Positions 1 through 36,221 of a DNA stretch of 36,221 nucleotides are shown here, piece by piece. The translations under genes were made by a program, and so were the position numbers. Each line of letters opens with the position of its first letter. Position 1 is the stretch's first letter. The notes under the pieces were generated by a model. It saw nothing but the letters and a program-made list of their open reading frames with translations. It did not search any database and had not been told where the DNA came from. Origin of the DNA: Gammaproteobacteria bacterium (GTDB lineage: Bacteria > Pseudomonadota > Gammaproteobacteria > SpSt-1174); assembly GCA_037388465.1 (NCBI GenBank), contig JARRKE010000025.1, forward strand, positions 1 through 36,221, read 5' to 3'.

Positions 1-931
1 GCCCGGTGACTTGGGCTTGAGGTTGACGGCGTGGAACAGGAAAAAGCCCACCGCCGCCTGCACCAGCACCAGACCGAAGGCAACCGGATAGGCCGCGCTC
101 AGCCAGCCCAGGGTGCCGACGACGCCCAGGGCCGCGAGGCCGTGCACGACGAAGATCCACTGCGCCGTGCGCTGCGGGTGCAAAAAGGCCTCGATCGGTT
201 TGCCGAAGCCGCGCTGCCCGGTGACCATGCCGCCCATGAAGATGGCGAACAGCACCGCGTGCAGCGCGAAGGTGTCCGCCAGGTACGGCAGCAGATGCGC
301 GCCGGGGTAGTTCAGCGCCATCAGGTAGGTGATGAACACCAGATAGGCCAGCAGACCGTGCGTGCCGTGCACGAAGGCCGGTGCGCGACCGGCGAGCACG
401 TACAGCGTGCCCATGCCGAACAATGCCGTGGCGATGATCAGGCCGAGACCGGTGAAGGTCATGATGTCCGGATGCAGAATGGCCAGCGCCAGACCGGTGA
501 AGCCGACCGCCGTGGCGAGCACGCGGTGCGCCGCCTCCGGGTCCCAGACCGGTGAAGCCGACCGCCGTGGCGAGCACGCGGTGCGCCGCCTCCGGGTCGC
601 CGCGCAGCATGAGCACGACGATGTTGCGCGTGTAGGGCCAGCGCGTGCCCAGCGACAGGCCATAACCGAAGCCCTCGACGATACTGCCGAGCAGGATCAG
701 CGCGATGGAGAAGAACACCTCGGCGACCATCAATCCGTCGACGATGGCGCCCTTGCCCGGCAGCGGGCTGGTAATGCCGCGCCAGATACCCAGCACGATG
801 GCGAGCACCACCATGCCGGCGATGCCCATCGCCACGATGCGCACCGTGAGGGTCATCTCGCCCTCCACGGCGTACTGCATCTCCGGGGAGGGCTCCACGC
901 CCATGGCCTCAGCGGTCTGGGGTTTGCGCAT
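1..931 (-). pseudogene. Polytopic membrane protein downstream of cyoD, frameshifted by a 55-bp duplication, 3' end outside window
   Basis: An ATG at 931 lies 5 nt past the cyoD stop codon. It opens a hydrophobic reading frame of about 110 codons, beginning MRKPQTAEAMGVEPSPEMQY, with two early membrane segments. A 55-bp tandem duplication (489-598) then shifts the frame by one. Downstream of it the hydrophobic protein continues in another frame with several further membrane helices and scattered histidines (AHRV, ILHPD, VHGTHG, FALHAV, VVHGLA, FHAVN). The actual shifted frame yields an Arg/Gly/His-rich sequence with no membrane character and stays open to the window edge. Position and histidine-bearing helices suggest an oxidase-associated protein, perhaps a remote COX15/CtaA relative, but I do not recognise the family. 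It is not a heme O synthase by any motif I can see. If the duplication is real, the gene is broken. If it is an assembly artefact, this is an intact gene. Confidence 0.6.
489..598. repeat. Perfect tandem duplication, 2 x 55 bp
   Basis: Positions 489-543 and 544-598 read identically, each starting CCAGACCGGTGAAGCC and ending CCGGGTC. The unit length of 55 is not a multiple of three. Inserting one unit therefore shifts the reading frame of the minus-strand membrane gene. The reading frame is coherent and hydrophobic on both sides if one copy is removed. Confidence 0.95.
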
Positions 932-936
932 GCCGG

Positions 937-1290
937 TTACATCCCCATGCCGGGCAGCATGGTGCGCGCCGCCAGGGTGTGGAACATCCACAGCGTCAGC
1001 CCCACCGCCATGACGAACAGCGGCACGGTGAAGGCGAAGGCCACGGTGTGCCAGATCTGGCTTTCCGACAGGTCCAGCTTGAACAGGAAGTAGAGCTGCG
1101 CGAGCACGGCCACCAGGGCGATGAGGGTGATGGTCGTGGCGAGCCCGGCCGGCGACATGGCGTGGCTGCGCACCAGGCCCAGCGAGATGAACATCATCGC
1201 CGCGGCGAACGCGTAGCCGATGAAGTAACCGCGCGCGCTGGCGATCTTGACCTCGGGATGATCGAGCGGATCGTGATTATCGTGGGACAT
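937..1290 (-). CDS. cyoD: Cytochrome bo3 ubiquinol oxidase subunit IV
   Basis: This is a 117-residue inner-membrane protein, near the roughly 109 residues of E. coli CyoD. It has three hydrophobic helices at about residues 22-42, 50-70 and 83-105. The segment LYFLFKLDLSESQIWHTVAF is typical of the family, whose members help assemble subunit I and its metal centres. I chose the ATG at 1290 (MSHDNHDPLDHP) because it overlaps the cyoC stop codon (TGATG), a usual coupling signal, and gives the normal length. An upstream in-frame start would add 13 residues lying inside cyoC. It is the fourth gene of the cyoABCD operon. The next gene in the operon is not a recognisable cyoE. Confidence 0.93.
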   Translation of the reverse strand: MSHDNHDPLDHPEVKIASARGYFIGYAFAAAMMFISLGLVRSHAMSPAGLATTITLIALVAVLAQLYFLFKLDLSESQIWHTVAFAFTVPLFVMAVGLTLWMFHTLAARTMLPGMGM

Positions 1291-1919
1291 CAGATGGCAC
1301 CCCTCAGATAGACGAAGGAAAACACGCACACCCAGATCACGGCCTGGAAGTGCCAGAACAGCTTGAGGTTGAGCAGCCGGTAGACGATGTCGCCCTTGAA
1401 GCCGTCAGTGGCGACCTGGATCAGCATGACGATCATCCAGATCAGGCCGAACACCATGTGCACGCCGTGGGTGAGGACGATGGTCCAGTAGGCCGACAGG
1501 AATCCGCTGCGCGCCGGGACGGCGCCCTGGGCCACCAGGTCGACGAACTCATGCGTATCCATGCCGATGAAGACCACGCCCAGCGCGAAGGCGACGAACA
1601 GCCAGAACAGCACGCCCGACTGACTGCCGTGCTTGAGCGAGTTCATCGCCAGGCCGTAGGCGAACACGCTGGAGAACACCACCAGGGTTTCCCAGAAGGC
1701 GTACAGGGGATGGACGATGTCCCGGGCCGTCGGGCCGCCTGCAGTGTGGTGTACGTAGACGCCGTAGGACGCGAACAACGCCGCGAAGATCATCGCGTCG
1801 CTGATCATGTACAGCCAGAACCCGAGGGTTCGGGTCGAAATCACATCGTGGCCGTGGTGCTCGTAGTCCCAGAGCGAGGCATTGCCGGGATCGACGGTCT
1901 CTGCGCTGTGTGAACTCAT
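1290..1919 (-). CDS. cyoC: Cytochrome bo3 ubiquinol oxidase subunit III
   Basis: This 209-residue protein is close to E. coli CyoC (204). It has five predicted membrane helices, starting near STRTLGFWLYMISDAMIF. The segment LTHGVHMVFGLIW carries the subunit III pattern, and the C-terminus WHFQAVIWVCVFSFVYLRG is characteristic. It belongs to the heme-copper oxidase subunit III family and packs against CyoB in the inner membrane. The ATG at 1919 is preceded by a TGGAG-like ribosome binding site. The gene follows cyoB after a 97-bp gap and is coupled to cyoD through a TGATG overlap. Confidence 0.95.
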   Translation of the reverse strand: MSSHSAETVDPGNASLWDYEHHGHDVISTRTLGFWLYMISDAMIFAALFASYGVYVHHTAGGPTARDIVHPLYAFWETLVVFSSVFAYGLAMNSLKHGSQSGVLFWLFVAFALGVVFIGMDTHEFVDLVAQGAVPARSGFLSAYWTIVLTHGVHMVFGLIWMIVMLIQVATDGFKGDIVYRLLNLKLFWHFQAVIWVCVFSFVYLRGAI

Positions 1920-2016
1920 GATTCGCTACTCCAAACGTAAGCTTTGACAATAAACAACCGGTTCCTATCCCTGCGCGTTCCCCGGCGTGTCTGCGTCGGG
2001 GAACGGCGGGAAGCGT

Positions 2017-4137
2017 TCAGTCGCCCTTGAGTTTGTTCCACGGCGCCCGCGACGCGGCCGGCACACCGCCGCCCACGGCGCCGCCACCGACCTTCTCGCC
2101 GGCCGATTCGACTTCGCGTGCACGGTCCAGGTAATCCTGTTCCATGGCGGCAACCTCGGCGGCGGGAATGATGTAACCCGTATCCTTCTCGAAGGAGCGG
2201 ACGACGATGGCGACGATGATGGCCAGGAAGCTGAGACCGGCCAGCCACCAGATGCGCCAGATCAGGGCGAAGCCGAGCACCAGCGACAGCATGCCGAGAA
2301 TCAGCGGCACCATGGTGTTCTTGGGCATGTGAATGTCCACGTAATGATCGGGCTTGAGGCTGTCCAGCTTGTTCTCCCGGCGCCAGGCCCACTCGTCACG
2401 TGCATGCACCATGGGCGTGACGGCGAAGTTGTAGAACGGCACCGGCGAATGCGTGCCCCACTCCAGGCTGCGCGAGGTACCCCAGGCATCCGCGCCGACC
2501 CGCAGGTCGTGGCGGTTGCGGATGCTGACCACGACCTGCGCCAGGAAGAAGAACACCGACACGGCATAGAAGCCGACACCCACCAGCTCCGCCAGGATCA
2601 GCGGATACCAGGCCGGATGCGAGATGTAGTCCAGGCGGCGCGTCATACCCATGAAGCCGAGGATGTACATGGGGATGAACACCATGATCGAGCCCAGGGT
2701 GAAGGACCAGAAGAAGCGCTTGCCGAGACGTTCATCCAGCTTGAAGCCGAACACCTTGGGGAACCAGAAGGTGACGCCGGCAAACGCGGCGTAGGCCACC
2801 AGCAGGAACATGTTGTGGAAGTGCGCGATCACGAACACGCTGTTGTGCACGATGTAGTTGATCGCGGGCACCGCCAGCATCATGCCGGTCATGCCGCCGC
2901 TGATCAGCAGGAAGATGGTGCCGATCGCCCACAGCATCGGGGTGTCGAAACGCAGACGTCCGCGATACATGGTGAACAGCCAGTTGAACACCTTCACCCC
3001 GGTGGGGATGCCGACCAGCATGGTGGCGATACTGAAGTAGGCGTTGACGTTGGGGCCGGCACCCATGGTGAAGAAGTGATGCAACCACACGCTCCAGGAC
3101 ACCGCGGCGATGGCCATGGAGGCGACCACCATGGTGACGTAGCCGAACAGAGTCTTTTGCGAGAAGGTCGGGACGATCTCGGAGATCATGCCGAAGGCCG
3201 GCAGCACGACGAAGTACACCTCCGGGTGACCCCAGATCCAGAACAGGTTGGTGTACATCATCAGGTCGCCGCCGAGGCTGGCGGTGAAGAAGTGCGTGCC
3301 GAGATAGCGGTCGAAGGTGAGCAGCGCCAGCGTCACGCCGAGCACGGGGAAGGACGTCAGCGCGATGATGTTGGTCGCCAGGGTGGTCCAGCTGAACACC
3401 GGCACGCGGCCCCAGGTCATGCCCGGCGCGCGCATCTTGATGATGGTGGCGATCAGGTTGACCGCACCCAGCGTGGTGCCCACGCTGCCGATCTGGATAG
3501 ACCATATCCAGTAGTCCACCCCGACCCCCGGACTGTACGGCAGCTCCGTGAGCGGTATCAGCCCCACCCAGCCGGCGTGCGAGAAGTCGCCGACGAACAG
3601 CGAGATCATCACCAGCGCCGCGGCCGAGACCGTCAGCCACAGGCCGAGCGCGTTGAGATAGGGATAGGCCATGTCGCGCGCGCCGATCTGCAGCGGCACG
3701 ACGATGTTCATGATGCCGACCAGGATCGGCGTCACCGCCAGCAGAATCATGATCATGCCGTGCGCGGTGAATACCTGATCCAGATGATACGGCGGCAGGT
3801 AACCGTGCGCGGCGCCCATGAAGCCCGGCGAGCTGGCGCCCACGGCCATGGCCTGCTGGGTGCGGATCATCACCGCGTCGAAGAAGCCGCGGAACAGCAT
3901 CACCAGGCCGACGATGATGTACATCACGCCGATCTTTTTGTGATCCACGGTGGTGAGCCAGTCGCTCCACAGCGTGCGCCACTTGCCCGCGCAGGTCAGC
4001 CAGAACAGGGCGATGGCGCCGCCGACCAGGGACAGCTCGAAGGCGAAAAAGATGACGGGGTTGTTGTACTGATACTGGAGAATAAGGCCGAGGCGCCCGA
4101 AGATCGGATCCCATGGCCCTTGGAGGTTCACAAGCAT
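2017..4137 (-). CDS. cyoB: Cytochrome bo3 ubiquinol oxidase subunit I
   Basis: This is the catalytic, proton-pumping subunit that oxidises ubiquinol and reduces O2 to water. At 706 residues it is longer than E. coli CyoB (663). The low-spin heme ligand is in FTAHGMIM and the other in IAHFHNMFLL, which also holds the high-spin heme ligand. The CuB ligands and cross-linked Tyr are in WGHPEVYF, and the CuB His pair in VWLHHFFTMG. Residues that form the quinol site in E. coli are kept: Arg and Asp in FRGFFDAVMIRTQQ, His and Gln in PPYHLDQVFTAHG. This supports a quinol rather than a cytochrome c oxidase. The C-terminal 40 or so residues form a Gly/Ala-rich tail that looks dispensable. An ACGGAGT ribosome binding site precedes the ATG, 15 bp after cyoA. 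Confidence 0.97.
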   Translation of the reverse strand: MLVNLQGPWDPIFGRLGLILQYQYNNPVIFFAFELSLVGGAIALFWLTCAGKWRTLWSDWLTTVDHKKIGVMYIIVGLVMLFRGFFDAVMIRTQQAMAVGASSPGFMGAAHGYLPPYHLDQVFTAHGMIMILLAVTPILVGIMNIVVPLQIGARDMAYPYLNALGLWLTVSAAALVMISLFVGDFSHAGWVGLIPLTELPYSPGVGVDYWIWSIQIGSVGTTLGAVNLIATIIKMRAPGMTWGRVPVFSWTTLATNIIALTSFPVLGVTLALLTFDRYLGTHFFTASLGGDLMMYTNLFWIWGHPEVYFVVLPAFGMISEIVPTFSQKTLFGYVTMVVASMAIAAVSWSVWLHHFFTMGAGPNVNAYFSIATMLVGIPTGVKVFNWLFTMYRGRLRFDTPMLWAIGTIFLLISGGMTGMMLAVPAINYIVHNSVFVIAHFHNMFLLVAYAAFAGVTFWFPKVFGFKLDERLGKRFFWSFTLGSIMVFIPMYILGFMGMTRRLDYISHPAWYPLILAELVGVGFYAVSVFFFLAQVVVSIRNRHDLRVGADAWGTSRSLEWGTHSPVPFYNFAVTPMVHARDEWAWRRENKLDSLKPDHYVDIHMPKNTMVPLILGMLSLVLGFALIWRIWWLAGLSFLAIIVAIVVRSFEKDTGYIIPAAEVAAMEQDYLDRAREVESAGEKVGGGAVGGGVPAASRAPWNKLKGD

Positions 4138-4152
4138 GGTTGTACTCCGTTC

Positions 4153-5115
4153 TTAGTTGGTGCGTTCGGTGAATTCAGGTGCCTGCATGTTTTCCGTGAA
4201 GGCATAGGGCGTCGGATAGACCTTGCCCGCCTTGACCTCCTGGATCACATGTTTGAACAGACCGGGCTGGACGTTCGCGAAATACACGCTCTTGCCGCTG
4301 GTGTTCACGGTGGGCTGGGCGAATTTGTCGAATGCGGCGTAGGTCAGCTGCGCCTTGGCGCCCTTCACGCCGGCCACCCATTGCCCGAACTGCTGTTCGT
4401 TCAGCGCCTTGACCTTGAAGTCCATCCAGGAAAAGCCCGGACCGCTCAACGTCGCCGCCAGGCCGTGATACTCGCCCGTGTGATCGGCGATCATCGCCTG
4501 TTTGGTGCGCATGCCGGGCATGGCGTAGATCTGGCCCACCAGCTGGGGAATGAAGAAGTTGTTGGTGACGGTGGTCGAGGTCAGGCGGAAGTGCACCGGC
4601 ACGTGGGTCGGCACAACCAGTTCGTTGGCGCTGGCGATATGCAGCTTGGGATATACGAACAGCCACTGCCAGTCGGTTGAGATCACATCGACCTCGAGCG
4701 GCGCGATGCCCTGCCGCGTGGTTTCGACCACGCTCTTCTTGGCGAGGACCTCGGGACCGTAGGGATTCACGGCGTGGATGCCGACGTAGGAGTAATAGCC
4801 GAGTATCGCGACGATCACCAGAGGCACGCCCCAGACGACAAACTCCAGCACGTTGGAATGCGCCCAACCGGGTTCGTGCCGGGCCTGCGCCGCGGCGCGG
4901 TAGCGCCACAGGACCCAGATGGTCAACGCGGTCACCGGAATGATGACGACCAGCATCACCAGCACATCCAGAATCATGTAGTGCAGCTCTGCGCTGGCGA
5001 TCGGCCCCTTGGGATCGAACAGCCAGTAGTGCTTATCACTGCAACCGCTCAACAACAGCAACGGAAACAGTGCGAGCATGCGTGTCATACGCGGGAAAAC
5101 CTGCCATCTCGTCAT
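4153..5115 (-). CDS. cyoA: Cytochrome bo3 ubiquinol oxidase subunit II (lipoprotein)
   Basis: This is a 320-residue lipoprotein. The signal peptide ends in the lipobox LLLSGC (Cys about residue 24), followed by two membrane helices (about residues 45-67 and 90-112) and a periplasmic cupredoxin-like domain. The CuA ligands of cytochrome c oxidases are absent: the place of the Cys-x3-Cys-His motif reads ATLSGPGFSWMDF. That is the hallmark of quinol oxidase subunit II. The C-terminus carries the COX-aromatic-rich region typical of CyoA (QQFGQWV..., then NVQPGLFKHVI). The ATG at 5115 is preferred over a 71-codon upstream extension because it has a strong AGAGGAAGG ribosome binding site 6 nt upstream and starts the signal peptide. 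It is the first gene of the cyo operon, so its promoter should lie in 5116 onward. Confidence 0.96.
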   Translation of the reverse strand: MTRWQVFPRMTRMLALFPLLLLSGCSDKHYWLFDPKGPIASAELHYMILDVLVMLVVIIPVTALTIWVLWRYRAAAQARHEPGWAHSNVLEFVVWGVPLVIVAILGYYSYVGIHAVNPYGPEVLAKKSVVETTRQGIAPLEVDVISTDWQWLFVYPKLHIASANELVVPTHVPVHFRLTSTTVTNNFFIPQLVGQIYAMPGMRTKQAMIADHTGEYHGLAATLSGPGFSWMDFKVKALNEQQFGQWVAGVKGAKAQLTYAAFDKFAQPTVNTSGKSVYFANVQPGLFKHVIQEVKAGKVYPTPYAFTENMQAPEFTERTN

Positions 5116-5285
5116 CAGTCGCCTTCCTCTAAACGCGTGAAGGAGCGAATGGGGCAACTCGTGTTCTGCTGTGAGATTGATGACCAAATGGCTAACGGCG
5201 TCAGGGCCGCCAACATCACCGTACCGTTCCCCAACGATCCGGTTTTCGTCATGCACTGAGCAACAACGGCGTAACAACTGCGCGT

Positions 5286-5585
5286 TTAAAACTTCAGGGT
5301 GTACTTGCCGCTCATCCCACAGCCCCATTCGCCAAGTCCGTTAATTACGGCGGTTCCGTCTGCACAACGACGGATTCCCGCCAGCCCGTTGGCTTCAGCC
5401 TTGGAGTCTGTGTAGTCGCCCGGGTCAGGCATCCATGCGCATGTGCAGCGCGCCGCATCCGGATTCGCCCGCGGGCGGGCAAAACCGTTCGAGACACGCG
5501 TGCTGAAGTGACACCAACACCGCCCCCTCAGGTTGGTGATGGCTGGCTTATTGCCCCGCGCCGCCGCTTCGGCCGCCTGGTTCAA
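5286..5585 (-). CDS. Doubtful small hypothetical ORF
   Basis: This is an open frame of 99 codons starting at TTG, in the spacer upstream of cyoA and on the same strand. The product contains six Cys residues and no signal peptide or recognisable domain. The frame stays open upstream for another 33 codons without an ATG or GTG, as expected for a gene remnant or for chance. No good ribosome binding site is visible. It may be non-coding or the tail of a decayed gene. No function can be assigned. Confidence 0.15.
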   Translation of the reverse strand: MNQAAEAAARGNKPAITNLRGRCWCHFSTRVSNGFARPRANPDAARCTCAWMPDPGDYTDSKAEANGLAGIRRCADGTAVINGLGEWGCGMSGKYTLKF

Positions 5586-5885
5586 TTCCGCCGATAACCC
5601 GGTTTTTTCAAACCTCGAACGGGTCTGATATGCGCGGCCGATAAGAATTCCATAAAAATTTAATATTCGAGCATAAGAAATCCCTTAAATGACAACGGGT
5701 TAGCAGGCCGATTTACGCTAAGCCATTAAATTTAAAGGAAAAATACAGATCAGAAATTACGTCCGACCGCATTGAAACAGATCAAGTTCGATGAAAAAAA
5801 TATTTACCGGACGCGGAATTCGCGGTGCCACAGGGCCATGACCACATCCTGTTCAGGGATATTGACGGCGCCGGGAGGGGGGATT

Positions 5886-5906
5886 TGCCGCCAAGAAACG
5901 GCGGCA
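5886..5906 (-). terminator. Hairpin downstream of waaA, possible terminator
   Basis: A perfect 7-bp stem (TGCCGCC / GGCGGCA) encloses a 7-nt loop, 45 nt downstream of the waaA stop in the direction of transcription. A poly-U tract is missing on the waaA side, so it is either a U-less terminator or an RNA 3'-end stabiliser. Confidence 0.35.
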
Positions 5907-5950
5907 GGTGGCAGGCCGTTGGAATCGGACCGGGCCCGGCCGCACAGGAG

Positions 5951-7222
5951 TCAGCCCGGCGGGCCTTCCAGCAACTCGCGGATTATGCCAAGCAACCGTT
6001 CGGTGACGCCCCGATTGGATTCGACCACCTGACGCCCGCTTTCCCCGATGTGACGTCGCTTGTCGTCATCCGTGAGCAGGTCTTCCAGCCAGGCGGCGAT
6101 GGCGACGGTATCGTCGGCGTGCACCGCGGCGCCGGCCTGAAACAGGCGCGCATAGACCTCGTTGAAGTTGAAGATGTGCGGACCGGTCAGCACCGGGAGG
6201 CCGAGCGCGGCGGGCTCGAGCGGATTGTGTCCACCGATGGGAATCAGGCTGCCGCCGACGAAGGCCGCGTCCGCCGCGGCATACAGAGCCAGCAGTTCGC
6301 CCAGGGTATCGCCGACCAGCACCTGGGTATCCGGGGCGCATGCGGCGCCGGTGCTGCGCCGCATGGAACGCAGGCCCTGCTCCCTGCACAGCGCGGCGAC
6401 CTCATCGAAGCGTTCCGGATGGCGCGGCACCAGAATCAGGAAGGCATCGGGCAGTTTTTCGAGCACGCGGTGATGCGCGTCGAGCAGGATATCGTCCTCA
6501 CCCGCATGGGTGCTGGCGGCAATCCACACCGGCCGGCTGCCCAGACCTTCGCGCAATGCCTGTCCCTGCGCGACCTGTTCCTCCGGCACCGAGATGTCGA
6601 ACTTGATGTTGCCGGTCTGCTGCACCCGCTCGCCTGGCGCGCCCAGCTCCAGAAAGCGCTGCGCATCCTGTTTGCCCTGCGCCGCGATGTGACTGATGTG
6701 CCAGAGGGTGCGGCGGGTGAGCGAAGCGAAGCGCGCATAACCGCGCGCGGACCGCTCGGACAGACGGGCATTGGCGATCATCAGCGGGATGTCGCGCCGG
6801 GCGCAGGCGGCAAACAGGTTGGGCCAGAGCTCGGTTTCCATGATCACGGCGATCAGCGGGCGCGTCTTGCGCAGGAAGCGGCGCACCACGTGCGGCAAGT
6901 CGTAGGGCAGATAGCAGTGATCCACGCTGTCGTGAAACAGCCGCCGGACCTGAGCCGAACCGGTAGGCGTGGTCGTGGTCACCAGGATGCGGTGGCCGGG
7001 GAATTCCGACTGCAGACGGCGGATCAGCGGCGTACTGGCGATGACCTCACCCACCGAAACGGCATGCACCCAGATGCGCGGCACGTTGGGCAGCCGCGGG
7101 TAATGCGCGAAACGTTCGGCGATGCGGCGGTGATAATCGGGATTGGCGCGACCGCGCCAGTACAGGCGCGCAATCACCAGGGGAGTCAGCAGATAAAGCA
7201 GCAGGCTATACAGGATGCGCAT
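5951..7222 (-). CDS. waaA: 3-deoxy-D-manno-octulosonic acid (Kdo) transferase
   Basis: WaaA (KdtA) transfers Kdo from CMP-Kdo to the lipid IVA precursor at the inner face of the inner membrane. The 423 residues match E. coli WaaA (425) along the full length. There is an N-terminal membrane anchor (MRILYSLLLYLLTPLV), then HAVSVGEVIAS containing the conserved catalytic Glu. TTTTPTGS, YLPYDLP, METELWPNL and IANARLSERSARGY follow, and in the C-terminal Rossmann half LVPRHPERF and GGHNPLEPAA. The start overlaps the 3' end of the aldo/keto reductase gene by 37 bp. The N-terminal alignment to E. coli makes that start the natural one. It is the last gene of the hldE-FAD-AKR-waaA series. Confidence 0.96.
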   Translation of the reverse strand: MRILYSLLLYLLTPLVIARLYWRGRANPDYHRRIAERFAHYPRLPNVPRIWVHAVSVGEVIASTPLIRRLQSEFPGHRILVTTTTPTGSAQVRRLFHDSVDHCYLPYDLPHVVRRFLRKTRPLIAVIMETELWPNLFAACARRDIPLMIANARLSERSARGYARFASLTRRTLWHISHIAAQGKQDAQRFLELGAPGERVQQTGNIKFDISVPEEQVAQGQALREGLGSRPVWIAASTHAGEDDILLDAHHRVLEKLPDAFLILVPRHPERFDEVAALCREQGLRSMRRSTGAACAPDTQVLVGDTLGELLALYAAADAAFVGGSLIPIGGHNPLEPAALGLPVLTGPHIFNFNEVYARLFQAGAAVHADDTVAIAAWLEDLLTDDDKRRHIGESGRQVVESNRGVTERLLGIIRELLEGPPG

Positions 7223-7977
7223 GCGTTGGACTTGAGATGTTCGGGATTGATGGTGCCCAGCACCACGCTGCTCACGCCGGGCTGGGAGAAGACGAAGCGC
7301 AGCGAGGTCTCGACCGGATCGCCGCCCTCCAGGCGATGCAGATGACCGCTCATGAACGCCTTCTTGATCAGCACACCCTTGTGGTGGGTGGCGGCAGCCT
7401 CGAGCACCGGCAGCTCATCGGTGTATTCGGGATTGCAGGTGGCCATGACGATGTCGCAATGCTCCACCACCCACAGACCGCCTTCGACGGTCTTGGTGGA
7501 CATGCCATAAGCACGGATCAGACCTTCCTGCTTGAGCCTGTCCAGCGTTTCCAGCACCGGCTCTTCATGAATGATGCGCATGTCGTCGCCGTCGGAGTGC
7601 ACCAGCACCGCATCGATGTAATCGCGACCCAGGCGTCTGAGGCTGCGCTCGATGCTCGCGCGGGTTCCCGCGGCGCTGAAGTCGAAGCTCGACTGCCCGT
7701 CTTCGAAGCTTTCGCCCACCTTGCTGACGATGATCCAGTCGCCGGTGTCGGGCAGCAGCTTGCCGAGACGTTCCTCGCTGGTGCCGTAGGCGGGCGCGGT
7801 GTCGATGAGGTTGATGCCCAGCTCGCGCGCCAGGGCCAGCAGGTCGCGCACCTCGGCATCGTCCGGCAGCTCGAAACCACTGGGATATTTCACGCCCTCG
7901 TTGCGGCCGATCTTGACTGTCCCCAACCCCAGGACGCTGACCTGCATGCCGGTGCTGCCCAACGGCCTCAGCTCCAT
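7186..7977 (-). CDS. Aldo/keto reductase family protein
   Basis: This is a 263-residue TIM-barrel oxidoreductase, expected to be NADP(H)-dependent and cytosolic. The catalytic tetrad is recognisable: Asp and Tyr in LIDTAPAYGTSEERLG, Lys in IIVSKVGES, and His in AVLVHSDGDD. The C-terminal QPGVSSVVLGTINPEHL segment is the usual cofactor-binding end. The ATG at 7977 (MELRPLGSTGMQVSVLGLG) has a GGAGGG ribosome binding site. It overlaps the upstream FAD gene by 10 bp and the downstream waaA by 37 bp, so the three are surely cotranscribed. The last 13 residues contain five Cys and lie over the waaA start region. The substrate is unknown. The position between hldE and waaA suggests a sugar or LPS-related role, but this is inference. 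Confidence 0.88.
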   Translation of the reverse strand: MELRPLGSTGMQVSVLGLGTVKIGRNEGVKYPSGFELPDDAEVRDLLALARELGINLIDTAPAYGTSEERLGKLLPDTGDWIIVSKVGESFEDGQSSFDFSAAGTRASIERSLRRLGRDYIDAVLVHSDGDDMRIIHEEPVLETLDRLKQEGLIRAYGMSTKTVEGGLWVVEHCDIVMATCNPEYTDELPVLEAAATHHKGVLIKKAFMSGHLHRLEGGDPVETSLRFVFSQPGVSSVVLGTINPEHLKSNACASCIACCFIC

Positions 7978-9167
7978 GTGCGGCCCTCCACGTCCCACGG
8001 GTAGGGGGCAACCTCGGGGCGCGGCCATTCATCCAGTCCCGGCAGTCCCTCTGCCTGCGTGGGCGTATCCAGTCCCAGCCCGTCCATGACCATCTCGGCC
8101 AGACGCGGAGCCAGGGCCAGCTTGGTCGGCCAGGCCACGCCGACCGGGCCGGACCAGTTCAGGACGGGCAGGTCCGGCCGATGCCCGCCGGGCTGGCGGC
8201 CCTCCGCGCGGTCGACCCGCAACGTGGCCCATTCGGTATGGGCGAGATCGACCCAGGGCAGGATCTCCGCCAGTTCCGCATGCGCGGCATGAAGCTGTTC
8301 GTCGTGGGTGCGGTTGGCGCCGATTTCGGCTACCTGCCCGCCGACGTACCAGACCTGTCGCCCGGCGCGGTCGCGGTTGCTGGTGATGGTGGCACGCGGA
8401 TTGGCGCTGACGCCCAGGCAATGGGCGTACAACGCGGGCAGTTCGCCGCGCACCATGACCATCTGCAGCGGGCGGCGCTGCATGGGTGCGGCAGCGGCCG
8501 GCAGGGCGCGGGCCAGTGCTTCGTTGCCCGCCCCGGCGGTGAGGATCACGCGTCGCGCCCGCAGGCTCAGTTGCTCGCCGCTTGGCGCGCGCACCGCCAT
8601 GCGTACCCCGTCGTCGCCTATCTCGAGCCTGACCGCATTCGGATCGATATGCAGCAAGCTGTCGGCATACGCGTCACTGAAGGCGCTGAGCAGGGTTCGC
8701 GTGTCGAGCACCGGCTCGTCGAGCTGATAGAGGCTGCCGTGAAAGGCGCGCTCGGCGAACGGTTCGGGATGCCGGTCGCGTTGCAGCGGCTGCATACGCG
8801 CCTTCATCGCCTTGCCCGCAAAAAAACCGGTGAGCTTCGAACCCAGCGACTCGGTGGTCCACAGGTACTGATGTTCGGAAAGAATCGTGGCCCGGCTGAG
8901 ATCCGGTTCGCCCTGCCCCTGCAGGGCGGCGCGCCAGATGCCGGGCATGGCGCCGATGGCCTCGGCGGCCCCGCTCAGCTTGCCCGTGAGGGAATACTTG
9001 GTGCCGCCATGGATGATGCCCTGCGAGGCCACGGTCTGACCGGGGCCGAGGGCATGCCCTTCGCACAGCACGCACGAGAACCCGGCGTGACGCAGACGGG
9101 CCAGCAGCCACAATCCGGCGATTCCACCGCCGACAATGGCTACGTCGACCTGTGCCTCGCTGGTCAC
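7968..9167 (-). CDS. FAD-dependent oxidoreductase (DAO family)
   Basis: This is a protein of about 399 residues with an N-terminal dinucleotide-binding fold (VDVAIVGGGIAGLWLLARLR). It also has the DAO-family second half, including RRVILTAGAGNEALARAL and a glycine-rich WYVGGQVAEIG. It resembles glycerol-3-phosphate/amino-acid dehydrogenase-type flavoproteins, but the substrate cannot be told. A TTG at 9173 overlaps the hldE stop (TTGA), while a GTG at 9167 lies 2 nt beyond it with a GGGAAG box 7 nt upstream. I chose the GTG. The downstream aldo/keto reductase overlaps by 10 bp. Sitting inside an LPS inner-core operon, the two redox enzymes may act in sequence on one sugar or alcohol substrate (inference). 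Confidence 0.82.
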   Translation of the reverse strand: MTSEAQVDVAIVGGGIAGLWLLARLRHAGFSCVLCEGHALGPGQTVASQGIIHGGTKYSLTGKLSGAAEAIGAMPGIWRAALQGQGEPDLSRATILSEHQYLWTTESLGSKLTGFFAGKAMKARMQPLQRDRHPEPFAERAFHGSLYQLDEPVLDTRTLLSAFSDAYADSLLHIDPNAVRLEIGDDGVRMAVRAPSGEQLSLRARRVILTAGAGNEALARALPAAAAPMQRRPLQMVMVRGELPALYAHCLGVSANPRATITSNRDRAGRQVWYVGGQVAEIGANRTHDEQLHAAHAELAEILPWVDLAHTEWATLRVDRAEGRQPGGHRPDLPVLNWSGPVGVAWPTKLALAPRLAEMVMDGLGLDTPTQAEGLPGLDEWPRPEVAPYPWDVEGRTWS

Positions 9168-9169
9168 TC

Positions 9170-10609
9170 TCAATCTTCCCGCGGCCTGCTTTGAATCCGC
9201 GCGATGGTACCGGTGGTGGACACACCTTCTATATAAGAGAGCACCACGACCTCGCCACCCGCCTCGCGCACGCAGCGGTTGCCGGGAATCTTGTCGGGAT
9301 CGTTGTCGCCGCCCTTGACCAGGAAATCGGGATTGACCGCGCAGATCAGGCGTTCGGGCGTGTCCTCCCCGAACGGCACCACCCAGTCCACGGCCTGCAG
9401 GGCGGCCAGCACCGTCATGCGATGCTCCACCGGATTGACCGGCCGTGTCTCGCCCTTGAGCCGGCGCACGGATTCGTCGGTATTCACCGCCACGATGAGG
9501 CGGTCGCCCAGCGACCGGGCCTGGTTGAGATAGGCGACGTGGCCGGCGTGCAGGATGTCGAAGCAGCCGTTGGTCATGACGATGCGCTCGCCGTGCGCGC
9601 GCGCGTCTTCGACGGTCTCGAGCAGTTGCTCTTCCGTCATCACCCCGCGCAGGGCGTTTTCGTCTTCCTGCAGGGCACGACGGATCTCGGCCACGCTCAC
9701 GGTGGCGGTGCCGACCTTGCCGACCACCACGCCGGCGGCCGTGTTGGCGAAGACCGTCGCCTGCGGCTCGCTGGCGCCGGCGGCCATGGAGGCGGCCAGC
9801 ACCGAGATCACGGTATCGCCCGCGCCGGTGACGTCGAACACGTCGCGCGCGCGGGTGGGCAGGTGCAGGGGCTCCTCGCCGGTGCGCAGCAGGGTCATGC
9901 CGCGCTCGCTGCGGGTGATGAGCAGGCCCTCCAGGGCGTGGCGGGCCATGAGCTCCATGCCGCGCTGTACCAGCAGCTCCTCGTCATCCCCCACCGGTCC
10001 GACCACCGCCTCGAACTCGCGCAGGTTGGGGGTCACCAGGGTCGCGCCGTGATAATCGGCGAAGTCGTTGCTCTTGGGATCGACCAGCACCGGCAGGCCG
10101 CGTTCGCGCGCCAGGCGGATCAGCTCGCGTATCGGCTTGAGCGTGCCCTTGCCGTAGTCGGACAGCACCACGACGTCGGCCTGGTCCAGGGCACGCTCGA
10201 AGGTGCTGCCCAGGGCCTGATGGTCGGCCGCGGCGAAACCGCCCTCGAAATCGAGCCGGATGAGCTGCTGATGGCGGCTCAGGATACGCAGCTTGGTGAT
10301 GGTGGGCTGACCCTCGACCCGCACGAAGCGACAGTCGACGCTGGCCTGGTTCATCAGGCGTTCCAGGCTGTCGGCGGCCTCGTCATAGCCGGCCATGCCG
10401 ACCAGGGTGACATGACCGCCCAGGGCGGCGATGTTGAGGGCCACGTTGCCGGCGCCGCCGGGACGTTCTTCCGCACCGCCGACATGCACCACCGGCACCG
10501 GGGCCTCCGGCGAGATACGCGAGGTGTCGCCGTGCCAGTAGCGGTCGAGCATGATGTCGCCGACCACCAGGACGCGGGCGCGGGTGTAATCAGGGATCTG
10601 GAGTTTCAT
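9170..10609 (-). CDS. hldE: Bifunctional heptose 7-phosphate kinase / heptose 1-phosphate adenylyltransferase
   Basis: HldE makes ADP-heptose precursors for the LPS inner core. The 479 residues match E. coli HldE (477). The N-terminal PfkB-type kinase domain (about 1-318) has [29 protein letters not shown] and the catalytic DVTGAGDT motif. The C-terminal nucleotidyltransferase domain (about 344-479) has [17 protein letters not shown] and ends VEGVSTT-like ([13 protein letters not shown]). It is the first gene of the minus-strand series and is transcribed divergently from lpxL. Its product feeds the heptosyltransferases encoded across this island. The stop codon is interlocked with the start region of the FAD gene. 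Confidence 0.97.
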
Positions 10610-10717
10610 GGGTTAGCCCGTAATCGGCGCGCATAATAGCACAGCACCACTGGTTTCCCTGTCCCTCCCCGCCCCGGTCCAGTAAAATTCGGCGTTTGGG
10701 CTAAGCAGTTGTATCTT
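10610..10717. promoter_or_regulatory. Divergent promoter region hldE / lpxL
   Basis: A 108-bp gap between two diverging gene series must carry a promoter for each. Candidate -10 boxes are TATTAT on the minus strand (10632-10637) for hldE and TAAAAT-like sequence on the plus strand near 10682-10687 for lpxL. Neither has an obvious -35 partner, so the box assignments are weak even though the location is sound. Confidence 0.4.
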
Positions 10718-11638
10718 GTGTCAAAAGCATCGTTCCAACCCGCGCTGTTGCATCCGCGCCACTGGCCGGTCTGGCTCATTGTCGGCCTCCTGCGGCTGCT
10801 GCTGTTGCTGCCTTTTCGCGTCCAGCTGGCGCTGGGCCGCGGCATCGGCCGGCTGTTCCTGCTGCTCGGCAAACGCCGCGCACGCATCGCGCGCATCAAT
10901 CTCGAATTGTGTTTTCCCGAACTGAGCGCGGAGGAGCGCGAACACGTGCTGCGCCGGCATTTCGAATCCGTCGGCATCGGCGTCTTCGAACTGGGCATGG
11001 CGTGGTGGGCCTCCGACCGGCGCATGAAACGCCTGGTGCACATCGAAGGCCTGGAACACCTGCGCGAGGCCTTCGCGCAGGGCAAGGGCGTGATCCTGCT
11101 GTCCGCGCACTTCACCACCCTGGAGATGGGCGGCCGCTTCCTGGCGTTGCAGGCGCCCGACCTGCCCATGGCCGCCTTGTACCGCCAGAACGAAAATCCG
11201 GTGCTGGAGCACCTGATCATCACCAAGCGCACCCAGCTGTGGGGCAGACCGATTCGGCGCGAAGACGTGCGCACCATGCTGCGCACGCTCCGGGACGGCA
11301 AGATCGTGTGGTACGCATCGGACCAGAACTTCGGCCACAAGGGCAGCGTGTTCGCGGACTTCTTCGGCGTGCCCGCCGCCACCAATACGGCCACCACCCG
11401 CCTTTCCGGCATGACCGGTGCGCCGGTGGTGCCGTTTTTCACCCGCCGCCTGGACGACGGCAGCTACGTACAGACCATCTCCCCGCCGCTTGAGGATTTC
11501 CCGGGCGAGAACCCCGAGGCCGACGCCACGCGCATCAACCTGATCATCGAGGACTGGGTGCGGCAGGCACCGGAACAGTATTTCTGGCTGCACCGGCGCT
11601 TCAAGGACCGGCCCGGCGACGAGCCGCGGTTTTACTGA
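10718..11638 (+). CDS. lpxL: Lipid A biosynthesis acyltransferase (LpxL/HtrB family)
   Basis: This is a 306-residue inner-membrane acyltransferase that adds a secondary acyl chain to Kdo2-lipid IVA. It aligns along its length with E. coli LpxL (306): ALLHPRHWPVW at the N-terminus, INLELCFPEL, FESVGIGVFELGMAWW, the catalytic HX4E motif in AHFTTLEMG, VWYASDQNFG and the ending APEQYFWLHRRFKDRP. A hydrophobic helix lies at about residues 16-34. The GTG at 10718 (SKASFQPALLHP) matches the E. coli start within one residue. A TTG at 10709 is a weaker alternative. Neither has a clear ribosome binding site. It is the first gene of the plus-strand series. Confidence 0.93.
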   Translation: MSKASFQPALLHPRHWPVWLIVGLLRLLLLLPFRVQLALGRGIGRLFLLLGKRRARIARINLELCFPELSAEEREHVLRRHFESVGIGVFELGMAWWASDRRMKRLVHIEGLEHLREAFAQGKGVILLSAHFTTLEMGGRFLALQAPDLPMAALYRQNENPVLEHLIITKRTQLWGRPIRREDVRTMLRTLRDGKIVWYASDQNFGHKGSVFADFFGVPAATNTATTRLSGMTGAPVVPFFTRRLDDGSYVQTISPPLEDFPGENPEADATRINLIIEDWVRQAPEQYFWLHRRFKDRPGDEPRFY

Positions 11639-11641
11639 TTC

Positions 11642-12742
11642 ATGCGCATCCTGGTCATCAAATTCCGCAACATCGGCGACGTGCTGCTGACCGCGCCGCT
11701 GGTCTCCACCCTGCGCCATGCCGCCCCCGACAACCGGGTGACGGCACTGGTCAAGGCGGGGACGGAGGCCATGCTGGAAGGACATCCCGACCTCGAAGAG
11801 GTGCTGGTTTATCCGTCGCGCGGGAAGGGGGAATCGCGTTTCGCCTTCTTTCGGCGCCAGCTGCGCTTTTTCCGCGAACTGCGCGCGCGGCGTTTCGACC
11901 TGGCCATCACCACCACGGAAGGCGACCGCGGGGTGATCGCGGCCTGGCTGTCGGGCGCCAGGTGCCGCCGCGGACCGTTCCGCCCCGGCAAGGACAAGCT
12001 GTTCCGCCGCCTGTTGCTGACCCGGGCGGTGCGACCGCGTCCCGGCAGGCTGCACACGGTGATGCGCAACCTGGAGCTTCTTCCAGAGGAAATGGGCCCG
12101 CCACGGACCGAAGTACAGCTGACGGTATCCGAAGCGGACCGGCAGTTGGTCAGGACGCTGCTGAGCGAGGCGGGCTGGCAGCCGGACCGGCCGCTGGTCC
12201 ATGTGCACCCGACCTCGCGCTGGTTCTTCAAGTGCTGGACCGATACCGCCATGGCGGCCGTCATCGATCATCTCATCGAGCACCTCGGCGTGCAGGTGGC
12301 GCTGACCTGCGGCCCCGACAAGCGCGAACGCGCCAAGCTGGACGAGATCATGCGCCTGTGCCGTCAGCATCCCATCGACCTGGGCGGGCGGCTCACCCTC
12401 AAGCAGACCGCGGCGGTAAGCGGCCTGGCGCGGCTGTTCTTCGGCGTGGATACCGCGCCCATGCATATGGCCGCCGCCATGGGCACGCCGGTGGTGGCCC
12501 TGTTCGGCCCTTCCGGCGCCTTCGACTGGGGCCCGTGGCCGAACGGCTGGCAGGGCGACGATACGCCTTATCCTTCGCGCTGCGGCTCGCAAAGCGCCGG
12601 TCCGCATCACGTCATTCAGCAGCCGTGGTCGTGCGTGCCCTGCGGCGAGGACGGCTGCGGCGGCAGCAAGCGCTCGGACTGCCTGGAACACCTGTATCCT
12701 GAAGAGGTTCTGCCCGTGCTGGAGGCGGCGCTCGGCAAATGA
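11642..12742 (+). CDS. waaQ: Putative LPS heptosyltransferase III (GT9, WaaQ-like)
   Basis: This is a 366-residue GT9 family protein, cytosolic or membrane-associated. It has the N-terminal FRNIGDVLLTAPLVSTL motif and a C-terminal donor-site region (FFGVDTAPMHMAAAMGTPVVALFGPSG). A Cys-rich end, QPWSCVPCGEDGCGG then SKRSDCLEHL, is characteristic of RfaQ/WaaQ-type proteins. The expected reaction is transfer of a branch heptose from ADP-heptose to the inner core. The gene starts 3 nt after lpxL and overlaps the next GT4 by 4 nt (ATGA). The family call is firm. The exact acceptor is inferred. Confidence 0.86.
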   Translation: MRILVIKFRNIGDVLLTAPLVSTLRHAAPDNRVTALVKAGTEAMLEGHPDLEEVLVYPSRGKGESRFAFFRRQLRFFRELRARRFDLAITTTEGDRGVIAAWLSGARCRRGPFRPGKDKLFRRLLLTRAVRPRPGRLHTVMRNLELLPEEMGPPRTEVQLTVSEADRQLVRTLLSEAGWQPDRPLVHVHPTSRWFFKCWTDTAMAAVIDHLIEHLGVQVALTCGPDKRERAKLDEIMRLCRQHPIDLGGRLTLKQTAAVSGLARLFFGVDTAPMHMAAAMGTPVVALFGPSGAFDWGPWPNGWQGDDTPYPSRCGSQSAGPHHVIQQPWSCVPCGEDGCGGSKRSDCLEHLYPEEVLPVLEAALGK

Positions 12743-13821
12743 TCACCGTATTGCACACCGAATCCTCGCTGGGCCTGGGCGGCCAGGAAAAGCGCATCCT
12801 GCGCGAACTGGAACTGATCGACCGCAGCCGTTTCCGCCCGCTGTACCTGTGCCAGCCGGGCGCCAAGTCCATCGCACCCGCCGAGGCGCTGGACGTGCCC
12901 GTCTCGACGATACGCATGCGCAACGCCTTCAACCCGGTGACGATTCTCGGCATCGCGCGGCTGCTGCGCCGCGAGCGGGTGGACGTCGTACACACACACA
13001 GCTCGCGCGATGCCTGGCTGACCGGCATGGCGGCGCGGCTGGCCGGCATCCCGGTGGTGCGCACCCGTCATCTGCAGACCCCGATCGGCGGTCCGTTCGT
13101 CTACGCCAGGCTGGCCGACCGGGTGGTGACCGTCAGCGGACAGGTGCGCGAATACCTGGTCTCCGAAGGCGTACCCGCCGATCAGGTGCTGAGCATCCCG
13201 ACCGGCATCGACCTGCAGCGCTTCGATCCCGACCGCAACGACCTGAAGGACATTCGCACCGAGTTCGGCATCGCGCCCGATGCGTTCGTGATCGGCATCA
13301 TCGCCGTGCTGCGCAAGGCCAAGGGGCACCACCACCTGCTCGCGGCCTTCGCTCGCCTGGCCGCCGACCATCCGCGCCTGCACCTGCTGATCGCCGGCGA
13401 CGGACCGCAGTGGGACAACCTGCACGCCCTGGCCGAACAGCTCGAGCTGGGCGACCGCGTCACCTTCACCGGCCATCGCACGGACGTGCCGGATATCCTC
13501 AACGCCCTGAACCTGTTCGTGCTGCCCTCGCACATGGAGGCGCTCGGCACCGCCCTGCTGGAGGCCATGGCCATGGGCGTGCCCGTCGTGGCTTCCGACG
13601 TGGGCGGCATTCCGGAGGCCGTGGGCGAAGCCGGTGTGCTGTGCGCCGCCGAGGATACCGACGGCCTGGCCGCGGCCGTGCAGGGCGTGGTCGACGACGA
13701 CACCCTGCGCCTCACCCTGATCGAACAGGGCCGCTACCGGGCGCGCGAACTGTACGACCAGAATCTGATGGTCCGCAGACTCGAAGACCTGTACGAATCC
13801 CTGCTGGGCAAGCATCAATGA
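12739..13821 (+). CDS. Glycosyltransferase family 4
   Basis: This 360-residue GT-B enzyme has a Gly-rich acceptor loop near the N-terminus (SSLGLGGQEKRI). The C-terminal half has IIAVLRKAKGHHHLL, then the EX7E donor-sugar motif in HMEALGTALLEAMAMG, followed by PVVASDVGGIPEAV. This is the common GT4 pattern of LPS and capsule hexosyl- or hexosaminyltransferases. It is linked by ATGA overlaps to the WaaQ-like gene upstream and to the deacetylase downstream, suggesting that the three act on the same part of the core. The sugar cannot be predicted. Confidence 0.88.
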   Translation: MITVLHTESSLGLGGQEKRILRELELIDRSRFRPLYLCQPGAKSIAPAEALDVPVSTIRMRNAFNPVTILGIARLLRRERVDVVHTHSSRDAWLTGMAARLAGIPVVRTRHLQTPIGGPFVYARLADRVVTVSGQVREYLVSEGVPADQVLSIPTGIDLQRFDPDRNDLKDIRTEFGIAPDAFVIGIIAVLRKAKGHHHLLAAFARLAADHPRLHLLIAGDGPQWDNLHALAEQLELGDRVTFTGHRTDVPDILNALNLFVLPSHMEALGTALLEAMAMGVPVVASDVGGIPEAVGEAGVLCAAEDTDGLAAAVQGVVDDDTLRLTLIEQGRYRARELYDQNLMVRRLEDLYESLLGKHQ

Positions 13822-14639
13822 ACGCCCGCATCGTCCCTGTCCTGATGTATCACCACGTCACGGCCGAGCCGGGGCTGGTGACGGTCAGCCCCGAACATTT
13901 CGAGCAGCAGATGCGCTGGCTGAAGACGCGCGGCTATCACACGGTTCGCGCGGACGAACTGCTCGGCTTCGTGCGCGGCGAACAGGCGCTGCCCGCACGC
14001 AGCGTGATGATCACCTTCGACGACGGCTACCTGGACAATTACGTGCACGCCTATCCCGTGCTGCAGAAGCTGGGACTGCATGCGGTGATCTTCGCCGTCA
14101 CGCGCTGGATCGGAAACGGCGCGACCCGCCCCCATGCCGGTCAGCCGGGTGAACCGCCCGCAACACCCGGACACAAGGCCTGCAAGCACGCCATTGCCGA
14201 AGGACGCGCCGATGAGGTCATGCTGCGCTGGTCCGAGATCGTGGCCATGGAGGCGGAGGGCAGCATCGAGGTGCATTCCCATACCCACAGCCACGTACGC
14301 TGGGACCGGGAGCACGCGGACGAGCGGGAGCGTATCCAGGCAGTGCAGAACGACCTGCAGCGCAGCCACCACGAGCTGTACGAACAACTGGGCCGGCGCA
14401 GCCGGCACCTGTGCTGGCCCTGGGGCTACTTCGAACCGGGATACGTGCCGGCCGCGCGCGAAGCGGGCTTCGAGGCCCTGTACACCACCGCCCGCGGCCT
14501 GGCCCGCAAAGGGAGCGACCCGCTGGCCATCCCCCGCATCGTGGTCAAGGACCGCGGCGCCGACTGGTTCGGCGCCCGCATGCGGCTTTATACCCGCCCC
14601 TGGCTGGGCCCGCTTTATCTGCGGCTGCGGGGCGCCTGA
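13818..14639 (+). CDS. Polysaccharide deacetylase (NodB-fold, CE4)
   Basis: This is a 273-residue protein with the NodB homology motifs: TFDDGY (about residues 69-74, catalytic base and metal Asp) and HSHTHSHV (about 153-160, metal His pair). WPWGYFEPGY, which resembles motif 3, comes further on. There is no signal peptide, so it probably acts in the cytosol on a lipid-linked or LPS-bound N-acetyl sugar rather than on peptidoglycan. The ATG overlaps the GT4 stop (ATGA). A plausible role is removing the acetyl group from a core N-acetylhexosamine placed by the upstream GT4, comparable to core GlcNAc deacetylation known in Klebsiella. That substrate is inference. Confidence 0.87.
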   Translation: MNARIVPVLMYHHVTAEPGLVTVSPEHFEQQMRWLKTRGYHTVRADELLGFVRGEQALPARSVMITFDDGYLDNYVHAYPVLQKLGLHAVIFAVTRWIGNGATRPHAGQPGEPPATPGHKACKHAIAEGRADEVMLRWSEIVAMEAEGSIEVHSHTHSHVRWDREHADERERIQAVQNDLQRSHHELYEQLGRRSRHLCWPWGYFEPGYVPAAREAGFEALYTTARGLARKGSDPLAIPRIVVKDRGADWFGARMRLYTRPWLGPLYLRLRGA

Positions 14640-14642
14640 GAC

Positions 14643-15695
14643 GTGGGCATGCCCTCCGCACAAACGGCGCAACGCGAAATCCCGTTCGGCCCCGGCGCCA
14701 GAATCCTGGTCATCAACGTGGCCAGAATCGGCGACACCATACTGGCCACCCCGTTGCTAAGAGCCTTGAAAACGGCGCAACCGAACACGCACCTGACCTG
14801 CGTGGCCCATCCCGGCCGCGCGGAAATCCTGAAAAATCTCGACTTCATCGACGAGCTGCAGCCGTTCACCAAAAAAAGCGCCTGGCTCAGGGGGCGCACC
14901 GGCAAGAGATGGGACGCGGCGTTCGTGCTGGGTCATGACGCAGCCCTGCTTCGCTTTGCATTGCGCACCAGCCGACGCGTGATCGCTTTCCGGCAGCACG
15001 ATGATGAACTGAACAAGGCGCTGTATGTGACGGTGGAAAAACCGGCGGCGCCCATGCATGCCGTCAAGGAAAGACTGCTGCTGGCCGACGCGGTGGGCAT
15101 CTCGAGTGCCGACCTGCGTCTCGCGTACCGGCCCACGGCGGCGGAACGCGAACAGGCCGCGCACTGGCTGGCGGCGCATGTTCCCGCCGATGCCGCGCCG
15201 ATCATCGGCATACAGATGGGCAGCTTCCCGACCAAGGCCTACAGGGATTGGCCGGTGGAAAACTTTATCGCGCTCGCGAAGCGTATCGCCGCGGAGAAAC
15301 CAAACGCGTATTTCGTCATCCTGGGCGGCAAGGATGTGTCGGATCGCGCCGAGGAATTCAAACGCGCCCTGCCGGGCCGCTCGACCATAGACGCCTGCGG
15401 CCGGTTGAGCCTGCGCGCGACGGCCGCCCTGATGAACCGGCTCGATCTGTACCTCGGCGTCGACACCGGCCCTACGCATATCGCCGGCGCCCTGGGCATC
15501 CCGATGGTGGCCCTGTACCACTGCTTTCATCCCGGCAGGCTCCTCGCCCCTCTCGAGCACCAGGGCCCGCTCGCCGTCATCGAACACCCGCTGACCGGGG
15601 ATGCATGCGAAAGAACCTCGCCCATGAGCCTGATCACGGTGGAGAACGTATGGCAGGCCGTCGATAACGTGATCGGCAAACCGGCGGCATCATGA
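14643..15695 (+). CDS. GT9 heptosyltransferase-family protein
   Basis: This 350-residue GT9 protein has ARILVINVARIGDTILATPLLRAL at its start, here split as RILVINVARIGDT and ILATPLLRAL. The acceptor-side IIGIQMGSFPTKAYRDWP follows, and the donor-site LYLGVDTGPTHIAGALGIPMVALY comes later (read as VDTGPTHIAGALG). The start may be GTG 14643 or ATG 14649. The choice adds only two residues, and there is no clear ribosome binding site. It lacks the Cys-rich WaaQ ending. It overlaps the following GT4 by 4 nt, making the second GT9-GT4 pair of the island. Which heptose or other sugar it adds is unknown. Confidence 0.85.
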   Translation: MGMPSAQTAQREIPFGPGARILVINVARIGDTILATPLLRALKTAQPNTHLTCVAHPGRAEILKNLDFIDELQPFTKKSAWLRGRTGKRWDAAFVLGHDAALLRFALRTSRRVIAFRQHDDELNKALYVTVEKPAAPMHAVKERLLLADAVGISSADLRLAYRPTAAEREQAAHWLAAHVPADAAPIIGIQMGSFPTKAYRDWPVENFIALAKRIAAEKPNAYFVILGGKDVSDRAEEFKRALPGRSTIDACGRLSLRATAALMNRLDLYLGVDTGPTHIAGALGIPMVALYHCFHPGRLLAPLEHQGPLAVIEHPLTGDACERTSPMSLITVENVWQAVDNVIGKPAAS

Positions 15696-16810
15696 AGATC
15701 GCCATCTACAACGTCACCACCGGCCATCAGCTCGGCGGCATAGAGACCTACTGCATCGAGATGGGGAAGGCGCTGAACGGCCTCGGCCATGAGGTGACGC
15801 TGATCGCGGGGCAGTGCGAAAACCCGAACGACGTCTCGCCGCTAAAACTCGAGCTGTTTGAATTCAGGGAAAGAAGCCGCTTCTGGAACCTGGGCACGCG
15901 CTTCAAAAAACTCATGGAACGCCTTTCGTTCGCAAGGCACACAATAAAACCCGTACTAAAGGCCGGTTTTGATGCCATCGTCATCGTCAAGCCGTACGAC
16001 TTCCCTTTTGCCTGGCTGCTCAGAAAACTGGGATACAAAGGACAAATACTCTTTCACACCGGCGGCACGGATTTCTTTTTGACGGACCGCTTTTTCGCCA
16101 GGGCCGTCGACCATTTTATCGCCTGCAGCGAATACACCGCCCGGCAAAACGGCCAGCGCTATTCGCGGGAGTTTCACGTCGTCCACAACGGCGTCGACAC
16201 CGCGTTGTTCAAGCCCGCGCCCAAGGACGCCCAATGGCGCGACACGCTCGGCATACCCATTGATGCCCGGGTGATCATGACCGTCGGCAGAATCGTCGGC
16301 TGGAAAGGACTCGACACCATCGTCAAGGCTATCGCCGACCTGCCCGATGTGCATTACGTTTATGTCGGCCATGGACCGCATGAAGAAAAATTAAAGGAAC
16401 TGGCAGAATCATTGTCCGTATCGGCCCGTGTTCATGCGGCCGGGGCGCTGCCGCATCAACAGATACCCGCGGCGATGAACCAGGCCGACATCTTCGCCCA
16501 GCCCTCCGTCGGCGAAGAGGCGTTCGGGATCACCGTCATCGAGGCGATGGCCTGCGGCTTGCCGGTACTCGCATCCGCGCAGGGCGGCATGCTGGAGATC
16601 ATCACTTCCGGACACGACGGCATGCTGCTGCCACCGGGCGACGTCGACGCCTGGCGATCGGCCGTGGCTCTCCTGTCCGAGAATTCTGAACAACGCAAGC
16701 AGTTGAGTGATGACGCATTGACGACCGTACGGGACCGATTCACATGGATGGCCGGAGCCAACCAAATAAACAGTCTCATACTGAATATTGAGCATGCCAG
16801 TCATCGTTAA
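15692..16810 (+). CDS. Glycosyltransferase family 4
   Basis: This 372-residue GT-B enzyme carries TTGHQLGGIETYCIEMG at the N-terminal acceptor loop, HVVHNGVDTALF at the domain junction, MTVGRIVGWKGLDTI, and the EX7E motif in GEEAFGITVIEAMACGLPV. It starts inside the stop codon of the preceding GT9 (ATGA). Base composition begins to fall in this gene, for example AT-rich codons around 15900-16000, foreshadowing the low-GC fkbM gene that follows. The sugar is unknown. Confidence 0.88.
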   Translation: MKIAIYNVTTGHQLGGIETYCIEMGKALNGLGHEVTLIAGQCENPNDVSPLKLELFEFRERSRFWNLGTRFKKLMERLSFARHTIKPVLKAGFDAIVIVKPYDFPFAWLLRKLGYKGQILFHTGGTDFFLTDRFFARAVDHFIACSEYTARQNGQRYSREFHVVHNGVDTALFKPAPKDAQWRDTLGIPIDARVIMTVGRIVGWKGLDTIVKAIADLPDVHYVYVGHGPHEEKLKELAESLSVSARVHAAGALPHQQIPAAMNQADIFAQPSVGEEAFGITVIEAMACGLPVLASAQGGMLEIITSGHDGMLLPPGDVDAWRSAVALLSENSEQRKQLSDDALTTVRDRFTWMAGANQINSLILNIEHASHR

Positions 16811-16894
16811 CCATTCTTCACATCAAACGGCACACTGTCACATTACCTTGCCCATAGTTAAGACCATGTCACCCAACGCCTTGAGAAAACAACC

Positions 16895-17833
16895 ATGCTA
16901 ATGAAGAAACTTATAAAGCTAGTTTATTCTCTGGGCATAAGAAAAAAATACGGCCAGGTAGACCGGATACATTATCTACGCCGGCTTGCAAAGAAAAAGC
17001 ATGCGCGCGACCTGTGGTATTACTCAAACAAGGATGCCGATCAGTACACCGCGGATTCCGATATGCTTGTTCTTAATGACTATCGGGGTGAAACATTCTT
17101 CTTTTACTGCAGCCTCCATCAACATACGGAACGCAGAATGTTGCTGGGAAGGCCAAACAATATACAAGGCCTGGATCTCCTTGCTCATTTTGTTCATGAC
17201 GAGCCATGCACGATCCTGGACATCGGCGCCAATGTCGGATCTTACTGCGTCCCTTTAGCCAAGGCCTTCCAACATCTCAAGGTCTATGCCTACGAACCGA
17301 ACCCTCATGCACTGAAACGGTTAAAATCGAACATTGAAGTCAACAAATTATCCAATATAACAACTCAAACGCTCGCCGCGGGCGCGAAGCCAGGCCGGCA
17401 AATGTTTCATGCAAACGCCGGCTCTGACATTGGCCTTTCTTCATTCTATGGGCTGTCGAACAAGCAACAGAATAACGACCTCATTGAAATAGAGATCGTA
17501 ACCCTCGACCAACAACATAAAAATGAAAAAAATCCCATAGTCGCAATAAAAATAGATGTACAAGGATTTGAGTACGACGTGTTGGCTGGAGCAACCCAAC
17601 TGATCACGCAACATAACCCTGCAATATTCTTTGAATACGAAGCCAATAACTTCCCTACTCAAGAAGAAGCGGAACAGAAAATAAACGAGCTGCGCGACTT
17701 CTTCAAGAGCTTGAATTACCAAACCTTTTACTTAACGAAAAAAGACTCCAGCTTAATGTTCCCCGTCGACTGGGAAGCACCACTGGATGGCGACATCCTG
17801 GCTCTCCCTCAAAACCCAAGCGCCGCGCCATAA
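16895..17833 (+). CDS. FkbM family methyltransferase
   Basis: This 312-residue protein has an FkbM-type SAM-dependent methyltransferase domain. Motif I is TILDIGANVGSYCVPLA (about residues 106-122), followed by YAYEPNPHALKRLKSNIEVN. The family's acidic IKIDVQGFEYDVLAGA segment appears near residue 220. It probably O-methylates a sugar of the core or O-chain. It is visibly richer in A and T than its neighbours, with many AAT, AAA and ATA codons, and it sits after an 84-bp gap in an otherwise overlapping series. Both facts suggest acquisition by transfer. A second ATG lies two codons in (16901). Confidence 0.87.
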   Translation: MLMKKLIKLVYSLGIRKKYGQVDRIHYLRRLAKKKHARDLWYYSNKDADQYTADSDMLVLNDYRGETFFFYCSLHQHTERRMLLGRPNNIQGLDLLAHFVHDEPCTILDIGANVGSYCVPLAKAFQHLKVYAYEPNPHALKRLKSNIEVNKLSNITTQTLAAGAKPGRQMFHANAGSDIGLSSFYGLSNKQQNNDLIEIEIVTLDQQHKNEKNPIVAIKIDVQGFEYDVLAGATQLITQHNPAIFFEYEANNFPTQEEAEQKINELRDFFKSLNYQTFYLTKKDSSLMFPVDWEAPLDGDILALPQNPSAAP

Positions 17834-17837
17834 ATAC

Positions 17838-18980
17838 ATGCATGTACTTTATGCATTTCCGGAACCCCTGCCCCTGCCTCGCGCGCGTGGGGTACAGGTG
17901 GCGCATACCCTGGCTTCGCTACTCGAAGAGGGGCAGGACGTCAGCCTTGCCTATACACCCGAGGACGGCGCACCCGACCCGCTCGGCGCCTACGAATTAC
18001 ACCCCGGCTCGGAACTGAAAAAGCTGTCCCTGTCGCGACGCGCCAGCGGCTTGCTGGGTATCCTGCCTTTGCAATCGAACCGGTTTTTCAATCAACGGCT
18101 CGTCGGCTGGCTCAGGCATGAACAGGCACAAGGTTGCGCGCCTGATGCCATCATGACCCGTCATCTCAAGACGGCCTTTGCATTGCTCAAGGCAAAAACC
18201 GGCATTCCGGTGATCTACGAGGCGCACGAGGTCTTCGCGCTCTCCGCCAGGGAAAAGCACCGCAAGTCATTCCTTCGGATGGAATCTTTCGTGCTACGAC
18301 ATGCCGCGCGGGTCATCGCCATCTCCGAAGCGCTGGCCGCGGCGCTGGCCGAACATCACGGCATCGACCGCGACTTCGATATTCTGCACAGCGGCGCCGA
18401 TCTCCCAGCGATATCGACGGACAAACCGTGGCCTGCCAGTGCGCAACATATTATTTACACGGGCAGCCTGTTCGGCTGGAAAGGGGTCGAAGATCTGGTC
18501 GCCGCTACGCGCTGGCTGCCGCAGCATCGCGTAACCATTATCGGCGGCACACTGGATGAGATTGCCCGCCTGCGCGAGCAACTGCCCGACGACGCCGAAG
18601 TGACCTTCAAACCCCAGATACCTCATGCCGAAATCCAGGCTGAGCTGGCAGGAGCGTGCATCGCCGTCCTGCCCAATCGGGCGGGTTCGATCAGCGCCTG
18701 GACCTCCCCCCTCAAACTATTCGAATACATGGGCGCCGGCTGCGCCGTCGTTGCCAGCGATCTGCCTTCGATCCGCGAAATCCTCTCACCGGACGAAGCG
18801 ATGCTGGTGCCGCCGCAGGATCCACGCGCCCTGGCCGAGGCGATACGTACGCTCACCGACAATCCGGAGCGGACCGCTGCCATGGGCCGGCATTTGCGCG
18901 AGCGCGCCAGGGAGTTCACCTGGGCCGCCCGCGGCAAGCGGCTGGTCGCGATTCTGAACGAGGCCGTGCATGCAGCCTGA
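17838..18980 (+). CDS. Glycosyltransferase family 4
   Basis: This 380-residue GT-B enzyme starts with MHVLYAFPEPLPLPRARGVQ, a GT4 acceptor-loop pattern. It continues with IYEAHEVFALS and IIYTGSLFGWKGVEDLV, and in the donor domain SPLKLFEYMGAGCAVVASDL. The ATG at 17838, 4 nt after the fkbM stop, gives the canonical N-terminus. An upstream in-frame start would lie inside fkbM. Base composition returns to high GC here. It overlaps the following GT9 gene by 11 bp. Substrate unknown. Confidence 0.87.
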   Translation: MHVLYAFPEPLPLPRARGVQVAHTLASLLEEGQDVSLAYTPEDGAPDPLGAYELHPGSELKKLSLSRRASGLLGILPLQSNRFFNQRLVGWLRHEQAQGCAPDAIMTRHLKTAFALLKAKTGIPVIYEAHEVFALSAREKHRKSFLRMESFVLRHAARVIAISEALAAALAEHHGIDRDFDILHSGADLPAISTDKPWPASAQHIIYTGSLFGWKGVEDLVAATRWLPQHRVTIIGGTLDEIARLREQLPDDAEVTFKPQIPHAEIQAELAGACIAVLPNRAGSISAWTSPLKLFEYMGAGCAVVASDLPSIREILSPDEAMLVPPQDPRALAEAIRTLTDNPERTAAMGRHLRERAREFTWAARGKRLVAILNEAVHAA

Positions 18981-19995
18981 TCCTCGCCTGCTCGAGTCCG
19001 CGCGTCGCATCCTGATCATCCGGCGCGACAACATCGGCGACCTGTTGCTGACCACGCCGTTGATCGCCGCCGTCCGCCATGCGTCGCCCGAGGCAACCGT
19101 CGCCGTGCTGGCCACCAGCTACAACGCCCCCATTCTGGCCGGGAATACCGACATCGACGCCGTATACCGTTACACCAAGGCCAAACACAGCGACCGCCCC
19201 AGGATCGCCGCCTGGGTGGACGAAGCACGCGTGTTCATGAACCTGCGCCGCCAGCATTTCGACCTGCTGATACACGCCAACCCGGTGCCTCATCCGCGTA
19301 CCGGCCGCCTGGCGCGCTTCATCAACGCCCGAGCCAGACTCGGCGTGGTCGGCGAGGGCGAACGAAAGTCCGGATTCAATCTGCCGCTGAAACCATCCGA
19401 ACTCGAAGGCACGCACCACACCGAACGGGTGTTCTCGCTGCTCAAGCCGTTGGGCGTCGAAGGATCCGCGGGGCCGCTCAAACTGTCCGCACCCGCACCC
19501 GGTGGCGAGGTTCCCGTATTGCCGAATGCCGGTCCGCACCCACTGATCGGCATTCAGCTTTCCAGCCGCAAACGCTGCAATCGCTGGCCCGAACAGTCCT
19601 ATGCGGCGCTCATCGAGGCGTTGCTGAAACACGGTTACGACGTAGCGCTGTTCTGGGCACCTGGCGCGGAGGACGACCCACGTCATCCCGGTGACGACGG
19701 GCTGGCTCAGCGCCTGCACGCACGGCAGCCGCAGACCCTGGCCATGCCGACCCGTACGCTGCCCGCACTGGTCGGCGCGCTGGCCCAGGTCGATGCGATG
19801 ATCACGCCGGATGGCGGCGCGTTGCATATCGCCGCTGCGCTGGGTAAACCCACGGTCGCGCTGTTCGGCTGCACCGACCCCGCCATCTGGGGCCCCTGGC
19901 AGGTACCGCACCGCATTTGCCGCGGCGAAACCAGCGCAACGGATATCGATCCGCTGCAGGTGGAACAGGCGCTGGCGGAGCTGCTCGACGCATGA
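18970..19995 (+). CDS. GT9 heptosyltransferase-family protein
   Basis: This 341-residue GT9 protein has RRILIIRRDNIGDLLLTTPL at the N-terminus and the C-terminal donor-site segment ITPDGGALHIAAALGKPTVA followed by LFGCTDPAIWGP. The LSSRKRCNRWP segment occupies the place of the family's substrate-binding loop. The start overlaps the upstream GT4 by 11 bp, and the stop overlaps the downstream GT4 start by 4 nt, making the third GT9-GT4 pair. The family is clear. Donor and acceptor are not. Confidence 0.86.
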   Translation: MQPDPRLLESARRILIIRRDNIGDLLLTTPLIAAVRHASPEATVAVLATSYNAPILAGNTDIDAVYRYTKAKHSDRPRIAAWVDEARVFMNLRRQHFDLLIHANPVPHPRTGRLARFINARARLGVVGEGERKSGFNLPLKPSELEGTHHTERVFSLLKPLGVEGSAGPLKLSAPAPGGEVPVLPNAGPHPLIGIQLSSRKRCNRWPEQSYAALIEALLKHGYDVALFWAPGAEDDPRHPGDDGLAQRLHARQPQTLAMPTRTLPALVGALAQVDAMITPDGGALHIAAALGKPTVALFGCTDPAIWGPWQVPHRICRGETSATDIDPLQVEQALAELLDA

Positions 19996-21146
19996 AACGC
20001 CGCCCCGAACTTTTATTGATCCGCCAGAAGTACACGCCCTTCGGTGGCGCGGAACGCTTTTTGGAACGCGCCCTCGACGCCCTGGCCGCGCGTGGCGTGC
20101 AGCTGTCGGTCATCGCCCGCGCATGGCAGCCTCAGGCGGGCGTGGAACTGATCCCCTGCCGCCCCTTTCACATCGGCCGGCTGTGGCGCGACTGGGCCTT
20201 CGGTCGCCGCGCCTGCCAGCTGGTCGCCGAACATCCGCAGGCACTGGTGCAATCGCACGAGCGCCTGCCCTGCTGCGACCTCTATCGTGCCGGCGATGGC
20301 ACGCATCGCGGCTGGCTGCGCCAGCGCGCCCGGCTACGCGGCCAGGGCGGGCGACTGCTGCAGGCGCTCTCTCCCTATCACCGCCATACCCTGCATGCGG
20401 AAAGGCAGCTGTTTGCCAGTCCGCGCCTCAAGGCCGTCATCTGTAATTCGGAAATGGTGCGCAGGGAGATCATCGAATTCTTCGGCGTGTCCGAGGACAA
20501 GCTGCACGTGATCTACAACGGCGTGGACACGGAACGCTTTCATCCCCGTTTGCGCGAAACGCACCGTCAGGCCGTGCGCGAACAATGGGGTGTTCCGGAC
20601 GATGCAATCCTTTATCTGTTCGTCGGTTCGGGCTTCGCCCGCAAGGGGCTGGACGGTCTGCTTGACGCATTGAGCCGCCAGCCGGACGACGCCCATCTGC
20701 TGGTGGTGGGCAAGGATCGCGAACTGCCGCATTATCGAAGACTTGCGGCCAAGCTGGGCATTGCGGACCGCGCGCACTTTACCGGCCCGCAACCCGCGAC
20801 CGAGCCGTTCTACGGTGCCGCCGACGTACTGGCGCTGCCGACCCTGTACGATCCGTTCCCCAACGTCATCATGGAGGCAATGGCCAGCAGCCTGCCCATC
20901 GTCACCAGCTATCAATGCGGTGCGGCCGACCTGATTCGCGATGGGGAAAACGGAGCGGTCTGCGACGCCCTGGACTACACCGGTCTGGCGGACCGTCTGC
21001 AGGCCCTGCGCGACCCCCAACTGCGTGCCAGCCACGGCGAGGCCATGCGCGAGATCGCGGCGGGGCTGACCCTGGATGCGATGAGCGAAAAACTTATCCG
21101 GCTTTACGAGATGCTGCTGGCACGGTCTGATCCTGACCACGGCTAG
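19992..21146 (+). CDS. Glycosyltransferase family 4, WaaG-like
   Basis: This 384-residue GT-B enzyme resembles the E. coli LPS glucosyltransferase WaaG: KYTPFGGAERFLERALDAL at the N-terminus, a mid-region with SPYHRHTLHAERQLF, then VGSGFARKGLDGLLDAL and DPFPNVIMEAMASSLPIV. WaaG adds the first outer-core glucose to heptose II from UDP-glucose, and that is the best guess here. I chose the ATG at 19992 because it overlaps the GT9 stop (ATGA) and begins the conserved N-terminus. A longer in-frame start lies inside the GT9 gene. The last 53 bp overlap the 3' end of the convergent O-antigen-ligase-like gene. Confidence 0.84.
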   Translation: MKRRPELLLIRQKYTPFGGAERFLERALDALAARGVQLSVIARAWQPQAGVELIPCRPFHIGRLWRDWAFGRRACQLVAEHPQALVQSHERLPCCDLYRAGDGTHRGWLRQRARLRGQGGRLLQALSPYHRHTLHAERQLFASPRLKAVICNSEMVRREIIEFFGVSEDKLHVIYNGVDTERFHPRLRETHRQAVREQWGVPDDAILYLFVGSGFARKGLDGLLDALSRQPDDAHLLVVGKDRELPHYRRLAAKLGIADRAHFTGPQPATEPFYGAADVLALPTLYDPFPNVIMEAMASSLPIVTSYQCGAADLIRDGENGAVCDALDYTGLADRLQALRDPQLRASHGEAMREIAAGLTLDAMSEKLIRLYEMLLARSDPDHG

Positions 21147-22536
21147 ACTGGCGTACCAGCCAGGCTGCGCAGACTGCGCCCAGCACGAACATCAGCATTT
21201 CCATGGTGTTGTTGAACAAGGTGAATCTGGCAAAGCTGGCAAGAACGCTCTTCGCAACGAGCAACGCGACCGGAAAATAAATCCACTCGCCCTTGACCGT
21301 CCTTTCAAGGCAGACCCAGGCCGCATAGCCGAGCAGCGACATCATCAACAACAAACCGGGGATACCCGCACCGATCCCGATGGACCAGAAACTGTTTTCC
21401 GCGCGCGTTACGCTGATATCCCGCCCGGGATAATCGAGCTTCAGTGCATGACCCAGGGCCGACCGCGAATAGCCGACACCCAAAGGATGGCGGATGATCT
21501 CGTCCAGCGAGGCATGCAGCCAGGCCACACGGAGGTAATTGGAGATATCGACGCGCTTACCATTGGGCAGGCGCGGCACGCAGTCGGCCCCATGCTCCCA
21601 GTCGCATACCACCAGCCAGGCATCGTGCGACTGAATGTCCCAGGCGATCGGGAAGGTTTCACCGAAGGTCTTCCAGCGCGGATCGCGTTGCACGTAACCC
21701 ATCACGACCGTAACCACGACGACCAGGCCCAGCACCGTCGCCGCAATCCGCCACAGCCTGAAACGTTTACCGCCCAGTACGGCGCGGTACACCCAGGGCG
21801 TGAATACCGCCGCGGCCATGACCAGGATAATCACCAACGCCGTGCGCATGTTCTGTATGTACAGGCCAAACAGGGTCAGCAGCAGCACCGCGCCCCAGCC
21901 GAGCCAACTGCGCTGGAACAGCCAGCGGCGCGTACGGATGCGCGCCAGGGCGTCGGCCATCAGGAACATGGCGAAGGTCACCGTCGTCATGGACATGTTG
22001 TTGAGGCCGTTGCGCAGCGTACCGGTCAGCCCGCCCCAGCGGTTCGGCAGCACACCGTCCTGCGTCCAGCGCCACAGCGACATCACCAGCAATGCGGCCA
22101 GCAAAAACCACATACCCCAATACACCGCAGCCAGCACGGGCTTGAGTTTGTTATCCAGCGCCATCACGACTACGTAGGCCGTCAGAAAGCTGGCCACCTG
22201 CAGCCCCCATTGGCTGCGCAGCTCGTTCAGCGCCAGTTCGGGATACGGCGCGATGAACCAGGCCTGCATATACACCCAGACCGTGAAGGCCGCGACCAGA
22301 GCCAACAGTATCCAGTGCTCACGGCGGGCATGCGTAACCGGCAGGTCGCCGTACTCGTGACGTACGGCGCGCCGGCGCCAGGCGACCATCACGCCGCCGA
22401 CCAGCAACAGAAACAGAAACAGATAGCGCGCGGCCGGCATATCCGGAATGGGCCAGACCACTACCAGTGCGCTGATCAGCAGCAGCAGGAAGCGTTGTCC
22501 CCAGGAGGAGCGGCCAAGGATCTCAAGGTAATTCAT
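21094..22536 (-). CDS. O-antigen ligase / polymerase family membrane protein (WaaL-like)
   Basis: This 480-residue protein has about ten hydrophobic helices and one long periplasmic loop (about residues 280-385). That is the layout of the Wzy_C / O-antigen ligase family. The loop includes an IIRHPLGVGYSRSALGH segment followed by VTRAENSFWSIGIGAGIPG. In many relatives this last motif is H-N-x-x-L; here the His position reads Glu (AENSFW). The role would be joining undecaprenyl-linked O-chain to the lipid A core at the periplasmic face, or polymerising it. The ATG directly follows the GT2 stop (TGAATG). The 3' end runs 53 bp into the convergent WaaG-like gene. Confidence 0.8.
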   Translation of the reverse strand: MNYLEILGRSSWGQRFLLLLISALVVVWPIPDMPAARYLFLFLLLVGGVMVAWRRRAVRHEYGDLPVTHARREHWILLALVAAFTVWVYMQAWFIAPYPELALNELRSQWGLQVASFLTAYVVVMALDNKLKPVLAAVYWGMWFLLAALLVMSLWRWTQDGVLPNRWGGLTGTLRNGLNNMSMTTVTFAMFLMADALARIRTRRWLFQRSWLGWGAVLLLTLFGLYIQNMRTALVIILVMAAAVFTPWVYRAVLGGKRFRLWRIAATVLGLVVVVTVVMGYVQRDPRWKTFGETFPIAWDIQSHDAWLVVCDWEHGADCVPRLPNGKRVDISNYLRVAWLHASLDEIIRHPLGVGYSRSALGHALKLDYPGRDISVTRAENSFWSIGIGAGIPGLLLMMSLLGYAAWVCLERTVKGEWIYFPVALLVAKSVLASFARFTLFNNTMEMLMFVLGAVCAAWLVRQSSRGQDQTVPAASRKAG

Positions 22537-23295
22537 TCATGTCCCGCTTTTGGTATACAGCTCGCGCAGCTTGGCGTATTTCATGAAGCTGTTGAAGCAG
22601 CCGATGGCGATATGGATCAGACCGGGCACCCCGTCCAGGAAACCGCGCCGTACGACGTAGAACTTGATGAAGCGCAGCGTCGGGCTCAGCAGCAGCCTGG
22701 CCACGCCGGCGCGCTTGCCACGCCGGTACAGCGCCTTGGCCTGCAGGCTGGTATAGCGGTTCTGCTTGTGCAGATAGTCGGCCAGGCCTTCCTCGGATTC
22801 GTGCAGCAGGTCGCCGCTCAAGCGGGCCGGCGGTGTTTCACTCACCACCTTTTCGTGCACCGGATCCTCGCTCCAGCCCGCACGGCGACGGTCGAACAGG
22901 CGCAGGCTCCAGTCCGGATAGCCTTCGCCGTGCCGCAACCAGCGGCCGAGAAAACGATTGCAGCGCGGCATTTCGTAGGCGACCGCCGCCGGCGCCTTCA
23001 ACGCAGACTGTATCGACTCGCGCAGCGCATCGCTGATACGTTCGTCGGCATCGATGCACAACACCCAGTCGTGGCCCGCCTGCTCCACGGCAAAGCGCTT
23101 CTGGGCACCGAAACCCAGCCACTCCTGATGCAGCACACGGGCACCCATCTGCTCGGCGACCCGGACCGTCGCGTCCGTACTGCCGGAATCGACCAGCAGC
23201 ACCTCGTCCGCAAAAGCGGCGCTGGCCAGACAGGCCGGCAGGGCTGCTTCCTCGTTGCAGGCGATGATGACGACGCTGAGCGGTGTATCGGCCAT
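22537..23295 (-). CDS. Glycosyltransferase family 2, WaaE/KdtX-like
   Basis: This 252-residue GT-A enzyme has LSVVIIACNEEAALPACLAS, VLLVDSGSTDAT and the metal-binding CIDADERIS motif. DWSLRLFDRRRAGWSEDPVHEKV is also present, read as DWSLRLFDRR then GWSEDPVHEKV. It matches the WaaE/KdtX type, which in Klebsiella and Serratia adds glucose to heptose I of the inner core. The ATG at 23295 (MADTPLSVV) is preferred over an in-frame start 16 codons upstream that would reach into waaC. The gene lies 11 bp after waaC and immediately before the ligase-like gene, consistent with cotranscription. Confidence 0.86.
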   Translation of the reverse strand: MADTPLSVVIIACNEEAALPACLASAAFADEVLLVDSGSTDATVRVAEQMGARVLHQEWLGFGAQKRFAVEQAGHDWVLCIDADERISDALRESIQSALKAPAAVAYEMPRCNRFLGRWLRHGEGYPDWSLRLFDRRRAGWSEDPVHEKVVSETPPARLSGDLLHESEEGLADYLHKQNRYTSLQAKALYRRGKRAGVARLLLSPTLRFIKFYVVRRGFLDGVPGLIHIAIGCFNSFMKYAKLRELYTKSGT

Positions 23296-23306
23296 GGGCG
23301 GTGAAT

Positions 23307-24323
23307 TTATGCGATCCGGAGATGGGATGCCATGGCCCGCCACACCCGCTCCGGCGTCATGGCCTCATAGCAGGCCGGCCTGACGCTGGACGCAGCGGTG
23401 TAGCGGCATTCGCGCCGCAGACAGGGTGAACAGGGGAAGTCGGCGTTGAGATGGATCTGGTTTTCGCCGTAGGTGCCGGTGAGCGCGGGGCGGGTGGCAC
23501 CGTACAGGATCACCGCCGGCACCGACAACGCCGCCGCCAGATGCGCAAGACCGGTGTCGACGCCGACCACGCCGCGGGCCGCGGCTATGGTCGCGGCCAG
23601 TTCGGACAGACCCAGGCGCGGCAGCACCCGGGCCCCGCTGATTTCGGCGATGCGCCGGGCGCGCTCGTGCTCGGCATCACTGCCCCAGGGCAGCAGCACT
23701 TCCAGCCCGGCGGACGCGGCCTGCCCGGCCAGCGTCTTCCAGTAGCTTTCCGGCCACTGCTTGCTCGGCCAGGTGGTGCCATGCAAAAAGACCAGCGACT
23801 GCCGAGCCGTATCGACCGCCGGCAGACGATCCCGCGCAATGCCGTAATCGACCGGCGTCTGCGGTACGGGATAACCCAGCGCCGCGGCGAACAACGCGCG
23901 CAGCCGGACCACGGCATGCTGCCCCTTGGGGACGTCGATGCGCTGCCGGTAGGCGAGTGCCGCCAGCGGCTCGCGCGCCGAATGGCGGTTCAGTCCGGCC
24001 CGCGGGCCGCGCGCCAGACGGGCAACCACCGCGCTTTTGATCAGCCCCTGCGCATCCAGCACCAGGTCGTAACGTTGCGCGCGCAGCCGTTTGCGGAACG
24101 CCCGGCGCTCGTCGCGCGACCCGGCCCAGTCACGGCGCCAGCGGCGCTGCGCGATGGGGATGACCTGATCCACGGCCGGATGCCAGGCCGGCACCTCGCT
24201 GAAGGCCTCCTCCACCACCCAGTCGAACCGCACGTCGGGCAAGGCCCGTTGCGCATCCGTCACCGCGGCCAGGGCGTGAACGACGTCCCCGAGCGAGGAC
24301 ATCTTGATGAGCAGGACGCGCAT
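23307..24323 (-). CDS. waaC: LPS heptosyltransferase I
   Basis: WaaC transfers the first heptose from ADP-heptose to Kdo. The 338 residues compare with 319 in E. coli. Family motifs are MRVLLIKMSSLGDVVHALAA, RFDWVVEEAF, DAQGLIKSAVVARLA, FLHGTTWPSKQWPESYW and the donor-site GVDTGLAHLAAALSVPAV followed by LYGATRP. A Cys-rich segment FPCSPCLRRECRY is also present. The ATG at 24323 overlaps the waaF stop (TGATG). Much longer upstream extensions in the same frame run through waaF and are not real. Confidence 0.95.
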   Translation of the reverse strand: MRVLLIKMSSLGDVVHALAAVTDAQRALPDVRFDWVVEEAFSEVPAWHPAVDQVIPIAQRRWRRDWAGSRDERRAFRKRLRAQRYDLVLDAQGLIKSAVVARLARGPRAGLNRHSAREPLAALAYRQRIDVPKGQHAVVRLRALFAAALGYPVPQTPVDYGIARDRLPAVDTARQSLVFLHGTTWPSKQWPESYWKTLAGQAASAGLEVLLPWGSDAEHERARRIAEISGARVLPRLGLSELAATIAAARGVVGVDTGLAHLAAALSVPAVILYGATRPALTGTYGENQIHLNADFPCSPCLRRECRYTAASSVRPACYEAMTPERVWRAMASHLRIA

Positions 24324-25351
24324 CAGACGGTCAGGACATGCAGACTGGCGAGCACTCGCTCCGGCGCCAGCTGGTTGAGACAGTTGGTGTGGCCCAGCGG
24401 ACATTCGCGCTCGAAACAGGGGCTGCAGTTGAGCCCGAGACGTTCGATGCGGGCACGCTCGCTCATCGGCGGGGTAAAACCGGGATCGGATGAACCGTAC
24501 ACGGCCACCAGCGGCCGTCCGAGGGCGGCGGCCACGTGCATCAGCCCGGAATCGTTGCTGACCACGGCCGCGGCCAGCGACAGCAGATCGATGGCTTCGC
24601 CCAGGCTGGTCTGACCGGCGAGGTTTACGCAACCCTCGCCGGCCTGGGCGCAGACCTGCGCGGCGATGTCCGCATCCTTGCCGGAACCGAATACCCACAC
24701 GCGCCAGCCGGCCGCCAGCCGGTCGCGGGCGACGGCGGCGAAATGCCCGGCCGGCCAGCGCTTGGCGGGGCCGTATTCGGCACCGGGGCACAACGCCAGG
24801 ACCGGGCGGTCCACATCCAGCTCCAGACGCTGCAGCGCCGCGTCGCGCGCCGATTCGTCCACCTGCAGCGACGGCCGGGGACAGTCGGGCGGCAGCGCAC
24901 TGTCCGCCGGCAGGCCCAGCGCCACGAAGCGCTGCACCGTCTGCGGCAGCGCGGTCTTGTTCAGGAGGCGCCGGTCGTTGAGCAGTCCGTAGCGCAATTC
25001 GCCACGATACCCGGTGCGGCGCGGAATGCGGGCGAAGTACGGAATCAGCGCCGACTTGAAGGAATTGGGCAGCACGATCACCTGCCCGTAGCGCTCACCG
25101 CGCAGCAGGCGGCCGAGTTCACGCCGCACGCCCAGCTTGAGCTGACCGTGTCCCAGCGGCTGGATGATCGACTTGCGCACCTCCGGCATGCGCGCGAGTA
25201 GCGGTTCGCTCCAGCGCGGCGCCAGCACGTCGATGGCCAGACCCGGCTGGCGGCGGGCCAGGGTGATGAACAGCGACTGGGCGAGCACCATGTCGCCGAC
25301 CCAGGAGGGGCCGACGATCAGGCAGGAAGAATCAGAGTTGGGTTCCGGCAT
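24323..25351 (-). CDS. waaF: LPS heptosyltransferase II
   Basis: WaaF adds the second heptose to heptose I. The 342 residues match E. coli WaaF (348) throughout: IVGPSWVGDMVLAQSLFITL, VLPNSFKSALIPYFARIPRR, TGYRGELRYGLLND, LCPGAEYGPAKRWP, SNDSGLMHVAAALGRPLVA and YGSSDPGFTPP. The C-terminus has CSPCFERECPLGHTNCL. It lies upstream of waaC with a TGATG overlap and follows the small zinc-finger gene after 34 bp. Confidence 0.96.
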   Translation of the reverse strand: MPEPNSDSSCLIVGPSWVGDMVLAQSLFITLARRQPGLAIDVLAPRWSEPLLARMPEVRKSIIQPLGHGQLKLGVRRELGRLLRGERYGQVIVLPNSFKSALIPYFARIPRRTGYRGELRYGLLNDRRLLNKTALPQTVQRFVALGLPADSALPPDCPRPSLQVDESARDAALQRLELDVDRPVLALCPGAEYGPAKRWPAGHFAAVARDRLAAGWRVWVFGSGKDADIAAQVCAQAGEGCVNLAGQTSLGEAIDLLSLAAAVVSNDSGLMHVAAALGRPLVAVYGSSDPGFTPPMSERARIERLGLNCSPCFERECPLGHTNCLNQLAPERVLASLHVLTV

Positions 25352-25385
25352 GCAGTCGGGCCGGCCCGGGACGGACCGGCGTCAG

Positions 25386-25604
25386 TCAGTCCTTGAGTAC
25401 GTACAGCGTGCCGCAGTAAGGACAGATCATCTGATGGTCGGGATCGTCCTGGATCGGAATGTAGACGCGCGGATGGGAATTCCACAGCGAGGTCCCCGGC
25501 TGCGGGCAGTGCAGCGGCAGGTCGGCACGGGTGATCTCCACCCGTGCCTGCGCGTTCGAAGTTCGATACTGATCCTGATGGTCAGCGGTGTGCGGGTTGG
25601 GCAT
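25386..25604 (-). CDS. Small CHCC zinc-finger domain protein
   Basis: This 72-residue protein has the zf-CHCC signature in its second half: LHCPQPGTSLWNSHPRVYIP then HQMICPYCGTLYVLKD, where Cys, His, Cys and Cys would bind one zinc. Small proteins of this type are commonly found near waaF and ilvE in gammaproteobacteria and resemble the zinc-finger subunit of respiratory complex I. Their role in this context is not known. It sits 30 bp downstream of ilvE on the same strand. Confidence 0.85.
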   Translation of the reverse strand: MPNPHTADHQDQYRTSNAQARVEITRADLPLHCPQPGTSLWNSHPRVYIPIQDDPDHQMICPYCGTLYVLKD

Positions 25605-25634
25605 GGTGTTTCCTCGGCTTGAATGCTGCGCGCC

Positions 25635-26585
25635 TCAGGCCTGCGCACTCTTGGCCAGCGGCTCGTTGACCAGCGAGAGCCAGTCCAGATGGCGCGGATC
25701 GCGCCCATGGACGGCGTCGAAATACATTTCCTGCAGACGGGCGGTAACCGGGCCGCGCGTACCGGCGCCGATCGGACGTCCGTCCACCTCGCGGATCGGC
25801 GTCACCTCGGCGGCCGTGCCGGTAAAAAAGGCCTCGTCCGCCACATACACCTCGTCGCGGGTGATACGTTTTTCCACCACGTCCAGCCCGGCCTCCTCGG
25901 CCAGGGTGAAGATGGTGCGGCGGGTGATGCCGTCCAGCGCCGAGGTCAGATCCGGCGTGTAAAGCGTCCCGTCGTGCACGATGAACACATTCTCACCGCT
26001 GCCTTCGGCCACGTAGCCCTCGGTGTCCAGCAGCAGGGCCTCGTCATAGCCGCAGGAGGTGGCGTCCTGCACGGCGAGCATGGAGTTCATATAGCTGCCA
26101 TTGGACTTGGCGCGGCACATGGTGACGTTGACGTGATGTCGGCTGAACGAGGACACCTTGACGCGAATGCCGCGCTCCATGTTCTCCTTGCCGAGATAGG
26201 CGCCCCATTCCCAGGCGGCCACCATGCAGTGCACCTCCAGGCCATGGGCGTGCAGCCCCATACTCTCCGAACCGTAAAAGCACATGGGACGCATGTAGGC
26301 GCTTTGCAGGTTGTTCTGACGCACCACGTCGAGCTGGGCCTGGGAGAGGGTGTCCTGATCGTAGGGAATCTTCATGCCCAGGATCTTGGCGGAGTTGAAC
26401 AGGCGATGGGTGTGATCGGACAGACGGAAAACGGCCGTACCCTGCTCCGCTGCGTAGGCGCGTACCCCTTCGAATACGCCCATGCCGTAATGCAGCGTAT
26501 GAGAGAGGACGTGCACCTTGGCTTCACGCCAGGGCACCATTTCGCCGTCCAGCCAGATCAGGCCATCTCGGTCAGCCATCGACAT
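25635..26585 (-). CDS. ilvE: Branched-chain amino acid aminotransferase
   Basis: This is a 316-residue PLP-dependent class IV (fold type IV) aminotransferase for the last step of Leu, Ile and Val synthesis. It has LHYGMGVFEGVRAY near the N-terminus, the region of the PLP-binding Lys in RAKSNGSYMNSMLA, and the typical GYVAEGSGENVFIVHDG followed by ITRRTIF. The ATG at 26585 (MSMADRDGLIWLDG) has an AGGAG ribosome binding site 9 nt upstream. A TTG three codons earlier sits directly against that box and is unlikely. Confidence 0.96.
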   Translation of the reverse strand: MSMADRDGLIWLDGEMVPWREAKVHVLSHTLHYGMGVFEGVRAYAAEQGTAVFRLSDHTHRLFNSAKILGMKIPYDQDTLSQAQLDVVRQNNLQSAYMRPMCFYGSESMGLHAHGLEVHCMVAAWEWGAYLGKENMERGIRVKVSSFSRHHVNVTMCRAKSNGSYMNSMLAVQDATSCGYDEALLLDTEGYVAEGSGENVFIVHDGTLYTPDLTSALDGITRRTIFTLAEEAGLDVVEKRITRDEVYVADEAFFTGTAAEVTPIREVDGRPIGAGTRGPVTARLQEMYFDAVHGRDPRHLDWLSLVNEPLAKSAQA

Positions 26586-26624
26586 CTTGCTCAACTCCTA
26601 ACTATGTAAGGATCGGTCAGTGAC

Positions 26625-26658
26625 GCTCTGAATAATTTCTTCCTGAAATTCTCAGAGC
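26625..26658. repeat. Imperfect inverted repeat between glnE and ilvE
   Basis: The outer arms GCTCTGA and TCAGAGC (7 bp) and inner arms AATTT and AAATT (5 bp) are separated by a small bulge, with a 7-nt loop. It lies about 40 nt upstream of the ilvE start codon, so it may be a leader hairpin or an operator. There is no poly-U tract. Confidence 0.5.
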
Positions 26659-26694
26659 ACGGCGAGCCCGGTATTTACCCGCCCCCGCCTCCGA

Positions 26695-26722
26695 CGAATC
26701 AAATACATACGTGTTTGATTCG
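26695..26722. repeat. Inverted repeat downstream of glnE
   Basis: Perfect 9-bp arms CGAATCAAA and TTTGATTCG surround a 10-nt loop, 23 nt beyond the glnE stop. No U-run follows on either strand, so a classical terminator is not supported. It could be an operator for ilvE or an RNA 3'-end structure. Confidence 0.5.
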
Positions 26723-26745
26723 CGTGCGGCACATCCCTGCACCGG

Positions 26746-29646
26746 CTACGGCGCTTCCATCCAGCGCCGCCAGTAGTCGCGCACCAGGGCACGATCATCG
26801 GCATATTCCGCCTCGTCCACCACGGTCTCGTGTTCCTGCAGGGCCAGGGCATGGGTGCGGTTGCGCAGGGCACGATAGGCGTCGGCCAGGGCCTGCGCGT
26901 CATCCGGGGTCATCAGCCCGCACTGGGCCAGCCCGCCGAGAATGCGCACGTTATCGGAAAACTCCGTGAGCTCCGGATGCGCGTGGGCATGGGCGAGAAC
27001 CATATATTGCACCATAAATTCGATGTCCGCGATACCGCCCGGGTCTTTCTTGAGGTTGAATTGCCCCGTCTGCCTGCTGCCCAGCTCGCGCCACATGCGC
27101 TCGCGCATATCGCGCACGTCCCGGCGCAGCTTTTCGGGGTCCCGCGCCTGGGTGAGCACCTCGTGGCGAATACGGGTGAACGCTTCCTCCAGGGCCCGGC
27201 TGCCGGTGATGAAACGGGCGCGCACCAGGGCCTGATGCTCCCACGTCCAGGCGTTGCGTTTCTGGTATTCCCCGAAGGCCTGCAGGCTGCTGACCATCAG
27301 CCCCTTGCCGCCGTCCGGCCGCAGCCGGGTATCGACCTCGTAGAGAATGCCCTGTGCGGTGTGGGCGGTGAGCATATGGATGAAACGCTGCGCCAGGCGG
27401 GCATAGAACACGGCGTTGTCGACCGTCTGCGGACCACCGGTTTCCTGGCGCGCCCCGGCGCTGTCGTGCAGGAACACCAGATCCAGGTCGGAGCCATAGC
27501 CGATCTCCAGCCCGCCCAGCTTGCCGTAGCCGATCACCGCGAAACCCGGGGCATAGGGCTTGCCGTCGATCTCGCAGCGGGGTTCACCGTGCTTGTGCGC
27601 CAGGGCGTCCCAGACGTAGCCACGCACCTTGTCGAGCACTGCCTCGGCGATCCAGGTGAGCTGATCGCTGATCCGCATCAGGGCCAGACGCTGCATCACG
27701 TCCGCCGCGGCCACCTTGAGCACCTGAGTCTGCTTGAAATGACGCAGCCGGTCCATGACCTGTTCCAGATCATCCGGATCGATCTGCACCAGATCGTCCT
27801 CCAGCAGCGCGACCAGTTCGTCGCGGCTGGGCGGCTCGTACAGGCTGCGCGCGTCCAGCAGCTCATCGAGCAGAATCGGGTGCTGGGTCAGCAGACGCGC
27901 GATCCAGGGACTGGCCGCGCACAGCCGCACCAGCTGCGACAGCGCCATCGGATTCTCGACCATCAGCGCCAGATACACCGAACGCCGCGCCACCGACTGC
28001 ACCAGTTCCAGACCGCGCTGCAGGGCGAGATCCGGCGCCGCGGTTTCCGCCGACGCGCCGATCATCAGCGGCATCAGCCGGTCCAGCCGTTCCCGCCCGG
28101 TCGGGGTGAGCGACTGGATGGCGCGGCTGTCGCGCAGGGCGCGCAGTCGTTCATATAAGGTGGCGGCCGCTTCATAGCCCATGGAGGCCAGCAGCTTTTC
28201 GGATTCCGCCTCCGGCATTCCCTGCCGCCACAGGTCCGCGAGCTGGCCGTGGAGATGATCGCCGTCTTCCCCGCCATCCTCCATCTGCGGGGAAACGAAG
28301 ATCTGATCGAAATTCTCGTGCACGCGCCGCATGTGACCCTTGAGCGTCTTGGCGAACTGAGCCCAGTCGTCGAAGCCCATGGAAAGGGCGAGCGCCGCCC
28401 GTCCCTGTTCCTCCTGCGGCAGGGCATGGGTCTGCTGGTCGCCCGCCATCTGCAGCCGGTTTTCGGTGCGACGCAGGAACGCGTAGGCCGTCAGCAGCTG
28501 TTCCACGGCGTACTCGGGCACCAGTTCGAGCCTGGCCAGGGCTTGCAACACCGGCTGGATACCGCGTTTGCGCAGGGCGCGTTCGCGCCCGCCGCGTATC
28601 AGCTGGAAAGCCTGACCGATGAATTCCACTTCGCGAATCCCGCCCGGGCCGAGTTTGACGTTGTCGCGCAGGCCCTTGCGTTCGGTTTCGCGGTTGATCA
28701 GCACCTTCATCTCGCGCAGCGATTCGAAGGCGCCGAAATCCAGATAACGCCGGTAGACGAACGGACCCAGGCGGTCGAGCAGCTCGCGCCCCGAGGCGCG
28801 GTCGCCCGCGATCACCCGCGCCTTGATCATGGCGTAACGTTCCCACTCCCGGCCGTGCGCCTGGTAATAATCCTCCAGCGCATCGAAGTGCATGACCAGC
28901 GGACCGGGGTCGCCGAACGGGCGCAGACGCATGTCCACCCGGTAGACGAAACCGTCGGCGGTATGTTCGTTGAGCGCCCGGATCAGGCGCTGGCCGAGCC
29001 GGATAAAGAACTGCTGGTTGTCGAGCTGACGCACCCCGTCGGTGTAACCCGGCCTGGGGTAGCCGAAGATCAGATCGATGTCGGAGGAAAAATTGAGCTC
29101 TTCGCCGCCCAGCTTGCCCATGCCGAGCACGACCAGTTGCTGGGGCTCCCCCGACTTGCTGCGCGGCGTGCCGTAACGCCGGCAATGATCCGCATACAAC
29201 CACTCCAGCGCGGCATCGGTGCACGCCTCGGCCAGGTGGCTCAGGTCGCACAGGGTCTCCTGCAAATCCGCGCTCCCGTCCAGATCGCGCCAGGCGATGC
29301 GCAGCATCTCGCGGTGCCGGAAATGGCGCAGCGCACCGAGCAGCCCCGCCTCGTCCCCGACCCCGCGCAGCGCCGTCCTGGCGCGCGCCGGGAAATCCTC
29401 GCAGCCGTACGTGCGACGCAGATCGCCGCTGCCCAGCAGATCGGCCAGCAGCTCGGGATACCGCGTGCAGGTCTGCGCCGCGAAATCGCTCACCGCCCAG
29501 ACCAGCGGCAGCGAGTCCGGTAGCGCGGGCAGGTCGATGCCCGCCTCCGCGACGGCCTGTTCGAAGCGCTCCCAGTGATGCAAAAAACCCTGGCGCAGGC
29601 TCTCGGGCAGGCGGTGATCGGGCAGTGGAATGGCGGGTTCGCTCAT
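26746..29646 (-). CDS. glnE: Bifunctional glutamine synthetase adenylyltransferase / adenylyl-removing enzyme
   Basis: GlnE adds and removes AMP on glutamine synthetase under control of PII protein. The 966 residues match the usual length (E. coli 946). There are two nucleotidyltransferase domains. The N-terminal deadenylylating one has LGMGKLGGEELNFSSDIDL (about residues 173-191). The C-terminal adenylylating one has VIGYGKLGGLEIGYGSDLDL (about 700-719). The linker contains KLGPGGIREVEF and the last part LKKDPGGIADIEF, both family motifs. The ATG at 29646 (MSEPAIPLPDHRLPE) is preferred over a start 12 codons upstream. It is transcribed away from the surface-protein genes. Confidence 0.96.
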   Translation of the reverse strand: MSEPAIPLPDHRLPESLRQGFLHHWERFEQAVAEAGIDLPALPDSLPLVWAVSDFAAQTCTRYPELLADLLGSGDLRRTYGCEDFPARARTALRGVGDEAGLLGALRHFRHREMLRIAWRDLDGSADLQETLCDLSHLAEACTDAALEWLYADHCRRYGTPRSKSGEPQQLVVLGMGKLGGEELNFSSDIDLIFGYPRPGYTDGVRQLDNQQFFIRLGQRLIRALNEHTADGFVYRVDMRLRPFGDPGPLVMHFDALEDYYQAHGREWERYAMIKARVIAGDRASGRELLDRLGPFVYRRYLDFGAFESLREMKVLINRETERKGLRDNVKLGPGGIREVEFIGQAFQLIRGGRERALRKRGIQPVLQALARLELVPEYAVEQLLTAYAFLRRTENRLQMAGDQQTHALPQEEQGRAALALSMGFDDWAQFAKTLKGHMRRVHENFDQIFVSPQMEDGGEDGDHLHGQLADLWRQGMPEAESEKLLASMGYEAAATLYERLRALRDSRAIQSLTPTGRERLDRLMPLMIGASAETAAPDLALQRGLELVQSVARRSVYLALMVENPMALSQLVRLCAASPWIARLLTQHPILLDELLDARSLYEPPSRDELVALLEDDLVQIDPDDLEQVMDRLRHFKQTQVLKVAAADVMQRLALMRISDQLTWIAEAVLDKVRGYVWDALAHKHGEPRCEIDGKPYAPGFAVIGYGKLGGLEIGYGSDLDLVFLHDSAGARQETGGPQTVDNAVFYARLAQRFIHMLTAHTAQGILYEVDTRLRPDGGKGLMVSSLQAFGEYQKRNAWTWEHQALVRARFITGSRALEEAFTRIRHEVLTQARDPEKLRRDVRDMRERMWRELGSRQTGQFNLKKDPGGIADIEFMVQYMVLAHAHAHPELTEFSDNVRILGGLAQCGLMTPDDAQALADAYRALRNRTHALALQEHETVVDEAEYADDRALVRDYWRRWMEAP

Positions 29647-29752
29647 ATTGGCGGCGGTGTGTAAACGGACATGGCACACCATCCTACAACATAGATGAAC
29701 ATCATCCCGATAAGTCCCGGCACGCCCGCCAGAACAACAATAATATTTATTA
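29647..29752. promoter_or_regulatory. Divergent region upstream of glnE
   Basis: About 100 bp up to the duplicated leader cassette. It should contain the glnE promoter. An AT-rich stretch (29738-29752, AACAATAATATTTAT) could supply -10-like sequence, but I cannot assign boxes with any confidence. Confidence 0.3.
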
Positions 29753-29798
29753 GGCAGCGAAAGCGGTTGAACTTGCCCCCGGAATTACCCTATGGTTT
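29753..29798 (+). promoter_or_regulatory. Duplicated upstream element, copy 1 (promoter-like)
   Basis: A 34-nt core (29764-29797) beginning CGGTTGAACTTGCCCCC and ending ATTACCCTATGGTT is repeated at 31249-31282 with one mismatch. It lies 170 nt before the first surface-protein gene. TTGAAC could serve as a -35 box, and GAACTT recalls ECF sigma -35 boxes, but the -10 is not obvious. Conservation between two otherwise different leaders argues for a shared control site. Confidence 0.65.
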
Positions 29799-29816
29799 CA
29801 ATCAATTATAAATAGC

Positions 29817-29845
29817 GGATTTGACACACTAATCTGGTCAAATCC
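29817..29845 (+). repeat. Inverted repeat in the leader of the first surface-protein gene
   Basis: Perfect 9-bp arms GGATTTGAC and GTCAAATCC surround an 11-nt loop, 19 nt past the duplicated promoter-like element. It is absent from the second copy of the leader. It could be an operator or an mRNA leader hairpin. Confidence 0.55.
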
Positions 29846-29866
29846 CAAGCAATCGGGCTTCAACAA

Positions 29867-29881
29867 GGGCAGCAAATGCCC
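29867..29881 (+). repeat. Small leader hairpin, copy 1
   Basis: GGGCA and TGCCC form a 5-bp stem with loop GCAAA. A matching hairpin with different loop bases lies at the same relative place in the second leader (31347-31360), just before a shared CAACGAAC and CCGGGGATAC sequence. Confidence 0.5.
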
Positions 29882-29906
29882 ACAACAACGAACCGCCGGG
29901 GATACG

Positions 29907-29975
29907 ATGACGTATCGATGCCGCAGGTCCGTGCCGGCCGCTGCCGCGCTAACGATGGAGAAATCCCATGTCTAG
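29907..29975 (+). CDS. 22-codon leader ORF, relic of an SBBP-type signal peptide
   Basis: The ATG at 29907 opens MTYRCRRSVPAAAALT, which matches the start of the SBBP protein at 31396 (MTYRSRLAIPAAAAALI) in both DNA and protein. It follows the same CCGGGGATAC box. The frame ends with a TAG at 29973-29975 that overlaps the ATG of the next gene (29968) in the arrangement ATGTCTAG. It is best read as the leftover of a duplicated gene start. It could still be translated and couple translation to the downstream gene. Confidence 0.55.
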   Translation: MTYRCRRSVPAAAALTMEKSHV

Positions 29976-31152
29976 ATTCGCACGCCTGCTGTCTGCGACA
30001 GCCCTTCTCTGGCTGCTCGCCACGGCAGCGTCGGCGGACGTCCTTCATTACATTTCCATAACAGACACGAGATTCCCTCCAAACGACCCGCCTTCCGCGA
30101 CCTGGACCCTCTCGGACACCTACGGCGATACGCCCCTGAATTCATGGATTGTCTACACCGGCGACGACTCATGGAGCACGATCACGTCCAGCGGAACGCT
30201 TCCCGACGGCGTGGCCTATCCCTACGGACAGACCTACACGGTGTCGAGCGGCATTGGTACGGTTCAGGCCGTCGTCGACACCCCCCTGTATGACGAATAC
30301 ACGAACCCCCAACGCACGGCCTTTGTGGAGTTGAACGTTCAGTCGCTGGACACCTCGAGCGCACAAACCATGGAACTCGGCCTGACCGACGGGGCCAACG
30401 AGGTCAAATGGGATGAAGCCGCCGGAACGATCTCGGGCTCCAGGAGCGGCCTCTCGGGCGACGATGTGACGGGTATATCGCGCTGGAGCAGCCTGGGAAG
30501 TCTTCCTCTACACATTCAGTACTACTACCAATTCAACGATCACGTGCTCACCTTTATCGTCCTGGACGATGTGGGCAACAAGTTATACACGGTCAGCTGG
30601 CAGGGTTCGGTAAACCCCTTTGAGAACTTCTACGGTTCCGTCGCCGTCCCCGGCGGCACCGACCCCAACAATCTGATGGTCTATCCGTTCGTTTTCTGTG
30701 AAGCCGCCTGTCAGACGAAGCTCGTGAAGACGGAATACCTGAACTGCAACACCGCTTCCGGTGCGGTCGACGTGAATAACTGCCAATCGCCCAACGAGTC
30801 GGTTATCACCGCCAGTGCCGGCAGCGGCGGCAGCGTCTCGCCGATCAAGGCCGTGGTGATCACGGGCAACCAGGCGGTCATCAGCGTGACCCCTGATACC
30901 GGCTACCACATCGACAGCGTCAGCGGCTGCGGCGGCAGCCTGTTGGGCACCCTCTACACCACCGGAGCGGTCAGCGCCGACTGCACCGTCAGCGCGACCT
31001 TCGCCGTTGGCAGCTCAAGCACCAGTACCACCACCAGCACCAGCAGCAGTTCTGGCGGCGGCGGTGGTGGCGCGCTGGGTCCGTGGGCGTTGTTCGGCCT
31101 GCTGCTGCTAGGCATACCGGCACTCGCCGTTCGCCGCCGTCGGACCGGCTGA
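29968..31152 (+). CDS. Secreted protein with C-terminal GlyGly-CTERM-like sorting tail
   Basis: This is a 394-residue protein. Its signal peptide MSRFARLLSATALLWLLATA is cleaved near ASA-DV. It has an unrecognised beta-rich body (about residues 25-265) with Trp/Tyr-rich segments. A Cys-containing region (about 250-275) precedes a domain of the bacterial-repeat type (about 275-347; ISVTPDTGYHIDSVSGCGG... then CTVSATF). After a Ser/Thr linker come six glycines, a hydrophobic helix (ALGPWALFGLLLLGIPAL) and VRRRR. That tail matches the GlyGly-CTERM layout, in which a rhombosortase cuts the protein for surface attachment. Export and sorting are inferred; the function of the body is unknown. The tail DNA is nearly identical to that of the next gene. 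Confidence 0.78.
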   Translation: MSRFARLLSATALLWLLATAASADVLHYISITDTRFPPNDPPSATWTLSDTYGDTPLNSWIVYTGDDSWSTITSSGTLPDGVAYPYGQTYTVSSGIGTVQAVVDTPLYDEYTNPQRTAFVELNVQSLDTSSAQTMELGLTDGANEVKWDEAAGTISGSRSGLSGDDVTGISRWSSLGSLPLHIQYYYQFNDHVLTFIVLDDVGNKLYTVSWQGSVNPFENFYGSVAVPGGTDPNNLMVYPFVFCEAACQTKLVKTEYLNCNTASGAVDVNNCQSPNESVITASAGSGGSVSPIKAVVITGNQAVISVTPDTGYHIDSVSGCGGSLLGTLYTTGAVSADCTVSATFAVGSSSTSTTTSTSSSSGGGGGGALGPWALFGLLLLGIPALAVRRRRTG

Positions 31153-31240
31153 GGTTTTGCCCGCAAGTCAGACAACCGCATCCAGCGCGATCACCGACGC
31201 CTCGAGTGCCGCCAGCCTCCGTTCAGCAAGATTACAAAGC

Positions 31241-31284
31241 GGCAGAAACGGTTGAACTTGCCCCCGCAATTACCCTATGGTTCC
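31241..31284 (+). promoter_or_regulatory. Duplicated upstream element, copy 2 (promoter-like)
   Basis: This is the second copy of the 34-nt core (31249-31282), with C in place of one G, 114 nt upstream of the SBBP gene. It lies in the 243-bp gap after the first surface-protein gene. The second gene may therefore have its own promoter rather than depend on read-through. Confidence 0.65.
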
Positions 31285-31346
31285 GGGCCTATACAAATTA
31301 CACATACACCGGCTCCGCCTTCCCCGAAGAATCCGGCTTACGCACC

Positions 31347-31360
31347 GGCAAGCGGATGCC
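31347..31360 (+). repeat. Small leader hairpin, copy 2
   Basis: GGCA and TGCC form a 4-bp stem with loop AGCGGA. It is the counterpart of 29867-29881 and is followed by the same CAACGAAC and CCGGGGATAC sequence before the start codon. Confidence 0.45.
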
Positions 31361-31395
31361 TACCAACGAACAACAAACCACCGGGGATACATCCA

Positions 31396-33804
31396 ATGAC
31401 ATATCGATCCCGCCTGGCTATACCGGCCGCTGCTGCCGCGCTTATCTGCGCTTTCATCGCAACCAGTGCTCAGGCCACCACCCTGCCGCCGGACGCCAAG
31501 CTCGTCACCAGGCACACCACGCCCGCGCAGCAGCAAAAGCTCGCCAGCTTGAGCCTGCCGTTCGTCCAGAACACCGGCCAGATCGACAAGCGGGTCGCCT
31601 TCTACGCCCGTACCTTTGCCGGCACCGCCTTCGTCACGCATCGTGGTGAGCTGGTACTCAACCTGCCGGGCAAACCCGAGGGCACAGCGGACAAGGGCCG
31701 GCCCGCCAAACACGGTCACGGCTGGGTGCTGACCGAGATGCCGGTGGCCAAAGCCAAGCTCACCCCGCAGGGCGAAGGGCTGTCACCGACCAACGTGTCC
31801 GTGTTCCAGGGCAACGATCCCAGGCAGTGGCGGACGCACCTCAAGACCTACACCGCGGTGAACATCGGCCAGCCCTGGCCGGGCATCGGCTACGCCATCC
31901 ATGCCCACGGCAACACCGTGGAGCGCATCTTCACCGTGCAGCCCGGCGCGGATGCCAAAACGATAACGATGCAGGTCCGGGGCGCGGACACGCTCAGCCT
32001 CGACAACGGCGCCCTGATCGCCCACACCGGCAACGGCCCGGTGACGCTGAGCAAGCCGGTTGCTTACCAAACCCTCAACGGCCAGCGCAAACCCGTGCAG
32101 GTCGCCTATGTGCTCAACAACAACCGCTACGGCTTCAAACTCGGCGCTTATGACAAGAGCCAGCCCGTGGTCATCGACCCGCTGGTGCAGGCCACTTACC
32201 TGGGCGGGTCGGCCAATGATGACGGTTATGCTCTGACGCTGGGCGGCAGCGGCCAGGTCTACGTCGCGGGCGACACCACTTCTGCGGACTTCCCCGGCAC
32301 CACCGGCGGCGCACAACCGGCCACAGGCGGCAACACAGACGCCTTCGTGGCCGAGCTGAGCGGCGACCTCACCCAGCTCCAGCAGGCCACCTACCTGGGC
32401 GGGCTGAACGACGATGATGCCCGCGCCCTGGCGCTGGGCAGCAGCGGTCAGGTCTACGTGGCAGGCTACACCCATTCCGCGAACTTCCCCTGCACGGATT
32501 CCACGAATACCTATACCGGGGTCACCTGCGACAGCGGCACCGCACCCAGTGTCAGCGGCGCGCAGCCGACCCTGAGCGGCAACACAGACGCCTTCGTGGC
32601 CGAGTTGAGCGGCAACCTGCAGACCCTCACCCAGGCCACCTTCCTGGGCGGGCCGAACTACGATTGGGCCTACGCCCTGGCGGTGGGCAGCAGCGGCCAG
32701 GTCTACGTGGCGGGCGCCACCCTATCCACGAAATTCCCCGTCACCTCTGGCGGCGCACAGACGACCTACGGCGGTGGCACCGCTGATGGCTTCGTGGCCG
32801 AGCTGGACGGCAACCTGCAGACCCTCACCCAGGCCACCTTCCTGGGTGGGTCGGGCAATGATGCCGGTTATGCGCTGGCGCTGGGCGGCAGCGGCCAGGT
32901 CTACGTCGCGGGCTACACTGTTTCCCCAAACTTCCCCTGCACGGATTCCACGAATACCTATACCGGGGTCACCTGCGACAGCGGCACCGCACCCAGTGTC
33001 AGCGGCGCGCAACCGACCACAGGCGGTGGCAGCAACGGCGACGCCTTCGTGGCCGAGCTGAGCAGCGACCTCGCCACGATCCAGCAGTCCACCTACCTGG
33101 GCGGGACGGGGTCTGACCAGGCCCAGGCCCTGGCGCTGGGCGGCAGCGGCCAGGTCTACGTCGCGGGCTACACTGTTTCCACGGACTTCCCCGGCACCAG
33201 CGGCGGTGCGCAGGCGGCCAACGCGGACAGCACCGGCTCTACCAACGACGCCTTCGTCGCCGATTTGAGCGGCAACCTGCAGACCCTCACCCAGGCCACC
33301 TACCTGGGCGGTTCGGGCAACGATCAGGCCCAGGCCCTGGCGCTGGGCGGCAGCGGTCAGGTGTACGTCGCGGGCTACACCGCTTCCACGGATTTCCCCG
33401 GCACCAGCGGCGGTGCGCAGGCGGCCAACGCGGACAGCACCGGCTCTACCAACGACGCCTTCGTGGCCGAGCTGAGCGGCGATCTGCAGACCCTCACCCA
33501 GGCCACCTACCTGGGCGGGTCGAGCGACGATCAGGCCCAGGCCCTCGCAGTGGGTAGCAGCGGCCAGGTCTACGTCGCGGGCTACACCGCTTCCACGGAC
33601 TTCCCCGGCACCAGCGGCGGTGCGCAGGCGGCCAACGCCAGTTCTAGCGACGACGCCTTCGTCGCCCAGTACAACGGCCTTGCGGCGACCTCATCTTCCA
33701 TCAGCGGCGGTGGCGGCGGCGGTGGCGGCGCGCTGGGTCCATGGGCGTTGTTCGGCCTGCTGCTGCCCGGACTCGGCCTGCTGCGGAGAAAACGCCTCCG
33801 CTGA
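31396..33804 (+). CDS. SBBP seven-bladed beta-propeller surface protein with GlyGly-CTERM-like tail
   Basis: This is an 802-residue secreted protein. A signal peptide (MTYRSRLAIPAAAAALICAF, cleaved near AQA-TT) comes first. An N-terminal domain of the kind usual in SBBP proteins follows (about residues 40-260; FVQNTGQIDKRVAFYAR). Seven SBBP repeats come next (about 265-760), each with a YLGG, a GSGQVYVAGYT and a DAFVAEL element. The tail has eight glycines, the helix ALGPWALFGLLLPGLGLL and RRKRLR. It is probably exported, cut by a rhombosortase-like protease and displayed at the surface. Binding partner unknown. The ATG at 31396 has a GGGGA-type box upstream. An in-frame start 48 codons earlier has no signal character. 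Repeats are nearly identical in DNA, which points to recent expansion. Confidence 0.85.
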   Translation: MTYRSRLAIPAAAAALICAFIATSAQATTLPPDAKLVTRHTTPAQQQKLASLSLPFVQNTGQIDKRVAFYARTFAGTAFVTHRGELVLNLPGKPEGTADKGRPAKHGHGWVLTEMPVAKAKLTPQGEGLSPTNVSVFQGNDPRQWRTHLKTYTAVNIGQPWPGIGYAIHAHGNTVERIFTVQPGADAKTITMQVRGADTLSLDNGALIAHTGNGPVTLSKPVAYQTLNGQRKPVQVAYVLNNNRYGFKLGAYDKSQPVVIDPLVQATYLGGSANDDGYALTLGGSGQVYVAGDTTSADFPGTTGGAQPATGGNTDAFVAELSGDLTQLQQATYLGGLNDDDARALALGSSGQVYVAGYTHSANFPCTDSTNTYTGVTCDSGTAPSVSGAQPTLSGNTDAFVAELSGNLQTLTQATFLGGPNYDWAYALAVGSSGQVYVAGATLSTKFPVTSGGAQTTYGGGTADGFVAELDGNLQTLTQATFLGGSGNDAGYALALGGSGQVYVAGYTVSPNFPCTDSTNTYTGVTCDSGTAPSVSGAQPTTGGGSNGDAFVAELSSDLATIQQSTYLGGTGSDQAQALALGGSGQVYVAGYTVSTDFPGTSGGAQAANADSTGSTNDAFVADLSGNLQTLTQATYLGGSGNDQAQALALGGSGQVYVAGYTASTDFPGTSGGAQAANADSTGSTNDAFVAELSGDLQTLTQATYLGGSSDDQAQALAVGSSGQVYVAGYTASTDFPGTSGGAQAANASSSDDAFVAQYNGLAATSSSISGGGGGGGGALGPWALFGLLLPGLGLLRRKRLR
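32482..32564 (+). repeat. 83-bp perfect direct repeat, copy 1 (SBBP blade 2 insert)
   Basis: Encodes NFPCTDSTNTYTGVTCDSG and onward. It is identical by reading to 32929-33011. It adds a loop with two cysteines to blade 2. Confidence 0.9.
32929..33011 (+). repeat. 83-bp perfect direct repeat, copy 2 (SBBP blade 4 insert)
   Basis: Identical to 32482-32564. It adds the same two-cysteine loop to blade 4. Blades 1, 3, 5, 6 and 7 lack it. Confidence 0.9.
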
Positions 33805-33815
33805 GCATTCCGGCA

Positions 33816-33835
33816 CCCGCCTCTTCGGGGGCGGG
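33816..33835 (+). terminator. UUCG-capped hairpin after the SBBP gene
   Basis: An 8-bp stem CCCGCCTC / GGGGCGGG (one G-U pair) is closed by a TTCG tetraloop, 12 nt past the SBBP stop. This is typical of a terminator stem, although no U-run follows. It would separate the surface-protein genes from tamA. Confidence 0.55.
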
Positions 33836-33898
33836 GCACCGTCTCGACAGGCCGCAACATAGGGGAAAAGCACAGCCCAAAAGTCTTAGCATAAGGGT

Positions 33899-35527
33899 AT
33901 GGACCGCGCGTTCCTCTTCCGTGGTGCACGCCACTGCCTGCATCTGCTGATCGCCTCGCTGCTGCTCGGCGTGTCGGCTCTCGCCATGGCGGCCGATGCC
34001 GCTGCACCCCGGGTGCAGGGCATCGAAGGGCCGCTGGCTGCCAACGTACAGGCGCACCTGAGCGGACTCACCCTGGACTGCGCGGCCACCCCCGTCGAGG
34101 CCCAGACCTATCTCACCCGCGCCCGCAACACCACCCGCAACGCCCTGGAAGCGCTCGGGCATTACCAGGCAAAAATCGACTCACGCCTGACCCGGTCGGA
34201 GAACTGCTGGCAACTCGTCCTGACCATCGAGCCGGGCCCCGTCGTCAAACTGGCCCGCGTCGATCTGGGCCTGACCGGTCAGGGTAAAAACGACCCCGCC
34301 TTGCAGGCCGTGTTGCCCAAATCGGAGCTGAAACCCGGCGCACCGCTCGACCAGGGCGTCTATGAGCAGCTCAAGACCCGTCTGGAGCAACGCGCCCGCG
34401 AGCGCGGCTATTTCGACGCGCGGTTCACCGCCCACCGTATTCGCGTCGATCCGGCCGCACAAAGCGCCGAGGTGGAACTGGTGCTCGATACCGGCCCGCG
34501 CTATGCCTTCGGTGCTACCGACATCGTGCAGACCGCCCTCAAGCCCGGGCTGGCACGCCGCTTCCTGACCTACAAAACGAACGATCCCTACGATCAGGCC
34601 AAACTGCAAAGCACCCAGCAGGCCCTGCTCGCGAGTGGCTATTTCTCCAACGTTCTGGTGCAGCCGCAGGTGAAGGAACGCGCTAACGGCCAGGTGCCAA
34701 TCCGGATTACAGCCACCCCGCGGCCGCCACGCGAGATCCTGTTCGGCGCGGGGTACTCGACGGATACGGGACCGCGCGGACGCGCGGAATTCCACAACCA
34801 CCGCGCCACCGCGAGCGGCCACCGCTACGGCATCCAGCTGCAGGCTTCCGAACTCGCCCTGCAGGCCGGCGCCAATTACGAAATCCCGCTGGAGAACCCC
34901 CTCAAGGACTGGCTGCGCTATGCGGTCGGCTATCAGGACCAGGTCACCGACACCTCTCATTCGCGGACCTGGGAAGTCGGCGTACACCGCACCCGCCTGC
35001 TCGACAGCGGCTGGCTGGCCGATGCGGCGCGTGCCGAGGTCGGCGCCGCCAGCGAGGCGGTGGGTTCCAGCGTCGATTTCAGCCAGGGCACGCTGGCGTT
35101 GCGCGGCGTGTATCCGCTGATCACCGGCGTCATGTTCGGCCGAATCAACCTCGGCGCCACCGATGTTTCGTCGATCACGCGCCTGCCCGCGACGCTGCGC
35201 TTTTTCGCCGGCGGCGACCAGTCGGTGCGCGGCTACGGCTACCAGAGCCTGGGACCCAAGGACGCCAACGGCAACGTCATCGGCGGCAAGTACCTCGCCA
35301 CCGCCAGCCTGGAATTCGACCACCACCTGGTCGGTGACTTCGACTGGGCGGTGTTCTACGACATCGGCAACGCCTTCGACACGCTGCCCGCGACGTTTTA
35401 TCGCGGCGCGGGACTGGGCGTACGCTGGCGCTCGCCCATCGGGCCCATTCGCTTCGACCTCGCCCATCCCATAGACGAACCGGACGGCGGCGTGCGGCTG
35501 CACATCAGCATGGGGGCCTTCCTGTGA
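33899..35527 (+). CDS. tamA: Translocation and assembly module outer-membrane protein TamA
   Basis: This is a 542-residue Omp85-family protein. A signal peptide (hydrophobic core around HLLIASLLLGVSALAMA, cleaved near AMA-AD) is followed by three POTRA domains (about residues 35-275) and a C-terminal 16-strand barrel. The conserved barrel-lid loop motif is VRGYGYQSLGP, and the final strands carry GLGVRWRSPIGPIRFDLAHP and end in Phe-Leu. Length is close to E. coli TamA (577). TamA works with TamB to insert outer-membrane proteins and in lipid transport. It starts 94 bp after the SBBP gene and is coupled to tamB by a GTGA overlap. Confidence 0.93.
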   Translation: MDRAFLFRGARHCLHLLIASLLLGVSALAMAADAAAPRVQGIEGPLAANVQAHLSGLTLDCAATPVEAQTYLTRARNTTRNALEALGHYQAKIDSRLTRSENCWQLVLTIEPGPVVKLARVDLGLTGQGKNDPALQAVLPKSELKPGAPLDQGVYEQLKTRLEQRARERGYFDARFTAHRIRVDPAAQSAEVELVLDTGPRYAFGATDIVQTALKPGLARRFLTYKTNDPYDQAKLQSTQQALLASGYFSNVLVQPQVKERANGQVPIRITATPRPPREILFGAGYSTDTGPRGRAEFHNHRATASGHRYGIQLQASELALQAGANYEIPLENPLKDWLRYAVGYQDQVTDTSHSRTWEVGVHRTRLLDSGWLADAARAEVGAASEAVGSSVDFSQGTLALRGVYPLITGVMFGRINLGATDVSSITRLPATLRFFAGGDQSVRGYGYQSLGPKDANGNVIGGKYLATASLEFDHHLVGDFDWAVFYDIGNAFDTLPATFYRGAGLGVRWRSPIGPIRFDLAHPIDEPDGGVRLHISMGAFL

Positions 35528-36221
35528 AGGCGTCGGCGCCACGTTTCCTGAAACGCCTGTTGCTCTGGTTCATGGGCGCGCTCATTGTCATCGGCACCCT
35601 GATGGGCGTGCTGGCCGGCACGCCCTTCGGCAGCCTGCTGATCGTGCGCGGTGCCGAACGGGTGCTGGCGCCGCATCTGCAGATCGCCGCCGTACGCGGC
35701 ACCCTGCTCGGCGGCCTGGACATCACCGGCCTGACTTATCAGGAAGCGGATCTGGGCATACACGCCGGAACGCTGTCCCTGCGCTGGCGACCGCTGGACC
35801 TGCTGGGCGGGCGCCTGAGCATCACGGCGCTCGAGGGGACGCATATCGCGGTGGTGCTGCCCGAAACAACGCCGGCCACCTCGCCGCAAGCCTCACCGGC
35901 CACGGCCCCGCCGCCGTTCCAGGCACCGATGTCCGTACTCATCGACCGGCTGGCGCTGCACGACGTCTTCATCGCCTACGGCTCGCAGGGCTATTTCATC
36001 GCCGATCTGCACGGCCGCGCAAGCCTCGACCGCCAGACCCTCCGGGTTACCCGTCTCACGGCATCGAACACCGAAATCAGCCTGCGTGCCAGCGGCCGGC
36101 TTGCGCTCGCCACGCCGTTCGCCACCCAGCTCGACGGCAGCTATACGCTGCGCGTGCCGCGACTCGGGCGGACACAAGGCCGCGCGAGCCTCAACGGTCC
36201 GCTGAACGCACTGGACACGCA
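35524..36221 (+). CDS. tamB: Translocation and assembly module inner-membrane protein TamB (5' part)
   Basis: The GTG at 35524 overlaps the tamA stop (GTGA). The 232 codons in the window show an N-terminal membrane anchor (LLLWFMGALIVIGTLMGVLA, about residues 12-31). The AsmA-like start of TamB follows, with GSLLIVRGAERVLAPHL, RGTLLGGLDITGLTYQ and LRWRPLDLLGGRLSI. A Pro/Ala/Thr-rich insert lies at about residues 115-135. TamB spans the periplasm as a long beta-taco partner of TamA. The rest of the gene lies outside the window, so completeness cannot be judged. Confidence 0.92.
   Translation, partial: MKASAPRFLKRLLLWFMGALIVIGTLMGVLAGTPFGSLLIVRGAERVLAPHLQIAAVRGTLLGGLDITGLTYQEADLGIHAGTLSLRWRPLDLLGGRLSITALEGTHIAVVLPETTPATSPQASPATAPPPFQAPMSVLIDRLALHDVFIAYGSQGYFIADLHGRASLDRQTLRVTRLTASNTEISLRASGRLALATPFATQLDGSYTLRVPRLGRTQGRASLNGPLNALDT

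Follow-up and report, generated by a model that had tools for sequence, protein, structure and literature searches.

In the window, by which we mean the whole 36,221-nucleotide stretch analysed (contig JARRKE010000025.1 of a Gammaproteobacteria bacterium), two neighbouring genes have related ends and unrelated bodies. We consider it fairly probable that the ends of one of them, gene B, were duplicated locally and that the body between the copied ends was exchanged, giving gene A, with a common sigma-70-like promoter before both genes and tails that rhombosortase could cleave behind them. At this single locus, a new sorted surface protein may have gained a control region and a sorting tail from its neighbour. 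Gene B (31396-33804, plus strand) encodes 802 aa with a signal peptide, a DUF7948 domain, SBBP beta-propeller repeats and a Gly-rich/TM/basic tail. Gene A (29968-31152, plus strand) encodes 394 aa with a signal peptide, a domain of about 240 aa, an InlB B-repeat (Flg_new_2) and a Gly-rich/TM/basic tail. The earlier note on this DNA, made from the letters of the sequence, had placed two different proteins behind a duplicated promoter and leader; the bodies of A and B are indeed unrelated, and both proteins end in a sorting-type tail. Its idea that a new surface protein was brought under one control also agrees with our data, because an unrelated body now stands behind the duplicated promoter and leader.

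The duplication of the core and leader is real and far beyond chance. A 34-nt core lies on the plus strand at 29764-29797 (copy A) and at 31249-31282 (copy B), and the copies are identical at 33 of 34 positions, which bears out the element with one mismatch described earlier; over a longer span, 37 of 39 positions are identical. The pair was found with E=1e-13 in a pairwise blastn and with E=1e-9 in a self-comparison of the whole window, and 100 dinucleotide shuffles of the window contained no such match. Downstream in copy A, an SD region and the beginning (~16 codons) of a copied signal peptide of the gene B type (29884-29954, plus strand) align at 50 of 65 positions with copy B, where the leader boxes CAACGAAC and CCGGGGATAC (the SD) and the beginning of gene B's signal peptide occupy 31364-31444 (plus strand). 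Both copies carry the two boxes, as had been noticed. The DNA between the core and the SD/start segment is weakly similar and much decayed, yet still above shuffles (z 3.7; the core reaches 11.5 and the SD/start part 9.7). Since even this stretch exceeds the shuffle level, the entire leader probably descends from a single ancestral sequence. A duplicated core and SD/start segment with decayed DNA between them speaks for a local duplication.

The two leaders differ in folding and in what they encode. Only copy A has a strong hairpin (GATTTGAC/GTCAAATC, 29819-29845, plus strand; z -4.7 over 36 nt); the copy B leader folds at the level of shuffles (z -0.2 and -0.4) and has no counterpart of it. 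A search of the window against Rfam returned no matches. ATG 31396 is the true start of gene B, so that the first codons MTYR were read correctly for copy B. In copy A the MTYR codons stand in a reading frame other than that of protein A. Read directly, they open a 22-codon ORF (MTYRCRRSVPAAAALTMEKSHV followed by a stop; 29907-29975, plus strand), a relic of the copied start. The copied signal-peptide codons stop ~14 nt before the ATG of gene A, in another frame, and gene A begins at 29968 with its own GGAG SD and its own signal peptide. The stop of the 22-codon ORF and the start of gene A overlap (ATGTCTAG), so that the two may be coupled in translation. Thus, the duplication reported in the earlier note stands, but neither the hairpin common to both copies nor MTYR as the start of protein A does.

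The similarity returns at the 3' ends. The segments 31053-31108 in gene A and 33711-33766 in gene B (both plus strand) are identical at 54 of 56 nucleotides. Where the tails encode the same residue, 16 of 19 codons are identical, compared to 10.5 expected from codon usage (P 0.007), and this excess of identical codons favours common descent of the tails over convergence. Since the tail is common to both genes as well, gene A appears as an unrelated body between gene B-like ends. For its N-terminal domain of about 240 aa we found no relatives in 93 other genomes, viral contigs or the PDB; in these collections only the InlB repeat and the tail of protein A had matches. A structure prediction without an alignment gave a mean pLDDT of 35 for protein A and was not usable. 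The closest paralogue of gene B lies on contig C19 (52% identity); it has no core before it, and its signal peptide and tail differ. A search with a two-sequence alignment returned distant DUF7948 proteins only, mostly from other phyla and one from Rhabdochromatium. As a separate observation, the SBBP repeats of gene B (window 32187-33640) are 77-91% identical to one another at the DNA level, which suggests recent expansion or conversion of the repeats.

These features are best explained if the gene ends were copied locally, in this lineage only, and now enclose a new body. The source would be gene B, which encodes a DUF7948/SBBP surface protein and whose ends would have been duplicated on the spot. 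Between signal-peptide codon ~16 and the Gly-rich tail, one of the copies would then have lost its body to an unrelated gene, or had it rebuilt around such a gene; this gene, now gene A, retained its own SD and signal peptide. This order of events is the one we infer from the frames and the duplicated segments. Transcription of A and B probably begins at promoters that are copies of each other and lie within the core, and rhombosortase could cleave the Gly-rich, hydrophobic and basic tails before type II secretion (T2SS) takes the proteins to the surface.

The promoter assignment depends on how the core is read. From its sequence we infer a sigma-70-like promoter, TTGAAC-N18-TATGGT, with the proposed -35 and -10 hexamers at 29767-29772 and 29791-29796 in copy A and at 31252-31257 and 31276-31281 in copy B (plus strand). 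In favour of this reading, TATGGT resembles the -10 hexamers proposed for five other promoters of the genome, listed further below. The hexamers match the sigma-70 consensus at 8 of 12 positions, under the scan threshold of 9/12, and a consensus scan at that threshold listed nothing. A second potential -10, seen by eye, lies further downstream, 16 nt after TTACCC (TATAAA in copy A, TACAAA in copy B), and is less conserved. The GG-N10-GC spacing of a sigma-54 promoter is absent from the core, as read by eye. A further feature stands against the sigma-70 assignment: the spacer has been kept as well as the hexamers, although recognition of the hexamers alone would not require this.

This conservation would be accounted for if the core were the operator of a dedicated regulator or an ECF sigma promoter (GAACTT-N16-TATGG) serving these two genes only. 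The whole core, spacer included, was kept while the adjoining leader decayed until it could hardly be aligned, and GAACTT equals the -35 element of RpoE/AlgU-type promoters. However, ECF sigma factors usually have several targets, and no core beyond the two copies was found in the genome at 3 mismatches or with the middle left free. The difference in conservation between the core and the SD/start part is modest (Fisher P 0.026), and no regulator gene was recognised near A and B in the ORF list of the window. We therefore regard such an operator or ECF promoter as possible but unlikely. A related variant, in which gene A arose when an unrelated body was fitted between the 5' and 3' modules of its neighbour and the core is a private operator for the pair, seems to us rather doubtful.

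The copy number of the core bears on its mobility. The genome is a draft of 2.79 Mb in 151 contigs, and the genome-wide motif searches used fixed patterns. It turned out that the core occurs twice in the genome at up to 3 mismatches, and still twice when its ten central bases are left free. The earlier note had set this search as a test capable of refuting its reading, and on the sequence side it returned only these two copies. No core was found in the 93 other genomes, in viral contigs (exact match over 26 fixed bases) or in a public genome collection (exact match with four central bases free), and the copy A region gave no blastn match to plasmids; the source genome itself may have been left out of the public genome, viral and plasmid collections. 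In the ORF list of the window, inspected by eye, we recognised no transposase, integrase or other recombinase beside A and B. The mobile cassette proposed in the earlier note is thus not supported, with no second locus in the genome and no copy in these collections. A recombining cassette, in which the promoter/signal region and the tail stay fixed and the surface-protein bodies between them are exchanged again and again, would account for the fact that both ends of A and B are homologous at the DNA level and the bodies are not. However, there is a single such pair: neither the core nor the tail has a third copy in the genome, none of the 93 other genomes showed a core, and no recombinase was recognised nearby. 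In addition, the nearest relative (G001) has an unrelated gene before tamA, so that there is no allele series to compare. We consider repeated swapping of this kind improbable.

We also assessed how the tails of A and B compare with known sorting signals. Both are tripartite, with a Gly-rich motif, a TM stretch and a basic cluster (...SSSSGGGGGGALGPWALFGLLLLGIPALAVRRRRTG, ...SISGGGGGGGGALGPWALFGLLLPGLGLLRRKRLR). With the model TIGR03501 they score 13.8 (A) and 13.4 (B) bits, just under the GlyGly-CTERM cut-off of 15.5, and we call them GlyGly-CTERM-like, below family membership. The genome has one rhombosortase gene (921-1523 in locus L054; the family match covers 1017-1472 of contig C44), which scores 130.2 bits against a cut-off of 84 and lies directly before gspC- and gspD-like genes, named from their ORF sequences. 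This arrangement closely links the sorting protease to type II secretion. Because rhombosortase is encoded beside gspC/gspD, A and B are candidate substrates of rhombosortase and the T2SS; their processing is a prediction only, since the tails fall under the family cut-off.

The known GlyGly-CTERM/rhombosortase system (TIGR03501/TIGR03902) offers the closest comparison. In the portions of PMC3237569 and PMC6219818 considered here, its tails, like those of A and B, combine a Gly-rich motif, a hydrophobic stretch and a basic end, and the single rhombosortase gene beside T2SS genes is a further point in common; the tails of A and B differ in scoring just under the family threshold. In Vibrio cholerae, rhombosortase cleaves proteins of this kind, which are modified and exported to the surface through the T2SS (PMC6219818). 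The part of Haft and Varghese (PMC3237569) considered here describes GlyGly-CTERM regions within one genome as homologous through paralogous domain formation, with differing bodies; as at our locus, otherwise unrelated secreted proteins have tails made homologous by duplication. A promoter and leader common to the genes in addition to the tail, as in A and B, are not mentioned in the same portions of the two papers. The PEP-CTERM genes under RpoN, as presented in the consulted part of PMC9850573, are likewise genes of sorted surface proteins with specific transcriptional control, but their sorting signal differs from that of A and B.

One gene on contig C24 reaches the GlyGly-CTERM cut-off and fits JDVT-CTERM better (54 bits, cut-off 27). 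It encodes a CSLREA/choice-of-anchor Q protein with a JDVT-CTERM tail (C24, 27906-29387; 3907-5388 in locus L058). Because of this tail, a second C-terminal sorting system is likely present in the genome beside rhombosortase. The core is absent before this gene, as it is before the paralogue of gene B, and with two copies in the genome and none in the 93 other genomes we rejected the core as the mark of a regulon.

The upstream regions of the C19 paralogue and of the C24 JDVT-CTERM gene share a different element, the box GGTAACCC-N3-GGTAACCC. When the box was searched for across the genome, five sites had no more than 2 mismatches in the repeats; four of these fall in a 1.8-kb stretch of C19. 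Each followed by a downstream hexamer (GGTAACCC-N3-GGTAACCC-N9-TAYNNT), the five sites lie on C19 (locus L050) at 68079-68097, 69026-69044 and 69413-69431 on the minus strand and at 69819-69837 on the plus strand, and on C24 (locus L058) at 27776-27794 on the plus strand. At 3 mismatches there were 19 sites, and a reversed control pattern gave 14 in all. TAYNNT stands exactly 9 nt after the second repeat in all five sites with at most 2 mismatches and in none of the 19 three-mismatch sites; in the C19 stretch, hexamers of this class occur at 0.0027 per position. The box by itself had led to three of the five sites, so that their hexamers are independent support. By position, the box stands before the C19 SBBP paralogue and the C24 JDVT-CTERM gene and probably also before three more genes, for a 231-aa envelope-like protein, a 71-aa ORF and a CC0125-type lipoprotein. 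These promoters of envelope and sorted-protein genes likely form a small regulon. A regulon of sorted or envelope proteins such as the earlier note suggested thus seems to exist, but it is marked by an element other than the core.

The geometry of the box comes close to the one described for SARP activators, with an 11-bp distance between repeats and 8 bp separating the 3' repeat and the -10 (PMC10936776); the C19 and C24 boxes are direct repeats at an 11-bp period with the 3' repeat near the -10. In SARP promoters of the AfsR/afsS type (PMC10936776; PMC5930380) the 3' repeat likewise lies 8-9 bp before the -10, and, as on C19, a BTAD regulator with NTPase and TPR regions is found nearby. The only BTAD gene found in the genome is on C19, and of the five boxes four lie at most ~7.5 kb from it. 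It consists of two overlapping minus-strand ORFs in different frames, one MalT-like NTPase and one BTAD/TPR (6355-8232 and 8171-9433 in L050), as if split by a frameshift, a deletion or an assembly error. The setting differs: the bacterium here is Gram-negative and has a T2SS, and the products of its C19 and C24 genes are envelope and sorted proteins, whereas those SARP promoters belong to a Streptomyces antibiotic cluster. We predict that several envelope or sorted proteins here are under a SARP-type direct-repeat element, a kind mainly known from antibiotic genes of Streptomyces. Before ten DUF7948/SBBP loci of other genomes, some with little upstream DNA, we found no direct repeats of 11-bp period.

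That the core belongs to the same regulon is very hard to believe: all these genes encode surface or sorted proteins and the core -10 TATGGT resembles the five other proposed -10 hexamers (TACGGT, TACAGT, TATTTT, TACGTT and TACGAT), but the box is absent from the window at up to 3 mismatches, and a 34-position matrix built on the five promoters with the box gives 41-49 bits to its own sites (its training data), whereas its best scores in the leaders are -7.6 bits for A and -9.6 bits for B. With these scores and no 11-bp direct repeat like that of SARP promoters, the core was rejected as a SARP box.

Elsewhere in the window, a minus-strand ORF for a membrane protein contains an exact 55-bp tandem duplication at 489-598 (489-543 repeated as 544-598). 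It is either a real lesion or an assembly artefact, and it shifts the reading frame, since 55 is not a multiple of 3.
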